Part shown: one piece after another, positions 1 through 64,000 of the stretch
Position numbering within the stretch: the stretch's first letter is position 1
Layout of the letters: every line of letters begins with the position of its first letter
Origin: Novosphingobium nitrogenifigens DSM 19370
Lineage (GTDB): Bacteria > Pseudomonadota > Alphaproteobacteria > Sphingomonadales > Sphingomonadaceae
Reading direction: 5' to 3'
NCBI RefSeq assembly: GCF_000192575.1
Contig: NZ_GL876926.1
Span: 186,001 to 250,000 of the forward strand
DNA: 64,000 bases
Notes under the pieces: model-generated
Databases searched by the model: none
What the model was told of the DNA's origin: nothing
What the model saw: the letters and a program-made list of their open reading frames with translations, nothing else
Translations under genes and position numbers: made by a program

Positions 1-449
1 TCGGCGTGGATGCCGTGGCTGCGGCCGATGGTCGGCGTGTACTTGTGCTCCATCGCCCGGCGCTTGATCGCGGCGAGCAGGGCGTCGATGTCGGCGATCA
101 GGATGTCGGACGCGCGGGCAAGCTGCACCGCGAGCGTCGTGTCGAGAACGTCCGAGCTGGTCATGCCCTGATGCATGAAGCGGGCTTCGGGGCCGACCTG
201 CTGTGCCACCCAGTCGAGGAAGGCGATCACGTCATGCTTGGTCACCTGTTCGATCGCGTCGATCGCGGCGACATCGATGGCGGGGTTGGTCGCCCACCAG
301 TCCCACAGCGCCTTGGCCGCGCTTTCGGGCACGACGCCGAGGTCGGCGAGCTTGTCGGTCGCGTGGGCCTCGATCTCGAACCAGATGCGATAGCGTGCTT
401 CCGGCTCCCAGATCGCGGTCATCTGCGGGCGGGCATAACGGGGGACCAT
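1..449 (-). CDS. purB: Adenylosuccinate lyase PurB (N-terminal part)
   Basis: Catalyses two steps of purine synthesis: release of fumarate from SAICAR and from adenylosuccinate. The minus-strand reading from the ATG at 449 gives MVPRYARPQM, then the typical first helices with WFEIEAHATDKLADLG, a TKHDVIAFLDWVA segment and the family block MHQGMTSSDVLDT near residues 95-107, continuing to the left edge (149 codons, C-terminus outside the window). The chosen ATG matches the usual PurB start, which sits a few residues before the first helix. It is divergent from the TonB receptor gene. The family call is firm. Confidence 0.93.
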   Translation of the reverse strand, partial: MVPRYARPQMTAIWEPEARYRIWFEIEAHATDKLADLGVVPESAAKALWDWWATNPAIDVAAIDAIEQVTKHDVIAFLDWVAQQVGPEARFMHQGMTSSDVLDTTLAVQLARASDILIADIDALLAAIKRRAMEHKYTPTIGRSHGIHA

Positions 450-570
450 GGCTCTCTCCGGATGGCTGATGCGGCGAAAAATGTGGGTCGGGCGCTAGGG
501 GCTGGGGCGCGGAAACGCAAGGGGCAGGCGTCGACGGGGATGATCAGGAAAGCGGTTGTTTGCGCGCAGC

Positions 571-580
571 TATATATATA
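571..580 (+). promoter_or_regulatory. AT-rich tract in the purB/TonB-receptor divergent region
   Basis: The 252-bp divergent region between purB and the receptor gene holds one conspicuous run of five alternating TA dinucleotides at 571-580, followed by a further TATA at 588-592. It could carry -10 elements, but no convincing -35 at the right distance was found. Confidence 0.2.
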
Positions 581-701
581 CGGACAGATATAGATGCTCG
601 GGCGGGGAGGTCCGGGCGGTTCAGGGAAACGTCCGCCATCGCTGATCGAACCATCGCCGTTCGCTCAGGGAGGAGGCGCGTTCGGTGAGGGAAATTGTCC
701 G

Positions 702-3080
702 ATGCGCAAATTGCTTTCCGGTCTTTTGGCCGGGACGGGGATCATCATGGCCGCGCCCGCGCTGGCCGACGAGGCGTCTGCGCCAGATGCGACTGGGGCC
801 GCAAGCGGCGACGCCGAGCCGATTCTGGTTACCGCACGCCAGCGGGTCGAGGACGCGCAGACGGTGCCGACCTCGCTGTCGGTCGTGAATGCGCTCAGCC
901 TTCAGCGTTCGTACACTGTCAATATCCAGCAATTGACGACGCTGGTGCCCTCGCTGAATTACAGTTCGGCCAATCCGCGCAATACCGCCTTTACCATTCG
1001 GGGCCTCGGGTCGAGCGTGGTCGCGGTCAGCCAGGCCAATGACGGGCTCGAAAACGGCGTCGGTTTCTATGTCGACGGGGTCTATCACGCGCGTCCGGCA
1101 ACGGCGGCGTTCGATTTCACCGATATCGATCGCATCGAAGTGCTGCGCGGTCCGCAGGGAACCCTGTTCGGGAAGAACACCACGGCAGGCGCCATCAACA
1201 TCGTCTCGCGCCTGCCCGAATTCAAACCGTCGGCGACGCAGGAACTGAGCTATGGCGAAAAGAACTTCCTGCAGGTCAAGGCCACGGCCACCGCGCCTCT
1301 GATCGGGGACACGGTTGCGTGGCGCCTCTCGGGTCAGATCACCCGGCGTGACGGCGTGATCCACAATGTGCGCACGGCGCAGGATCTCAACGGCATCAAT
1401 ACGCAGGCCGTGCGCGGACAGCTGCTGATCCAGCCCGACGCGACGCTGCGCATCCGCGTGATTGCCGACTTTACCAATTTCGACGCCAATTGCTGTGCGC
1501 AGGTCTATCTGCGGGTGGGAACCAGCCTGCGTGCGGCATCCAAGCAATATGCCGCTCTTGCTGCCGCCGCGCATTATTCGCCGCCCAGCACCAATCCCTA
1601 TGATCGCCTGACCGACATCGACGCCTCCGTCGGCGCCAAGACCAACGAGGGCGGGGTTTCGATCAATACCGACTGGAATTTCGGTCCGGCGACTCTGACC
1701 TCGATCAGCGCGTGGCGGTTCTGGAACTGGGACGCGTCGAACGACCGCGACTACACCGGGCTCCAGATCCAGACGACCCAGCACATTCCCTCGCGGCAGG
1801 ACCAGTTCAGCCAGGAACTGCGCGTGGCGTCAAACGGGGAGCATCGGATCGGCTATGTCGCGGGTCTCTATTATTTCCGCCAGAAGCTGACCGGGCATCC
1901 GATCTCGATCTACGGTTCCTATGGCGCGCCGTGGCTGCTCGGCGCGACCACGGGGGCCAGTGCGACCCCGGTCCCGTCCAACTTGCTCGACGGATATGGC
2001 CAGAGCGGGGACACGCGTTTCGTCACCGACAGCTATGCCGCCTTTGCCGAAGTGAACTGGCGGATCGTGCCCGGTCTCGTGGCGACCGGCGGCGTGCGAT
2101 ATACCAAGGAAGTCAAGGACGGCGACTATTCGACGACCGTGTTCGGCGGGCTTGCCACGACCAATGCGGCCCTGATCGCGGCCAAGCTGTCGGTCCTGCG
2201 TCCGCAAAGCTATACCGCCCACGACAACAACGGCAGCGTATCGGGGCGCGCCAACCTTGCCTGGCAGATTACGCAGCGGATCATGGCCTATGTCAGCTGG
2301 GCACGCGGCTACAAGTCGGGCGGGATCAACATGTCCGGCCTGCCGCTCGATTCGTCCAACAATCCGGTTCTGTCGACGGCGGTGATCCGTCCCGAACGGC
2401 ACGACAGCTGGGAAGCGGGCGTCAAGACGCGCCTTTTTGCCGAACACCTCATGCTCAATGCCGACGTGTTCCAGACCAAGGTGCACAACTTCCAGTCGAC
2501 GATTGTCGATTCGAGCCAGACCGTCGCCCTGCGCGGCTATCTCGCCAATATTCCCGAAGTGACCGTGCGCGGGGTCGAGGCTGATGCCGCTTTCCATCTC
2601 GGGCAGTTCACGCTGACCGGTGCTCTGTCCTATGACCACGGTGTCTATACCAGCTATCCGGCCGGACCGTGCCCGCTCGAAGTGCAGACGAGTTCAACCA
2701 CGGCTTGCAATCTGACGGGCAAGCCTCTGGTCGGATTGCCGAAATGGTCCGAAACGCTGGGCCTCGACTGGGCGCTTCCGATCAAGATCGGGGCGACCAG
2801 GAGCGGGGCGATCGCGCTGCACGCCGATACCAATTGGCGGACCAGCTACAACGGCGATCCGTCGCTGTCGCAATATACCTGGATCGACGGATACAATCTT
2901 ACCAATGCCAGCATCGGTTGGCGGTCGAGCAAAGGCTGGGAAATCGCGGTTTTTGCGCGGAACCTGTTCAATTCCAACTATATCCAGAACCTGACCGTCC
3001 AGGCGGGCAACTCGGGCCTCATTCTGGGAACGCCGAGCGACCCCCGTGTCATCGGCGTGACCTTCCGCGCCCGCGAGTGA
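702..3080 (+). CDS. TonB-dependent outer-membrane receptor
   Basis: A 792-residue outer-membrane beta-barrel for active uptake of a ligand, energised by TonB-ExbBD. From the ATG at 702 it starts MRKLLSGLLAG and has a signal peptide ending near PALADEA; an upstream in-frame ATG at 594 would bury this signal behind 36 residues and is disfavoured. A TonB-box-like EPILVTARQR follows, then the plug domain with IEVLRGPQGTLFGKNTTAGAI, and a long barrel ending in an aromatic/Arg strand (GVTFRARE). It resembles the large sphingomonad receptor families related to catecholate or vitamin receptors. No catabolic or siderophore genes adjoin it, so the ligand cannot be inferred. Confidence 0.88.
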   Translation: MRKLLSGLLAGTGIIMAAPALADEASAPDATGAASGDAEPILVTARQRVEDAQTVPTSLSVVNALSLQRSYTVNIQQLTTLVPSLNYSSANPRNTAFTIRGLGSSVVAVSQANDGLENGVGFYVDGVYHARPATAAFDFTDIDRIEVLRGPQGTLFGKNTTAGAINIVSRLPEFKPSATQELSYGEKNFLQVKATATAPLIGDTVAWRLSGQITRRDGVIHNVRTAQDLNGINTQAVRGQLLIQPDATLRIRVIADFTNFDANCCAQVYLRVGTSLRAASKQYAALAAAAHYSPPSTNPYDRLTDIDASVGAKTNEGGVSINTDWNFGPATLTSISAWRFWNWDASNDRDYTGLQIQTTQHIPSRQDQFSQELRVASNGEHRIGYVAGLYYFRQKLTGHPISIYGSYGAPWLLGATTGASATPVPSNLLDGYGQSGDTRFVTDSYAAFAEVNWRIVPGLVATGGVRYTKEVKDGDYSTTVFGGLATTNAALIAAKLSVLRPQSYTAHDNNGSVSGRANLAWQITQRIMAYVSWARGYKSGGINMSGLPLDSSNNPVLSTAVIRPERHDSWEAGVKTRLFAEHLMLNADVFQTKVHNFQSTIVDSSQTVALRGYLANIPEVTVRGVEADAAFHLGQFTLTGALSYDHGVYTSYPAGPCPLEVQTSSTTACNLTGKPLVGLPKWSETLGLDWALPIKIGATRSGAIALHADTNWRTSYNGDPSLSQYTWIDGYNLTNASIGWRSSKGWEIAVFARNLFNSNYIQNLTVQAGNSGLILGTPSDPRVIGVTFRARE

Positions 3081-3112
3081 CGCGCAAAGGCGAGTGGGCG
3101 CGCGTTCGCGGC

Positions 3113-3895
3113 CTAGATCAGGCCCTTGGCCTTGAGCGAGACGTGCCCTTCGCGCCCGATGATGACATGGTCGTGGACCACGATGTTGAGGTGGCGTCCG
3201 GCCTCGATCACTTTCTGCGTGACCTGAATGTCGGCGCGGCTCGGTTGGGGGGAACCCGAGGGGTGGTTGTGGACGAGGATCAGGGAGGCCGCTCCGATCG
3301 CCATGGCCTTGCCGATGATTTCGCGCGTGTAGATCGCGGATTCATCGAGTGTGCCGTCGCTGACCACCTGATCGAGCAGCAGACGGTTCTGCACATTGAG
3401 ATAGAGCACGCGCACGCGTTCGTGCGTCAGGTGCGCCATGTCGATGTGCAGATAATCGATCAGCGCCTGCCAGCTTGAGAGAATGGGTTCCTCGCGCACG
3501 GTTGCCAGCGCGAGGCGGCGAGCGGCCACGCCGACGATTTTCAAGGACGCGGCGGCGGTTTCCTTGATCCCGGAAATCCCCGTCAGGGCTCGTGGGTCGG
3601 CGTTGAATACTCCCGCCAACGATCCGAATCGCTGCATCAGCACGCGTGCGAGCGGCTTGACGTCCTTTTGTGGGATCGCCGTCATCAACAGGTATTCGAC
3701 GATTTCGTGATCGGCGAGCGCGTCGTCGCCTCCTTCGAGCAGGCGTTGCCGCAAGCGGCCGCGATGACCCGACGGATCGTTCCCGGTCTCGCGCACGCGA
3801 TTGGCATCGGTCTTTTTTTTCGTGCCGCGTCCCTTGCGAGAGGGAACTTCGCTTGATGAAGATTGTTCAGCAAACAGATGGGGTTCTTCGTTCAT
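3113..3895 (-). CDS. radC: RadC/UPF0758 family JAMM-domain protein
   Basis: A 260-residue protein from the ATG at 3895 (MNEEPHLF). The N-terminal part carries the helix-hairpin-helix-like segment around GHRGRLRQRLL and LTGISGIKE; the C-terminal half is the JAMM metallo-fold with the zinc motif HNHPSGSPQPSRAD. RadC proteins have a putative deubiquitinase-like fold; their cellular role is unproven, and the old repair assignment came from a mis-mapped mutation. The open frame extends back to 4018 through a 20-bp tandem repeat array, but that extension is repeat-encoded and lacks the conserved N-terminus, so the shorter start is preferred. Convergent with the TonB receptor gene. Confidence 0.88.
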   Translation of the reverse strand: MNEEPHLFAEQSSSSEVPSRKGRGTKKKTDANRVRETGNDPSGHRGRLRQRLLEGGDDALADHEIVEYLLMTAIPQKDVKPLARVLMQRFGSLAGVFNADPRALTGISGIKETAAASLKIVGVAARRLALATVREEPILSSWQALIDYLHIDMAHLTHERVRVLYLNVQNRLLLDQVVSDGTLDESAIYTREIIGKAMAIGAASLILVHNHPSGSPQPSRADIQVTQKVIEAGRHLNIVVHDHVIIGREGHVSLKAKGLI

Positions 3896-3900
3896 TGCAT

Positions 3901-4000
3901 TCCTTGGTGTTGCGCGAGGCTCCATGGTGTTGCGCAAGGCCCCATGGTGCTGCGCAAGGCCCCATGGTGCTGCGCAAGGCCCCATGGTGCTGCGCAAGGC
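3901..4000. repeat. Five-copy 20-bp tandem repeat between radC and ydbH
   Basis: Five head-to-tail 20-bp units fill 3901-4000 exactly. The last three are identical (CCCATGGTGCTGCGCAAGGC); the second differs at two positions and the first at four. Units 2-5 contain the palindrome CCATGG, and every unit has TGCGC followed by A or G. The array starts 5 bp upstream of the radC start codon and ends 54 bp before the ydbH start, so it occupies the whole divergent regulatory region. Because 20 is not a multiple of 3, successive units shift frame. Confidence 0.97.
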
Positions 4001-4053
4001 AAAGTGCCGTTCCTGCATTGCCTAAGCCGGATCGCTGCGCAAGAAGGGGGACA

Positions 4054-7000
4054 ATGGCGGACAGTTCCGATTTGGCGGAGGCCGAACCCGAGGCCGAGAC
4101 GAAAACGCGCACTTCGCGCCGTCGCACGGTTGTGCGCGCCGCGCTCGCAAGTGCGGGAATCCTGGCTGTCGCGCTGGGGACGGGCTGGGCCTTGCGCGAG
4201 CGAATCGCCGATAGCCTTATCGACCGCGAACTGGCCTCGCTCGGCCTTCCGGCCCGCTATCATGTCGAATCGATCGAACTGGGGCGTGAAGTCCTGTCGG
4301 GTATCTCGATCGGGGATCCCCGACACCCAGACCTCACCATCGAACGGGCGGAAGTCGCCTTGCGCTATGGGTTCTCCGGCCCCCGGATCGACCGGATCAC
4401 GCTGGTGCGGCCGCGTCTGTTCGGTGCCTTGCGCGACGGTCACCTGGGTTTCGGCTCGCTCGACCGGGTGATCTATGCGCCCTCGTCGGGGAAGCCCGCG
4501 ACTTTGCCCGACTGGTCGGTGACGCTCGTCGATGGGCGTGGCCGTATCGACAGCCCCTGGGGCCCGCTGGCGTTTTCTGCTGATGGGGCCGGTCGCTTGT
4601 CCGACGGCTTTTCGGGGACGCTCGGCGCGGTGGTTCCATCCGTCAATGCGGGACGCTGTACGCTTGCCCGCACCACGCTTTATGCCGCCGTCGCCGTCCA
4701 TGGCGGACACCCCCTTGTTCAAGGGCCGTTGCGATTCGGGGCAGGGCATTGCGGCGACACCACGTTCGCTGCGGGCAAAGTCGATTTCACGGCCAGCAGC
4801 GACCGCACGTTTTCCGACTGGTCCTTTGGCGGCAAACTCGGTGCGGGTCGGATTGCAAACGGGGACGCGTTCGCGCTTGCCGGGCTCGGTGGCGACATCG
4901 GCTTGCGCTGGAGCAAGGGCCGGAACGAGCTTGCCGGGCGCGTGACGCTTGCCGCGCGTGGAGTGGCCGCCCCTTCGTTCCGAATGGACAGTCTCCGCCT
5001 CGACGGGTTGGTTCATGCCCGCAACGGGTATTCCTCGCTCGATTTCCGGGGCGATCTCGACGGACGCGGGCTCGTGCATGGCGCCACAGTCGCCGCCGCC
5101 CTCGAAAAGGCGCGTCTCTCGACCGAAGGGACGCCGGTCGGACCGCTGGTCGCCCGGTTCGGCAGTGCCCTTGCCCTTGAGGAAAAAGGCAGTCGCCTGA
5201 CCGGCAGTGTGAGCGTCCGGCAGGATGCCGCCGGGTGGCGGGTGGTTGTGCCTTCGCTCGAACTGCGCGGCGGGCACAGCGGGCAGTCGCTCGCGGTCGT
5301 CTCGCGCCTCGCCGTCGATGGGCAGGACGGCCACATCCCGCACATGGTCGGCAATTTCATGACCGGTGGGCAGGACTTGCCGCGAATCACCGGGACGATG
5401 GCCTCGGGTTCGCTGGCGTCGGGCAAGGACGGCGGCGCGCGGTTCCGGCTGACCATGGCCGATTATGCAGCAGGCGGGGCCCGTCTCGCGCTGCCCGGCC
5501 TTTCGGTGGCGCAGGCGGGCGACGGATCGCTGGGCTTTGCCGGTACGGTCGCCATGAGCGGGCCGATTTCTGGCGGACGAGTCGAAAATCTGGTCCTTCC
5601 GGTCGAAGGGGGGCTGGATGGCGACGGCCATCTCGCCTTGCTCCGCCGCTGCGTCATGCCCCGCTTCGACCGCATGCAGGTCGGAACGCTCGATTTGGGC
5701 CGCTCGACGATCACCTTGTGTCCGACGAATGGGGCAGTGGTGCGGGCCGGGGGCGGGGCCGCGCCGACGATTGCCGCGACGCTGCCCCGGCTCGATCTTG
5801 CCGGACGCAACGGCGGGGCGCCGTTCGAACTTCATGCGGGGGCAGGGCGAATCGCCTGGCCTGGCACCAGCACGCTTGCTGGTCTCGATCTCGCACTGGG
5901 ACGTGGAGAGGATGCCAATCGCCTGCGTCTTGGCACTTTGACTGCGACGAGCGCGGGGCAGGGCGGCGGTTTCGAAGGCAGTTTCGCCGGGGCCGACGCG
6001 CGTCTTGCCGTGGTGCCGATGACGATGAGTGAAATGGCCGGTGGCTGGCATTTTGCGGACGGCAAGCTGGCCCTCTCGTCTGTCGCTTTCAAGCTGTCCG
6101 ACCGGCAGTCCCCGGCGCGATATGCCCCGCTTGCCGGGCGCGATGGCTCGCTCATGCTTGCCGACGGGGCGGTTCATGCCGATGCGCATCTGATCGCGCC
6201 GAAAAACGGCGCGGAAGTCGGGCGGGTGGTCTTGCGCCACGATCTCGCCTCGGCTGTCGGCCATGCCGATTTCACGGTGCCGGGGCTGACCTTCGTCGAC
6301 GGGGGCAAGGACGCCAAGGGGCCGACCTTGCAGCCCAGCGACCTCAGCGACATGGCCAAGGGCGTGATCGCCAATGCGGACGGTACGATCAAGGGCAATG
6401 GCCGGATCGACTGGACAGCCAAGGGCGTCACCGCCACCGGCGCGTTCGGCAGCGACGATCTCGATTTCGCGGCGGCATTCGGTCCGGTGAAGGGGCTGTC
6501 GGGCACGATGGTGTTCACCGATCTGGTCCATCTCGTGACCGCGCCCCATCAGGTGTTCAAGGTGGCGAGCGTCAATCCGGGTATCGAGGTCGATAACGGC
6601 ACCGTCGACCTGCAATTGCTCGCGGGGCAGGTCGTACGGCTCAACGGGGCGCAATGGCCGTTCGAGGGCGGCACTCTGAAACTCGAGCCGGTCGATCTCA
6701 ACATGGCCGTCGCCGAACCGCGTCACTACAATCTGGTGATCACCGCGCTCGACGCCGGCCGGTTTCTTCAGCACATGAACATGTCGAACATTTCGGCGAC
6801 GGGCACGTTCGACGGACGCCTGCCGCTGGTTTTCGACGCCAACGGGGGCCGGATCACCGGTGGCACGCTCGTCTCGCGGCCCCCGGGCGGCAATGTTTCG
6901 TATGTGGGGGCTTTAACGTACAAGGATCTGACGACGATGGCGAATTATGCGTTCCGCATGCTTCGCTCGATCGATTATACAGCCATGAACATCGGGATGC

Positions 7001-7347
7001 AGGGCGACCTCTCGGGCGAGGTCGTCACGCGCGTCTCGTTCAGCGGCGTCAAGCAGGGGGCAAAGGCGGAGCGCAATTTCCTGACGCGCCAGCTTGGCGC
7101 CCTGCCGATCCGTTTCGACGTCAATATCCGCGCCCAGTTCTATCAGCTCATCAATTCGCTGCGCTCGCTCTATGACCCGACCATGGTGCGCGATCCGCGT
7201 GAACTGGGGCTGGTCGATCAGACGGGCCACGTCATTCAACGCCGGGCGGCGGCATCGACCCGCCCGGTCCAGCCGGCTTCGCTTTCCCGGACGACAACCT
7301 CCGATGAAGGCGCCATTCAGACCCAAGCAAGCGGAACCATGCCATGA
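4054..7347 (+). CDS. ydbH: YdbH-family AsmA-like intermembrane lipid transport protein
   Basis: A 1097-residue protein starting at the ATG at 4054, 3 nt after an AAGGGGG ribosome site. After an Arg-rich cytoplasmic tail (SRRRTVVRAA) there is one membrane anchor near residues 27-45, then a long periplasmic repeat-like beta-rich region ending with the YdbH C-terminal domain. In E. coli YdbH, with TamB and YhdP, forms bridge-like structures that move phospholipids to the outer membrane. The identification is strengthened by the next two genes, which encode YnbE and YdbL homologues, the same trio as in E. coli. It is longer than E. coli YdbH (about 880 residues). Confidence 0.85.
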   Translation: MADSSDLAEAEPEAETKTRTSRRRTVVRAALASAGILAVALGTGWALRERIADSLIDRELASLGLPARYHVESIELGREVLSGISIGDPRHPDLTIERAEVALRYGFSGPRIDRITLVRPRLFGALRDGHLGFGSLDRVIYAPSSGKPATLPDWSVTLVDGRGRIDSPWGPLAFSADGAGRLSDGFSGTLGAVVPSVNAGRCTLARTTLYAAVAVHGGHPLVQGPLRFGAGHCGDTTFAAGKVDFTASSDRTFSDWSFGGKLGAGRIANGDAFALAGLGGDIGLRWSKGRNELAGRVTLAARGVAAPSFRMDSLRLDGLVHARNGYSSLDFRGDLDGRGLVHGATVAAALEKARLSTEGTPVGPLVARFGSALALEEKGSRLTGSVSVRQDAAGWRVVVPSLELRGGHSGQSLAVVSRLAVDGQDGHIPHMVGNFMTGGQDLPRITGTMASGSLASGKDGGARFRLTMADYAAGGARLALPGLSVAQAGDGSLGFAGTVAMSGPISGGRVENLVLPVEGGLDGDGHLALLRRCVMPRFDRMQVGTLDLGRSTITLCPTNGAVVRAGGGAAPTIAATLPRLDLAGRNGGAPFELHAGAGRIAWPGTSTLAGLDLALGRGEDANRLRLGTLTATSAGQGGGFEGSFAGADARLAVVPMTMSEMAGGWHFADGKLALSSVAFKLSDRQSPARYAPLAGRDGSLMLADGAVHADAHLIAPKNGAEVGRVVLRHDLASAVGHADFTVPGLTFVDGGKDAKGPTLQPSDLSDMAKGVIANADGTIKGNGRIDWTAKGVTATGAFGSDDLDFAAAFGPVKGLSGTMVFTDLVHLVTAPHQVFKVASVNPGIEVDNGTVDLQLLAGQVVRLNGAQWPFEGGTLKLEPVDLNMAVAEPRHYNLVITALDAGRFLQHMNMSNISATGTFDGRLPLVFDANGGRITGGTLVSRPPGGNVSYVGALTYKDLTTMANYAFRMLRSIDYTAMNIGMQGDLSGEVVTRVSFSGVKQGAKAERNFLTRQLGALPIRFDVNIRAQFYQLINSLRSLYDPTMVRDPRELGLVDQTGHVIQRRAAASTRPVQPASLSRTTTSDEGAIQTQASGTMP

Positions 7348-7439
7348 ACATGCGGGACTTGACCCCCCGGGAATTGCCTTCCCGCGAATTGACCCTTTCT
7401 CCCGCTGCGGTAACGATGTCGGTGCGAAAGGGAGGCGGC

Positions 7440-7700
7440 ATGATGGATGCGGTGACCGGTGTGGTCGGGACAAGGATGGTCGAGGCAGGGGCGTATGGTC
7501 GAACAGGCCGTTCGCTCCGGCGGAAAGTGGCCCTTGTGGCCGGGCTTTCCCTGTCGGTCGGGCTGTCGGGGTGCATTTCGGTCAAGGCGCCGGAAAAGCC
7601 GATCGTGATTGAGCTCAATATCAATATCAAACAGGAAGTGGTCTACCGCCTGGCTGGCGACGCTGCCCAGACGATCGACAAGAACGCGGAGATTTTCTGA
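7440..7700 (+). CDS. ynbE: YnbE-family outer-membrane lipoprotein
   Basis: An 86-residue lipoprotein. The ATG at 7440 is preceded by GGGAGG at 5 nt and is preferred over the in-frame ATG at 7344, which overlaps the end of ydbH. A basic stretch (SLRRK) and hydrophobic helix lead to the lipobox LSGC; the mature part, about 43 residues, contains KPIVIELNINIKQEV, matching the beta-strand segment of E. coli YnbE that stacks on YdbH to complete the envelope bridge. The n-region before the basic stretch is unusually long (about 25 residues), so a later start such as the ATG at 7476 cannot be excluded. Confidence 0.82.
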   Translation: MMDAVTGVVGTRMVEAGAYGRTGRSLRRKVALVAGLSLSVGLSGCISVKAPEKPIVIELNINIKQEVVYRLAGDAAQTIDKNAEIF

Positions 7701-7702
7701 CC

Positions 7703-8101
7703 ATGCTGCGCAAGATCGCCGTTCTTCATCTCGCCGCTGCGGCCGCTGTCCTGGCTCCGGCCCTGCTGGCTCCCGTTCCCGCCTCTGCGCAGGCGCGCGA
7801 TCCGCTTTACTCGGCCGCCCGTGCAAAGGGCGAAGTGGGTGAACAGGTCAACGGATACCTCGGTTTCGTCACGCCGCCTGCGCCCGAACTGCGCAAGGTG
7901 ATCGAGGACATCAACATCAAGCGTCGTGCGGTCTATGCCGACAAGGCCAAGGCCAACAACGCGACGATCGAGGAATACGCGCTGACCTCGGGGTGCCTGC
8001 TCATCAGTCATACCAGCGCGGGGGAAAAATATCAGGCCCCGGACGGATCGTGGCAGACGCGGGGGGCAAATCCCCCGATGCGGGACCCCCGCTGCCCCTG
8101 A
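7703..8101 (+). CDS. ydbL: YdbL-family (DUF1318) periplasmic protein
   Basis: A 132-residue secreted protein with a clear signal peptide (cleavage near ASAQA) and the DUF1318 body: ARAKGEVGEQVNGYLGF, then VIEDINIKRRAVYADKAKA. E. coli YdbL limits the polymerisation of the YnbE lipoprotein on YdbH. The gene begins 2 bp after ynbE and closes the three-gene operon, followed directly by a strong terminator. The C-terminus (about 30 residues after the conserved core) is longer than in E. coli and contains two cysteines, one near SGCLLIS and one at the end. Confidence 0.85.
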   Translation: MLRKIAVLHLAAAAAVLAPALLAPVPASAQARDPLYSAARAKGEVGEQVNGYLGFVTPPAPELRKVIEDINIKRRAVYADKAKANNATIEEYALTSGCLLISHTSAGEKYQAPDGSWQTRGANPPMRDPRCP

Positions 8102-8126
8102 TCAGGAGCATTTCCGATACTCGAGC

Positions 8127-8149
8127 AAGGGCCCTTCGGGGCCCTTTTT
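8127..8149 (+). terminator. Rho-independent terminator of ydbH-ynbE-ydbL
   Basis: An 8-bp perfect stem (8127-8134 with 8139-8146) closed by a TTCG tetraloop and followed by a run of five T, 25 bp after the ydbL stop. Confidence 0.92.
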
Positions 8150-8248
8150 GCGCATATCCGGTGCATACGAATCGCCAACGCAATTCCGCCAGTCCCGGCC
8201 TTGGGACAGCGCCTGTCACAAATGCGGGGGCGCCGACATCCGTAGCGG

Positions 8249-8277
8249 TTGACTCAAAAGTTACCCCCGCTTAAGGG
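8249..8277 (+). promoter_or_regulatory. Possible promoter of the atp F0 operon
   Basis: TTGACT at 8249-8254 and TAAGGG at 8272-8277 are spaced by 17 bp in the 267-bp gap between the ydbL terminator and atpI. The -10 half is weak, so this is a tentative call. Confidence 0.3.
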
Positions 8278-8368
8278 GCAGGCGCTCTCGGCGGACATGT
8301 GTCGGTCGTGCATTGCTCCGCAAGGGGGTCTGGACCGGCTCGGGTCAGGCGAATTGGGGAGGCAAGGC

Positions 8369-8692
8369 ATGAACGAAGACAAGTCCGACTTGGCACCCGG
8401 TGGCGAGGATGCAGGTTCCCTATCGCTCGAGGCGCGGCTGAAGGCAGCCCGCGAGCGCGAGGAGAAACTGTTCTCGTCAAAGGTTGCAGGCGGCGGTGTC
8501 GACGCGAACTATCGCGCAGGCAACCGGGTGCTTGCCGACCTTCTGGGTGGCATAGCCGGGGGGCTGTTTCTCGGCTGGGTCATTGACCAGTTTGCCGGGA
8601 CGCGGCCGTGGGGACTGTTAGTGATGTTGTTCTTCGGGATTTTCGTCGCTTTCAGGAACATCGTTCGTAATTCGGGTCAGGGCGGGGGCTGA
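8369..8692 (+). CDS. atpI: AtpI/AtpZ-family ATP synthase assembly protein
   Basis: A 107-residue small membrane protein encoded first in the F0 operon. The ATG at 8369 follows GGGGAGGCAAGG; longer in-frame readings have no ribosome site. It has a charged N-terminal half (LKAAREREEKLF) and two membrane helices, around LLGGIAGGLFLGWVID and LLVMLFFGIFVAF. AtpI/AtpZ proteins assist c-ring assembly or Mg2+/Ca2+ transport for the synthase. Position directly before atpB supports the call. Confidence 0.85.
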   Translation: MNEDKSDLAPGGEDAGSLSLEARLKAAREREEKLFSSKVAGGGVDANYRAGNRVLADLLGGIAGGLFLGWVIDQFAGTRPWGLLVMLFFGIFVAFRNIVRNSGQGGG

Positions 8693-8773
8693 TCGCCAGG
8701 CGATCGCGCGTGTCATGGCTCGGGGTGCGGGCTTCAACCGATTTCTTTAAAGACAGCAAGCAGGGACATCAGC

Positions 8774-9559
8774 GTGGCAGCCGAAGCGAAGGTCGATCCG
8801 ATGCACCAGTTCGCCATCGAACCGCTGTTCGGTTCGGGTAACTGGGCGATTGCCGGGCATAACGTTGCTTTCACCAACAGTGCGCTGTGGATGGCGATTG
8901 CCACTCTCGCGCTGGTCGTTTTCGTCGGCGGCGGTTTGAAGCGGGAAACCGTTCCCGGTCGCTGGCAGATGGCGGTGGAAAGCTTCACTGGCTTTATCGA
9001 CAACATGCTGGCCACCAACGTCGGTCCGGCAGGCAAGAAGTATGTTCCGTACATCTTCTCGCTGTTCATGTTCATTCTGTTCGCCAATTTCCTCGGCCTG
9101 ATGCCGCTGGGCGTTTTTGGGGTTCATCCCTTCACGTTTACCAGCCACTTCTCAGCCACTGGCGTTCTTTCGGTGTTGTCGTTTTCGATCGTGCTGATCG
9201 TCGGCTTCGCCAAGCACAAGCTGCACTTCTTCTCGCTGTTCGTGCCGCACGGTACGCCCGCGGCGATGGCTCCCGCGATTTTCGTGGTAGAGCTGATCTC
9301 GTTCCTGGTGCGTCCGTTCTCGCTTGGTCTGCGACTGTTCGTCGCGATGATGGCCGGCCACGTTCTTCTTGAAGTGCTTTCGAGCTTCGTCATCAGCGGC
9401 GGCAATGCCGGTCCGATCCTGTTCGCCGTCGCCGGTCTGCCCAGCTTCGTGCTGATGGTCGGGATCTGTGCGCTCGAAATGCTCGTCTGCGGCATTCAGG
9501 CTTACGTCTTCGCGCTGTTGACCTGCGTCTATCTGAACGACGCGGAAAACCTTCACTGA
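8774..9559 (+). CDS. atpB: ATP synthase F0 subunit a
   Basis: The 261-residue stator channel of the proton-driven ATP synthase in the inner membrane. It contains the essential-Arg helix RPFSLGLRLFVAMMAGH and the terminal helix block ICALEMLVCGIQAYVFALL. Translation probably starts at GTG 8774 (MAAEAKVDPMHQF), 7 nt after AGGGA. An ATG 27 nt further on lies after residues expected in the family. The F1 genes are not adjacent, as is usual in alphaproteobacteria, where F0 and F1 operons are separate. Confidence 0.95.
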   Translation: MAAEAKVDPMHQFAIEPLFGSGNWAIAGHNVAFTNSALWMAIATLALVVFVGGGLKRETVPGRWQMAVESFTGFIDNMLATNVGPAGKKYVPYIFSLFMFILFANFLGLMPLGVFGVHPFTFTSHFSATGVLSVLSFSIVLIVGFAKHKLHFFSLFVPHGTPAAMAPAIFVVELISFLVRPFSLGLRLFVAMMAGHVLLEVLSSFVISGGNAGPILFAVAGLPSFVLMVGICALEMLVCGIQAYVFALLTCVYLNDAENLH

Positions 9560-9595
9560 TTGTTCTCATCCAGTTTACCAAAGGGAGTTTTTGAA

Positions 9596-9820
9596 ATGGA
9601 CGCAGAAGCTGCAAAGCTGCTCGGTGCTGGCCTCGCTGCTATCGGTGCGGGTCTCGCCTCGATCGGCGTGGGCAACGTCTTCGCCAAGTTCCTTGAAGGC
9701 GCGCTGCGCAACCCGGGTGCTGCCGACGGCCAGCAGGGCCGCCTCTTCATCGGCTTCGCCGGTGCGGAACTTCTCGGTCTGCTTTCGTTCGTTATCGCTG
9801 CGCTGCTGATCTTCAAGTAA
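9596..9820 (+). CDS. atpE: ATP synthase F0 subunit c
   Basis: A 74-residue hairpin proteolipid that forms the rotating c-ring. It has two hydrophobic helices joined by the polar loop RNPGAADGQ, and the proton-carrying carboxylate is Glu58 in [11 protein letters not shown]. The ATG at 9596 has AAGGGAG upstream; the in-frame ATG at 9560 would add 12 residues not found in the family. It lies 36 bp after atpB. Confidence 0.97.
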
Positions 9821-9974
9821 GTTTGCCGCGATTTCGGGAAGGGGCGCACCCCGTACGGCGAACTCCCGCCGCACAGGCGCCCCAGACCCGGAGCTAACCT
9901 GACTCACTCCATCGCCGGGGTGTTCCGGGGGCAAACGAAGATTTGTCAGAAATACGCGACGAAGGGCGCGCAAA

Positions 9975-10469
9975 ATGCCTCAGATCAGCCAGTTAGCCGA
10001 CACCTATTTCAGCCAGATCTTCTGGATGCTGGTGTTTTTCGGCCTGACTTTCTTCATCGTCGGCCGGGGTATGGTGCCCAAGGTCATGGCGACGATGGCC
10101 GACCGCAACAAGCGGATTGGCGATGACCTCGGTGCTGCCGAGGCCGCTCGCGCCGCCGCAGAGGCCGAGGAAGCCGCGTGGCTTGAAACCGAGGCGAAGC
10201 AGCGTGCCAGTGCGCATGAACTGATCGCCGCTGCCAAGCACCAGGCCGCACAGGCGACGCATGACAGCCTCGCCATCGCGACTGCGCGCATCGATGCGGA
10301 CGTGTCCGCAGCCGAAGCCCGCATTGCCGAAGCACGCGCTGCCGCGCTCGGCGAAATCGAGTTGGTTGCCGCCGATGCCGCGCAGGAAATCGCGCTTCGC
10401 GTCGCCGGCCTGACGATCAGCGCCGACGATGCCCGTGGCGCCGTGAAGGGAACCTTTGTCCATGGCTGA
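9975..10469 (+). CDS. atpF': ATP synthase F0 subunit b'
   Basis: A 164-residue peripheral-stalk subunit with one N-terminal membrane helix (FWMLVFFGLTFFIVG), then a long Ala/Glu-rich coiled coil. Alphaproteobacteria, like phototrophs and chloroplasts, encode two different b subunits, b' first and b second, as here. It overlaps the following atpF gene by 8 bp, indicating translational coupling. The 154 bp upstream of it hold no gene. Confidence 0.92.
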   Translation: MPQISQLADTYFSQIFWMLVFFGLTFFIVGRGMVPKVMATMADRNKRIGDDLGAAEAARAAAEAEEAAWLETEAKQRASAHELIAAAKHQAAQATHDSLAIATARIDADVSAAEARIAEARAAALGEIELVAADAAQEIALRVAGLTISADDARGAVKGTFVHG

Positions 10470-10977
10470 GCTGCCCGAAGCCGCCGAACCGCTGCTGTTC
10501 GGGGCGGTCCCGCCCATGGCGATCGTCAGTGCGTCGATGCTCGTGCTGATCGCCATCATGATTTGGAAGAAAGTGCCGTCGCTGATCACCGGCGGGCTCG
10601 ACAAGCAGATCGTGGCGATCCGCGAACAGCTTGACGAAGCCAAGGCACTTCGCGCCGAAGCGGAAAAGATGCGTGCCGACTATGCCGCGCGCATCTCGAA
10701 CGCGGAAAAGGACGCTGAAGCGATGCTTGCTCACGCACGTCGCGAAGCGGAACTGATCATCAGCCGTGCCACCAGCGAAACGGCAGAAGTGATCGCTCGT
10801 CGCGAAAAGATGGCAGGCGAAAAGATCGCTGCCGCCGAACACGCGGCGGTCGAGGATCTTCGGAAGCGTGCGGTTTCGGCGGCTGCTGCTGCTGCCGGTC
10901 AGCTGATTGCAGCGCGTCACGGTCTCGATGCCGATCGCGCCATGATCAACGGTACGATTGCCAACCTGGTCAACTGA
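10462..10977 (+). CDS. atpF: ATP synthase F0 subunit b
   Basis: A 171-residue second stalk subunit: an N-terminal membrane helix (PPMAIVSASMLVLIAIMIW) and a long alpha-helical coiled coil rich in Ala, Glu and Arg (LRAEAEKMRADYAARI). The start at ATG 10462 lies inside the end of atpF'; a TTG two codons earlier is less likely. It is the last gene of the F0 operon and runs into a bidirectional terminator. Confidence 0.92.
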   Translation: MAELPEAAEPLLFGAVPPMAIVSASMLVLIAIMIWKKVPSLITGGLDKQIVAIREQLDEAKALRAEAEKMRADYAARISNAEKDAEAMLAHARREAELIISRATSETAEVIARREKMAGEKIAAAEHAAVEDLRKRAVSAAAAAAGQLIAARHGLDADRAMINGTIANLVN

Positions 10978-11015
10978 CCGGCTTGGCCTTCGGGCTGGAT
11001 GTTCCTTCGGGAACG

Positions 11016-11061
11016 CACATAAAAAAGGCCCTGCCGGAAACGGTGGGGCCTTTTTTATGTG
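11016..11061. terminator. Bidirectional terminator between atpF and a GNAT gene
   Basis: A long inverted repeat pairs CACATAAAAAAGGCCC (from 11016) with its complement ending at 11061, leaving a GC-rich loop. A-tract and T-tract flank the GC stem on opposite sides, so it can terminate both atpF and the convergent acetyltransferase gene. Confidence 0.92.
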
Positions 11062-11082
11062 TCCAAAGGAGCCTCGAGGTTC

Positions 11083-11574
11083 TCAGAGGCGGCGGTGCAT
11101 GACCAGAGCGTCCACAGGGCCCTTGTGGGGATGGATGAAGGCATCCGGTACGCGGGCGAGGGTGGCGAAGCCGAGCTCCTCCCACAGCGCGATGGCGCGG
11201 GTGTTGCTGGCAATCACGAAATTGAATTGCATGGCCGAAAATCCGGCATGGCGGGCCTCGTCGAGGGAATGGCGGGCCATGGTGCGGCCGACGCCTTTGC
11301 CGTGGGTGCCTGAGGCGACCATGTAGCCGCAATTAGCGACGTGGGCGCCACCACCAGCCTGATTTGCACGCAGGTAATAGGTGCCGACGATCTCGCCCTC
11401 GGCGGTGCAGGCGACCCAGGTCGATCGGTCCGCTCCCAGCCAGTAGGAAAGGGTATCCTCGCGGCTCATGGCTGGGTCCAGGGCGTAGGTCTCTCCGGCA
11501 CGGATCACCGGTTCCAGGATCGCCCAGATCGCTTCCTCGTCTGCGGCAACGGCCTTGCGGATGCCAAGCGTCAT
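11083..11574 (-). CDS. GNAT family N-acetyltransferase
   Basis: A 163-residue acetyltransferase of the PhnO/phosphinothricin type. The acetyl-CoA binding stretch is GYMVASGTHGKGVGRTMARH, then the C-terminal ASNTRAIALWEELGF signature of strand and helix. The ATG at 11574 is preceded by GGGAAG; an in-frame start 26 codons upstream lacks support. It lies 49 bp downstream of the lacI-family gene on the same strand, so the two, with gloB, probably form one transcript. The substrate cannot be deduced. Confidence 0.85.
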   Translation of the reverse strand: MTLGIRKAVAADEEAIWAILEPVIRAGETYALDPAMSREDTLSYWLGADRSTWVACTAEGEIVGTYYLRANQAGGGAHVANCGYMVASGTHGKGVGRTMARHSLDEARHAGFSAMQFNFVIASNTRAIALWEELGFATLARVPDAFIHPHKGPVDALVMHRRL

Positions 11575-11623
11575 GAAATCTTCCCGTCTTTCAGGGCAGA
11601 GAGTCGAAAAGGCGTGGTCCCGG

Positions 11624-12649
11624 TCAGGCGCGGGTCGAGCCTCGCACGACAAGGCGGACCGGAACGCGGCGTGAGGATGGCTCCTGCCCCCCGATCATCG
11701 CGATCAGCCGATCGACGAGAAGGGATCCTGCGACTTCGAAGTCGGATTCGACGGTCGTCAGTGGAGGAATTGACCAGGCGCCTGCCCGGACGCCGTCGAA
11801 GCCGACGACCCCGACATCCTCGGGAACGCGAAACCCACGGCTCGTCAGTTCCTTGAGCGCACCCAGGGCGATCTCGTCGCTCACTCCAAAGATTCCGTCG
11901 AAGGGGCGGCCGCTCTCGATCAGCGCGGCGGCGGCGCGGCGACCCTGTTCTTCACGGGGAAGGCCCCGCTCGATGCGCTGGAGGAAGGGTTCGAGACCTG
12001 CGTCCTGCATGGCGGCGGCGTAGCCGTCGAACCGTTCCTTGAACTGGCGCTGGGGTGAGGTTTCCGAGCCGATGCAGACGATCGAGCGATAGCCGCGCAC
12101 GAGCATGTGGCGGGTCGCCAGCATCGCTCCGGCCTGATTGTCGCTGCGGACCCAGGGGAATTCCTCGCTCGGCGCTCCCCAGCAGACCCAGTTGGTTCCT
12201 TCTGGCAACTTGCCGAAGTAGTCCCACGCGGCGGTGTTCTCGCTGGTGCCGATGACGACCATGCCGTCGGCCTTGCGCCGTTCCTGATAGTGGCCCCAGA
12301 AGTTCTCCGGGCTGTCCTGGAACGCGACGAGCACTTCATAGCCGCGCGCGGACGCCGCTGCGCAGGTACTGCCCAGGAGGGCGAAATAGAACGGGTTGAG
12401 ATCCTTGCGGTCCTGACCGGGGCGGCAGATCATGACGAGCGCCAGCGTGCCCGTGCGGCCGCGCCGCAGGCGGGCGGCATTCTCGTCGACCTGGTAGTTC
12501 AATCGCGCGGCGGCTTCGATCACGCGCTTGCGCGTCGGCTCGCTGATCGAGGTATCGCCGGCAAGGGCGCGACTGACCGTCGACTGGCTGACGCCGGCCG
12601 CTTCTGCCACGTCGAACGATGTAACCCGGTGAGGGCGCTTGTCAGGCAT
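11624..12649 (-). CDS. LacI family transcriptional regulator
   Basis: A 341-residue repressor. Residues 10-29 form the LacI helix-turn-helix (TSFDVAEAAGVSQSTVSRAL) with the hinge helix about 25 residues later; the rest is a periplasmic-binding-protein-like effector domain with FDGIFGVSDEIALGALKEL and DVGVVGFDGV, the usual ligand and dimer signatures. No sugar transport or catabolic operon adjoins; neighbours are gloB (21 bp upstream) and a GNAT gene. Its targets are therefore probably elsewhere. Confidence 0.9.
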   Translation of the reverse strand: MPDKRPHRVTSFDVAEAAGVSQSTVSRALAGDTSISEPTRKRVIEAAARLNYQVDENAARLRRGRTGTLALVMICRPGQDRKDLNPFYFALLGSTCAAASARGYEVLVAFQDSPENFWGHYQERRKADGMVVIGTSENTAAWDYFGKLPEGTNWVCWGAPSEEFPWVRSDNQAGAMLATRHMLVRGYRSIVCIGSETSPQRQFKERFDGYAAAMQDAGLEPFLQRIERGLPREEQGRRAAAALIESGRPFDGIFGVSDEIALGALKELTSRGFRVPEDVGVVGFDGVRAGAWSIPPLTTVESDFEVAGSLLVDRLIAMIGGQEPSSRRVPVRLVVRGSTRA

Positions 12650-12670
12650 GGTCGTCTCGTGTCCGTGGTT

Positions 12671-13435
12671 TCAGCGATAAGTGTCTTTGGCAGCCCGCAG
12701 GGCGGCGAATGTCGCGACGGCGTCGCCTCCGCCCCAACGGGCCTGCATCGCGGGATCGTCGGCCCGCAGGAACGGGTTGGTCGCGATTTCGCGGGCCATG
12801 ATGGTCGGAACGGTCGCTTCGCCGTTTGCGCGCCGGGCTTCGACTTCGGCGGCATAGCTTTGAAGGGCGGCGTTGTCTGGATCGGCATGGACGGCAAAGC
12901 GGGCGTTGGACGCGGTATATTCGTGTGCGCAATAGACCAGCGTATTGCCCGGGAGGGCCTTGAGCCGGGAAAGGCTGGCCCAGAATTGCGCCGGGGTTCC
13001 CTCGAACATGCGGCCGCAGCCAAGCGCGAACAGGCTGTCGCCGACAAAGACCATGGCTGCGTCCGGGATGTGATAGGCGACGTGGCCGAGCGTGTGGCCG
13101 CCGACGTCGATCACGGTGGCTTCGAATGCGCCCAGCGTCACGGTATCGCCCTGTTCGACCGTGCGGTCGACGCCTGCGATCCGGGGTGCGTCGCCTTCGG
13201 GTGCCGTGATCAGGCAGCCGGTCTGGGCCTTGATCGCTTCGTTTCCGCCCGCATGATCGGGATGCCAGTGCGTGTTCCAGATCTGGGTGATGCGCCAGCC
13301 CCGGCTTTCGGCGGCGGCAAGGTAGGCATCGGCGTCCGGCGTATCGATCGCGACGGTTTCCCCGCTTTCCGGATCATGGACGAGATAGCCGTAGTTGTCG
13401 GCAAGGCAGGGGAACTGATGGACGATGAGCGACAT
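12671..13435 (-). CDS. gloB: Hydroxyacylglutathione hydrolase (glyoxalase II)
   Basis: The 254-residue metallo-beta-lactamase-fold enzyme that hydrolyses S-lactoylglutathione to lactate and glutathione, the second step of methylglyoxal detoxification. It shows the binuclear metal motif NTHWHPDHAGG, the later ligands GHTLGHV and VFVGDSLFALGCGRMFEG, and the CAHEYT block. Length is normal for GloB. It is the first gene of a minus-strand group with the LacI-type regulator, and is separated from rpsA by a terminator. Confidence 0.95.
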   Translation of the reverse strand: MSLIVHQFPCLADNYGYLVHDPESGETVAIDTPDADAYLAAAESRGWRITQIWNTHWHPDHAGGNEAIKAQTGCLITAPEGDAPRIAGVDRTVEQGDTVTLGAFEATVIDVGGHTLGHVAYHIPDAAMVFVGDSLFALGCGRMFEGTPAQFWASLSRLKALPGNTLVYCAHEYTASNARFAVHADPDNAALQSYAAEVEARRANGEATVPTIMAREIATNPFLRADDPAMQARWGGGDAVATFAALRAAKDTYR

Positions 13436-13495
13436 GGTTGATTGTTGGTTTCCGCGTTGAAGCGCGGCGACCCTAGCCTAGTGTTTCGGACAAAG

Positions 13496-13530
13496 CAAAA
13501 GCCCGCCGGACAAGGTCCGACGGGCTTTTG
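13496..13530 (-). terminator. Terminator downstream of rpsA
   Basis: A nearly perfect inverted repeat (AAAAGCCCG on one arm and CGGGCTTTT on the other, with an inner CGGAC/GTCCG pairing) lies 64 bp after the rpsA stop. Read on the minus strand it ends in GGGCTTTTG. Confidence 0.88.
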
Positions 13531-13593
13531 TCTCGGGACTGGAGCGAAGGGAAAAGTCGGCCGGGCCGGTGCCTTTCCCTTCGTCTGTCCGGA

Positions 13594-15294
13594 TTAGGAG
13601 CGAGCCTTGAGGGCCGCGCCGAGGATGTCGCCCAGCGAAGCGCCGGCATCCGACGAACCGTACTGTTCGACGGCTTCCTTTTCTTCGGCCAGCTGGCGAG
13701 CCTTGACCGAGAAGGTCGGCTTCTTCGAGCGGTCGAAACCGGTGACCATCGCGTCGAGCTTCTGGCCGACCTGGAAGCGGTCGGGGCGCTGTTCGTCGCG
13801 GTCGCGGCCGAGGTCGCTGCGCTTGATGAAGCCGGTCGCGCCATCGTCGCCGGCCTGAACTTCGAGGCCGCCGTCGCGGACTTCGAGAACGGTGACGGTG
13901 ACGACTTCACCACGACGCAGGCTGCTCGACGAAGTGGTGCCGCCGGCTGCCGGGGCGCCCTTTTCAAGCTGCTTCATGCCGAGGCTGATGCGTTCCTTGT
14001 CGACATCGACGTCGAGAACGACAGCCTGGACGTGTTCGCCCTTGCGGTGCAGCGCAAGCGCGTCTTCGCCCGAGATGCCCCAAGCGATGTCCGACATGTG
14101 AACCATGCCGTCCACGTCGCCGTCGAGGCCGATGAACAGGCCGAATTCGGTCGCGTTCTTGACTTCGCCTTCGACAACCGAGCCGACCGGGTGACGTTCG
14201 GCGAACGCTTCCCAGGGGTTCTGCTGTGCCTGCTTGAGCCCGAGGCTGATGCGGCGCTTGTCGCTGTCGACTTCGAGGACGACGACTTCGACTTCCTGGC
14301 TGGTCGAAACGATCTTGCCGGGGTGAACGTTCTTCTTGGTCCAGCTCATTTCCGAAACGTGGACCAGACCTTCGATGCCGGCTTCGAGTTCGACGAAGGC
14401 ACCGTATTCGGTGATGTTGGTCACCGTGCCGGTGAGCTTGGCGCCGACCGGGTACTTGGCGGCAACGCCTTCCCACGGATCGCTTTCAAGCTGCTTCATG
14501 CCGAGGCTGATGCGCTGCGTGTCCTGGTTGATGCGGATGATCTGGACGCGCACGGTGTCGCCGATGGCGATCACTTCCGACGGGTGGTTGACGCGCTTGT
14601 AGCTCATGTCGGTGACATGGAGCAGGCCGTCGATGCCGCCGAGGTCCACGAACGCACCGTAGTCGGTGATGTTCTTGACCACGCCGTCGATGATCTGGCC
14701 TTCCTTGAGGTTCTGGATGAGGCCCGAGCGCTGTTCGGCGCGGGTTTCTTCCAGCACCGCGCGGCGCGAGACGACGATGTTGCCGCGACGACGATCCATC
14801 TTCAGGATCTGGAACGGCTGCGGGATGTCCATCAGCGGCTGCACGTCGCGAACCGGACGGATGTCGACCTGCGAACCGGGCAGGAAGGCCACGGCGCCGT
14901 CGAGGTCGACGGTGAAGCCACCCTTCACGCGGCCGAAGATCACGCCTTCGACTCGCTTGCCTTCGCCGAATTCGGATTCGAGCTTGTCCCAGGCGGCTTC
15001 GCGGCGGGCGCGGTCGCGGCTGAGCATGGCTTCGCCGTCGGCGTTTTCGACGCGGTCGACGTAAACTTCGACTTCATCGCCGACCTTGAGGCCGTGCGGC
15101 TGACCCGGAGGAGCGAATTCGCGCAGCGGAACGCGGCCTTCGCTCTTCAGGCCGACGTCGATGACGGCCTTGTCGTTTTCGATGGCGGTGACGGTGCCCT
15201 TGACGACGCGGCCTTCAAAGCCGCCATTGGCGGCCTGGCCCAGCGTTTCGTCGAGCAGCGCGGCGAAATCGTCGCGCGTGGGAGTGGACGACAT
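13594..15294 (-). CDS. rpsA: 30S ribosomal protein S1
   Basis: A 566-residue mRNA-binding protein of the small ribosomal subunit with six S1 (OB-fold) domains; repeated landmarks are GAFVDLGGIDGLLHVTDMS, GAFVELEAGIEGLVHVSEMS and GLFIGLDGDVDGMVHMSDI. The start ATG at 15294 gives MSSTPTRDDFAALLDE, the normal alphaproteobacterial N-terminus; the longer open frame to 15474 is leader sequence. cmk, which often precedes rpsA, is not present upstream, where instead there is a 418-bp gap. Confidence 0.96.
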   Translation of the reverse strand: MSSTPTRDDFAALLDETLGQAANGGFEGRVVKGTVTAIENDKAVIDVGLKSEGRVPLREFAPPGQPHGLKVGDEVEVYVDRVENADGEAMLSRDRARREAAWDKLESEFGEGKRVEGVIFGRVKGGFTVDLDGAVAFLPGSQVDIRPVRDVQPLMDIPQPFQILKMDRRRGNIVVSRRAVLEETRAEQRSGLIQNLKEGQIIDGVVKNITDYGAFVDLGGIDGLLHVTDMSYKRVNHPSEVIAIGDTVRVQIIRINQDTQRISLGMKQLESDPWEGVAAKYPVGAKLTGTVTNITEYGAFVELEAGIEGLVHVSEMSWTKKNVHPGKIVSTSQEVEVVVLEVDSDKRRISLGLKQAQQNPWEAFAERHPVGSVVEGEVKNATEFGLFIGLDGDVDGMVHMSDIAWGISGEDALALHRKGEHVQAVVLDVDVDKERISLGMKQLEKGAPAAGGTTSSSSLRRGEVVTVTVLEVRDGGLEVQAGDDGATGFIKRSDLGRDRDEQRPDRFQVGQKLDAMVTGFDRSKKPTFSVKARQLAEEKEAVEQYGSSDAGASLGDILGAALKARS

Positions 15295-15594
15295 TGCAAA
15301 AAGTCCTGTCTTGGTCGTTTTTCCGGCCAGGCGGTTGTCTCCGCCGGTCTTTCGTCCGCGCTTGCCTTTTTCCGATCGAGTGAAAGGGGCGGGTGAACAC
15401 GGGGTAAAAGGGCCGAACCACCCGCAAGGCCGGATGCCGTGGCGGGTATCCCGCGGGCATGGGCGGTTTTGCATTCCGCCAAGACCTCTGGAACGGCCCG
15501 GCCCCTAGTCCAAGGCGAACAAAAAGGCAAGGGATTGTGCCTCGCTCGCGTGTCAATCGGTGCATTTGCCGATGCCGGTTTTGCAACTTACCGA

Positions 15595-15608
15595 TTGTCC
15601 TGGATCAA
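15595..15608 (+). promoter_or_regulatory. Fnr/FixK-like site upstream of GNAT gene
   Basis: TTGTCCTGGATCAA fits the Fnr/FixK frame TTG-N8-CAA; the right half (ATCAA) is perfect for the TTGAT-N4-ATCAA consensus and the left half matches three of five. It is centred about 111 bp before the start at 15713. The window encodes an Fnr protein. Confidence 0.5.
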
Positions 15609-15645
15609 GGTTGCGGGATAACATCGCATCTAATCCGCGATCAGT

Positions 15646-15677
15646 GAATTTGTACCGTTCGACGAATTTGTACCATT
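15646..15677 (+). repeat. Direct repeat GAATTTGTACC(G/A)TT
   Basis: Two 14-bp copies with one mismatch begin at 15646 and 15664 (period 18 bp), between the Fnr-like site and the acetyltransferase start. The spacing is close to two helical turns, compatible with tandem protein binding. Confidence 0.7.
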
Positions 15678-15712
15678 GACTGGCACCGCATAAACGTACG
15701 GGAGATCCCATC

Positions 15713-16252
15713 ATGACCGCCAACAAGACGCTTGCCGATCTCGCTCAGGTAACCGAAATGAAGACCCGCGACGACGTGGTTCTGTCGGTTCGCCCTGCTT
15801 ACGCCGAAGATACGGCGGCCTTGGAAGCCTTTTTCGATGCAGTCAGTGATGATGATCGCCGTTTCCGCTTTCTGACGGCAGTCCGCCATGTCGGCACCGA
15901 CCAGATCACGCCGCTCACCCATGTCGACCACTGGCGCACCGAAAGCTTCGTCGCTTTCGATCAGGCGACCGGAGAACTCGTCGCGTCGGCCATGCTGGCT
16001 TGCGATGCGCGCATGGATACCGGTGAAATCGCCGTCTCGATCCGTCGCGATTATCGCGGACGCGGTCTTGGCTGGACCCTGCTCGACCTTCTTGCCAGCG
16101 AAGCCAAGCGTCGCGGGCTCAAGCGCGTGATCTCGATCGAGGATCGCGACAATCACGCCGCGATCGAACTTGAACGTGAAAAGGGTTTCGATGCTCACGG
16201 CGTCGATGGCGACCCGCACCTCATCATGCTCGAAAAGCGTTTCGTCGACTAA
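15713..16252 (+). CDS. GNAT acetyltransferase, Pat-like C-terminal domain type
   Basis: A 179-residue acetyltransferase with the acetyl-CoA motif IRRDYRGRGLGWTLLDLL and the following helix-strand RGLKRVISIEDRDNHAAIE. The body (LRFLTAV-like FRFLTAVRH, then TPLTHVDHWRTESFVAF) resembles the GNAT domain of bacterial protein acetyltransferases that modify acyl-CoA synthetases, but there is no ADP-forming ligase domain. The ATG at 15713 follows GGGAG. An Fnr-like site and a direct repeat upstream suggest oxygen-dependent control. It is monocistronic, ending in a strong terminator. Confidence 0.85.
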   Translation: MTANKTLADLAQVTEMKTRDDVVLSVRPAYAEDTAALEAFFDAVSDDDRRFRFLTAVRHVGTDQITPLTHVDHWRTESFVAFDQATGELVASAMLACDARMDTGEIAVSIRRDYRGRGLGWTLLDLLASEAKRRGLKRVISIEDRDNHAAIELEREKGFDAHGVDGDPHLIMLEKRFVD

Positions 16253-16301
16253 GGATCCGGCCACGCGCCGAACAGGACGCCGGCATCTTTCACGATCCGG
16301 T

Positions 16302-16342
16302 AAGGCGGTCATGGCGGGAAGGCGCCATGGCCGCCTTTTTTG
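16302..16342 (+). terminator. Terminator of the GNAT gene
   Basis: A 15-bp stem (16302-16316 with 16323-16337, one G-T pair) with a six-base loop, followed by a T-tract to 16341, about 50 bp after the stop at 16252 and just before the convergent Mur-ligase gene end. Confidence 0.93.
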
Positions 16343-16344
16343 TC

Positions 16345-17790
16345 TCAGGGCAGGCTGGCGAGAAGTTCGCGCGCGAACGTGGAGAGGGTGTCGTCGCGGG
16401 CGCCCATGATGACGATGCGATCGCCGGGGCGGGCCAGGGCGCGGATGGCGTCGGCGGCCTGGGCGCGGGTGGGGATGTGGCGGGCCTTGCCGCCGTCGGC
16501 TGTGATGAGGTCGACGATGCGTTCGCTGCCGACAGAGCGGTCGACGGTGCCGCCGAAATAGACCGGTTCGGTCAGGATGGTTTCGTCGCCTGCGTCGAGG
16601 CGGGTGGCAAAGACTTCTGCAAGTTCGGTGCCCATCTGGCGCAAGGGGCCATAGCCGTGAGGCTGGAACAGGGCGATCACGCGGCCCGGATGTGCCTTGA
16701 GTGTGGTGAGTGTGGCGGCGACCTTTTCCGGGTTGTGGCCGAAGTCATCGATTACGGTGATGCCCGACGGCGTGGTGCCGACAATGTCGAAACGCCGGGC
16801 GAGACCGGCAAAGCTTTCGAGCGCGGCGACGGCCTGAGCCAAGGGGACGCCCGAGAGATCGCAAGCCGCCAGCGCGGCGAGCGCATTGGCAAGGTTGTGG
16901 CGACCGGGTTGGGGCAGGGTAAAGGCGTGGGTTTCTCCGCTGCGGCGATCGATCACGGTGGCGGCGATCGTGGTCGGGCCTTGCCGGATCGAAGTCGGAT
17001 CGACGCTGATCTGGGCTGTCTCTCCGAAACCGAAGGTCAGCGCGCAGCGCGCGCGGGGGGCAAGCGCCATGCTTTCCGGGTCGTCGGCATTGATTGCCGC
17101 CGCCTGTGCCCGGGCGAGGAAATCGCCAAAAAGCACACGCAGTTCTTCGAGACTCTTGTGATCGAGGCTGACATTGTTGAGCACGGCAATCGCGGGGCGA
17201 TAGAGCGCGATCGATCCGTCGCTTTCGTCGACTTCGGCCACGAAATCCGTGCCCGTACCAACCCGGGCGGATGCGAACGGGGCTTCGGGAGCGACGAAGT
17301 TCTTCATCACCGCGCCGTTCATGATCGTGGGATCGCGGCCTGCAACGGTCAGGATCCATCCGATCATGCCGGTGACGGTCGATTTGCCGCTGGTCCCGCC
17401 CACGGCAATCGGGTGTGCGGCGCGATTGAAGAGGGCCGCGAGCAGGTCCGCCCGGCTGAGGCGCGGGCAACCGAGCGTACGGGCGGCCACTACTTCGGGA
17501 ACGGTGTCCTCGATGGCGGCCGACGCGACAAGAACCTGTGTCGGCGACGTGATGCCGCTGCCGTCTTGCGGGTGCAGCGCAAATCCGAGGCTTTCGAGCC
17601 ATGCGAACTTTTCCGGCGTGCGTCCCTGATCGCGGCTGCGGTCCGAGCCCGCGACCGATGCGCCGAGGCCCCGGAGAATGAGGGCGAGCGGCAACATGCC
17701 CGATCCGCCGATTCCGCAGAAGAACCATGCGTGGTCGGAAGGAGCGGCGGCGATGGCGTCGGCGTTGCGGGGTGCGGCAGTGTCGGTCAT
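16345..17790 (-). CDS. mpl: Mur ligase family protein, Mpl/MurC-like
   Basis: A 481-residue three-domain Mur ligase. The N-terminal Rossmann region reads FFCGIGGSGMLPLALIL, the ATP-binding loop is GGTSGKSTVTGMIGWIL, the central domain has EVDESDGSI and LNNVSLDHKS, and the C-terminal domain has VIDDFGHNPEKVAATL. The loop differs from the GTHGKTT typical of MurC and Mpl. True MurC normally sits in the dcw cluster; this copy is divergent from an LD-carboxypeptidase gene, which makes the recycling ligase (tripeptide onto UDP-MurNAc) more likely than L-alanine addition. Exact substrate is inference. Confidence 0.72.
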   Translation of the reverse strand: MTDTAAPRNADAIAAAPSDHAWFFCGIGGSGMLPLALILRGLGASVAGSDRSRDQGRTPEKFAWLESLGFALHPQDGSGITSPTQVLVASAAIEDTVPEVVAARTLGCPRLSRADLLAALFNRAAHPIAVGGTSGKSTVTGMIGWILTVAGRDPTIMNGAVMKNFVAPEAPFASARVGTGTDFVAEVDESDGSIALYRPAIAVLNNVSLDHKSLEELRVLFGDFLARAQAAAINADDPESMALAPRARCALTFGFGETAQISVDPTSIRQGPTTIAATVIDRRSGETHAFTLPQPGRHNLANALAALAACDLSGVPLAQAVAALESFAGLARRFDIVGTTPSGITVIDDFGHNPEKVAATLTTLKAHPGRVIALFQPHGYGPLRQMGTELAEVFATRLDAGDETILTEPVYFGGTVDRSVGSERIVDLITADGGKARHIPTRAQAADAIRALARPGDRIVIMGARDDTLSTFARELLASLP

Positions 17791-17896
17791 GGCGCAGCCG
17801 TTCCTACAGCAAACCGGTCGGCAGTCCAGTTGCGCGGCATCGGCCGGACCTCGCGCGGCCCCTTGCGGCGAGGCGGCAAAGGCTTATTCCCGTGGC

Positions 17897-18727
17897 ATGA
17901 TGCGTGTTCGCCTTTGTGCTCCTTCTGCGGCCTTTGCGCGCGCCGACGCCGAGCGCGTTCTGGCGCTCGGCGTCGGGCATGCGGGCGTGACGCTCGACTT
18001 CCATCCGCAGTGTTTTGCCGTGTCCGGGCATTTTGCCGGGAACGATGCATTGCGATTGGCGGCCTTTGTCGAGTGCGCCAACGATCCCGATTGCGATGCC
18101 GTGTGGTTCGCCCGGGGTGGCTATGGCGCCGCGCGCATTGTCGAGGATGCGCTACCCCTTCTGGGCGAGGCGGCGCGGGGCAAGCTGTGGCTGGGATATT
18201 CGGACGCGGGAACGATGCTGGGCGCGCTTTATCGCGCCGGGATCGGACGCCCGGTCCATGCGCCGATGCCTGCCGATATCCGGCGCGAAGGCGGCGAAGC
18301 GGCCGTCCGGCGCGTGCTTGACTGGTTCGGCGGCGATCGGTCGGGGGAAGAGCCGGGGCTCGATTCGCGGCCGGCAGTCGCGTTCAACCTGATGACCTTG
18401 GCGATGCTGGCGGGAACGCCGCTCATGCCCGACCTCGCCGGGCATGTTGTCATGGTCGAGGAAGTCTCGGAACATCTCTACGCCGTCGACCGGCTGTTCT
18501 TTCATCTGACGGCGGTGCTGGCGCCGATGGGGATTGCGGGATTGCGGCTTGGCCGGGTCAGCGACATTCCCGAAAACGATCGGCCGTTCGGTTTCGGAGT
18601 GGAGGAAATCGCGCGCCATTGGTGCGACCGGCGGGGTATCGCCTGGCTCGGATACGCAGATATCGGTCACGATGCCGACAACAGGATCGTGCCGTTCGGG
18701 CTTGCCGCCGGGCGCCAAGGCCAATAG
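17897..18727 (+). CDS. ldcA: LD-carboxypeptidase (peptidase S66, LdcA-like)
   Basis: A 276-residue cytoplasmic serine peptidase that removes the terminal D-Ala from recycled muropeptide tetrapeptides. It shows the early RLCAPSAAF, the block VWFARGGYGAARIVEDALP, the nucleophile-containing GYSDAGTMLGAL, and the C-terminal EEVSEHLYAVDRLFFHL with the Glu/His partners. Start is one of two adjacent ATGs at 17897 and 17900; no clear ribosome site distinguishes them. Divergent (106 bp) from the Mpl-like ligase, whose tripeptide substrate this enzyme would supply. Confidence 0.88.
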   Translation: MMRVRLCAPSAAFARADAERVLALGVGHAGVTLDFHPQCFAVSGHFAGNDALRLAAFVECANDPDCDAVWFARGGYGAARIVEDALPLLGEAARGKLWLGYSDAGTMLGALYRAGIGRPVHAPMPADIRREGGEAAVRRVLDWFGGDRSGEEPGLDSRPAVAFNLMTLAMLAGTPLMPDLAGHVVMVEEVSEHLYAVDRLFFHLTAVLAPMGIAGLRLGRVSDIPENDRPFGFGVEEIARHWCDRRGIAWLGYADIGHDADNRIVPFGLAAGRQGQ

Positions 18728-18776
18728 GGGCGCGGCAAAAGGCCGAAAGGCCCGCCGCAACAGGAGTGTGACAGAC

Positions 18777-19712
18777 ATGCGAGCTTTCGTTTTCCCCGGA
18801 CAGGGCAGCCAGAAGGTCGGCATGGGTGCGGATCTTGCCGCCGCCAGCGCCGTCGCGCGCGAAGTGTTCGAGGAAGTCGATGACGCGCTGGGGCAGAAGC
18901 TGTCCCTGATCATGCGCGAGGGTCCCGAGGACCAGCTGACCCTGACCGAGAATGCGCAGCCCGCGATCATGGCCAATGCCATTGCCGTGCTGCGCGTGCT
19001 CGAAAAGGAAGGCGGGATCGCGATTGCGGACAAGGCGGACTTCGTCGCCGGGCACAGCTTGGGCGAATATACCGCCCTGTGCGCTGCCGGAGCGTTCAGC
19101 CTCGCTGATACGGCGCGCCTTCTGAAGCTGCGTGGGCAGTCGATGCAGGCAGCGGTGCCGGTCGGCGTGGGCGCGATGGCCGCTCTGCTCGGCGCCGACA
19201 TTGCCAAGGCAACCGCTCTTGCCGAAGCTGCGGCAGAAGGGGAAGTCTGCACGGTCGCCAACGACAATGATCCGACGCAGGTCGTTCTCTCGGGCCACAA
19301 GGGCGCGATCGAACGTGCAGTGGCGATGGTCAAGGATCACGGGATCAAGCGCGGCGTGCTGCTGCCGGTGTCGGCTCCGTTCCATTGCCCGCTGATGGAA
19401 CCGGCGGCGCAGGCGATGGCAAAGGCGTTCGAAAAGACGCCGCCCCGCCAGCTTGCCGTGACGCTGTTCGCCAATGTGACGGCTGCGCCCGTTACCGATC
19501 CGGTCGAAGTTGCCCGTCTGCTGGTCGAACAGGTGACCGGCCGCGTGCGTTGGCGCGAAAGCGCGATCGCGATGCAGGCAGCCGGCGTCGATCAATTCAT
19601 CGAACTGGGCGGCAAGGTCCTGGGGCCGATGATTGCCCGCACCGTTGCCGACGTATCGATCACCAGCGTGATCACGATGGCCGACATCGAAGCGCTGCTG
19701 AAGGACCTTTGA
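18777..19712 (+). CDS. fabD: Malonyl-CoA:ACP transacylase
   Basis: The 311-residue enzyme that loads malonyl groups on acyl carrier protein for fatty-acid synthesis. It has the N-terminal FVFPGQGSQKVGMG, the nucleophile motif AGHSLGEYTALC, and the later LPVSAPFHCPLM with the catalytic His. The ATG at 18777 has AGGAG 10 nt upstream. It lies 31 bp before fabG in the usual fabD-fabG order; acpP and fabF do not follow within the window. Confidence 0.96.
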   Translation: MRAFVFPGQGSQKVGMGADLAAASAVAREVFEEVDDALGQKLSLIMREGPEDQLTLTENAQPAIMANAIAVLRVLEKEGGIAIADKADFVAGHSLGEYTALCAAGAFSLADTARLLKLRGQSMQAAVPVGVGAMAALLGADIAKATALAEAAAEGEVCTVANDNDPTQVVLSGHKGAIERAVAMVKDHGIKRGVLLPVSAPFHCPLMEPAAQAMAKAFEKTPPRQLAVTLFANVTAAPVTDPVEVARLLVEQVTGRVRWRESAIAMQAAGVDQFIELGGKVLGPMIARTVADVSITSVITMADIEALLKDL

Positions 19713-19743
19713 CTCCGGCGCAGGCCTGAGGGGAGCTGAATTT

Positions 19744-20508
19744 ATGGAACACCGTCTTTTCGATCTGACCGGCATGACCGCTCTCGTCACCGGGGCTGCC
19801 GGGGGTATCGGTTCGTCGATCTGTCACGCTCTGGCGCGGCAGGGAGCCCGTCTTGCACTGTCGGGGACCAACCCGGCCAAGCTGCGGGCGTTCCGCGACG
19901 AGTTGAACGACACTTATGGTCACGACCATGTCGAGATCACCTGCAACCTGTCGGACACCGCGCAAGTGGAGCAGCTTGTGCCTGCGGCCATGGACACGCT
20001 CGGCAAAGTCGACATCCTCGTCAACAACGCGGGGATCACGCGCGACAATCTCGCCATGCGGATGAAGGACGAGGAATGGGATGCGGTCATCAAGGTCAAT
20101 CTTGAAGCCGCTTTCCGCCTCATGCGTGCAGCGACCCGCCCGATGATGAAGGCGCGCCACGGTCGCATCATCTCGATCACCAGCGTTGTCGGCGCGACCG
20201 GCAATCCGGGGCAGGCGAACTATGCCGCCGCCAAGGCCGGGCTCGTCGGCATGTCGAAGTCGATGGCCCAGGAACTGGCCAGCCGCGGCATCACGGTCAA
20301 TTGCGTTGCGCCCGGCTTCATCCGCACGGCGATGACCGACGTGTTGCCGGACGCGCAGAAGGACGCGCTCAATGCCCGCATCCCGATGGGACGCATGGGC
20401 GAGGGCGAGGACGTCGGCGCGGCGGTTGCCTATCTCGCCAGCCGCGAGGCGGGCTATGTCACCGGCCAGACTCTGCATGTGAACGGCGGCATGGCGATGT
20501 TCGCCTGA
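19744..20508 (+). CDS. fabG: 3-oxoacyl-ACP reductase
   Basis: A 254-residue NADPH-dependent short-chain dehydrogenase that reduces 3-oxoacyl-ACP in fatty-acid elongation. Visible are the nucleotide motif TGAAGGIGSSI, NNAG at the core, the catalytic Ser in ISITSVVGATGNPG, the Tyr-Lys pair in NYAAAKAGLVG, and the FabG-type C-terminus GQTLHVNGGMAMF. It follows fabD directly. Confidence 0.96.
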   Translation: MEHRLFDLTGMTALVTGAAGGIGSSICHALARQGARLALSGTNPAKLRAFRDELNDTYGHDHVEITCNLSDTAQVEQLVPAAMDTLGKVDILVNNAGITRDNLAMRMKDEEWDAVIKVNLEAAFRLMRAATRPMMKARHGRIISITSVVGATGNPGQANYAAAKAGLVGMSKSMAQELASRGITVNCVAPGFIRTAMTDVLPDAQKDALNARIPMGRMGEGEDVGAAVAYLASREAGYVTGQTLHVNGGMAMFA

Positions 20509-20560
20509 TCGATCGGGGTTGACGGACCGGGACAGGCGGATCGGGGGGCTGGACTTGACG

Positions 20561-21112
20561 ATGGGACGCAGGCTGCCGGCGGCAGTCGTGTGGGCGCCAG
20601 TCGCTTTGGCGGCCGCGCTGGCGGGTTTCGGGGGGCAGGCATTGGCTCGCCCGCCTGAAGCGCTCGCCTGCGCGCTGCAGGCCGCGCCTGCCGGTCTCGA
20701 CGCGCGGATCGCGGACGTGATCCTCAGCCAGGATCGCGCGCGCGGGCGACCCGCGCTCGACGACTTGCGGGCCCTGACCGATCGGTGTTCGGACGATCAG
20801 TTCCTGACCCCGCATCAGCACGATTCCTATTTTTCCTATGTCTATGGCCGCATGGGGCGCGATGTTCTCGACACGCGTCTGACTGCTGAAGGCATTCCTT
20901 CTGCGATCGTCGATCAGGCGCTCGACATCGGACCGGGCAATGCCAACAATCCGGCCGAGAAGGTGACCGAGGGCGACCTGCGGCTCGTCGCGGAGGCCTT
21001 GGGCAAGGCGGGGCACGATCCGGCGCGGGTGACGCCCCGGGGATGGGCTCTGATCACGGCGTGGATTGTTGCGACCGCGACCATGTTTGACGGCCTGCGC
21101 GACCTCGATTGA
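20561..21112 (+). CDS. Hypothetical secreted protein
   Basis: A 183-residue protein of unknown family. From the ATG at 20561 it begins MGRRLPAAVVWAP, an apparent signal peptide or N-terminal anchor with an ALA cleavage site before RPPEALACAL. The mature part is helical-looking and contains SYFSYVYGRMGRDVLD and a late hydrophobic stretch ALITAWIVATATMF. A TTG at 20519 would extend it by 14 residues. It follows fabG by 52 bp and precedes dnaN. Two cysteines (in LACAL and DRCSD) could form a disulfide. I do not recognise the family. Confidence 0.6.
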   Translation: MGRRLPAAVVWAPVALAAALAGFGGQALARPPEALACALQAAPAGLDARIADVILSQDRARGRPALDDLRALTDRCSDDQFLTPHQHDSYFSYVYGRMGRDVLDTRLTAEGIPSAIVDQALDIGPGNANNPAEKVTEGDLRLVAEALGKAGHDPARVTPRGWALITAWIVATATMFDGLRDLD

Positions 21113-21147
21113 GCCGTTTGGCCCGAAAGGGCGGCAATTTGCGCAAT

Positions 21148-21156
21148 TTATGCACA
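21148..21156 (+). promoter_or_regulatory. Candidate DnaA box upstream of dnaN
   Basis: TTATGCACA agrees with the relaxed DnaA-box consensus TTWTNCACA and lies 182 bp before dnaN. Only one copy was noticed, so a regulatory site is more likely than a replication origin. Confidence 0.4.
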
Positions 21157-21171
21157 GCTTCGCGTGTTGAC

Positions 21172-21196
21172 ATGCCTTCGCGGCTTGCGAAGGCAT
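21172..21196. repeat. Perfect 10-bp inverted repeat in the dnaN upstream region
   Basis: ATGCCTTCGC at 21172-21181 is complementary to 21187-21196 with a 5-nt spacer. It abuts TTGACA (21167-21172), a consensus-like -35, and has no T-tract, so it looks like an operator rather than a terminator. Confidence 0.75.
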
Positions 21197-21337
21197 TCCG
21201 CTCGGTTATGGAAGGTGGTCCGAAACCGCAGCACCCTTCCGGCGATTCCGCCTGTGGGGGCGCCGTCCCGCCTGTCCCTTTCGGTGCCTAGCCGGGTCGG
21301 CCGGAACGGATGAAAAGATTGAGGGATCGAGACGAGA

Positions 21338-22456
21338 ATGAAGGCGACCATCGAACGCGCGACTCTTCTGCGCTGTCTGTCCCACGTGCAATCGGTGGTT
21401 GAACGCCGCAACACGATTCCGATCCTGTCGAACGTCCTCATTGACGCGGCAGCGACCGGTTCGGTGAAGCTCATGGCGACCGACCTCGATCTCCAGATCA
21501 TCGAATCGATGCCGGCCGTTTCGGTCGAAGTGCCTGGCGCGATCACTGTGTCGGCGCACTTGCTGTTCGACATCGCGCGCAAGCTGCCCGACGGTTCGCA
21601 GGTCAGCCTGGAAACCGCCGACAATCGCATGATCGTCAAGGCCGGGCGCAGCCGGTTCCAGTTGCCGACGCTGCCGCGTGACGATTTCCCGGTCATCGTC
21701 GAGGGCGATCTTCCGACCAGCTTCGAGATCCCGGCGCGCACGCTTGCCGAACTGATCGACCGCACGCGCTTTGCGATCTCGACCGAGGAAACCCGCTACT
21801 ATCTCAACGGGATCTTCTTCCACGTTTCGGACGAAGTGCTGAAAGCCGCGGCGACCGACGGTCACCGCCTTGCGCGTTACACCCTGCCGCGCCCCGAAGG
21901 CGCCGAAGGCATGCCGGACGTGATCATCCCGCGCAAATGCGTGGGCGAACTGCGCAAGCTGCTCGAAGACGTGCTCGACACCAATGTCCTGGTCGATCTG
22001 TCGGCCAGCAAGGTGCGCTTCACGCTCGGCGGCGAATTCGGCGTGGTGCTGACCAGCAAGCTGATCGACGGCACGTTCCCCGATTACAGCCGCGTCATTC
22101 CGACCGGCAATGACAAGCTGCTGCGCCTCGATCCGCGTTCCTTCTTCGAAGGCGTGGACCGCGTTGCGACGATCGCGACGGAAAAGACCCGCGCGGTCAA
22201 GATGGCGCTCGATACCGATCGCGTGACACTGTCGGTGACGAGCCCGGACAACGGGACCGCTGCCGAAGAACTGCCCGCCGATTATCAGGCGAGCGGTTTC
22301 GAGATCGGTTTCAACGCCAATTACCTGAAAGACATTCTCAGCCAGATCGACGGCGACCTTGTCGAACTGCATCTTGCCGATGCCAGCGCTCCGACGCTGA
22401 TCCGCAAGGACGACAAGTCGCCCGCGCTTTACGTGCTGATGCCCATGCGCGTCTGA
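21338..22456 (+). CDS. dnaN: DNA polymerase III beta subunit (sliding clamp)
   Basis: A 372-residue clamp protein with the three-fold repeated domain pattern. It opens MKATIERATLLRCLSHVQSVV, has RNTIPILSNV in domain I and ends LYVLMPMRV, the canonical C-terminal M-P-M-R tail. Length is normal. It is not next to dnaA or recF, so it stands as its own unit, with a leader that contains a DnaA-box-like site and a perfect palindrome. Confidence 0.97.
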   Translation: MKATIERATLLRCLSHVQSVVERRNTIPILSNVLIDAAATGSVKLMATDLDLQIIESMPAVSVEVPGAITVSAHLLFDIARKLPDGSQVSLETADNRMIVKAGRSRFQLPTLPRDDFPVIVEGDLPTSFEIPARTLAELIDRTRFAISTEETRYYLNGIFFHVSDEVLKAAATDGHRLARYTLPRPEGAEGMPDVIIPRKCVGELRKLLEDVLDTNVLVDLSASKVRFTLGGEFGVVLTSKLIDGTFPDYSRVIPTGNDKLLRLDPRSFFEGVDRVATIATEKTRAVKMALDTDRVTLSVTSPDNGTAAEELPADYQASGFEIGFNANYLKDILSQIDGDLVELHLADASAPTLIRKDDKSPALYVLMPMRV

Positions 22457-22511
22457 TCGCGCGGGAAGGCGGCCGTTCATGGACGGTTGCCCGATGTGGT
22501 GAAAATTCTCG

Positions 22512-22548
22512 ATGGCCTGCAATGAGATAGCTCGTTGCAGGCCATTTT
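22512..22548 (+). terminator. Terminator of dnaN
   Basis: An 11-bp perfect stem (22512-22522 with 22535-22545), 12-nt loop and TTTT tail, 55 bp after the dnaN stop. Confidence 0.8.
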
Positions 22549-22668
22549 GCATCGATGGTGGGCCTCGTTCTACCTTTCTCAGGGTATCTGCGTAGTGGCC
22601 GCGTATCCGGTCTTCACTCCAATTGGTTAGGATTTTGCCATTCCTTTCGATGTGGAACGGCATCCTCG

Positions 22669-24099
22669 ATGAATGACAAGTCTGGGCACGCGACCCTCGC
22701 GTTTTTCAATCTGACTGGGGTCGACTTTGCGCGCTTCGGCCGGATAGCGCGCATGATGCAAAAACATGGTGGAAAGGCCCTCGACCGCCTTTACGACAAG
22801 ATCGGCACAACGCCGGAAACGGCCCGGCAGTTTTCCTCGCGCCGGGTCATGGACCATGCCCGTGCCAAGCAGATCGAACACTGGGCCCACATGTTCGCCG
22901 GTGCGCCGGATGATCGCTACCTCGCTTCCGCTCGCCAGATTGGGCATGTCCACGCACAGATCGGCCTGTCGTCGAAATGGTATATCGGGGCTTATGCCTC
23001 GGTGCTCGACGATGTGGTTCAGGCGATTGTGTCCGATGCGATCGGCCCGTTCGGAAAGCGGGTGGGGCCCTTGCTCGGCAGCCTGTTGAAGATGGCGCTG
23101 TTTGACATGGAGATTGCGCTCTCGACTTATTTCGAAGTGGAGGAAGAGCGTCGGCGGTCGGCTCTCGATGCGCTGGGTAATGCTCTCAATGCCATGACAC
23201 GGGGTGATTTTTCCGAGCCGCTCAAGGATCTTCCCTCCGGCTTCGAAGCGTTGCAGCGCGATTTCGAAGCGATGCGGACGCGGGTGAGCGAGGCCTTGGG
23301 ACAGGTTGCGGGGACCGCGCATCAGGTCGATGGCGGCGCGCGGGAAATCCGCGATGCTTCGAGCGAATTGGCGCAGCGGACCGAACAACAGGCGAGCAGC
23401 CTCGAGGAAGCGTCCTCGTCGATGAGCCACTTGTCGTCGAGCGTCGAGCAGACTGCAACCGATGCCGGGCACATGCACCGGTCGGTTCAGGATGCCCACG
23501 GCGATGCCTTGCGCGGGGGACACGTCGTGAACGAGGCGGTCGTCGCGATGAACGACATTCATGCCTCGGCGCAGGAAATCGGCAAGATCATCTCGGTCAT
23601 CGACGGCATTGCCTTTCAGACCAATCTGCTCGCGCTCAACGCCGGTGTCGAGGCGGCTCGCGCCGGAGAGGCCGGGCGCGGTTTCGCGGTGGTCGCCACC
23701 GAAGTGCGCGGGCTCGCCCAGCGGTCCGCCGATGCTGCGCGCGATATCAAGAAGCTGATCGGCGCCAGTTCCGTCCAGGTGGAACGTGGCGTCGAACTGG
23801 TCGGGCAGACCGGTGAATCCTTTGCCCGGATCGTTGAGAAAGTCGGTGAAATTGCCGATCTTGCCAGTTCGATGGCGACATCGGCTCGTGATCAGGCCGC
23901 GCAGATCGGAACGGTTCGCCAGACGGTCGGCAATCTCGATGCCATGACGCAGCAGAATGCCGCGCTGGTCGAGGAGACGTCCGCCGCCGCGCACAATCTT
24001 GCAACGGCGGCCGAGCACATGCGGGGTCTCGTCAATCAGTTCGAACTGGAACGCTCACGCGTGGCGATGTCGCTTGTTCCTGTTCGCAAGGTTGCCTGA
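22669..24099 (+). CDS. Globin-coupled methyl-accepting chemotaxis sensor
   Basis: A 476-residue soluble receptor with no membrane segment. Residues about 10-175 are a sensor globin: the proximal haem ligand is His95 in IGHVHAQIGLSSKWYIGAY. Residues about 200-470 form a chemoreceptor signalling coiled coil, with the hairpin tip IAFQTNLLALNAGVEAARAG. This architecture matches HemAT-type aerotaxis sensors. The ATG at 22669 fits the start of the globin domain; longer readings have no basis. No che genes flank it. It probably senses oxygen (or another haem gas) and controls CheA-type kinases or another output elsewhere. Confidence 0.92.
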   Translation: MNDKSGHATLAFFNLTGVDFARFGRIARMMQKHGGKALDRLYDKIGTTPETARQFSSRRVMDHARAKQIEHWAHMFAGAPDDRYLASARQIGHVHAQIGLSSKWYIGAYASVLDDVVQAIVSDAIGPFGKRVGPLLGSLLKMALFDMEIALSTYFEVEEERRRSALDALGNALNAMTRGDFSEPLKDLPSGFEALQRDFEAMRTRVSEALGQVAGTAHQVDGGAREIRDASSELAQRTEQQASSLEEASSSMSHLSSSVEQTATDAGHMHRSVQDAHGDALRGGHVVNEAVVAMNDIHASAQEIGKIISVIDGIAFQTNLLALNAGVEAARAGEAGRGFAVVATEVRGLAQRSADAARDIKKLIGASSVQVERGVELVGQTGESFARIVEKVGEIADLASSMATSARDQAAQIGTVRQTVGNLDAMTQQNAALVEETSAAAHNLATAAEHMRGLVNQFELERSRVAMSLVPVRKVA

Positions 24100-24119
24100 C
24101 AGCGAGCACGGGGCAGTGG

Positions 24120-25505
24120 TTATTCCGCCTGTTCCCCTGCAGTCTCGTCCTTCACCGCGATCATGTCGGTGATCGCGACGAATTTCTCTCTCGGCGCATC
24201 GTCGCGCGCGCGGCGGGTTTCGGCTTCTTCGATGCGTTTCCAGTCGGAGAAGCTGACGACGTCGAGCCCGCGCGCCGTGGCCAAGGCATCGAACCCGTCG
24301 CGGCCCGCTTTCCCGGTTGCGGGGGCTGTTGCGGCCAGATCGGCGGCGATGCGGTCGATCACCGCGTAACCGTCGGGACGATTGGTGCCGATGGTTCCGG
24401 AGGGGCCTCTCCGCGCCCAGCCGACGCAGTAAAGGCCGGAGCGGATGAAGCCGTCGGTATTGGCAAAGCGTCCGCCGCGTTCGTCGAAGGGGACCTCCGG
24501 GATCGGTGCGGTGCGATAGCCGATGCAGCTCACCACGAGATGGGCTGGCAATTGCCAGCGGTTTCCGGTGCCGATCGCGCGACCGTCCTCGACGCGGGTT
24601 TCTTCGACTTCGATCGCACAAACCTGTCCGTTTGCATCGGGAATGAAGGCGCGGGGCACGGCGTGGAAGATGAAATCGACCGGAACTCTTCCCTCGTCGA
24701 CCCGTTCGTGATTGGCCGCATAGGCGCGCAAGTGTGCCAACGACTTGCGCAGTCCCGGTTCGAGTGCCTGTTCCTCTTCGACCGAGGGGAGGTCGGCCGG
24801 ATCGACGCGTGGCAAGGCCCGGGACAAGTCGCCGAGTTCACCCAGTTCCTTGGGCGTCATCATGATCTGCAAGGGGCCGCGCCGCCCGAGCACGACGATG
24901 CGATCGAGCGAGGATGTCGAAAGATGGCGCAGCGCATGGGCGACAATGTCGCTGCCCGCGAATTCGGCCCGGGTCTTGGACAGGATGCGCGCGACATCGA
25001 GTGCGACATTGCCCATGCCGATGACGACAGCCGTCCCCCCGGAAAGGTCGGGTGAAAGGTCGGCGAAATCGGGGTGGCCGTTGTACCATCCGACGAAGGC
25101 AGCGCTGCCCATGACATTGCCGCAATGCTCGCCCGGAATGTCCAGCGGGCGGTCTCTGGGAGCCCCCGTCGCGAGGATCACGGCGTCGTAGAGATCGGAA
25201 AGTTCAGTGACGCTGACGTCTCGGCCCACTTCGACGTGGCCGCAGAACCGGACGTTTCCGGCAAGGGCAGTGGTTTCGTATCGGCGGGCGACGGCCTTGA
25301 TCGACTGATGATCGGGGGCGACCCCGGCGCGGATCAGGCCATAGGGGACCGGCAGTCGGTCGAATATGTCGATGCGGACGGCATCGCCCCAGAGTTTGAC
25401 CGCCGCTTCGGCCGTGTAATACCCGGCAGGCCCCGAGCCGACGATCGCGATAGCCGGGGCTGTCTGCTGGTTCGAGCCATTGGCTTGGGCGGGGCTGTGG
25501 GGCAT
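24120..25505 (-). CDS. Ferredoxin-NADP+ reductase, adrenodoxin-reductase type
   Basis: A 461-residue FAD enzyme moving electrons between NADPH and ferredoxin. The FAD-binding site is IAIVGSGPAGYYTAEAA near residue 19, followed by VPYGLIRAGVAPDHQ, typical of FprA/adrenodoxin reductase; the NADP site is around VVIGMGNVALDVARIL, and the C-terminal block is YCVGWARRGPSGTIGTNR. The tail beyond the core (WKRIEEAETRRARDDAPREKF) is also usual in actinobacterial and sphingomonad versions. Such enzymes often supply cytochrome P450 systems, but no P450 or ferredoxin gene adjoins. Convergent with the globin sensor. Confidence 0.9.
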   Translation of the reverse strand: MPHSPAQANGSNQQTAPAIAIVGSGPAGYYTAEAAVKLWGDAVRIDIFDRLPVPYGLIRAGVAPDHQSIKAVARRYETTALAGNVRFCGHVEVGRDVSVTELSDLYDAVILATGAPRDRPLDIPGEHCGNVMGSAAFVGWYNGHPDFADLSPDLSGGTAVVIGMGNVALDVARILSKTRAEFAGSDIVAHALRHLSTSSLDRIVVLGRRGPLQIMMTPKELGELGDLSRALPRVDPADLPSVEEEQALEPGLRKSLAHLRAYAANHERVDEGRVPVDFIFHAVPRAFIPDANGQVCAIEVEETRVEDGRAIGTGNRWQLPAHLVVSCIGYRTAPIPEVPFDERGGRFANTDGFIRSGLYCVGWARRGPSGTIGTNRPDGYAVIDRIAADLAATAPATGKAGRDGFDALATARGLDVVSFSDWKRIEEAETRRARDDAPREKFVAITDMIAVKDETAGEQAE

Positions 25506-25600
25506 GCGCGCTTTCCCTCTCTATCGGGGTGGTCGGCCTCGTCTCGGGCGAGGCTCGCCGTCATGCTAGCGCGTGGAGGGGAAAAGAAAAGTGTTGGTGC

Positions 25601-26428
25601 TCAGGCGTCGGCGTCGAGAAAGGCGCGCAGTGAGATACAGAATTCCTCGGGGTGCGAGAGCATGAAGAGATGTCCGCCGCCTTCGAAGATTTCGAGGCGG
25701 CTGCCCGGGATGGAATTGTGCAGGAAATGCGCATTGGCCGGAGGAATCAACTGATCGTCGCTGTCGGCCATGACCATGACCGGCATTGCCAGCAAGGGCA
25801 GGAACGCGGCGCTGGTCCAGCTTGCGAACGAGGCGAGCTGGCAGGACCAGCCGAGCGGGGAGGGTGCCTTGGCCGCATTGAGCGAGACGCGGCCCGATCC
25901 GCCGCCGTTGTAAAGCATCGCCAGATTTCGGCGCAGGGCCTTTTCGACCGAGAATTCCATGGGATCGAGCATGTGGCCGACCACGGGGGAATTGCCCGGC
26001 ACCATGACATTGCCCGCCGATGTCGCGGCAAGGACGAGGCGATGCGTGCGTGCCCGGTGCTGAAAGGCGAATTGCTGGGCAACGGCGCCGCCCCAGCTGA
26101 TGCCCAGCACATCGACTTCATCGATATGAAGCCGGTCGAGCAGGGCCGCCAGCGTGAGCGCCATTTGCGGGATGGTATAAGGGAAGATCGGGTCGGGAGA
26201 GAGCCCGGTGCCGGGCATGTCGAGGCTGATCACGCGGCGGTCGTTCATCCGGCGGGCGACGGGTTCGAGCATTTCGATGTTCATGCCGATGCCGTTGAGC
26301 ATGATCAGTGGTCGGCCGCTCGCTCCGACGTGCCATTGCCCGACACGCAAGCGCCGACCGGCGACGCCGATCATGCCGCACTTCGCCGTGGTTTTTGCCG
26401 TGTGCGTGCCGTCCATTCGTACGTCCAT
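25601..26428 (-). CDS. Alpha/beta hydrolase, PhaZ-like PHA depolymerase
   Basis: A 275-residue alpha/beta hydrolase. Key stretches are RPLIMLNGIGMNIEML (oxyanion region), the nucleophile elbow GISWGGAVAQQFAF, LVLAATSAGNVMVPG and the terminal GGHLFMLSHPEEF with the catalytic His. These blocks strongly resemble intracellular medium-chain-length polyhydroxyalkanoate depolymerase PhaZ of Pseudomonas. No phaC synthase lies nearby, so a role on stored polyester is inferred from similarity alone. The start codon region is duplicated: a 12-bp tandem repeat provides two in-frame ATGs (26428 and 26416). Confidence 0.75.
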   Translation of the reverse strand: MDVRMDGTHTAKTTAKCGMIGVAGRRLRVGQWHVGASGRPLIMLNGIGMNIEMLEPVARRMNDRRVISLDMPGTGLSPDPIFPYTIPQMALTLAALLDRLHIDEVDVLGISWGGAVAQQFAFQHRARTHRLVLAATSAGNVMVPGNSPVVGHMLDPMEFSVEKALRRNLAMLYNGGGSGRVSLNAAKAPSPLGWSCQLASFASWTSAAFLPLLAMPVMVMADSDDQLIPPANAHFLHNSIPGSRLEIFEGGGHLFMLSHPEEFCISLRAFLDADA

Positions 26429-26434
26429 TCGTAC
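26411..26434. repeat. Tandem 12-bp duplication over the PhaZ-like start codon
   Basis: GTCCATTCGTAC occurs twice head-to-tail (26411-26422, 26423-26434). Each copy contains a minus-strand ATG in the same frame, giving the N-terminus MDVRMDG. Confidence 0.9.
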
Positions 26435-26806
26435 TGGGCCTCAATCATGGGTCCGGGATAAACGCGTCCCGTCGCTTCCTTGCGGATTTCACCGACCGGC
26501 GAACACGAAGGCGCGTAGCACTCTTTGCTGCACTGCAAAAGAGCGCAAGGGCCGATGCGGGGCAGGAGCGGGGGGCAGAACCGTTCGAGTGTGTCGGAAT
26601 GGAGGCAGGCGCAGCCCGTGGCGCTCCGGTTCGGGCATTCCGGCACGAATTAACCCATCGCGACTCCGAATAATGACGCCCAAAGCGGACACAATGGCGG
26701 GTCGCGTCGAGGGTGGGCTTAACCGATTTTTCAAGCCGGTGCGCGCATGGGTGGCGGCATGGGTTTATCCGGAGATCAAGATTCCGAACTGTCGCAGGGG
26801 ACGCGC
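26435..26806. other. Divergent intergenic region PhaZ-like / GGDEF-EAL gene
   Basis: About 370 bp between the two divergent genes. No gene, RNA or clear operator was recognised; several overlapping short open frames here look like GC-rich chance frames. Confidence 0.5.
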
Positions 26807-29461
26807 ATGAGGGCATTTGCCCGCACGCGCAGAAGCCAGGCGCGGGACGAAGGCGATTCCGGACGTGCGGGTGCCGCTTTCCTGTTCGGAACCTCTCACA
26901 ACGGTAGCTTCGTCGCTCGCGAATGGTGGCAGATGGTGGTGCCGATGGGGCTTGGCCTCGTACTGCTCGCTGTCGTCAACCATGCCTATGACGACACCGT
27001 CTCCCTGGGGGTGGGTGGGCTTTCGGCCCTTCTGACATTGCCGGGGCGGTTCGCGGCGCGCGCAACGCGCCAGTCGCAAGCGACCGCGCACCGCATGACG
27101 ATGGCGGCGCTGACGATTGCGGCTCCGATGCTTGGATACGGTTGGGCCATCGCGCATTGGGCCCATCACGGCAGCGTGCCGTGGCTGCAGGCGGTAAGCC
27201 TGCTGGCAGCGATCCTGCTTGCCGCGACCACGATCCAGTCGGGACGTCTGGCCGGATTGCTCGCAGCGCAAGTCGGGATCTGGGTCGGCGTGACCTGCGT
27301 GGTTTCGGCGATCGCGGGGATCTTGTCGGCCATCATGGGCGTCGCGATCGCGATCATCGCTTATGCGCGGCAAAAGGAATCCGATCTCGTCGAATGTTCC
27401 CGGCTCGAAGAGGAAGCCCGCCTGCAGACCCGGGCGCAGGAGATTCTCGCCGATTTCGAGGAAACAGGCCAAGGCTGGTTCTGGGAAACCGACCGTCGCG
27501 GCAATGTGCTCTACATTTCCGCTCCGGTCGCTGAATTGCTTGGCCGCAAGGTCGAGGACGTAACTGGCCGCCGTTTCATCGATCTGTTCGATCTCGACGA
27601 TCAATCGGGCAACGGCGAGCGGACTTTGACGTTCCATCTCTCGGCCCGGTCGAGCTTCAGCGATCTGGTGGTGCGGGCCGCCACGAACGAAGAAGAACGC
27701 TGGTGGTCGATCACCGGCCGTCCGATCTACGATACGTTCGACAATTTTCAGGGCTTTCGCGGATCGGGCGCGGATCTGACCGAACGTCGGCGGACCCAGC
27801 AACATGCCTCGCGGCTTGCCCATTTCGATTCGCTGACCGGGCTCGCCAACCGTTTCTTCATGTCGCAGTCGCTGGAAAAGATCCTGGTCGCGCCGCAAGT
27901 CCAACAACGGGCCTGCGCGGTGTTCCTGATCGACCTCGATCGCTTCAAGCAAGTCAACGACACGCTAGGCCATCCCGCAGGGGACCAATTGCTGAAACAG
28001 GTGGCACAGCGGCTTGAACGCGGCGTTGGGGCTGCCGGGCGCGTCGGGCGACTTGGCGGTGATGAATTCGAGATCATTCTGGCCGGGCGGATCGAGCGGC
28101 CGATGCTGGCCCAGATTGCGGCCCATATCATCGAAAGCCTGTCCCAGCCTTATACGCTCGATCTCGGGCGCGTGATGATCGGAGCCTCGATCGGGATCGC
28201 CATTGCCCCGGATGACGGCGTGACGAGCGAGGCGCTGATCCGCAATGCCGATTTGGCGCTCTATGCGGCCAAGGACGGTGGGCGCGGGCGTTACCATTTC
28301 TATGCGCACGACCTGCACAGCGATGCCGAGGAACGCCGTCGTCTGGAAGACGATCTGCGCGATGCGGTGACGCATGGCAGCCTCGAACTCTATTATCAGC
28401 CGGTGGTGCAGACCACGACCGAGAAGATCACCGGGTTCGAGGCGCTCCTGCGCTGGAACCATCCGGTCCACGGCTTCATTTCGCCCGCCAAGTTCATTCC
28501 GATCGCCGAAGACACCGGATTGATCGGTCCGATCAGCGAATGGGCCTTGCGTCAGGCGTGCAACGATCTGGCACAGTGGCCCGCTTCGGTCCGGGTCGCG
28601 GTCAATGTCTCGGCGCTGCAATTCGCCAATCCGGGGTTGCCGGGGGTCGTCACCAGCGCGCTTGCCCACGCGGGCATCGAGGCCGACCGGCTCGAACTGG
28701 AAATCACCGAAAGCGTCTTCATCAACGACAGCGAAGGCACCGACGCGATGTTCCGCGCGCTCAAGGCGATCGGCGTGCGGCTGGCGCTTGACGATTTCGG
28801 GACAGGCTATTCCTCGCTCGGCTATCTGAAAAAAGCGCCCTTCGACAAGATCAAGATCGACCAGTCCTTCGTCCGCGGCGCGACCCAGCCCGGGAGCCGT
28901 AACGGCGCCATCATCGCCTCGATCGTCAGTCTGGCCGAGGCGCTGGGCATGGAAACCACCGCCGAAGGGGTCGAGACTCACGACGAACTCGATCTCGTAC
29001 GCCTGCTGGGATGCAGCCATGTGCAGGGGTACATCTACGAGCGTCCGCTGTCCTCCGAGGCGGCGACCAAGCGGCTGGAAAGCGGATTGGTGGCGATCGC
29101 GCATGGGCCGCGTGCGGCACGCGCGGTTCGCCTGTCGCTTTTGCGGCGCGTCGTGCTCGAACACGGCGGGCACAACTACGAAGCGACCGTGCGCAATATC
29201 AGCAGGACCGGCGCGCTGATCGAAGGGCTGCGCAATGTTCCGGCCGGGACCATTTTTCGCGTTCACTTGTCCGACGGGCATCTCGTGAATGCCACGGCCC
29301 GGTGGTGCGAGGACGACCGGATCGGCATGGAATTCTCGATTCCGCTGGAACTCGACGAAGAGGGGCGGATTGCCGCAATCACCGCGCGCAATCGCGCCCG
29401 TCCGGCTCCGACGACCCCTGCCGGAGCCACCGTCGACATGCCCCAGCGCCGCACCGGATAG
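26807..29461 (+). CDS. Membrane PAS-GGDEF-EAL-PilZ cyclic-di-GMP protein
   Basis: An 884-residue c-di-GMP turnover protein. Residues about 40-205 hold several membrane helices; about 220-330 is a PAS domain (GWFWETDRRGNVLYISAPVA); the diguanylate cyclase domain keeps RLGGDEFEII near residue 417; the phosphodiesterase domain keeps EALLRW near 544 and DDFGTGYSSLGYLKK; residues from about 785 form a PilZ-like domain (RRVVLEHGG then NISRTGAL). Both catalytic motifs are intact, so either or both activities are possible, with PilZ as c-di-GMP feedback. The ATG at 26807 has AGGGG 6 nt upstream; an ATG at 26747 is possible. Confidence 0.9.
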   Translation: MRAFARTRRSQARDEGDSGRAGAAFLFGTSHNGSFVAREWWQMVVPMGLGLVLLAVVNHAYDDTVSLGVGGLSALLTLPGRFAARATRQSQATAHRMTMAALTIAAPMLGYGWAIAHWAHHGSVPWLQAVSLLAAILLAATTIQSGRLAGLLAAQVGIWVGVTCVVSAIAGILSAIMGVAIAIIAYARQKESDLVECSRLEEEARLQTRAQEILADFEETGQGWFWETDRRGNVLYISAPVAELLGRKVEDVTGRRFIDLFDLDDQSGNGERTLTFHLSARSSFSDLVVRAATNEEERWWSITGRPIYDTFDNFQGFRGSGADLTERRRTQQHASRLAHFDSLTGLANRFFMSQSLEKILVAPQVQQRACAVFLIDLDRFKQVNDTLGHPAGDQLLKQVAQRLERGVGAAGRVGRLGGDEFEIILAGRIERPMLAQIAAHIIESLSQPYTLDLGRVMIGASIGIAIAPDDGVTSEALIRNADLALYAAKDGGRGRYHFYAHDLHSDAEERRRLEDDLRDAVTHGSLELYYQPVVQTTTEKITGFEALLRWNHPVHGFISPAKFIPIAEDTGLIGPISEWALRQACNDLAQWPASVRVAVNVSALQFANPGLPGVVTSALAHAGIEADRLELEITESVFINDSEGTDAMFRALKAIGVRLALDDFGTGYSSLGYLKKAPFDKIKIDQSFVRGATQPGSRNGAIIASIVSLAEALGMETTAEGVETHDELDLVRLLGCSHVQGYIYERPLSSEAATKRLESGLVAIAHGPRAARAVRLSLLRRVVLEHGGHNYEATVRNISRTGALIEGLRNVPAGTIFRVHLSDGHLVNATARWCEDDRIGMEFSIPLELDEEGRIAAITARNRARPAPTTPAGATVDMPQRRTG

Positions 29462-29558
29462 AAAAAAGGGCGCGAGTGGGGGAAAAGCACGCGGGAAGGG
29501 GGCTTCTCGCCCCACAGAGCGTGATGACACTGGCGCAGCGCGCTGCTAACGGGCCAGC

Positions 29559-31361
<1,803 letters not shown>

Positions 31362-31518
31362 CCCCGACTTTTCCGGTTGTTCCGCGCTCGGCAGTGCGCG
31401 CCCAACCTTAATTGCCCGGCCCCCTTCCGCATTGCCGGAAAGCCGGGCACCCTCTCTCCCGAGGCCTCAAGCCAGCGGGAGAAAGCCCATCGCCACCAGT
31501 ACGGTCCCGCGCGCCTCG

Positions 31519-32754
31519 ATGGCGATTGCCGCTGTTTCGACCGTGGTCGAATGGTACGATTTCACGCTCTATCTCTATCTGGTCACGGTTCTGGCCCGGG
31601 TCTTTTATGGCGGGGGGCAGGGCTCCTTGCTGGCCGCGCTTGCCGGATTTGCGGTTTCCTATCTGATGCGTCCGCTGGGCGCGCTGGCTCTCGGGCTGTT
31701 GGGCGACCGTCATGGACGGCGCCGGGCCATGATGACGTCGATGGCGATCATGACGCTTGCCATGCTGGTAACCGCCTGCCTGCCGACGCGGGCCATGGCC
31801 GGACCGCTGGCGGGATGGCTCCTCTTGGTCCTGCGCTGTGTCATGGCCTTTGCCGTGGGTGGCGAATATACCGGCGTCGTTGCCTATCTCGTTGAAAGTT
31901 CGCCTCCCATGCGCCGGGGGCTTGTCGCTTCGCTTGCCTCGGCGGCGAGCGAAGTCGGCGCCTTGATGGCGGCCGGTGTCTGCGCACTGGTCGTGGCATT
32001 CTGTCCTCCCGATGGGCTCGATCAATGGGGCTGGCGCTTGCCGTTCCTGTTCGGGGGTGTGCTGGCGGGGGCCATCTGGATTGGCCGGGCGGGCATGACC
32101 GAATCGCCCGAATTTACCGATCGCGAAGTGCATGGGGGGCTCGACGACCATCCCTTGTCGCGTGCGCTCGGGGCGGAAAGGGCCGGGGTCTTGCGTGGTT
32201 TCGCGATTTCGGCCCTGGGGTCGATCACGTATTATGTCGGGATCACTTATGTCCCCGCCTTTCTGGTGGTGACCGGGGCGATGGGCGAGGCATCGGCCCT
32301 GTGGCTGTCGACCGGGGCGGCGCTGGTGGTGATCGTGGTGACGCCGCTGGCAGGGCTGGCCTCGGACCGGTTCGGGCGGCGCCCGATGTTGCTGGGAATT
32401 GCGCTCACGGGTGCGGTCCTGCCGCTGGTGCTGTTCCCGATGATGGCGCGGGGTGGCGGTCCTGCTTTGGCGGGAGCCGTGGTGCTGGCGATGATCGGCG
32501 GGGCATGGAGTGCTGTGGCTGCGGCTGCAACGGCCGAGCAGTTCACCGGCGCGGCGCGGCTGTCTGGCCTTGCGCTGGGTGTCACTTCGGCAACGGCATT
32601 TTTCGGGGGGCTAGCTCCATGGGGCGCGCAAAGGCTGGTTGCCGTGACGGGCGCAGCCTGGACGCCGGGGGCGATGATCGCGCTGGTTGCCTTGGCCGCC
32701 TTGCCGGTGATTGCACGAATGCCGGAAACGGCACCCCGGATGACGGAGCGTTAG
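31519..32754 (+). CDS. MFS transporter, metabolite:H+ symporter type
   Basis: About 411 residues with 12 membrane helices. It starts with STVVEWYDFTLYLYLVTV, the hallmark of the metabolite:H+ symporter (ProP/ShiA) subfamily, and has the loop motif GDRHGRRRAMM between helices 2 and 3 and its second copy ASDRFGRRPMLL. The substrate (osmolyte, dicarboxylate or aromatic acid) is not determinable. The start is uncertain: the ATG at 31519 lacks a ribosome site, whereas GCGGGAGAAAG sits at 31475-31485, so a non-ATG start slightly upstream is possible. Overlaps the convergent globin gene by 4 bp. Confidence 0.82.
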   Translation: MAIAAVSTVVEWYDFTLYLYLVTVLARVFYGGGQGSLLAALAGFAVSYLMRPLGALALGLLGDRHGRRRAMMTSMAIMTLAMLVTACLPTRAMAGPLAGWLLLVLRCVMAFAVGGEYTGVVAYLVESSPPMRRGLVASLASAASEVGALMAAGVCALVVAFCPPDGLDQWGWRLPFLFGGVLAGAIWIGRAGMTESPEFTDREVHGGLDDHPLSRALGAERAGVLRGFAISALGSITYYVGITYVPAFLVVTGAMGEASALWLSTGAALVVIVVTPLAGLASDRFGRRPMLLGIALTGAVLPLVLFPMMARGGGPALAGAVVLAMIGGAWSAVAAAATAEQFTGAARLSGLALGVTSATAFFGGLAPWGAQRLVAVTGAAWTPGAMIALVALAALPVIARMPETAPRMTER

Positions 32755-33152
32755 ATGGAAGGGCGGATCGCGCGGGTGATGGCGGTTGCCATGCGTTCGG
32801 CGCGTTGCTGGAACAGGCTTGCCAGTGATGGTTCCAGCACGGCCTCGGTCGTTTCCTTCCACAAGGCCAGCCAGCGTTCGAACATATCCGGCGTGATCGT
32901 GTCGGCATGGGCGATGTGTGCGGCCATGGGATCGCCGCGATAACGACCGCTGCCGTTGATGACCGAGGACCAGAACGCGACCAGCCGATGGAGATGGCGG
33001 TTCCAGTCGGAAATCGCATGGTTGAAGACCGGCCCGAGCAGGGGATCGCGGCGCACGCGCGCATAGAAACGCCCGACCACTTCGACGAGGGTTTCCTCGT
33101 CGACAAGCTCGGTGCGTTCGGGGCGATCATGGTCGTGCATGGGCTCTGCCAT
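32751..33152 (-). CDS. Group III truncated haemoglobin
   Basis: A 133-residue 2-on-2 globin. Characteristic are FYARVRRDPLLGPVFNHAI near residues 29-47, HRLVAFWSSVINGSGRY with the distal-side Trp, the probable proximal ligand His79 in PMAAHIAH, and the helix FERWLALWKETTEAV. Group III globins such as Ctb of Campylobacter bind O2 or NO and are linked to micro-oxic or nitrosative stress. The ATG at 33152 is chosen; 33140 is also possible. Divergent from cysD. Confidence 0.85.
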   Translation of the reverse strand: MAEPMHDHDRPERTELVDEETLVEVVGRFYARVRRDPLLGPVFNHAISDWNRHLHRLVAFWSSVINGSGRYRGDPMAAHIAHADTITPDMFERWLALWKETTEAVLEPSLASLFQQRAERMATAITRAIRPSI

Positions 33153-33280
33153 GACCGGGCCATGATCCTGTGGGGCGGGTTTGGCAAGGTGTCCGGGGGC
33201 GAGTGGAAAAAGCTGCGCTTTGGTCGCACTTATGTTTTCACGCTGTCCCAAAGTGCGCGAGGGAGGCTAGGGCACGCCGC

Positions 33281-34186
33281 ATGACGACACAGCTAACTCA
33301 CCTTGCCCGCCTCGAGGCTGAAGCGATTCATATCATGCGTGAAGTCGTGGCCGAGGCCCAGAACCCGGTCATGCTCTATTCGGTGGGCAAGGACAGCGCG
33401 GTCATGCTGCATCTTGCGCGCAAGGCGTTCTATCCTGCGCCGCCGCCGTTTCCGCTGCTTCACGTCGATACGACGTGGAAATTCAAGGCGATGTATGACT
33501 TGCGCGATCGCATGGCGCGCGAAAGCGGCATGGAACTGCTCGTCTATCAGAATCCCGAAGCGCTTGAACGCGGCATCAATCCATTCGACCACGGCCCGCT
33601 TCACACCGACATGTGGAAGACCGAAGGGCTCAAGCAGGCTCTCGACAAGTGGGGTTTCGACGCCGCTTTCGGTGGCGCGCGTCGCGACGAGGAAAAGAGC
33701 CGCGCCAAGGAACGCATTTTCTCGTTCCGCACGGCAAGCCACGGCTGGGACCCCAAGAACCAGCGTCCGGAACTGTGGAACCTCTACAACGCGCGCAAGA
33801 ACAAGGGCGAGTCGATCCGGGTCTTCCCGATCTCGAACTGGACCGAGCTTGACGTGTGGCAATATATCCATCTCAACAACGTGCCGATCGTGCCGCTCTA
33901 TTTCGCGGCCGAGCGTCCGACCGTGGAGCGCGACGGCCTCTTGCTGATGGTCGATGACGATCGTTTCCCGCTTCGTCCGGGTGAGACGCCGGTCATGCGC
34001 TCGATCCGCTTCCGCACACTCGGTTGCTATCCGCTTACCGGGGCAGTCGAGAGCAAGGCGGCGACTTTGCCTGACGTCATTCAGGAAACGCTGCTCACTA
34101 CCACCAGCGAGCGGCAGGGGCGCGCCATCGACAAGGATGCGGGCGGCGCGGGCATGGAAGTGAAAAAGCAGCAGGGGTATTTCTGA
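33281..34186 (+). CDS. cysD: Sulfate adenylyltransferase small subunit
   Basis: The 301-residue CysD forms APS from ATP and sulfate, driven by the GTPase CysN. The PP-loop-type ATP site is [39 protein letters not shown] and [13 protein letters not shown] are diagnostic. The stop codon overlaps the start of cysNC by 1 nt (TGATG), so translation is coupled. First gene of the sulfate activation operon. Confidence 0.97.
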
Positions 34187-36159
34187 TGAGCGGCGAGCAG
34201 GAAACCCTGAACCAGCAGGCATCGACCCAGTCTTCTGCGGGCAACGAGCCCGTCTATGTCGTCGACGATCTGATCGCGCAGGACATCGACGCCTATCTCA
34301 AGGTGCATCAGCACAAGACCATGCTCCGCTTCATCACCTGCGGCAGCGTGGACGACGGCAAGTCGACGCTGATCGGGCGGTTGCTCTATGATTCGAAGAT
34401 GATCTTCGAGGATCAGCTCGCCGCGCTCGAGCAGGATTCGAAGAAAGTGGGCACGCAGGGGCAGGCGATCGACTTTGCCCTGCTGGTCGACGGTCTTGCC
34501 GCAGAGCGCGAGCAGGGCATCACTATCGACGTCGCCTATCGCTTTTTCGCGACGGAAAAGCGCAAGTTCATCGTCGCCGACTGCCCGGGTCACGAACAGT
34601 ATACCCGCAACATGGTGACGGGGGCCTCGACCGCTGACCTCGCAGTCATCCTGGTCGATGCGCGCAAGGGCGTGCTGGTGCAGACGCGGCGCCATTCCTA
34701 CCTGTGCCACCTGCTCGGCATCCGCAATATCGTGCTGGCCGTGAACAAGATGGATCTTGTCGGCTATGACAAGGGCGTCTTCGACGCGATCGTTGCCGAC
34801 TACGCGAGCTTCGCGCAGACGATCGGGATCACCGATTTCGTCGCCATGCCGATTTCGGGTTTCTGCGGTGACAACATCACGACCGGCTCGGATCAGATGC
34901 CGTGGTATACGGGGCCTGCGCTGATCGAGCATCTCGAAACGGTCGAGGTCGATACCGCGCGGGATGCGGCCCGCCCGTTCCGTATGCCGGTGCAGTGGGT
35001 CAATCGTCCCAATCTCGATTTCCGCGGCTTTGCGGGGCTGATCGCCAGCGGCTCGATCCATCCCGGCGATGCCGTGCGCGTTCTGCCGTCGGGCAAGACC
35101 AGCACGGTCGAGCGGATCGTGACGCTGGAAGGCGATCCCGCCGAAGCAGTCGCCGGGCAGTCGATCACGCTGACTTTCGCGGACGAAATCGACTGTTCGC
35201 GCGGTGACGTCATCGTTGCCGCCGATGCTCCGGCCGAAGTTGCCGATCAGTTCGAGGCAAGTCTGGTCTGGATGAGCGACGAGGCGCTGATCCCCGGTCG
35301 CGGCTATTGGCTGAAGCTGGCGACGCAGACTGTTTCGGCGACGGTGGCTGCGCCCAAGTATACGGTCAACGTCAACACCATGGAACACATGGCGGCCAAG
35401 ACGCTCGACCTCAACGCCATCGGTGTTGCGGAAGTGACCACCGATCGTCCGCTGGTGTTCGAACCTTATGTGGACAGCCGCACGCTCGGTGGGTTCATCC
35501 TGATCGACAAGCTGACCAATGCGACGGTCGGTTGCGGCATGCTGCATTTCTCGCTGCGCCGGGCCCAGAACGTGCATTGGCAGGCGCTCGACGTCACGCG
35601 TGAAGCGCGAGCGGAGATGAAGAACCAGAAGCCGCGCCTGCTGTGGTTCACGGGGCTGTCCGGATCGGGCAAGTCGACGATCGCCAATCTCGTCGAAAAG
35701 AAGTTCCATGCCCTGGGCAAGCACACGTTCCTGCTCGACGGTGACAACGTCCGTCACGGGTTGAACAAGGACCTGGGCTTTACCGAGGCCGATCGCATCG
35801 AGAATATTCGTCGCGTCGGCGAAGTAGCCAAGCTGATGACCGATGCGGGCCTGATCGTCATTACCGCGTTCATCAGCCCGTTCCGGGCCGAGCGCGAAAT
35901 GGTGCGGGCGATGCTGCCTGAAGGCGAATTCGTCGAGGTCTTCATCGACACTCCGCTCGAGGAAGCCGAGCGGCGCGACGTGAAGGGGCTCTATCGCAAG
36001 GCGCGCGAAGGCAAGCTCAAGAACTTCACCGGGATCGACAGCCCCTATGAAGCGCCCGACCATGCCGAGATCCATGTCGATACTCTGCGCGAAAGTGCAG
36101 AGGATGCGGCCGAGCGGATCGTCGATCACGTTCTCGGGCACTGGATGCCGGTAATTTGA
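34186..36159 (+). CDS. cysNC: Fused sulfate adenylyltransferase GTPase / APS kinase
   Basis: A 657-residue fusion. Residues 1-450 are CysN, an EF-Tu-like GTPase ([19 protein letters not shown], then [17 protein letters not shown] and NKMDLV). Residues about 475-657 are CysC, with the P-loop [14 protein letters not shown] and the [15 protein letters not shown] block, making PAPS from APS. PAPS can feed sulfation or, with CysH elsewhere, reduction. Overlaps cysD by 1 nt and is followed at once by cysQ. Confidence 0.97.
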
Positions 36160-36170
36160 TGGGGACTTTC

Positions 36171-36929
36171 ATGACCGATAGCGCGACCGATACCGAACTC
36201 GCCGCCCATCTGGCGGAAGTTGCCGGGCGTCTTCTCGTCACGGTGCGCGAAAGCGGCGTGCTCAGCCTCAAGGCCCTGGGCAAGGCAGGCGATGCCACGG
36301 CCAATGCCTTTTTGTGCCACGCCTTGCGTGAAAGGCGAGCCGGGGATGGCCTGTTGTCGGAAGAGGAAAAGGACAATCCGGAACGGCTGGAACACAGCCG
36401 CGTATGGATCGTCGATCCCGTTGACGGGACGCGCGAATATGGCGAGGCACGCGCCGACTGGGCCGTCCATGTCGGCCTTGCCGTCGATGGCGTGCCGACG
36501 CTGGGCGCTGTGGCTCTGCCGGGCGCGGACGAGGGCAGGGGGATCGTCCTGCGCAGCGATGCGCCGCGTGTGGTGCCGCCTGCGCCCGAGCGGCTGCGCA
36601 TGGTGGTCAGCCGGACTCGCCCGGCCAAGGAAGCCGTGGCTGTCGCCGAGGCGCTCGGGGCCGAACTGGTTCCGATGGGCAGTGCCGGGGCCAAGGCCAT
36701 GGCCGTCATTCTGGGCGAGGCGGACATCTATCTTCACACCGGCGGGCAGTTCGAATGGGACAGCTGCGCCCCGGCGGCGGTCGCGCTTGCCCATGGGCTT
36801 CATGCCAGCCGGGCTGACGGCTCGCCGCTCGTTTACAACCAGCGCGATACCTATATGCCCGATCTGCTGATCTGTCGTCGCGAGCATGCCGGACCGGTTC
36901 TTGCTGCGCTTGCGAAGATAAGTGGTTGA
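36171..36929 (+). CDS. cysQ: 3'(2'),5'-bisphosphate nucleotidase CysQ
   Basis: A 252-residue inositol-monophosphatase-family enzyme that hydrolyses PAP (and PAPS), recycling the by-product of sulfate activation. Metal-binding landmarks are SEEEKDN, WIVDPVDGTREYG and the C-terminal EWDSCAPAAVALAHG. Two starts compete: ATG 36159, which overlaps the cysNC stop (TGATG), and ATG 36171, which has GGGGA 6 nt upstream; the latter is listed. Position right after cysNC matches its function. Confidence 0.92.
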   Translation: MTDSATDTELAAHLAEVAGRLLVTVRESGVLSLKALGKAGDATANAFLCHALRERRAGDGLLSEEEKDNPERLEHSRVWIVDPVDGTREYGEARADWAVHVGLAVDGVPTLGAVALPGADEGRGIVLRSDAPRVVPPAPERLRMVVSRTRPAKEAVAVAEALGAELVPMGSAGAKAMAVILGEADIYLHTGGQFEWDSCAPAAVALAHGLHASRADGSPLVYNQRDTYMPDLLICRREHAGPVLAALAKISG

Positions 36930-36962
36930 CCGGATCGAGCAGGCGCGACACGAATTGCCACG

Positions 36963-37448
36963 ATGATTGATCCCGCTCTCTTTCGCAGTGTCCTCGGCAC
37001 ATATCCGACCGGCGTGGTGGTGATCACCGCGGCCGGTTCCGACGGCGTTCGCCATGGCCTTGTCATCGGCTCGTTCACGTCGATTTCGCTCGATCCGCCG
37101 CTCGTCGGCTTCTTTCCGGACAAGCGATCGAGTTCGTGGGCAAAGATCGCACCGGTCGGACGCTTCTGCGTCAACGTGCTGGGATCCGATCAGCTTGATT
37201 TGTGCCAGCGATTCGCGGCGCGTGCAGAGGACAAGTTCGCCGATCTTGCCCACGATCACAGTCCCTCGGGGCAGCCCTTGCTCGACAATGCCATCGCCTG
37301 GATCGATTGTACGCTCGAACGCGTGACCGAGGTCGGGGATCACTACCTGGTGGTCGGCGCGGTCGAGGCGATGGGTAAGCGCGACGCGGGAACGCCCCTG
37401 ATGTTCTTCCGCGGGCAGTATCACGATCTGGCAGAGCTGCCTGCCTGA
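36963..37448 (+). CDS. Flavin reductase family protein
   Basis: A 161-residue flavin reductase-like (split-barrel FMN-binding) protein. Typical stretches are FRSVLGTYPTGVVVITA, SFTSISLDPPLVGFFPDK, and GRFCVNVLGSDQ, followed by LMFFRGQYHDL. Such proteins either supply reduced flavin to a two-component monooxygenase or act as standalone reductases; no partner oxygenase is nearby. It is 33 bp after cysQ and may belong to that operon, where a role in sulfur metabolism would be a guess. Confidence 0.88.
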   Translation: MIDPALFRSVLGTYPTGVVVITAAGSDGVRHGLVIGSFTSISLDPPLVGFFPDKRSSSWAKIAPVGRFCVNVLGSDQLDLCQRFAARAEDKFADLAHDHSPSGQPLLDNAIAWIDCTLERVTEVGDHYLVVGAVEAMGKRDAGTPLMFFRGQYHDLAELPA

Positions 37449-37859
37449 CAGCCGAACGGAAATTCCGGGATGCCGGAATTTCCTAAAATCGGCGACAGTT
37501 CCAAAATTCGCTTCCTGCCTTCGATGTATCCGGCCCCGATATTCCGGGGGTGATTGAGAAGGCATGGCTGTTGCGGGAGATCGATTTCGATTCGAGATCG
37601 ATCTTTGGGGTGTCTTGCGCGATTTTCTTGGATTTTTGCATTTTTCTGCGGGCTTTTGACTTCGGTCAACGCCGCGTACCTTCGATTCTGGGAAACGTCT
37701 CTTCGACGGAAGGGAACCGATCACCACCCTCGATCTTTTTCCCTTTCGCCGATTTCTCCCCAACTCAGGCGGTCGGCGTTCCCGGCCGCCTCATTTTTTG
37801 GGCGGATTTCGTGTAACCGCATAATTGTAGCGGACGCATGTTTTTGATATTGAGGTCTC
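37449..37859. other. Intergenic region upstream of fnr
   Basis: A 411-bp gap. It starts with a perfect 11-bp hairpin (37458-37468 with 37473-37483, loop GATG, no T-tract), contains two copies of GAGATCGAT (37578 and 37594) and a perfect Fnr dyad at 37656-37669. No gene is supported; the base composition is poorer in GC than the flanking genes. Confidence 0.7.
37656..37669 (+). promoter_or_regulatory. Perfect Fnr/FixK box upstream of fnr
   Basis: TTGACTTCGGTCAA is a perfect dyad TTGAC-N4-GTCAA, the FixK/Fnr-type operator, located 190 bp before the fnr start. It suggests autoregulation through a long leader. Confidence 0.78.
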
Positions 37860-38558
37860 ATGTCGACCTGCGAAACATGCGCCGTACGAAACCGGGCGAT
37901 CTGCTCGAGCCTCGATGGTGGCGAAATTCAGGCGCTCAGTTCGATGGGGCGTCGCCGGACGGTTGCTGCAGGAGAGCCGTTGATCTGGGAAGACGATGAT
38001 TCTCTTCTCGTCGCCAATGTGATCGATGGCGTGCTCAAGCTGACCACTTCGACCGAGGACGGGCGCGAGCAGATCGTGGGTGTTGCCTATCCGTCGGACT
38101 TTATCGGTCGTCCTTTCGGGCAGACCAGCCGCGCGACGGTCGTGGCTTTGACCGATGCGCGGGTTTGCGTTTTTGCCCGCAACGATTTCGACCGTTTCGC
38201 GCGCGAGCATCCCGAGCTTGAGCACAAGCTGCTTGAGCGCACGCTTGCCGAACTGGATCGCACCCGGTCGTGGATGATGCTGCTCGGTCGCAAGACGGCG
38301 CCTGAAAAGATCGCGACGTTCCTGCTCGACATGTCGGATCGCTATGGCGACGTGAGTGCGTGCACGACGTTCCGTGCTCCGGCCAAGCTGTTTACTCTGC
38401 CGTTTTCGCGACAGCAGGTGGCGGATCTGCTCGGTTTGACGATCGAGACCGTGAGCCGTCAGTTCACCAAGCTGAAGCAGGATGGCGTGATCGGTCTGCC
38501 GTCGCGTCGCGAAGTCGAAATTCTCAATCGCCCTGCGCTTTCCGCACTTGCGGGCTGA
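37860..38558 (+). CDS. fnr: Fnr-type oxygen-sensing transcriptional regulator
   Basis: A 232-residue Crp/Fnr-family regulator. The N-terminal cysteines C4, C7 and C15 (C-x2-C-x7-C, as in FnrN/FnrL) plus C103 are the expected [4Fe-4S] ligands, so it should be active without oxygen. The cAMP-like beta-roll spans about 25-140, and the helix-turn-helix near residues 180-210 includes ETVSRQFTKLKQDG, with the E-x-x-S-R recognition pattern of Fnr, which reads TTGA-type half sites. Two perfect matches exist in this window. It lies close to the cco operon it probably activates. Confidence 0.94.
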   Translation: MSTCETCAVRNRAICSSLDGGEIQALSSMGRRRTVAAGEPLIWEDDDSLLVANVIDGVLKLTTSTEDGREQIVGVAYPSDFIGRPFGQTSRATVVALTDARVCVFARNDFDRFAREHPELEHKLLERTLAELDRTRSWMMLLGRKTAPEKIATFLLDMSDRYGDVSACTTFRAPAKLFTLPFSRQQVADLLGLTIETVSRQFTKLKQDGVIGLPSRREVEILNRPALSALAG

Positions 38559-38570
38559 TCTTTTGCGCCA

Positions 38571-38598
38571 TTCCCGCCCGGTGTGACCGGGGCGGGAA
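38571..38598 (+). terminator. Probable terminator hairpin of fnr
   Basis: TTCCCGCCC at 38571-38579 pairs with GGGCGGGAA ending at 38598, extended by two G-C pairs past a bulged G, 12 bp after the fnr stop. The T-tract is poor (AACGCTTTT follows). Confidence 0.55.
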
Positions 38599-38766
38599 AA
38601 CGCTTTTCCCAAATGGCCGGTTTGTATGGGGATTGCCCGTATTTCGGGGCGATGCCTTGCGTTGATGTAGCGCGTCCCTTGCTGGCGCGCGCTCTGTTCG
38701 CGTGTGCGCGGGTTCGGATGCACCTGGGGCAAGGGAATGTGGGGGGCAGGGGAATGTGGAGAGGGC
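38599..38766. other. Gap between fnr and ompW terminators
   Basis: Within the 346-bp fnr-ompW convergent gap, these 168 bp hold a G-rich stretch with two copies of GGGAATGTGG (near 38733 and 38751). No gene or structured RNA is supported. Confidence 0.5.
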
Positions 38767-38826
38767 AAAAAAGTGGCGGGCGGAACAGCCCCAGGGGATC
38801 CCAGACCCTGGCTCGTTCCGCCCGCC
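38767..38826 (-). terminator. Terminator of ompW
   Basis: A perfect 12-bp inverted repeat (38775-38786 with 38815-38826) followed, on the minus strand, by CTTTTTTG (38766-38773). The loop is 28 nt. Confidence 0.8.
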
Positions 38827-38904
38827 GTCCCCGGGGATGACACCGGGGTTTCGGGCCAGCAAGGCGCGCGCCTTACTGTATGTGTGACCCGAAAACTGTC
38901 GTGA

Positions 38905-39621
38905 TCAGAAGCGGTAGGCGATACCCGCGCTCAGCAGCCACGGATCGAGGCTGTGCTTGGTCTGGAGCACTTCGTTGTCACCCACGTAGAAGTGGGCGGT
39001 GGTGTCCATCCAGTACTTCTTCGCGTCGAAGGTCAGGCTGTAGGGGGTCTTCTTGATCGGCACGTCGAAGCCGAACTGGATCGCCACGCCAAGGTCGCTC
39101 GACAGCGAGGTGCGGGTCACGCCAAGAGCGGCAGCCGTGGCACCCGGGCGTTCGCCCATGACGAGGAAGACCGCCGGACCGGCGCCGACATAGGGGCGGA
39201 TGGGGCCGAGCGGCAGGTGATACTTGACCGTCAGCGTGGCCGGAATGATCAGCACGTGATCGACGAGGCTGGCGCCTTCAAGCGAGCCGCTGCCGGTGAC
39301 GTGGTGAGCCGAGATACCGGCGATCGTTTCGATCGAGATGTTCGGCTTGACGAAGTATTCCAGAGCCAGCGTCGGGGTCACGTTGTTGCTGGCAGTGGTC
39401 TGCGGCGCGCTGAACGCACCCATCGATGCAAGGGCGGGATTGATCGAGCGAACAGTGTCGATGTTGCCGTCGGCAAGAACGCCGGTTGCCAGCAGCTTGA
39501 CCTGCCACTTGCCTTCAGGCGCATCGGCCGCATGAGCGGGCATCGCGGCGAGAAGAGCGGGGGCTGCAACGGCGGTGCCCAAGATGCGGGCCAGACGGCC
39601 GCGGCCAAGGATCTTTTTCAT
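38905..39621 (-). CDS. ompW: OmpW family outer-membrane protein
   Basis: A 238-residue eight-stranded beta-barrel. The ATG at 39621 follows AGGAAG and gives MKKILGRGRLARI with a signal peptide ending PAHAADAP; a longer open frame to 39786 is disregarded. The body has the OmpW pattern: GKWQVKLLATGV near the mature start, TLALEYFVKPNISIE, GPIRPYVGAGPAVF and the C-terminal barrel strand GIAYRF. OmpW proteins carry small hydrophobic molecules and are Fnr-activated in enterics; here a degenerate Fnr-like site lies about 100 bp upstream. Confidence 0.93.
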   Translation of the reverse strand: MKKILGRGRLARILGTAVAAPALLAAMPAHAADAPEGKWQVKLLATGVLADGNIDTVRSINPALASMGAFSAPQTTASNNVTPTLALEYFVKPNISIETIAGISAHHVTGSGSLEGASLVDHVLIIPATLTVKYHLPLGPIRPYVGAGPAVFLVMGERPGATAAALGVTRTSLSSDLGVAIQFGFDVPIKKTPYSLTFDAKKYWMDTTAHFYVGDNEVLQTKHSLDPWLLSAGIAYRF

Positions 39622-39719
39622 AATCGACTTCCTGCACGCCACGGTGAGCCAGCCCCTCGCTGGCTTCTTTCCTGCCCGCGGCATGGAAAGCCTGATGGGC
39701 CAATGTCGAATCGCCGGCA

Positions 39720-39733
39720 TTGACGAAGCGCAA
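39720..39733 (-). promoter_or_regulatory. Degenerate Fnr-like site upstream of ompW
   Basis: TTGACGAAGCGCAA keeps one perfect half (TTGAC) and the outer CAA of the other, centred about 105 bp before the ompW start. Confidence 0.35.
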
Positions 39734-39879
39734 AAATTTGGCGGCCGGGTGACAAATGCGGCAGTCGCGGGCGGGTGGTGTTGCAAATATGTCAGTATCG
39801 CGTTTGCGGGATAAGTAGAACCCGCGCGCGTGAGTCAGGTTTTGTGATCCGTCAGCGGGACAACACCGGCTCGCTCAAT

Positions 39880-39895
39880 TTGATAACCATATCAA
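39880..39895. promoter_or_regulatory. 16-bp palindrome between ompW and ccoN
   Basis: TTGATAACCATATCAA is a perfect 6+4+6 dyad. The half sites TTGAT are Fnr-like but separated by 6 rather than 4 bp, so a different regulator is likely. It lies 140 bp before ccoN and 259 bp before ompW. Confidence 0.5.
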
Positions 39896-39958
39896 TTACG
39901 CGTCCAATCATCGCCCGGATCGTGTTAGCATGGGGCGAGGGGAGCCCGCCTGCCCGTT

Positions 39959-39972
39959 TTGACCGCCGTCAA
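39959..39972 (+). promoter_or_regulatory. Perfect Fnr/FixK box upstream of ccoN
   Basis: TTGACCGCCGTCAA is a perfect TTGAC-N4-GTCAA dyad, centred 69 bp before the ccoN start, the usual position for Fnr/FixK activation of cbb3 oxidase operons. Confidence 0.85.
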
Positions 39973-40034
39973 TGTCGTACGCGCGGTCTGGGCGCAGGGC
40001 TGATTGTGAGAAGTTGCATGGAAGGGAAGGCTCC

Positions 40035-41693
40035 ATGGAAATGGTAGTTTTGCGGGCGGGCGCGTGGTTTGCCGTGCTCGTCCTAGCTGTAGTCGCCTGG
40101 GCATTGGCGGTGGACTGGGGATTTGGTGTCCACATGCTGATTTGCGCTGTGGCCGCCGGTCTTGGTTTGATCGCCACGCTTCGTGGCTCTGATATCGATG
40201 CCATCTCGCGTGGCATTCTGCGTTCGCCTGATCAGGGGAAATACGATGACGAACCCATTCGCTGGGGTGTCATCGCCACCGTGTTCTGGGGCATGGCCGG
40301 TTTTCTTGCCGGTCTTTACATCGCTCTGGAACTGGCGTTTCCCGCGCTCAATCTTGGTCTGGAATTCATCAATTTCGGCCGTCTTCGTCCGCTGCACACC
40401 TCGGCGGTCATCTTCGCTTTCGGAGGCAATGCCCTGATCGCCACGTCCTATTACGTGGTCCAGCGCACTTGCCGGGCGAGGCTGGCCTTCCCCGGCCTCG
40501 CCCGTTTCGTGTTCTGGGGGTATCAGTTGTTCATCGTTCTGGCCGCGACCGGCTATCTGATGGGCATCACCCAGGGCAAGGAATATGCCGAGCCGGAATG
40601 GTACGTCGACCTGTGGCTGACGATCGTCTGGGTCGCTTATCTCGTAGTTTTCGTCGGTACGATCCTCAAGCGTTCGGAACCGCACATCTACGTCGCGAAC
40701 TGGTTCTACCTGTCGTTCATCCTGACGGTGGCGATGCTCCACCTCGTCAACAACGCATCGATCCCGATCAGCTTCTTCGGAAGCAAGTCGATCTCGGTCT
40801 ATGCCGGGGTGCAGAGCGCGCTGGTGCAGTGGTGGTACGGCCATAACGCGGTCGGTTTCTTCCTGACCGCAGGCTTCCTTGGCATGATGTACTACTTCGT
40901 GCCGAAGCAGGCCAACCGTCCGGTCTATTCCTATCGTCTGTCGATCATCCACTTCTGGGCTCTGATCTTCCTCTACATCTGGGCAGGTCCGCACCATCTC
41001 CACTACACCGCTCTGCCCGACTGGGCGCAGACGCTGGGCATGGTCTTCTCGATCATGCTGTGGATGCCGAGCTGGGGTGGCATGATCAACGGCCTGATGA
41101 CGCTCAACGGCGCGTGGGACAAGCTGCGCACCGACCCGATCATGCGCATGTTCGTCATGAGCCTCGCGTTCTACGGCATGAGCACGTTCGAGGGCCCGAT
41201 GATGTCGATCAAGACGGTCAACTCGCTCTCTCACTATACCGACTGGACGATCGGTCACGTGCACTCGGGTGCGCTGGGCTGGAACGGCATGGTCACTTTC
41301 GGCGCGCTCTATTACCTGACCCCGCGCCTGTGGAATCGCGAACGTCTCTACTCGCTGCGCATGGTGGGCTGGCACTTCTGGCTGGCGACGCTGGGCATCG
41401 TTTTCTACGCCGCCTCGATGTGGGTCGCCGGGGTTACCCAGGGCCTGATGTGGCGTGAATACGGCCCGGACGGCTATCTGGTGAACTCCTTCGTCGAAAC
41501 GGTGAAGGCGCTGCACCCGATGTATGTGGCGCGTGCATTTGGCGGTCTGCTCTATCTGAGCGGCGCGTCGATCATGACCTACAACATCACCCGCACCATC
41601 CTCGGCCACAAGCTGCGTGACGAAGCGCCGCTCAACGAGACTGCCTTCGACCCCGCCAAGGACGTGCCGCTCAAGCCGGCCGCTGCCCTGTGA
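40035..41693 (+). CDS. ccoN: cbb3-type cytochrome c oxidase subunit I
   Basis: The 552-residue catalytic subunit with about 14 membrane helices, binding haem b and the haem b3-CuB site that reduces O2 at very low concentration. Ligand-bearing segments include [36 protein letters not shown] (CuB His and the CcoN-specific Tyr region), [16 protein letters not shown] and the late [16 protein letters not shown]. The ATG at 40035 follows GAAGGGAAGG; an earlier in-frame reading adds no membrane-protein-like sequence. First gene of ccoNOQP, with a perfect Fnr box upstream. Confidence 0.97.
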
Positions 41694-41723
41694 TCCCGGG
41701 CCACAGGTGAAGGAGCAAATATA

Positions 41724-42476
41724 ATGGCACTTTCATTTCTCGAGCGGCACAAGATGGTGGAGCGGAATATCACGCTCCTTGCCATCCTTGCCTTTGCCGT
41801 CGTGACCATTGGCGGGATCGTCGAGATTGCCCCCCTGTTCTGGATCGACAACACGATCGAGAAGGTGGAGGGCATGCGTCCCTACACTCCGCTCGAACAG
41901 GCCGGGCGCGACATCTATATCCGCGAAGGTTGCTATCTGTGCCACAGCCAGATGATCCGTCCGTTCCGTGACGAGGTCGAACGCTATGGCCACTACAGCC
42001 TTGCCGCCGAATCGATGTACGACCACCCGTTCCAGTGGGGTTCGAAGCGCACCGGTCCCGACCTTGCCCGCGTGGGCGGCAAGTATTCGGATGCCTGGCA
42101 TGTCCAGCATCTGAAGGACCCGCGTTCGGTCGTTCCGGACTCGATCATGCCGACCTATCAGTTCCTGGCCGAGCGTGAGCTCAATGCCGGGGACATGAGC
42201 GCGGAACTGCAGACGCTCTATCGGACCGGGGTTCCCTATACCAAGGACGATATCGCCAAGGCGAACGACGACCTGAAGGCCCAGGCCAATCCGGATGCGG
42301 ATGCCACCGACCTTAAGGCGCGCTATCCCAAGGCGCAGGCCCGCGACTTTGACGGCGACCCCAAGAAGGTCACCGAAATGGATGCGCTGGTCGCTTACCT
42401 GCAGATGCTGGGAACTCTCGTCGACGTGAACGCGCCGGCGGCCCAGGAAGTGCTCGCCAAGGAGAAGGGACGGTGA
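41724..42476 (+). CDS. ccoO: cbb3-type cytochrome c oxidase subunit II
   Basis: A 250-residue membrane-anchored monohaem cytochrome c. One N-terminal helix ([18 protein letters not shown]) is followed by the haem c site C70-Y-L-C73-H74 and the axial Met region [12 protein letters not shown]. The DNRG-like [15 protein letters not shown] loop is typical. The region about 165-210 ([19 protein letters not shown]) is the usual CcoO insertion. 30 bp after ccoN; its stop overlaps the GTG of ccoQ. Confidence 0.97.
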
Positions 42477-42646
42477 ACCCGGGCGCGACTTATGACGCGA
42501 TGCGCTCGTTCGTCGACAGCTGGGGGCTGGCGGCGATGAGCGTGGTGTTCCTCGTCCTGTGCCTCTGGCCGTTCCGGCCGGGTGCACGGGGAGAGGCACG
42601 GGAAGCCGCCAACTCGATCTTCGAGGATGATAACGATGGCGAATAA
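42473..42646 (+). CDS. ccoQ: cbb3-type oxidase small subunit CcoQ
   Basis: A 57-residue single-span protein starting at GTG 42473, which overlaps the ccoO stop (GTGA). It reads [18 protein letters not shown], then the membrane helix [15 protein letters not shown] and a charged tail ([19 protein letters not shown]). CcoQ (FixQ) stabilises the oxidase. Its end overlaps the start of ccoP by 11 bp. Identification rests on size, helix, RPG motif and position between ccoO and ccoP. Confidence 0.9.
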
Positions 42647-43595
42647 TCATGATGAAGGCGGCGCCGACCACGGCGGGCGCCTCGACGAGGCCACCGGCGT
42701 CCATACCGTTGGCCATGAATGGGACGGGATCGAGGAACTCGACAATCCGCTGCCGCGCTGGTGGCTGATGCTGTTCTATGTCTGCATCCTGTTTGCGATC
42801 GGCTATGTGATTGCCTATCCGGCTTTGCCGGGGCGGCATTCGGCGACGCCGGGCATGCTCGGCTGGACCAGCCGCGGGACGCTTGCCGCTGAAACGACGG
42901 CGGCCGACCAGAGCCGTGCGGCTGTCCGCGCGGCGATCGCGGCCACTTCGGTCGAGGATCTGGCCAAGGATCCCAAGCTGCTGCGCGCGGCGATCGAAGG
43001 CGGTCGTGCCGCGTTCAAGGTCAACTGCGTGCAGTGCCACGGGTCGGGGGCGGCCGGTGGCAAGGGCTATCCGAACCTCAACGACGACGACTGGTTGTGG
43101 GGCGGCGACATCGCCACCATTCACCAGACGCTCGAACACGGGATCCGCTATCCGGGTGACGATGCCACTCGCATGAGCCAGATGCCTTCGTTCGGTCGTG
43201 ACGGCATTCTGACCCCGGCACAGGTTCAGGACGTCGTCAGCCATGTCCGTGTCATCAGCGGCCAGGAAAAGCCCTCGGCATCCTCGAACCGCGGTTCGGC
43301 GATCTTTGCCCAGAACTGCGCCGTCTGCCACGGTGCCAACGGTGAAGGTGGCCGTAACGTCGGTGCGCCCAAGCTGACCGACGCGATCTGGCTCTATGGT
43401 GGCGATCGCGCCACCTTGACCGAAACCGTGACCAATGCCCGCTATGGCGTCATGCCGGCGTGGGGACAGCGTCTCGACCCGGTCACGGTCAAGATGCTTG
43501 CCGCCTATGTTCACTCGCTGGGCGGTGGTGAAGCAACCCCGGCTGCTCCGGCAGCCGAAGCGGCGGCGCCTGCTGCGCCTGCTGCCGGTCAGTAA
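42636..43595 (+). CDS. ccoP: cbb3-type cytochrome c oxidase subunit III (dihaem)
   Basis: A 319-residue dihaem cytochrome c that passes electrons from the periplasmic donor to CcoO/CcoN. One membrane helix (residues about 41-62), then two haem c sites, C131-V-Q-C134-H and C228-A-V-C231-H, each with a downstream Met ligand (QMPSFG and VMPAWG). The start ATG at 42636 is inside ccoQ. It ends with an Ala/Pro-rich tail (EATPAAPAAEAAAPAAP). A perfect hairpin follows before ccoG. Confidence 0.97.
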   Translation: MANNHDEGGADHGGRLDEATGVHTVGHEWDGIEELDNPLPRWWLMLFYVCILFAIGYVIAYPALPGRHSATPGMLGWTSRGTLAAETTAADQSRAAVRAAIAATSVEDLAKDPKLLRAAIEGGRAAFKVNCVQCHGSGAAGGKGYPNLNDDDWLWGGDIATIHQTLEHGIRYPGDDATRMSQMPSFGRDGILTPAQVQDVVSHVRVISGQEKPSASSNRGSAIFAQNCAVCHGANGEGGRNVGAPKLTDAIWLYGGDRATLTETVTNARYGVMPAWGQRLDPVTVKMLAAYVHSLGGGEATPAAPAAEAAAPAAPAAGQ

Positions 43596-43609
43596 CGACT
43601 GACCGTCGA

Positions 43610-43642
43610 TATTGCCGGCCGGCACCGTGCCGGCCGGCAATA
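43610..43642 (+). other. Perfect intercistronic hairpin between ccoP and ccoG
   Basis: A 15-bp uninterrupted stem (43610-43624 with 43628-43642) closed by a three-base loop lies 14 bp after the ccoP stop and 20 bp before ccoG. There is no T-tract, so it is more likely an mRNA processing or 3'-protecting element (or weak attenuator) than a simple terminator. Confidence 0.9.
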
Positions 43643-43662
43643 CAGTATGAAAGGGAAGTCCG

Positions 43663-45147
43663 ATGAACGCGCCCGATCCCAAACTGGGTGCTCGAGCAGA
43701 ACCGGAAACGAAGCAGCTCTATGCAAAGCGCGTTCCGGTTTTTCCGCGCAAGATTGACGGTGCATTTCGCCGCTTCAAATGGGCGGTCATGGCGTTCTGC
43801 CTGATCGTTTATTGGGGCACGCCCTGGCTGCGGTGGGATCGCGGGCCGTTTGCCCCGCATCAGGCGGTTCTCATCGATCTGGCGCATCGGCGCTTCTATA
43901 TGTTCGCCATCGAGATCTGGCCGCAGGAATTCTATTTCGTAGCGGGCTTGCTGATCATGGCGGGGATCGGACTGTTCCTCGTGACATCGGTCGTCGGGCG
44001 TGCGTGGTGTGGCTATGCCTGCCCGCAGACGGTCTGGACCGACCTTTACCAGCATGTCGATCGCCTCATCGACGGTGACCGCAATGCCCAGATGAAATTG
44101 CAGAACGCCCCGTGGAATGCCGAGAAGATCGGCAAGCGGGCGCTCAAGTGGTCGATCTATCTGCTGATCGCGTTCATGACCGGCGGCGCGTGGATCTTCT
44201 ATTTCGACGATGCACCCTCGCTGCATCACGCCTTCTGGAACGGGACCGCACCGGGCATCGCTTATGCGACGGTCGGCGTCCTGACTTTCACGACTTTCGC
44301 GCTGGGCGGTTTCATGCGCGAGCAGGTGTGCATCTACATGTGCCCCTGGCCCCGTATCCAGGGTGCCATGCTCGACGAAAAATCGCTGATCGTCACCTAC
44401 AAGCATTGGCGCGGCGAACCGCGCGGCTCGCTCAAGGCGTCGCAAAAGCGCGTCGAGGAAGGGCTTCCGCCGCTCGGTGACTGCATCGACTGCAAACAGT
44501 GCGAGGCGGTCTGCCCGACCGGCATCGACATTCGCCACGGCGCACAGCTTGCCTGCATCACCTGCGGCCTGTGCATCGACGCATGCGACAGCGCCATGGC
44601 CCAGATCGGGCGTCCGCGTGGGCTGATCGATTATTGCACCTTGGAAGATGCCGAACGCGAATCGCACGGTGAAGCTGATACACCCATTCTCAAGACGATC
44701 TTCCGTCCGCGCACTCTGATCTATTTCAGCGCCTGGGCCGCGATCGGCGTCGGTCTGCTGTTCATGCTGGGTACGCGCAGCCGTCTGGCGCTCAGCGTCG
44801 CGAAGGATCGCAACCCTGAATATGTGCAGCTTTCCAACGGATCAATCCGCAACGCCTTCACGATCAAGGTTCGCAACATGGAGGATCGTCCGCGCCCGGT
44901 GGTGCTCGGATTTTCCGGGGTTCCGGGAGCCAAGATCTATTCGGACGACATGGAAGCCTCGGCTGCTCGCGGCGATCTGCCGATGACCGTCGCGGCCGAC
45001 ACAACCCGGCGCCTGCGCATCTATGTCGAGGCGCCCAAGGGCACGCAGCCGGCAGCTGTTTTGTTCGATCTTAAGGCGAACGATCAGGAAGGCGGGCATG
45101 ACGAATCCCGCACCACGTTCACAACGGCTGAAGGAAACGGCCAATGA
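43663..45147 (+). CDS. ccoG: Cytochrome c oxidase accessory protein CcoG
   Basis: A 494-residue membrane ferredoxin needed for cbb3 oxidase copper assembly (a Cu(II) reductase in studied species). Five or so helices flank RAWCGYACPQTVWTDLYQHVD and REQVCIYMCPWPRIQGAM, the CP-motifs characteristic of CcoG; two [4Fe-4S] sets are in DCIDCKQCEAVCPTGIDI and ACITCGLCIDACDS. The C-terminal periplasmic FixG-type Ig-like domain ends in GHDESRTTFTT. The stop overlaps ccoH by 4 nt. Confidence 0.97.
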   Translation: MNAPDPKLGARAEPETKQLYAKRVPVFPRKIDGAFRRFKWAVMAFCLIVYWGTPWLRWDRGPFAPHQAVLIDLAHRRFYMFAIEIWPQEFYFVAGLLIMAGIGLFLVTSVVGRAWCGYACPQTVWTDLYQHVDRLIDGDRNAQMKLQNAPWNAEKIGKRALKWSIYLLIAFMTGGAWIFYFDDAPSLHHAFWNGTAPGIAYATVGVLTFTTFALGGFMREQVCIYMCPWPRIQGAMLDEKSLIVTYKHWRGEPRGSLKASQKRVEEGLPPLGDCIDCKQCEAVCPTGIDIRHGAQLACITCGLCIDACDSAMAQIGRPRGLIDYCTLEDAERESHGEADTPILKTIFRPRTLIYFSAWAAIGVGLLFMLGTRSRLALSVAKDRNPEYVQLSNGSIRNAFTIKVRNMEDRPRPVVLGFSGVPGAKIYSDDMEASAARGDLPMTVAADTTRRLRIYVEAPKGTQPAAVLFDLKANDQEGGHDESRTTFTTAEGNGQ

Positions 45148-45668
45148 CACGCGAGACTCTGGCCCAGCAGAGCCGCCAAGCAGAACAGACTCCCGGCGCG
45201 CGCCGGGGGTTCCGTTTCACCGGATGGCACATGCTGACCATTCTGGTGGTCTTTTTCGGCATCGTCATCGCGGTCAACGTGGTGATGGCGCGCTTTGCCA
45301 TTTCGACGTTCGGCGGCGAAGTGGTCGAGAATTCCTATGTCGCCAGCCAGCATTTCAACAGCTGGCTCGATGAGGCGAAGGCCGAACGTGACCTCGGCTG
45401 GAACGCGGGTATCCACCAGAACGGCAAGCAGCTCGAAGTGTCGGTGATCGACAGCCACGGCAAGCCGCTCGGCGGGGCAAAAGTGACTGCCCATGTCATG
45501 CATCCGCTCGGCCTCGAAGCCGATCGCGACTTGACGTTCACCGAACAGCGTCCGGGTACTTACGTCGCGCCGCTCAATCCGGGACGTTGGCAGGTTCATG
45601 TTGATGTCGTTGCCGACGGCCATCGCTGGCGCACGGTCAGCGAGCTTGCGGGCGGGACGGGGTCCTGA
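45144..45668 (+). CDS. ccoH: cbb3 oxidase assembly protein CcoH (FixH)
   Basis: A 174-residue FixH-family protein: one membrane helix (MLTILVVFFGIVIAVNVVMA) and a periplasmic domain with SYVASQHFNSWLDEAKAE and LDEAKAERDLGWNA, the diagnostic FixH sequence, then NPGRWQVHVDV. It helps mature the cbb3 complex. Overlaps ccoG by 4 nt and ccoI by 1 nt. Confidence 0.94.
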   Translation: MTRETLAQQSRQAEQTPGARRGFRFTGWHMLTILVVFFGIVIAVNVVMARFAISTFGGEVVENSYVASQHFNSWLDEAKAERDLGWNAGIHQNGKQLEVSVIDSHGKPLGGAKVTAHVMHPLGLEADRDLTFTEQRPGTYVAPLNPGRWQVHVDVVADGHRWRTVSELAGGTGS

Positions 45669-47878
45669 TGGCAAGCGTCGCTCAGGGAACGGACGGGACC
45701 GGCGGCGATCTGGCACACAGCATGTTGGCGGTGCCCGCCATGCATTGCGCAGCATGCATTTCCAAAGTTGAAGGCGCGCTCTGCAAGCTCGACGGCGTGG
45801 AAAGCGCGCGGGTCAATCTGACCGCGCGCCAGGTCGAAGTGGTTCACGGGCCTTCGGTTTCGGTGCCCGATTTTATTGCTGCCCTCGCGCTCGTCGGTTA
45901 CGAGGCGCAGCCTCGGTATCAGGGTGAGGAAGTCGCCTCGGCGGTAAAGCCGCTGCTCGGACCGCTGGCGGTTGCGGCCTTTGCCTGCATGAACGTGATG
46001 CTGCTGTCGGTGTCGGTCTGGTCGGGGGCGGACGGTTCGACGCGGACGCTGTTCCACTGGCTGTCGGCCGGGATCGGCGTTCCGGCCATTCTCTATTCCG
46101 GTCGGCCGTTCTTTTCCTCGGCGGTGCGGGCTCTGCGCCATTTCACTACCAACATGGACGTTCCGATCTCGATCGGCGTGCTGCTGGCGACGTGCCTTTC
46201 GTTTTACGAGACGGTCACCGGCGGCGCCGAAGCCTGGTTCGACGGAACGCTCATGCTGCTCCTGTTCCTTCTCGCGGGACGGGCTCTGGATGCGATGATG
46301 CGCGACCGGGCCCGGGCGGGTGTGGACGCACTGCTGCGGCAGGCGCCGGGCGGAGCGATGATCGTGGCGAGCGACGGAACCACCGGCTGGGTGGCTTCGG
46401 ACGGCTTGCGTCCGGGCATGGTCATGCGCGTCGCGGCGGGCGAACGCCTTGCCGCCGATGGCGTGATCGTTGCCGGGCGCAGCCGGTTCGACCAGTCGCT
46501 GCTGACCGGTGAAAGTGCGCCGGTGCATCTTGGTGCCCATATGGTGCCGGACGAGATCGCCGGCGACGACATGGTGGGGAGCGTGTCTCCGGCTGCGGCT
46601 TTCGTGCTTGCCGGGACGCTCAATCTTGAAAATCCGGTCGATGTGCGGGCGACCGCGACCGGGACCAATACCGCGCTGGCCGAGATCGCACGCCTTATGG
46701 AAGCGGCGGGGCAGGGACGATCGACCTATGTGCGGATCGCCGATCGCGCCTCGCGGCTCTATGCCCCGGTGGTGCACACGCTGGCGGGCCTGAGCTTTGC
46801 CGGATGGATGCTGGCAGGCGCCGGGATCTACAAGTCGCTGGTCATTGCCATTTCGGTCCTCATCATCACTTGTCCTTGTGCTCTTGGCCTTGCGGTTCCC
46901 GTGGCTCAGGTCGTTGCGGCCGGGGCTCTGCTGAAGCGCGGCATTCTGGTGAAGGACGGTTCGGCACTCGAACGGCTCGCCGACGTCAATCGCGCGCTCC
47001 TCGACAAGACCGGGACGCTGACGATGGGGCGGCCGGTTCCCGATCCGGCGAGCATTGCCGCATTCGATGATGAGACCGCCGCCGTTGCGCTCGGTCTTGC
47101 CAGTCACAGCCGCCATCCCCTGTCGCTGGGGCTCGCCCGCGCGCTCGCCGCACGCGGGGTCCATGCCGCAGACCTGACCGATGTTGTCGAAGTCAGCGGG
47201 CGCGGGCTTGAAGGCCGCTGGAACGGCGTTCCGGTTTCGCTCGGACGGCCGCGCGGTGGCGAAGGCATGGCAACCGCGCTCTCCATCGGCAACGCCCCGG
47301 TCCGCCTTGTTCGTTTCGCCGATCGTCTGCGCCCGGATTACCGTCAGGCACTTGATGGATTGCAGGCGATGGGGATCGAATGTTCGATCCTGTCCGGGGA
47401 CAGCATCGGCGCTGTCGCCGAAGTCGCGCGCGAGACCGGCCTGACGGCGCAGGGCGCGGCGCTTCCGGCCGACAAGCAGGAAGCGATCACCCGGCTTCAG
47501 GGCGCAGGGCAACGCGTGCTGATGGTCGGCGACGGGCTCAATGACGGGCCCGCGCTTGCTGCGGCCAATGCCTCGATCGCGCCGGGTACGGCAAGCGACG
47601 TTGGGCTGCAGGCGGCGGATTTCGTCTTTACCGGGGATTCGCTGCTCGCGCTGCCTCGTGCGGTCGCGGTTGCGCGGAGCACGATGCGGGTGGTCCGGCA
47701 GAATTTCGTGATGGCGATCGGATATAACCTTCTTGCCGTTCCGCTGGCCGTTGCCGGGCTCGTCACGCCGCTTTTTGCAGCCGCTGCGATGAGCACCTCG
47801 TCCTTGCTGGTCATCGGCAATTCGTTGCGCCTGGCGCGGGGCCCCAGGGATCGTGCGCAGAAGGGGAAGGCGGCATGA
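45668..47878 (+). CDS. ccoI: Copper-translocating P-type ATPase CcoI
   Basis: A 736-residue P1B-type ATPase that exports Cu for cbb3 oxidase assembly. It has one N-terminal heavy-metal domain with M25-H-C-A-A-C30, eight helices, the metal-path motif C402-P-C404 in TCPCALGLAVP, the phosphorylation site DKTGT starting at D446 and the hinge GDGLNDGPAL. The TGE motif is in LLTGESAPV. Overlaps ccoH by 1 nt and ccoS by 4 nt, confirming its role in this operon over general copper resistance. Confidence 0.96.
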   Translation: MASVAQGTDGTGGDLAHSMLAVPAMHCAACISKVEGALCKLDGVESARVNLTARQVEVVHGPSVSVPDFIAALALVGYEAQPRYQGEEVASAVKPLLGPLAVAAFACMNVMLLSVSVWSGADGSTRTLFHWLSAGIGVPAILYSGRPFFSSAVRALRHFTTNMDVPISIGVLLATCLSFYETVTGGAEAWFDGTLMLLLFLLAGRALDAMMRDRARAGVDALLRQAPGGAMIVASDGTTGWVASDGLRPGMVMRVAAGERLAADGVIVAGRSRFDQSLLTGESAPVHLGAHMVPDEIAGDDMVGSVSPAAAFVLAGTLNLENPVDVRATATGTNTALAEIARLMEAAGQGRSTYVRIADRASRLYAPVVHTLAGLSFAGWMLAGAGIYKSLVIAISVLIITCPCALGLAVPVAQVVAAGALLKRGILVKDGSALERLADVNRALLDKTGTLTMGRPVPDPASIAAFDDETAAVALGLASHSRHPLSLGLARALAARGVHAADLTDVVEVSGRGLEGRWNGVPVSLGRPRGGEGMATALSIGNAPVRLVRFADRLRPDYRQALDGLQAMGIECSILSGDSIGAVAEVARETGLTAQGAALPADKQEAITRLQGAGQRVLMVGDGLNDGPALAAANASIAPGTASDVGLQAADFVFTGDSLLALPRAVAVARSTMRVVRQNFVMAIGYNLLAVPLAVAGLVTPLFAAAAMSTSSLLVIGNSLRLARGPRDRAQKGKAA

Positions 47879-48072
47879 CCTCGATCGCCTTTCTCATTCC
47901 CATCGCGCTCGGCATGGGCCTGTTCGGGCTGGCATCGTTCTTCTGGGCGTTGAAGCGCGGACAGTTCAACGATCTCGACGGTGCGGCGGCGCGCATCCTG
48001 ATCGATGACGATGGTCCCGAGATCGATCTCGACAAGAAGGGTGAACATCGTGGTGGAGGCAAGGGCGCATGA
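47875..48072 (+). CDS. ccoS: cbb3 oxidase maturation protein CcoS
   Basis: A 65-residue membrane protein: one helix (IAFLIPIALGMGLFGLASFF) followed by WALKRGQFNDLDGAAARIL, the CcoS signature, and a charged tail. In Rhodobacter CcoS is needed to insert the haem b and copper cofactors into CcoN. Last gene of ccoGHIS, overlapping ccoI by 4 nt. Confidence 0.95.
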   Translation: MTSIAFLIPIALGMGLFGLASFFWALKRGQFNDLDGAAARILIDDDGPEIDLDKKGEHRGGGKGA

Positions 48073-48115
48073 ACCTCATCCACCCTCGGTTAGTATCTCT
48101 TCTCTCTCGAAAGTT

Positions 48116-48129
48116 TTGCCATAGCGCAA
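48116..48129 (+). promoter_or_regulatory. Weak Fnr-like dyad upstream of hemN
   Basis: TTGCCATAGCGCAA has the outer TTG-N8-CAA frame but inner bases differ from the consensus. It is 58 bp before hemN. Confidence 0.3.
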
Positions 48130-48180
48130 TGTCGGGGAGCCGATACGCGGATAGTTTCAGGGGCGAAGGGGGTAAACCGG

Positions 48181-49512
48181 ATGTCGCCTGAACATTTCGC
48201 AGACTGGATCTATTACCCCGAACTGCTGGCCCAGCCCGTACCTCGGTACACGAGCTATCCGACTGCCGCAGAATTCGGTGACGGCGATTTCTCCGCCAAC
48301 CAGCGGGAGACGCTTGCCGGTCTTTCCGGCGACGTTTCGCTGTACCTGCATATTCCTTATTGCAAGGACATCTGCTGGTACTGTGGTTGCAACACGGGGG
48401 CGGCCAATCGCACGCACCGGCTTGCGGCCTATCTCGATGCGCTGCACGAGGAAATCGAACTGGTTGCCGGGATGCTCGGTCCCCAGGTGCGGGTGACGCG
48501 GATTGCTTTTGGCGGGGGAAGCCCCAATGCGATCTCGCCGACCGATTTCGTTCGTCTCGTCGATGCGCTGCTGGTCAATTTTCGGGTTATCGACCCGGTC
48601 TTTTCGATCGAACTTGATCCGCGCAGCCTGACACCGGCCTGGCTCATGGCCATCCGCGGGATCGGCGTGATCAAGGCAAGCATGGGCGTGCAGACCTTCG
48701 ACCCGCGCGTGCAGGAAGCGATCGGGCGGATCCAGCCGCGCGAAACGATCGCGCAAGGTGTCGAAGGGTTGCGCAAGGCGGGGGTCGAATCGATCAATTT
48801 CGACCTGATGTACGGCTTGCCGTTTCAGGACGATGCCATTCTGGCCGACACGCTGGATCAGGCGACGGCCATGGGGGCCGATCGCATCGCCTTGTTCGGT
48901 TACGCGCATGTCCCGCATCTCCTGCCGCGTCAGCAGCGGATCGACGCGTCGCAATTGCCCGATCAGCGGCAGCGTTTCCGCATGGCGGCCGAAGGGTACA
49001 CGCGCCTCGTCAATGCGGGCTATCAGCCGGTCGGCTTTGATCACTTCGCACTTCCCGGGGACGGCCTCGCACAAGCGGCCGTCAGCGGAAGCCTGCGGCG
49101 GAACTTCCAGGGCTTTACCGATGACACCGCGCCGGTCCTGATCGGCCTTGGTGCCAGCTCGATCAGCGAACTGGGCGGTAGTCTGGTCCAGAACGAGAAG
49201 AACGCCGGGCGTTACCGCATGCTGGTAGGCGCGGGGCAATTGTCCGGGCGCCGTGGCTTGATCCGAACAGGGGAGGACCGTCGGCGGGCGCGTCTGATCG
49301 AGGCCTTGCTCTGCCAGGGTGAAGCACAGGTCGATGCCGATCTTGCCCGTGCGGCCTTTGATCGGCTCGAACCGTTCCGGGAACGCGGACTGATCCGCTG
49401 GGACGGGGATCGGCTGGTTCTTGAACGCGGCAGTGAACCTTATGCACGCTCGATCGCGGCAGTGTTCGACGCCTATCGCCAGGTATCGCGGCAATTCAGC
49501 TCGGCGGTCTGA
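48181..49512 (+). CDS. hemN: Oxygen-independent coproporphyrinogen III oxidase
   Basis: A 443-residue radical-SAM enzyme that decarboxylates coproporphyrinogen III without O2. The radical-SAM cluster ligands are C61, C65, C68 (with C70 adjacent) in HIPYCKDICWYCGCN. RYTSYPTAAEF at residues 22-32 and the SFGVQ-equivalent GVQTFDPRVQEAIGR are HemN-type rather than the HemW paralogue. Placement after the cco operon and behind a weak Fnr-like site fits haem supply under low oxygen. An oxygen-dependent HemF is also present at 58711. Confidence 0.95.
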   Translation: MSPEHFADWIYYPELLAQPVPRYTSYPTAAEFGDGDFSANQRETLAGLSGDVSLYLHIPYCKDICWYCGCNTGAANRTHRLAAYLDALHEEIELVAGMLGPQVRVTRIAFGGGSPNAISPTDFVRLVDALLVNFRVIDPVFSIELDPRSLTPAWLMAIRGIGVIKASMGVQTFDPRVQEAIGRIQPRETIAQGVEGLRKAGVESINFDLMYGLPFQDDAILADTLDQATAMGADRIALFGYAHVPHLLPRQQRIDASQLPDQRQRFRMAAEGYTRLVNAGYQPVGFDHFALPGDGLAQAAVSGSLRRNFQGFTDDTAPVLIGLGASSISELGGSLVQNEKNAGRYRMLVGAGQLSGRRGLIRTGEDRRRARLIEALLCQGEAQVDADLARAAFDRLEPFRERGLIRWDGDRLVLERGSEPYARSIAAVFDAYRQVSRQFSSAV

Positions 49513-49547
49513 GCATCGATCGTTCCTGATCGGAAGACCTCATGAGA

Positions 49548-49580
49548 GCCTGCAACGGGATGACCCGTTGCAGGCCTTTC
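49548..49580 (+). terminator. Probable terminator of hemN
   Basis: A perfect 12-bp stem (49548-49559 with 49564-49575) with loop ATGA, followed by CTTTCCCTT. 36 bp after the hemN stop. Confidence 0.75.
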
Positions 49581-49717
49581 CCTTCCTGCCCGCGGCGAAA
49601 TCATGATCGATGTCGGGGATTTCGAGCAGGAAATAAGTATGCGGCACATAGGGTGACGGCTGCACAAGAGAGCGTTGCAGGCTAGTTTCCCGCGATCGTA
49701 ATCGCAGGAACAGAGCC

Positions 49718-50332
49718 ATGAAGCCCATCGAAACCATCATGCGTACCGCTCCGGTCATCCCGGTATTGGTGATCGAGGATGTGGAGCATGCCGTTCCGGT
49801 GGCGACTGCGCTTGTTGCCGGGGGCTTGCGCGTTCTGGAAGTCACTTTGCGCACGCCTGCAGGGCTCGAAGCCATCCGCGCTATGAAGGGTGTTGAAGGG
49901 GCCATCGTCGGCGCCGGGACCGTTACCAATCCCGACGAGCTCAAGGCGTCGATCGATGCGGGTGCCGAATTCATCGTTTCCCCCGGCCTGACGCCGCGCC
50001 TTGGCGAAGCGGCGATTGCCTCGGGCATTCCCTTCCTTCCGGGGACGGCCAATGCCGCCGACATCATGCTGGGGCTCGATCTTGGCCTTTCGCATTTCAA
50101 GTTCTTCCCGGCGGCAACGTCCGGCGGGCTTCCCGCGCTCAAGGCACTGGCGGGGCCGTTCCACACCGCGAAATTCTGCCCGACAGGCGGCGTTACCCAG
50201 GCAAGTGCAAGTGACTGGCTGGCCTTCGATCCCGTGCTGTGCGTGGGAGGCAGCTGGCTGGTAGCCAAGGGGGAGCCCGATGTCGTCGCGATCGAGGCGG
50301 CTGCGCGGGCAGCGGCGACATTGGCTCGCTGA
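49718..50332 (+). CDS. eda: KDPG/KHG aldolase
   Basis: A 204-residue Entner-Doudoroff aldolase that splits 2-keto-3-deoxy-6-phosphogluconate to pyruvate and glyceraldehyde-3-phosphate. The catalytic Glu41 is in [10 protein letters not shown], and the Schiff-base Lys128 in [21 protein letters not shown] and CPTGGV complete the phosphate site. Length is normal. The other ED genes (edd, zwf, glk) are not next to it here. Confidence 0.95.
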
Positions 50333-50431
50333 CGTAGGGGCATTGTGGCAAAGAGGGGATCCCGTCCGGATTCGGGCGGCAGGCGCGGACAATCCCGCAA
50401 GGGACGTTCGGCAAACGGGGAGAAGCAGGCG

Positions 50432-53215
50432 ATGAAGACGGTTGGAGCCTTGCGGGAGAGGTTGCAGCGTCTCCACGAACGGACGGCCGAAACGCCGCTG
50501 TTCAATCCGGTGTTCCAGTTGAGCCACGATCTGTCGCGGCTGCTGGAAGGAGGTTCGCTCGATCTCGACGATATCGAGCGGCTGGTCGCCGAACTCGAAT
50601 GCGAGGCTTTGCAAAGCCGGGCCGCGCGGCTTCGGCGGTTGGTCGCGCCGACCGATCCAGAGGATAACCTTGCCCGGATTACCGCTCTTCTCAACGAAGA
50701 GGACGGCTTTTCGGAATTCCGCAAGCGTTGGGAACGGCCGCTGCTTCACGCCGTTTTTACCGCGCATCCGACGTTCCTGCTGACACCGGGCGATGCTGAT
50801 GCGGTTGCCGATGCTGCATTGGCCGACGATCCGATGGCAGCGACGGTCTGCTCGGTTTCGGGTTCGGGGCCGAAGATCACTCTGGAATTTGAACATGGCG
50901 AGGCGCTCGATGCGATCGAACGCGCCGCTGCCGCACGCGACCTGATTTCGGCAAAGCTGCTGGGCCATGCGAGGTCGCGCTGGCCGGGGCGCTGGCTCGA
51001 TTTCCGCCCGCTGCCGTTCCGTTTCGCCACCTGGGTCGGCTATGACATGGATGGGCGGACTGACATCAGTTGGTCGACCTCGATCCTCTTCCGTCTGCGG
51101 GAAAAAGTTCGTCGGCTCGGGACGTATGTCGATCGGCTGGCGGCGATCAATCCGTCGCACGGCGTTCTCGAAACTCTCGTCGCCGGGCGGGATCAGGCTG
51201 CGGCGATGGCCGAGTTGCTGTCCCAACCCCTGACCGATCCCGAAGTGCTCTCGGCGGTCGCTAACCGCCTGACGGCAGATGATCCGGCAAAGCTGCTGAG
51301 CCTCAAGCCGATCATTGCCGCGCTCGACGATGATGCCCATGCGGCGACGGGAGACGCGGCGATTGCCTATGCGACGCTCGCTTCGGCCATGCGCGCCGAT
51401 GGACTGGGCATGGGCTGGATTCACTTCCGGGTGAACTCGTCCCAGCTTCACAACGCCTTGCGCCGCCGGATCGATCCCGACGATACGCTCGATTTGGGCA
51501 GTCGCGGTGCCTTGTCGCGCCTTCGCGAAGTGCTGGCAGAGGCAAAGCCCCTGCGCGTCAATTTCGGGGCGCTTGCCATCGAGACGTCGACCGCGATGCG
51601 GCAGTTCCTCGTCATGGCGCAGATCCTGCATCACGTCGACGCCGACGCGCCGATCCGCATGCTGATCGCCGAATGCGAACAGCCGCAGACGGTGCTGGCC
51701 GCGCTCTATTTCGCGCGCCTGTTCGGTGTCGAGGACAAGGTCGACGTGTCCCCGCTGTTCGAGACCGAGACGGCGCTCGAACATGGCGGACGTTTCCTCG
51801 AAGCCTTGCTCGCCGAGCCTGCCTATCGCGAATATGCGCGAGTGCGCGGGCGCGTGTCGATCCAGACGGGCTTTTCGGATGCCGGGCGCTTCCTCGGGCA
51901 GATCCCGGCGGCGCTGGCGATCGAGCGTCTGCAGGGGCGGCTGGCCGATGCCATGCGCAATCACGGGCTGACCGATGTCGCGGCGCTGATTTTCAACACC
52001 CATGGCGAGAGCATGGGGCGTGGGGCCCATCCCTCGGGCTTCGTCGATCGTCTGACCTGGCCGCTCAGCCGCTGGGCGCGTCATCGGTTCGCCCGTGCGG
52101 AAATCACCATCGAACCCGAAGCCAGTTTTCAGGGCGGGGACGGCTATCTCTTTTTCCGCAATGACGACCTGGCCTTGGCGACGCTGACCCGGATTGCCGA
52201 AGCCGAGGCGCAGCTTGGCGGCGAATACCAGAACGATCCGTTCTACGACCGGACCGATCTCAGCCTCGATTTCTACCGCTCGATCCGGCGCGTGCAGCGC
52301 GAGCATCTGCAAAGCGCGACGTATTCGCGCGCGGTCACGGCCTTTGGCCTCGGCATGCTCAAGAGCACCGGCAGTCGCGTGTCGCGGCGTCAGTCGGACA
52401 TCAATGCCGACCGGTCGATGAGCTTGCGGCAGATCCGCGCGATCCCGCACAACGCGATCCTGCAACAGATCGGCTATGCAGTGAACGTGATCGCCGGGGC
52501 CGGGACGGCTGCGGGGGACGAGATCGAGGCGATCGCCGAACTTCTGGCCCATTCGGAACGCGGACGGCAACTCGTCCGCCTGCTGCGCACAGCCAACGGG
52601 CTTGCCTCGATCAAGACAGTGGGCGCGTTCGGAGAACTGTTCAATTCGGCCTATTGGGCCAGCCGTCCCTATCGCGGCACTGAGACCCAGCTTGAACACG
52701 GTTGCGTCGGGCTGGCAGAATATCTGACCAAGGACGACAGGGCAGGGGTGTTCCGTCGTCTGGCTTCGCGCCTGCGGGTCGACTGGATGAAGCTGCACCG
52801 GCTCATGGCGATGTTGCCGGGGCTTGCCACCGATCGCGATCCGCTGGCCGATGAACAGCGGCGGACGATCGGCCTGTTGCAAGCGGTGCGCCTGACGCTG
52901 CTCATGCACATGTTCCTTCGCGCGGTCGAAGTTCCGGTGTTCTCGCGCGCCAACGATGTCAGCCGCGAAGACGTGCTGGAAATGGTGCTGTCCCTGCGGG
53001 TCGATGATGCGCTGGCGCAATTGCGGCGCGCCTATCCGGTGATCGAACCCCGCATCGGCGATTTCCAACTCGACGAGCCGACCGATTACCCGGACCGCGA
53101 TGCGGAGGATTACAGCGCGATCCGCGCGCGCTTCATCGATCCGATCGATCGATCCCACGCATTGAACCTGCGGATTGCGGTGGCCATCGCCAATCACTTT
53201 GGCGCACACGGTTAA
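50432..53215 (+). CDS. Divergent phosphoenolpyruvate carboxylase-like protein
   Basis: A 927-residue member of the PEP carboxylase superfamily with the block order of PEPC: TAHPT near 110, [13 protein letters not shown] near 328 (Arg of the LDIRQES block), PLFET at 441-445 and GFSDAG at 480-485 (metal-ligand Glu and Asp kept), THGESMGRG near 523 and RAIP at 669. However, the canonical HGRGG is replaced by HGES, the Arg that closes the RAIPW..WTQxR block is missing, SDSxKD lacks its Lys, and the MRNTG C-terminus is replaced by NHFGAHG. The ATG at 50432 has GGGGAGA upstream; a GTG at 50345 adds 29 basic residues. Classical PEPC activity is doubtful. Confidence 0.75.
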
Positions 53216-53395
53216 ACCTGCCCTGCGGGATCGCACGAGGCGGGACGAAAGGTGCTTGCGCTGTCCGGGGTGACCGATAAAGGATCACCCCGATACGGCT
53301 GCATCAGTCAGAAACGGCCGACCGACGGGTGAGAATGTCGTGACAGGAACCTGCCGCCCCGTATCGAGGCGGTCTGCGGCCTTTTGAGGAGCGGC

Positions 53396-54787
53396 ATGGA
53401 AAAATACGATCTCGTCGTCATCGGCAGTGGTCCGGCCGGGCGCCGCGCGGCAGTGCAGGCCGCCAAGCTCGGCAAGCGGGTTCTGGTGATCGAGGGACGG
53501 CAAAGAGTGGGCGGCGTGTCGGTGCATACCGGTACCATTCCGTCCAAGACCTTGCGCGAAACCGCTCTCAATCTTTCCGGCTGGCGCGAGCGGGGGTTCT
53601 ATGGCGATTCCTATCGCGTCAAGCAGGACATCGACGGCGGGGACTTGTCCATCCGCCTTGCCAAGACGCTCGAGCACGAAGTGAACGTGCTGGAGCACCA
53701 GTTCCACCGCAACCAGATCCAGACGATGACCGGCGTGGCTCGCTTCGGCGGCCCCAATGAACTTATCGTGCTTCGCGCCGACGGCAGCGAAGTCAATGTC
53801 GAGGGCGAGCGGATCCTGATCGCCGTCGGGACCGTTCCGCACCGCCCGGCCAACATTCCCTTTGACGATGTCAGCGTGATCGACAGCGATCGCGTCGTCG
53901 AAATGCCGCGTGTCCCACGCAGCCTGACCGTCGTCGGAGCCGGGGTCATCGGCATCGAATATGCGACGATCTTTTCCGCGCTCGACGTGCCGGTCACGCT
54001 GGTCGAACCGCGAGACCGTTTTCTGGAATTCATCGACCGCGAGATCATCGACGAATTCATCCATGAATTGCGCGATCGCGGCATGGTCGTTCGCATGGGT
54101 GTCGCTGTCGAGAAAGTCGAAAAGGGCGAAGACGGCTGGGTCACGACGACTCTGGCCGACGGGCGCTCGATCCGGACCGAAATGCTGCTCTATGCGGCCG
54201 GGCGCTCGGGCGCGACGGCAACGCTCGATCTTGAAAAGTGTGGTCTTTCGGTCGACAAACGCGGGCGGATCGCAGTTGATCCGGCCACCTGCCAGACCGC
54301 CGTGCCGCATATCTATGCCGCCGGTGACGTCATCGGCTTCCCCAGCCTTGCCTCCACGTCGATGGAACAGGGGCGAATCGCGGCCTGTCATGCTTTCGAC
54401 CTGCCGTTGCCGCCAGCGCCGCACTATTTCCCCTATGGGATCTATTCGGTGCCGGAAATCTCGACCGTCGGCATGACCGAAGAGGAAGTGAAGTCGCGCG
54501 GCATCCACTATGAAGTGGGGATCGCCCGTCTTCGCGAAACCTCGCGCGGGCATATCATGGGCCTCAATTCGGGTGTCATGAAGCTGATCTTCTCGCTCAA
54601 GACCCGTCGCCTGCTTGGTGCGCATATCATGGGCGAAGGGGCGACCGAACTGGTTCACATCGGTCAGGCGGTGCTCAATCTCAAAGGCACGCTCGATTTC
54701 TTTATCGAGAACACCTTCAATTTCCCGACTCTCGCCGAAGCGTACAAGATCGCCGCGCTCGATGCCTGGAACCGGATGCCGAAATAA
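53396..54787 (+). CDS. sthA: Soluble pyridine nucleotide transhydrogenase
   Basis: A 463-residue FAD disulfide-reductase-fold enzyme. The FAD motif is DLVVIGSGPAGRRAAVQAAK; instead of the redox-active CxxxxC the sequence is GGVSVHTGTIPSK, without cysteines, as expected for SthA which has no disulfide step. The NAD motif is VVGAGVIGIEYATIF and the C-terminus has FNFPTLAEAYKIAALDAWNR. It balances NADH and NADPH. The ATG at 53396 has GAGGA 5 nt before it; a TTG at 53384 is less likely. Confidence 0.92.
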   Translation: MEKYDLVVIGSGPAGRRAAVQAAKLGKRVLVIEGRQRVGGVSVHTGTIPSKTLRETALNLSGWRERGFYGDSYRVKQDIDGGDLSIRLAKTLEHEVNVLEHQFHRNQIQTMTGVARFGGPNELIVLRADGSEVNVEGERILIAVGTVPHRPANIPFDDVSVIDSDRVVEMPRVPRSLTVVGAGVIGIEYATIFSALDVPVTLVEPRDRFLEFIDREIIDEFIHELRDRGMVVRMGVAVEKVEKGEDGWVTTTLADGRSIRTEMLLYAAGRSGATATLDLEKCGLSVDKRGRIAVDPATCQTAVPHIYAAGDVIGFPSLASTSMEQGRIAACHAFDLPLPPAPHYFPYGIYSVPEISTVGMTEEEVKSRGIHYEVGIARLRETSRGHIMGLNSGVMKLIFSLKTRRLLGAHIMGEGATELVHIGQAVLNLKGTLDFFIENTFNFPTLAEAYKIAALDAWNRMPK

Positions 54788-54830
54788 CGGGGATCAGCAT
54801 CTATCTATCCATGAAACACCGGATTTCACG

Positions 54831-54867
54831 AATGCCTATAGAGGCTTGCGTGCCTCTATGGCGCATT
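54831..54867. repeat. Long imperfect hairpin over the end of the methyltransferase gene
   Basis: ATAGAGGC (54838-54845) pairs with GCCTCTAT (54852-54859); the stem continues outward to AATGC/GCATT with a G-T pair and one bulged base, about 15 bp in total. It includes the stop codon of the minus-strand methyltransferase gene and sits 44 bp after sthA. Confidence 0.7.
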
Positions 54868-55495
54868 CGTCAATGTCCCAGGTTTCATCGTGGAATCTGC
54901 TTTTTTCTTCCACGGCATTGAACATGTTGATGCCTGAATCCCCGAAAGTGCACCTTCGGATATCGACGAACCCGACCTTTTCGAGTTCGCTGAAAATTGA
55001 CTTTTCATCCCACATCCACAGATGGGCGGAATTGCCCATGAATTCGCGGATCGCTCCCTTTGCGCTCTGCGCGCGGGTCTCCTTCCCGAGAAGGCAAGAG
55101 CGCAGGAAATCAGGAGCGGCTGACGAATCGTGATCGGCATCGCCGATGTATTTTTTTGCCCGCCCAAGAAGATCGGGGACGATGAGGCGAAAGACCCCTC
55201 CGGGGGCAAGCATGGTATAGGTATTGGTGATCGCGGTTCTGAAGTCGTTGAGACTCAAATGCTCAAGGACATGCGATGCATAGGCTCCTCTGGCAGTCCC
55301 TGGCGCAACAAGGGGGCCTTTCCTGATATCTCCAAATTTTACGCTATCAGGAAAACGGGCGGAGTTTCCCGAAAAAATGGATGAGATCAGATTTCCGATT
55401 GCCGGAATTCTTTCGATCCATAGAGTCGGTGAAGCATCGAAATTAAGCCAACCTTCTCCGGCGGAGAAACCGCATCCGTATTGCACAAAAACCAT
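54836..55495 (-). CDS. SAM-dependent methyltransferase, class I
   Basis: A 219-residue protein resembling COG4627-type methyltransferases found in glycan and capsule loci. The N-terminus reads VQYGCGFSAGEGWLNFDAS (degenerate glycine motif I), then GAYASHVLEHLSLNDFRTAI and LAPGGVFRLIVPDL (motif VI region). Codon use is more AT-rich than the neighbours, and the 150 bp upstream are strongly AT-rich, suggesting recent transfer. No glycosyltransferase cluster surrounds it. Substrate unknown. Confidence 0.78.
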   Translation of the reverse strand: MVFVQYGCGFSAGEGWLNFDASPTLWIERIPAIGNLISSIFSGNSARFPDSVKFGDIRKGPLVAPGTARGAYASHVLEHLSLNDFRTAITNTYTMLAPGGVFRLIVPDLLGRAKKYIGDADHDSSAAPDFLRSCLLGKETRAQSAKGAIREFMGNSAHLWMWDEKSIFSELEKVGFVDIRRCTFGDSGINMFNAVEEKSRFHDETWDIDECAIEARKPL

Positions 55496-55885
55496 GACTG
55501 CACCTCACGCTGCATTCATTCCAGTGCGACCGTAAGGTAAGGTTATAATATTATTTCATAATATTATTCGGAATGTAATTGACTGATTAACACGAGTTTT
55601 AATTGCTGTCAATTTTCATTTCTTTTTCGATTTCAAACACGATATTTGTTTTTATACAAATGGTTATGGGACTATGCGCGGGTTCAGCGCATGCAATCGT
55701 GTTGATCGCTGGTTCGACTGGCTTTCCCGGCAGGAAGGCCGGCACGTGGTCCGCGCTTCCAGGGGGCGCCAGCCTTGCTTCTCGCCGACTGCGTCTGCTG
55801 CGGGAATCGCATTGCCATGCCGCGCGGATCGTCTCCGCGCAGTTTCCCGCAAGGGTCATCAGATGTATTGGCGGCTTAAGGTGGG
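55496..55885. other. AT-rich intergenic island
   Basis: A 390-bp gap. Bases about 55530-55665 are markedly AT-rich and contain two tandem 13-bp units with the palindrome ATAATATTAT (55545-55554 and 55558-55567). A minus-strand TTGACA at 55607-55612 could be the -35 of the methyltransferase promoter. An open frame from 55603 on the plus strand has no family features and is not called. Confidence 0.65.
55545..55567. repeat. Duplicated 10-bp AT palindrome
   Basis: Two copies of ATAATATTAT, each self-complementary, repeat with 13-bp period just upstream of the methyltransferase gene. Confidence 0.85.
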
Positions 55886-57025
55886 TTAGCCAATGAACAT
55901 GCGCCCGTGGCGGACCGGCCGCTGCGGCGCGTTGAAGATGGCACCCGCAGAAAGGCGGCTGCCGCGCACGACCAGCAGGATCAGGTCCCCGGCCTCGATC
56001 CGCACGTCTTCGCCGGGATGCTGGATCGACTGACCGCCTTCGCGGTCGATCTGGACGATGAAGAAAGCGCCGTTCCCGCGCCGCTCCGCCTCGCCGACGG
56101 TAAGGCCGGTCAGGGCGCCGCGTTCACCGGCCGTCACGACTTCGAGATCGAGGCCGAAGTCGTTGAGGTTGCGTTTGACCGCACCGATTTCGAGCGTGTC
56201 GCCCAGAACGCTTTCGGTCGCGGGGAAAAGGATCAATTCGGTAATCCGTTCCGCGCCGATGTGCGTGGGCAGCACGACTTTGTCGGCGCCGGCATGGAAC
56301 AGTTTGCTTTCGGTCGAGGGCGCTTCGCCACGCGCGATGATCTGCACCTTCGGATTGAGATTGCGGGCCGAGAGCGTGATGAAGACATTGGCGGCATCGT
56401 CGGGAAGAACGGTCGCCAGGACGCGCGCCCGCTCGATGCCGGCAGCTTTCAACGTTTCTTCGTGCGTCGCTTCGCCGACCAGAGTGAGGAAGCCTGCCGC
56501 GCGCGCTTCGTCCGCCTTGCCCGGATCGCGTTCGATGATGAGGAAGGGGTGGCGCGCATCGGTCAGCGCCTTGGCGAGCTGCACGCCGATGCGGCCAAAG
56601 CCGCAAACGATGGCATGGGTGTCGAGCCGTTCGATTTCGGTCTGCATACGATCAAGTCCCAGAAGGCGACGGAACTGGAAAAGCGTGAATACCTGCACCA
56701 AGGCACCGGTCAGCACGATCATGCCGGTACATCCGAGCACGATCGTCATGGTGGTCCACACGCGCAGGAAAGTCGTGTCGATCGGCCGGACTTCGCCATA
56801 GCCGACCGAATAGATGGTCAGCAGCACCATGTAGGCCGCGTCGCTGAGCGGCCAGCCGGCAATGACATATCCGATCGTGGAGGCGATGAAAACGATCGTC
56901 ACATAGACGACGGTGCCGGACAGAAGCTTGATCGGCGAGGCAAGAACGCCGCCGGTTCCCTGTGTCGAACCGACATAGGCCGCACTCGGATACTTTGGTT
57001 CCTGCGTTGGTGGTTGGCTTGCCAT
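55886..57025 (-). CDS. Potassium channel with RCK (TrkA-N) domain
   Basis: A 379-residue two-helix K+ channel. TM1 is about VVYVTIVFIASTIGYVIAGW; the pore loop has the selectivity filter YSVGYGE; TM2 follows (TMTIVLGCTGMIVLTG). The cytoplasmic part starts with the Rossmann HAIVCGFGRIGVQLAKAL, the NAD-type RCK-N domain, and ends with a TrkA-C-like domain (DVRIEAGDLILLVVRG). This is MthK-like or Kch-like architecture. Likely regulated by a nucleotide or ion ligand; the ligand is not evident. Confidence 0.9.
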   Translation of the reverse strand: MASQPPTQEPKYPSAAYVGSTQGTGGVLASPIKLLSGTVVYVTIVFIASTIGYVIAGWPLSDAAYMVLLTIYSVGYGEVRPIDTTFLRVWTTMTIVLGCTGMIVLTGALVQVFTLFQFRRLLGLDRMQTEIERLDTHAIVCGFGRIGVQLAKALTDARHPFLIIERDPGKADEARAAGFLTLVGEATHEETLKAAGIERARVLATVLPDDAANVFITLSARNLNPKVQIIARGEAPSTESKLFHAGADKVVLPTHIGAERITELILFPATESVLGDTLEIGAVKRNLNDFGLDLEVVTAGERGALTGLTVGEAERRGNGAFFIVQIDREGGQSIQHPGEDVRIEAGDLILLVVRGSRLSAGAIFNAPQRPVRHGRMFIG

Positions 57026-57160
57026 GAAATCCCCGTCCGACGCCGGGTGTGGCGCAGGGCCTGTCGCTTGTCCAGCGTCGAGGCGTCATTCTCCCCTCAG
57101 GGCGATTTCGCAGGCGATTTTAACCGTATGGGGAGAGGCATGACCGCCGTGGGCCCCAAG

Positions 57161-57198
57161 AAAAAAGGGGCGTCACCAGTCCGGTTCCGCCCCTTTTC
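57161..57198 (-). terminator. Terminator of infC
   Basis: A 10-bp stem (57163-57172 with 57188-57197) with a small inner pairing and, on the minus strand, a TTTTTT tract (57161-57166), 30 bp after the infC stop. Confidence 0.92.
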
Positions 57199-57227
57199 GA
57201 TCGGTCTGGCCCAAGGGCCGAAAGTGC

Positions 57228-57770
57228 TTACTTGGGGGAGAGCACCATCAGCATCTGGCGGCCTTCCATGCGTGGGAACGCTTCGACCTTCGCGATTTCC
57301 GCGACATCGTCCTGCACGCGGCGCAGGAGGTTCATCCCCAACTGCTGGTGCGAGAGTTCGCGACCACGGAAGCGCAGGGTGACTTTCACCTTGTCGCCTT
57401 CTTCAATGAAGCGGTGCACGTTGCGCAGCTTCACGTCATAGTCGTGGTCGTCGATGTTCGGACGCATCTTGATCTCCTTGATCTCCTGCGTCCGTTGGGT
57501 CTTGCGTGCGGCATTGGCCTTTTTCTGCGCCTCGTATCGGTACTTGCCGACGTCGAGGAACTTGCACACCGGCGGATCGGCATTGGGCGATACCTCGACG
57601 AGGTCGAGTCCGACCTCTGCGGCCTGCTCGATCGCTTCGCGAGTATACATGATGCCGAGGTTTTCGCCTTCCTCATCGATCACACGCACCTTGGGCGTGT
57701 TGATCATGTGGTTGTAGCGAGGCCCGCTCTTGACTGGGGGCGCCATCATGCGCCGGGGTGGGGGAGCTAT
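57228..57770 (-). CDS. infC: Translation initiation factor IF-3
   Basis: About 180 residues: the N-domain with [37 protein letters not shown] and KYRYEAQKK, then the C-domain with [19 protein letters not shown] and [15 protein letters not shown]-3 keeps ribosomal subunits apart and checks start codons. No ATG has a ribosome site: AGGAGA is followed at 8 nt by ATA (minus-strand 57770), in frame, giving (M)[15 protein letters not shown]. infC genes often use rare start codons for self-control. If ATG is required, 57749 is the alternative. rpmI and rplT are not adjacent downstream. Confidence 0.88.
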
Positions 57771-57929
57771 TTTCAGGTCTCCTGTTGTGGAACTTATAGG
57801 CGGCAAATTGATCGCACGCTCATATCATATCGCGGCGACAGTTAAAGGGCCAAGAGAAACTCGGTGCAATTGGATGCTCCGATCGCACGGCGGGGTGAAA
57901 ATATCCCGAATTTTTCGGCTCGTACCTGC

Positions 57930-58649
57930 TCAGGCGGTCTCTTTCCAAACGGGAAAACGGGCTACGCGCGTGCCTGCCGGGACCAGTGCGTCGATGCTGC
58001 GGGCGGGGTGCATGGCGGCAAGGATCGCCGGATCGGCCGCGTCGAGTCCCCCGGTCAAGGTCCCGAAAGCCGGGAGAATCAAGCGGGTATCGCTGGCAAC
58101 GACGCAAGGGCGCCGGATCGCACGACCTCTTTGCACGATGCGCAGGCGGGGATGGAAGTGCCCCGAGAGTTCTCCCCGAGTCTCTCCCGCACGCGCTTCG
58201 TGGCGCAGGACCATGCCCGCAAGGTCGAGTTCCTCGACATGGGTGCCCGGGATCGTCGGGGCAGCCGGATCGTGCACACCCTTTTCATCGTGATTCCCGG
58301 TTATCCACACCCAGTCGGTCGCCCGAGTGAGCGTGGCGAGCATCCCGGCGGTATGTGGGTCGAGTCGCGCAGGCCCCGCCGCATCGTGGAAATTGTCCCC
58401 GAGGCAAAAGACCCGCCGCGCTCCCGTCAAGCGGAGGGCATGGGCCAGCCGTTCCAGCGTTTCCCGGCTGTCATAGGGGGGAAGCATCTGTCCATGGCGG
58501 GCAAAGTGGCTCGCCTTTTCGAGATGGAGGTCGGCGACCAGGAGGGCCTGTTCTTCTGTCCAATAGACGGCACGCGCAGTTTCGTTCCCGGTGCCGAGGG
58601 CCAATTCGTGCCCGCGAAAGGAAAATGATGCGAACGGAACGGGAACCAT
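57930..58649 (-). CDS. pdeM: Metallophosphoesterase, PdeM-like
   Basis: A 239-residue calcineurin-type phosphoesterase of the ligase-associated family. Metal-binding signatures: LVADLHLEKASHFARHG, CLGDNFHD, ITGNHDE and SGHFHPR. Such proteins usually sit beside a DNA ligase and an Lhr-like helicase in DNA-repair clusters, but here neither is adjacent, so the gene is an orphan copy. The ATG at 58649 starts MVPVPFASFSF, matching the family N-terminus; 58700 is an alternative. Divergent from hemF. Confidence 0.85.
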   Translation of the reverse strand: MVPVPFASFSFRGHELALGTGNETARAVYWTEEQALLVADLHLEKASHFARHGQMLPPYDSRETLERLAHALRLTGARRVFCLGDNFHDAAGPARLDPHTAGMLATLTRATDWVWITGNHDEKGVHDPAAPTIPGTHVEELDLAGMVLRHEARAGETRGELSGHFHPRLRIVQRGRAIRRPCVVASDTRLILPAFGTLTGGLDAADPAILAAMHPARSIDALVPAGTRVARFPVWKETA

Positions 58650-58710
58650 CGCTTGCCCTTGCCGCAGGGCGCCAAGCTTGGCAAGGCCGGGCCGAAACAT
58701 CGAGGACAGG

Positions 58711-59592
58711 ATGACCGAGACGATCCCTCAAGCTGACTGGACCGACGCGACCGCGCGTGCGCGGGTCTGGTTCGAATCCCTGCGCGATCGCATCTGCGCC
58801 GCATTCGAAGCGATCGAACGCGAAGCAGGCAGCGATGCGTGCTTTACCTATACGCCGTGGAATCGCGAGCATGCCGGGGAACCCGTCGAAAACGGCGGCG
58901 GCGGGGTACAGGGCCTGATGAAAGGCAAGGTCTTCGAGAAAGTCGGAGTCAATGTCTCGACCGTCGGCGGGGTGTTCAGCCCCGAATTCGCCCGGACCAT
59001 CAATGGAGCGGATCCGGAAAACCCGACCTTTACCGCCACCGGCATCAGCCTGGTCGCGCACATGGCCAATCCGCATGTCCCGGCCGTGCATATGAACACC
59101 CGGTTCCTGACCACGCGCAAGGCGTGGTTCGGCGGCGGCGGCGATCTCAATCCGCCGATCCCCTATGACGAGGATACCGCCGAGTTCCATGCCGCGTTCA
59201 AGGCTGCCTGCGACGCGCATGACGAGGGCTATTATCCCCGGTTCAAGGCGTGGGCCGACGACTATTTCTATATTCCCCATCGCCGTGTCCACCGCGGGGT
59301 CGGGGGGATTTTCTACGATCATCTCGAATGCCCGGACATGGACGGGTTCGAAGCCAACTTCGCCTTTACCCGCGATGTCGGTGAAGCCTTTCTCGACGTG
59401 TTCCCCCGTCTGGTCCGTCGCCGCATGGGGATGCCGTTCACCGAAGCGGAAAAGCACCAGCAACTCGTCTGGCGCGGGCGTTATGCCGAATTCAATCTGG
59501 TCTACGATCGCGGCACGCTGTTCGGGCTCAAGACCGGCGGCAATATCGACGCGATCCTGATGAGCCTGCCGCCCGAAGCGATCTGGGCCTGA
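58711..59592 (+). CDS. hemF: Oxygen-dependent coproporphyrinogen III oxidase
   Basis: A 293-residue cytosolic enzyme that uses O2 to convert coproporphyrinogen III to protoporphyrinogen IX. Blocks: WNREHAGEPVENGGGGVQ, GVNVSTVGGVFSPEFA, HMNTRF, WFGGGGDLNPPIPYDED and EFNLVYDRGTLFGLKTGGN, all classical for HemF. The ATG at 58711 has a purine-rich CGAGGACAGG directly before it. The aerobic counterpart of hemN at 48181. Followed 11 bp later by a GNAT gene. Confidence 0.97.
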   Translation: MTETIPQADWTDATARARVWFESLRDRICAAFEAIEREAGSDACFTYTPWNREHAGEPVENGGGGVQGLMKGKVFEKVGVNVSTVGGVFSPEFARTINGADPENPTFTATGISLVAHMANPHVPAVHMNTRFLTTRKAWFGGGGDLNPPIPYDEDTAEFHAAFKAACDAHDEGYYPRFKAWADDYFYIPHRRVHRGVGGIFYDHLECPDMDGFEANFAFTRDVGEAFLDVFPRLVRRRMGMPFTEAEKHQQLVWRGRYAEFNLVYDRGTLFGLKTGGNIDAILMSLPPEAIWA

Positions 59593-59603
59593 AAGGGAGC
59601 GAT

Positions 59604-60242
59604 ATGGCGATTTCCCATGATCCGGCCAACGCGTCTCTGGCGCACGGTTTCCATGCGGTCGCGCCCGGCGATCTGGCTGCGGTCGTCACCGCGCTCGAAA
59701 TGCGTGAGCCGCCCGAATATGTGCGGCGGTTACAACCCGAGCCCGACGTGCCTTTGCAGATGGTGCGTTGGACCGACTGTGAAGCCGAACGCTATCGCTT
59801 GCTCTATCGCCGCATCGGTGCGCCGTGGCTGTGGTGGTCGCGCCTCGCGCTCGAGGATGCGGCGCTTGAGGCGATCATTCACGATCCGGCTGTCGAGCTT
59901 TATGCGGTGATCGACCGCGCGCGTGTCGAAATCGGCATGCTCGAACTCGATTTCCGTACCGAAGGTGCCTGTGAAATCGCCTTTTTCGGGTTCGTCCCCA
60001 AGGCGACAGGCAACGGCTTTGGCAAATGGTTGATGCGGCGGGCATTGCAGCGGGCATGGCGGGACGGGATCGAGCGGGTCTGGGTCCATACCTGCACGCT
60101 CGACGATCCGCGCGCAGTGGCCTTTTACCGCGCGCAAGGCTTCGAGCCCAAGGCGCGCTTTGTCGAAGTGTTCCGCGATCCGCGTGCCGCCGGCCTGTTG
60201 CCCGCGGACATGGGGGCGCTTCACCCGTTGATCGTGGACTGA
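59604..60242 (+). CDS. GNAT family N-acetyltransferase next to hemF
   Basis: A 212-residue acetyltransferase. The acetyl-CoA motif region is GFVPKATGNGFGKWLMRRAL, followed by VWVHTCTLDDPRAVAFYRAQGF, the GNAT motif B pattern. The N-terminal third has RIGAPWLWWSRL. The gene follows hemF by 11 bp and is probably co-transcribed. Its 3' end overlaps the convergent GT87 gene by 22 bp. Target unknown. Confidence 0.85.
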   Translation: MAISHDPANASLAHGFHAVAPGDLAAVVTALEMREPPEYVRRLQPEPDVPLQMVRWTDCEAERYRLLYRRIGAPWLWWSRLALEDAALEAIIHDPAVELYAVIDRARVEIGMLELDFRTEGACEIAFFGFVPKATGNGFGKWLMRRALQRAWRDGIERVWVHTCTLDDPRAVAFYRAQGFEPKARFVEVFRDPRAAGLLPADMGALHPLIVD

Positions 60243-61477
60243 TCCGACGGGCCTCCCAGACGGGAGGCGACTACCGCGACAAGTGCGGCGCCTGCCACGG
60301 GCATCAGGTTGAGATGCAGGGGCAGGGCCGCCGCGCGCGTCGCCAATGGAGCGAACCACAAGAGGACCAGCGCGATCTTTTCGAACGGGCGCCAACCACG
60401 CATCCGGGCATCGGTGAGCACCCATGCGACCGGCTGGATCAGGAACGGAAAGTCGTAACTGAACAGATAGGGTGAGGCGATTGCCGTCGTTGCCAGCATG
60501 AGGGCGCCGGTCCCGGCATCGGCCCCACGGCGCCGGGTCACGCGCCAGAGCAGCCCGGCGCAGGCCAGCGTGATCGCGGCCTGCCCGACCATCGGGACAA
60601 GGCCCGGTCCGGCCAGAACGCGCAGCGCAGCATAGGGTGTTGCCATGCGCAGGAAGAACTCCCCGCCCGTCTGGGCCATCAGCACTTCGCTGACCCGGAA
60701 GCTGTCGGGCCATGCCGCCCATGTTCCCGGGCCGAAGACCGCGAGAGAAAGGCCGCAGAGCATCAGGGCGGAAGCTGCTCCGGCTCCCAGTGCGCGCCAC
60801 CGCCGTCCGGCCAAGAGCCAGAGCGGAACCAGCAGGGCAAGGTGCGGCTTGATGACAAGAGCGCCGAACAGAGCCCCGGCCAGCATTTCGGATCGGGCGA
60901 GGGCGAGCACACCGCCCACCAGCAGGGCGCCGGTGACAAAACCGTTCTGCGCATGGCTTGCGGCGAGATAGGCGCCGGGGAAAGCGAGGACGACCAGCGG
61001 GTCTTTGGGCAGGAGCTGCCGGCAGACGAGAAACCACACGACCCAACCCGCGGCAGCCCATGCGAGCCATGCCGACGGATAGGACAAAAAGCCGAGCGGC
61101 GCGGTCAGGAAAAGGTAAGGCGGCGGATTGACATAGGCGACCATCTGTCCGGTGTGGCTTGCCATCTGGGCTGCATGTTCGGCGACAAGGTCATAGGCAC
61201 GCCACGGCGTCCCCCGCAGCACCAGTCGCCCCGCGCCCCAGAAGGCGAGAAAGTCGCTGCCCACGCGGCCGGTCGCTTCGCCGAAGACGCGGGCCAGCAT
61301 GGGAAGGTAAGCCAGGAGGACGAAGACCGCGAAGACCCGCGAACGGGGGCGGTCGGGCCATGCATTGGCTCGCAGTGCCGCGATCAGGCCTGTGGTGGGC
61401 GAGGAGGACGCGGTTTTGTCCCCATCGCCGAGGTCGTCCGCCCGATGGCGTGCCATGCCTGTTGTCCGCCCGAACAT
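60221..61477 (-). CDS. GT87 (DUF2029) family membrane glycosyltransferase
   Basis: A 418-residue polytopic protein with about ten helices. The extracytoplasmic loop after TM1 contains SDFLAFWGAGRLVLRG and AYVNPPPYLFLTAPLGFL, the D/NPPP-type signature of the DUF2029/GT87 family of polyprenyl-phosphate-mannose type transferases, and VIKPHLALLVPLWLL follows. The usual role is adding sugars from a lipid-linked donor to envelope glycans. The start could be 61477 or the ATG at 61456. Convergent overlap with the GNAT gene. Confidence 0.83.
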   Translation of the reverse strand: MFGRTTGMARHRADDLGDGDKTASSSPTTGLIAALRANAWPDRPRSRVFAVFVLLAYLPMLARVFGEATGRVGSDFLAFWGAGRLVLRGTPWRAYDLVAEHAAQMASHTGQMVAYVNPPPYLFLTAPLGFLSYPSAWLAWAAAGWVVWFLVCRQLLPKDPLVVLAFPGAYLAASHAQNGFVTGALLVGGVLALARSEMLAGALFGALVIKPHLALLVPLWLLAGRRWRALGAGAASALMLCGLSLAVFGPGTWAAWPDSFRVSEVLMAQTGGEFFLRMATPYAALRVLAGPGLVPMVGQAAITLACAGLLWRVTRRRGADAGTGALMLATTAIASPYLFSYDFPFLIQPVAWVLTDARMRGWRPFEKIALVLLWFAPLATRAAALPLHLNLMPVAGAALVAVVASRLGGPSDQSTING

Positions 61478-61573
61478 GACCGAGGGTTAACCATGAAATA
61501 ATGAAGGAAAGGTATTCGCCGGGCGCCTTTTCCCTTGCTCTCGGCAAGGCGCTCGGCCCATCTTGGGGCCATC

Positions 61574-63667
61574 ATGCTGCGCCAGTACGAACTTGTCGAA
61601 CGTGTTCTCTCTTATGCCCCCGATGCGGATGAGGCGATGCTCAACCGCGCCTATGTCTATACCGTGCAGAAACACGGGACGCAGAAACGGGCGAGCGGCG
61701 ACCCCTATTTTTCCCATCCGGTAGAAGTCGCCGGGTTGATGACCGAGCTCAAGCTCGATCAGGAAACCATCATGACCGCGCTGCTCCACGACACGGTCGA
61801 GGACACGCTGGCAACGACCGAGGAAATCGAACGCCTGTTCGGCGCCAATGTCGCCCGGCTGGTCGACGGGGTAACCAAGCTTTCCAAGATCGAGACGATG
61901 ACGGAAAGCGAGCGCGCGGCGGAAAACCTGCGCAAGTTCCTGCTGGCGATGAGCGAGGACTTGCGCGTCCTCCTGGTCAAGCTCGCGGACCGGTTGCACA
62001 ACATGCGGACGCTGCATTTCATCCGCAGCGAGGACAAGCGTCGGCGCATCGCGCGCGAGACGATGGAAATCTATGCCCCGCTCGCCCAGCGGGTCGGCAT
62101 GTACGAATACATGCGCGAGATGCAGATGCTCTCGTTCCAGCAACTCGAGCCGGAAGCCTATGCGACGATCACCGGACGGCTCGAAGCGATCCGGACCGAG
62201 GGCGAGGGCGAAGTCGATACCATCGCGCTGGCGTTCAAGCAGGCGCTTGCCGGAGCAGGCCTGAGCATCGAAGTCGCAGGCCGCGAAAAGCACCCCTATT
62301 CGATCTGGAAGAAGATGGCCGAGCGGCATGTCTCGTTCGAACAGATCACCGATATCATGGCGTTCCGCGTGCTGACCGATACGGTCGAGGACTGCTATGC
62401 GGCGCTGGGTGTCCTGCACCAGACCTGGCAGATGATCCCCGGGCGGTTCAAGGACTATATCTCCACGCCGAAGATGAACGGCTATCGCAGCCTGCATACT
62501 TCATTGATCTATTCCAATGCGATGCGCGTCGAAGTTCAGATCAAGACACGGGAAATGCACCAAACCAACGAATACGGTCTGGCTGCGCATTGGGCCTACA
62601 AGCAGGGGGGCACGCAACCCGACGCGCAAGTCGGCTGGCTGCGCGACCTTATCGAAATTCTCGACGCCAGCAGCGATGCCGAAGAACTGCTCGAAAACAC
62701 GAAGATGGCGATGTACCAGGATCGCATCTTCGCTTTCACACCCAAGGGTTCGCTGTTTCAGCTGCCCAAGGGGGCGACGCCGATCGACTTTGCCTTTGCC
62801 GTTCATACTGATCTGGGGGCGGCGGCCGTCGGGGCGAAGATCAACGGGCGTCACGTTCCCTTGCGCACGCCGCTCGTCAATGGCGACGTGGTCGAAATCA
62901 TCAAGAGCCGGACGTCCGAGCCGCAGCTTTCGTGGTTGTCCTTTGCCGTGACGGGCAAGGCACGCGCAGCGATCCGTCGCGCCGTGCGCCAAAAGGAACG
63001 CGCCGAGATCGCCGCAATCGGGCGCAAGCTCTATGACGAGATCGTTGAGCGCCTGCCTTCGAACATCGGCAAAAAGGCTCTGGCCGAAGCGGTCAAGCGG
63101 TTGAAGCTGGGCAGCGAGGAAGACCTCATGGTCGCCATCGGACAAGCACGGCTCGATGATCGGCAGGTCATGGAGGCACTCATGCCGGGCAGTGCCGCGC
63201 ACATGCCCGAAGCCGAGGATTGGCCCAAGCAGAAGCGCGCGATCGCGGTGCGCGGGTTGACGCCGGGCATGGCGTTCAAGCTGGCCGAATGCTGCCACCC
63301 GGTTCCGGGCGACCGCATCGTCGGTCTGCGTCGCCCCGGCATGGGGGTGGAGGTTCACTCGATCGATTGTCTCGAACTGGCGAACGGCGTCGACGCGGAC
63401 TGGATCGACCTGTCATGGGATGCGCGCACGGACGGCGCGATCGGTCGCCTGCGTGCCGAGCTTTACAACCGCCCCGGCACTCTGGCGGAAATGGCGGGGA
63501 TCTTTGCCAAGAACCACGCCAATGTCGTCAATCTGGAAATGACGCAGCGCGAAAATCCGTTCCACACCTATGTCATCGACCTGGAAGTGCGCGACCTTGC
63601 CCACCTGACCCGCATCATCAGCGCATTGCGGGCCAGTGACGCGATCGCGCAGGCCGATCGGATATGA
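61574..63667 (+). CDS. Bifunctional (p)ppGpp synthetase/hydrolase, Rel/Spo homologue
   Basis: A 697-residue long Rsh protein. The hydrolase (HD) domain has FSHPVEVAG and MTALLHDTVEDT plus LVKLADRLHNMRTLHF; the synthetase domain has DIMAFRVLTDTVEDCY and TPKMNGYRSLHTSL; then TGS (RIFAFTPKGSLFQLP) and C-terminal ACT (GTLAEMAGIFAKNHANVV) domains. Intact HD motifs mean it can both make and destroy the alarmone, as usual for the single alphaproteobacterial Rsh. The ATG at 61574 is chosen over an upstream reading. Confidence 0.95.
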   Translation: MLRQYELVERVLSYAPDADEAMLNRAYVYTVQKHGTQKRASGDPYFSHPVEVAGLMTELKLDQETIMTALLHDTVEDTLATTEEIERLFGANVARLVDGVTKLSKIETMTESERAAENLRKFLLAMSEDLRVLLVKLADRLHNMRTLHFIRSEDKRRRIARETMEIYAPLAQRVGMYEYMREMQMLSFQQLEPEAYATITGRLEAIRTEGEGEVDTIALAFKQALAGAGLSIEVAGREKHPYSIWKKMAERHVSFEQITDIMAFRVLTDTVEDCYAALGVLHQTWQMIPGRFKDYISTPKMNGYRSLHTSLIYSNAMRVEVQIKTREMHQTNEYGLAAHWAYKQGGTQPDAQVGWLRDLIEILDASSDAEELLENTKMAMYQDRIFAFTPKGSLFQLPKGATPIDFAFAVHTDLGAAAVGAKINGRHVPLRTPLVNGDVVEIIKSRTSEPQLSWLSFAVTGKARAAIRRAVRQKERAEIAAIGRKLYDEIVERLPSNIGKKALAEAVKRLKLGSEEDLMVAIGQARLDDRQVMEALMPGSAAHMPEAEDWPKQKRAIAVRGLTPGMAFKLAECCHPVPGDRIVGLRRPGMGVEVHSIDCLELANGVDADWIDLSWDARTDGAIGRLRAELYNRPGTLAEMAGIFAKNHANVVNLEMTQRENPFHTYVIDLEVRDLAHLTRIISALRASDAIAQADRI

Positions 63668-63690
63668 TCCCTGCCTGAAAAGTGTCTGGC

Positions 63691-64000
63691 CTAAAACCCG
63701 AGGGTAACGTCAACCATGTCGCCCTCGGACAGGGCTTCGGCCTTGCGGATCTTGGCGCTCACCGGAATGGCCCAGCCGGTGTCGCGCAAGGGGAAGGCGG
63801 ACGTATCCCATTGGCTTTCGCCGATTTGGATGCGCACCTTGATCGCGCCGAAGCCCCGTCTGCGCCCCAGTTCCAGCCGTTGCATCAATGCATGGGCGGA
63901 CAGCGCTTCATCGACGGGGGAGGGCACAGTGATGAAGTGCCAGCTCCCCTGGCTTTCATTCTGCCAGCGCCAGAGCGGCGTGGTGAAATGGTGGACTTCT
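63691..64000 (-). CDS. DUF1905 domain protein (N-terminus outside window)
   Basis: Reading the minus strand from the right edge to the TAG at 63691 gives a continuous frame of 102 codons without a start, including PLWRWQNESQGSWHFIT, LGRRRGFGAIKVRIQIG and TSAFPLRDTGWAIPVSAKI, the DUF1905 beta-barrel pattern. The function of this small family is unknown. The apparent later start (GTG at 63927) is internal to the domain. Convergent with the rel/spoT homologue, 23 bp apart. Confidence 0.82.
   Translation of the reverse strand, partial: EVHHFTTPLWRWQNESQGSWHFITVPSPVDEALSAHALMQRLELGRRRGFGAIKVRIQIGESQWDTSAFPLRDTGWAIPVSAKIRKAEALSEGDMVDVTLGF

Follow-up and report, generated by a model that had tools for sequence, protein, structure and literature searches.

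The 20-bp tandem array between the divergently oriented radC and ydbH genes of Novosphingobium nitrogenifigens DSM 19370 is best explained as a recent minisatellite. Very probably it is specific to this lineage, arose by slippage, and is near-neutral or, at the most, modulates radC mildly. The array was analysed in a window of 64,000 nucleotides (contig NZ_GL876926.1, positions 186,001 to 250,000 of the forward strand), which is numbered from its first letter and holds the following features at this locus:

3113 to 3895, minus strand: radC, a JAB-domain RadC protein (UPF0758; Pfam PF04002, E 4e-40), with the start assigned by homology
3901 to 3905, minus strand: AAGGA, a putative Shine-Dalgarno-like motif read from the sequence, its last base perhaps at 3900
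3901 to 4000, no strand: the 20-bp tandem array of five units, consensus CCCATGGTGCTGCGCAAGGC
4018 to 4043, plus strand: promoter-like element TTGCCY-N13/14-GCGCAAG upstream of ydbH, identified by conservation in relatives
4054 to 7347, plus strand: ydbH, an AsmA-like intermembrane phospholipid transport protein (Pfam PF11739, E 2.5e-119), with the start assigned by homology

The five units start at 3901, 3921, 3941, 3961 and 3981. Unit 1 reads TCCTTGGTGTTGCGCGAGGC and unit 2 reads TCCATGGTGTTGCGCAAGGC, with four and two mismatches to the consensus, respectively, and units 3 to 5 are identical to it, each reading CCCATGGTGCTGCGCAAGGC; units 1 and 2 both have a T at positions 1 and 10. Tandem Repeats Finder reports the array at 3905-4000 (period 20, 4.8 copies, 96% matches, score 164), and matches to the unit with at most three mismatches number 4 in the window versus 0 in 100 dinucleotide shuffles. 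The original prediction, made from the sequence, of five head-to-tail 20-bp units at 3901-4000 is borne out by this output and by unit alignment, and direct reading of the units confirms the CCATGG that it placed in units 2 to 5. The array had also been said to fill the divergent region; it does lie there, but it ends 17 bp before the promoter-like element. With head-to-tail units of constant length, present above chance, the array is of the bacterial minisatellite kind (units of ~10-60 bp). Its divergence gradient (4, 2, 0, 0, 0) is typical of stepwise expansion towards ydbH. We infer that a stretch of ~20 bp of the fast-evolving radC-ydbH spacer was tandemly duplicated via replication slippage or unequal exchange, with the copies on the ydbH side amplified most recently; selection may alternatively have caused the identity of the three last units.

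The array occupies one locus in one lineage and is not dispersed, as is the case for minisatellites. A search for further arrays of the unit, proposed with the original prediction, found no second one in the 4.18-Mb genome, where the only match outside the array is a chance-like unit site with three mismatches. A dispersed repeat family was rejected on the lack of another genome site and on an exact search of the genome-contig collection with the two-unit pattern, which gave no hit. None of the 195 Novosphingobium congeners searched has the array; scattered members carry single-copy matches to the unit at two mismatches, never arrayed. Across the 397 other family genomes sampled, the two-unit pattern with at most three mismatches gave no match. 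Neither recurrence of the unit at other regulated sites nor a site kept in relatives, as a dispersed operator or iteron would have, was found.

A survey of short-period arrays covering 2.37 Mb of the 4.18-Mb genome returned this array as the strongest with a period not divisible by three, which makes it unusual for this genome and counts against reading it as an ordinary minisatellite. The genome also has shorter arrays of this type at other sites, among them 14 bp x 3.9 and 16 bp x 3.5. Independent repeats were found in the variable N-terminal coding part of radC in relatives, one of 15 bp x 3.7 at locus L038, from the sister species G098, and one of 18 bp x 3 at locus L084; both units are divisible by three. 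These repeats fit slippage filtered by reading frame, under which a 20-bp unit would be tolerated at the array site because that site is non-coding. Outside the window, a period-145 tandem array of 2.6 copies is present at G000:C2:850845-851214, with a unit that resembles a repeated tRNA gene.

Both gene starts and the promoter-like element lie outside the array. The RadC N-terminus encoded from the start codon at 3895 (MNEEPHLFAEQ...) is common to relatives, and the ydbH start at 4054 is backed by a conserved N-terminus and a Shine-Dalgarno-like stretch, AAGAAGGGGG. The AAGGA motif, ~5 nt before the radC ATG, is supplied by unit 1 at its diverged outer end, so the edge of the array may contribute to radC translation. 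YdbH, TamB and YhdP are AsmA-family proteins linked in E. coli to inter-membrane phospholipid transport (PMC8593681, PMC8912898).

The element TTGCCY-N13/14-GCGCAAG is highly conserved before the ydbH start across Novosphingobium and relatives, and of 80 distinct radC loci 73 match a slightly looser pattern. The match may be chance in a few loci, such as L024, L051, L052 and L054, in which no ydbH was found beside radC. With only 3 matches in the whole 4.18-Mb genome, recurrence of the element at the radC/ydbH site is not chance, and a general promoter is ruled out; the element is probably a promoter or regulator site specific to its gene and, by its position, likely the ydbH promoter or its regulatory site. 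A sigma-70 consensus scan of positions 3700-4300 gave no match, a blank that is uninformative because the -7 T is missing from most N. aromaticivorans promoters (PMC8407463).

In a RadC tree of the comparison set, which has one genome per species, N. nitrogenifigens (G000) is sister to five species (G185, G098, G189, G190 and G099; support 100/96). The element was found in four of these five, with spacers of 12, 13, 13 and 14 bp between it and the radC start, and neither element nor array was seen in the fifth (G190). The same spacer is 122 bp in N. nitrogenifigens versus 12-86 bp (median 50.5) in the 28 other loci with a radC match beginning at residue 1. The short spacers of the sister clade suggest that the radC promoter probably overlaps the element on the opposite strand, which would place the array in the radC leader and upstream of the ydbH promoter. 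Expansion of the array would have shifted the radC start from the 12-86 bp of relatives to 122 bp from the shared element, and the array would then probably stand within the radC 5' leader or promoter-proximal spacer, outside the ydbH transcript. The radC leader RNA is predicted to fold no more stably than shuffles (z -0.65), on which RNA structure in the leader was rejected, and the single-stranded DNA fold is likewise no better than shuffles (z -0.70).

The original prediction gave the array a possible role in leader translation, gene N-termini or promoter spacing through its start codons. The positions and frames that it listed are all correct on recheck: the plus-strand ATGs lie at 3924, 3944, 3964 and 3984, with only 3964 in frame with ydbH, and on the minus strand the ATGs at 3985 and 3925 share the radC frame, as does a third at 4018, outside the array. 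The functional reading of these codons is not supported, since homologues put the radC and ydbH starts outside the array and sister species are without it; the array ATGs are for the same reasons dispensable for both genes. An array-coded RadC N-terminal extension from 4018 or 3985 and a YdbH extension from 3964 were both rejected, for although the frames are open, homologues start at 3895 and 4054, respectively, and the sister species are unable to encode such extensions. The rotating start codons are an arithmetic by-product of a 20-bp unit holding CCATGG. As the promoter-like element stands between the array and ydbH, the ydbH transcript probably begins downstream of plus-strand ATGs such as that at 3964, which would leave them out of the mRNA. 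On the minus strand, it is plausible that the radC leader includes the array, and the array may have a weak effect on radC.

That the array is a contingency or phase-variation locus, in which copy changes in the radC leader shift upstream ATG frames or spacing and so alter expression of radC (or ydbH), is unlikely. A unit not divisible by 3, the radC-frame ATGs at 3985 and 3925, a probable location in the radC leader, and promoter tandem repeats elsewhere that vary in copy and change expression, such as that of M. tuberculosis lpdA (PMC12817950), speak for it. However, neither gene start nor frame depends on the repeat, the flanking genes are housekeeping-type rather than surface antigens, relatives manage without the array, and radC has its own conserved start and Shine-Dalgarno-like sequence beyond the last unit, so the upstream ATGs need not serve it. 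A copy-number rheostat or switch, in which gain or loss of units shifts ATG frame and promoter distance so that cells within a single strain are tuned differently for radC and perhaps also for ydbH, is quite improbable.

A multi-site operator, also raised with the original prediction, would make each unit a regulator site (core TGCGCAAG) or have it echo the ydbH promoter element, with sites about two helical turns apart. One weak hint favours it: the 10-mer GCTGCGCAAG recurs in units 3-5 and in the conserved block of the ydbH promoter, and an equally good match to the unit is seen in only ~2.4% of random 70-bp segments of the genome, in a comparison made after the fact. The word is, however, common, with 37 copies in 1.2 Mb, a 4-5-fold over-representation in the genome. 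There is no second array or cluster of the unit genome-wide, and no relative keeps the sites. An operator is highly improbable, and derivation of the unit from the ydbH promoter block was set aside as weak and post hoc. Repeat miscounts are possible in short-read assemblies, and the array copy number might be such an artefact. The array is, however, shorter at 100 bp than usual read lengths and sits inside a 1.48-Mb contig, and units 1 and 2 each have their own variants, which leaves an assembly artefact the most remote of these alternatives.

A literature search found no publication that deals with intergenic tandem repeats of Novosphingobium. As a minisatellite, the array resembles other bacterial intergenic minisatellites and VNTRs in its short, near-identical, head-to-tail, lineage-specific units and in being diverged at the older end and homogeneous at the recent one; copy-number variation between strains is the usual hallmark of VNTR loci, whereas this array is known from one genome. 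Like the promoter repeats of M. tuberculosis (dop, lpdA and cysG), it sits in a promoter or leader region immediately before genes, but its unit is 20 bp versus ~55-60 bp at lpdA and cysG, and the M. tuberculosis repeats have proven copy variation and, at lpdA, a measured effect on expression (PMC12817950). Real effects of promoter repeats are thus known, so the array may have a modulating role, though nothing found at this locus supports one. With slipped-strand contingency loci, whose units are of a few bp, the array shares a unit length that is no multiple of three, close to start codons; it differs in being 20 bp in unit, non-coding, beside housekeeping-type genes and without evidence of switching. 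The array illustrates how striking frame patterns arise from simple repeat arithmetic, and it is a possible strain-typing marker. If variable and functional, it would represent repeat-driven expression tuning in a free-living sphingomonad, at a divergent promoter by an envelope lipid-transport gene.
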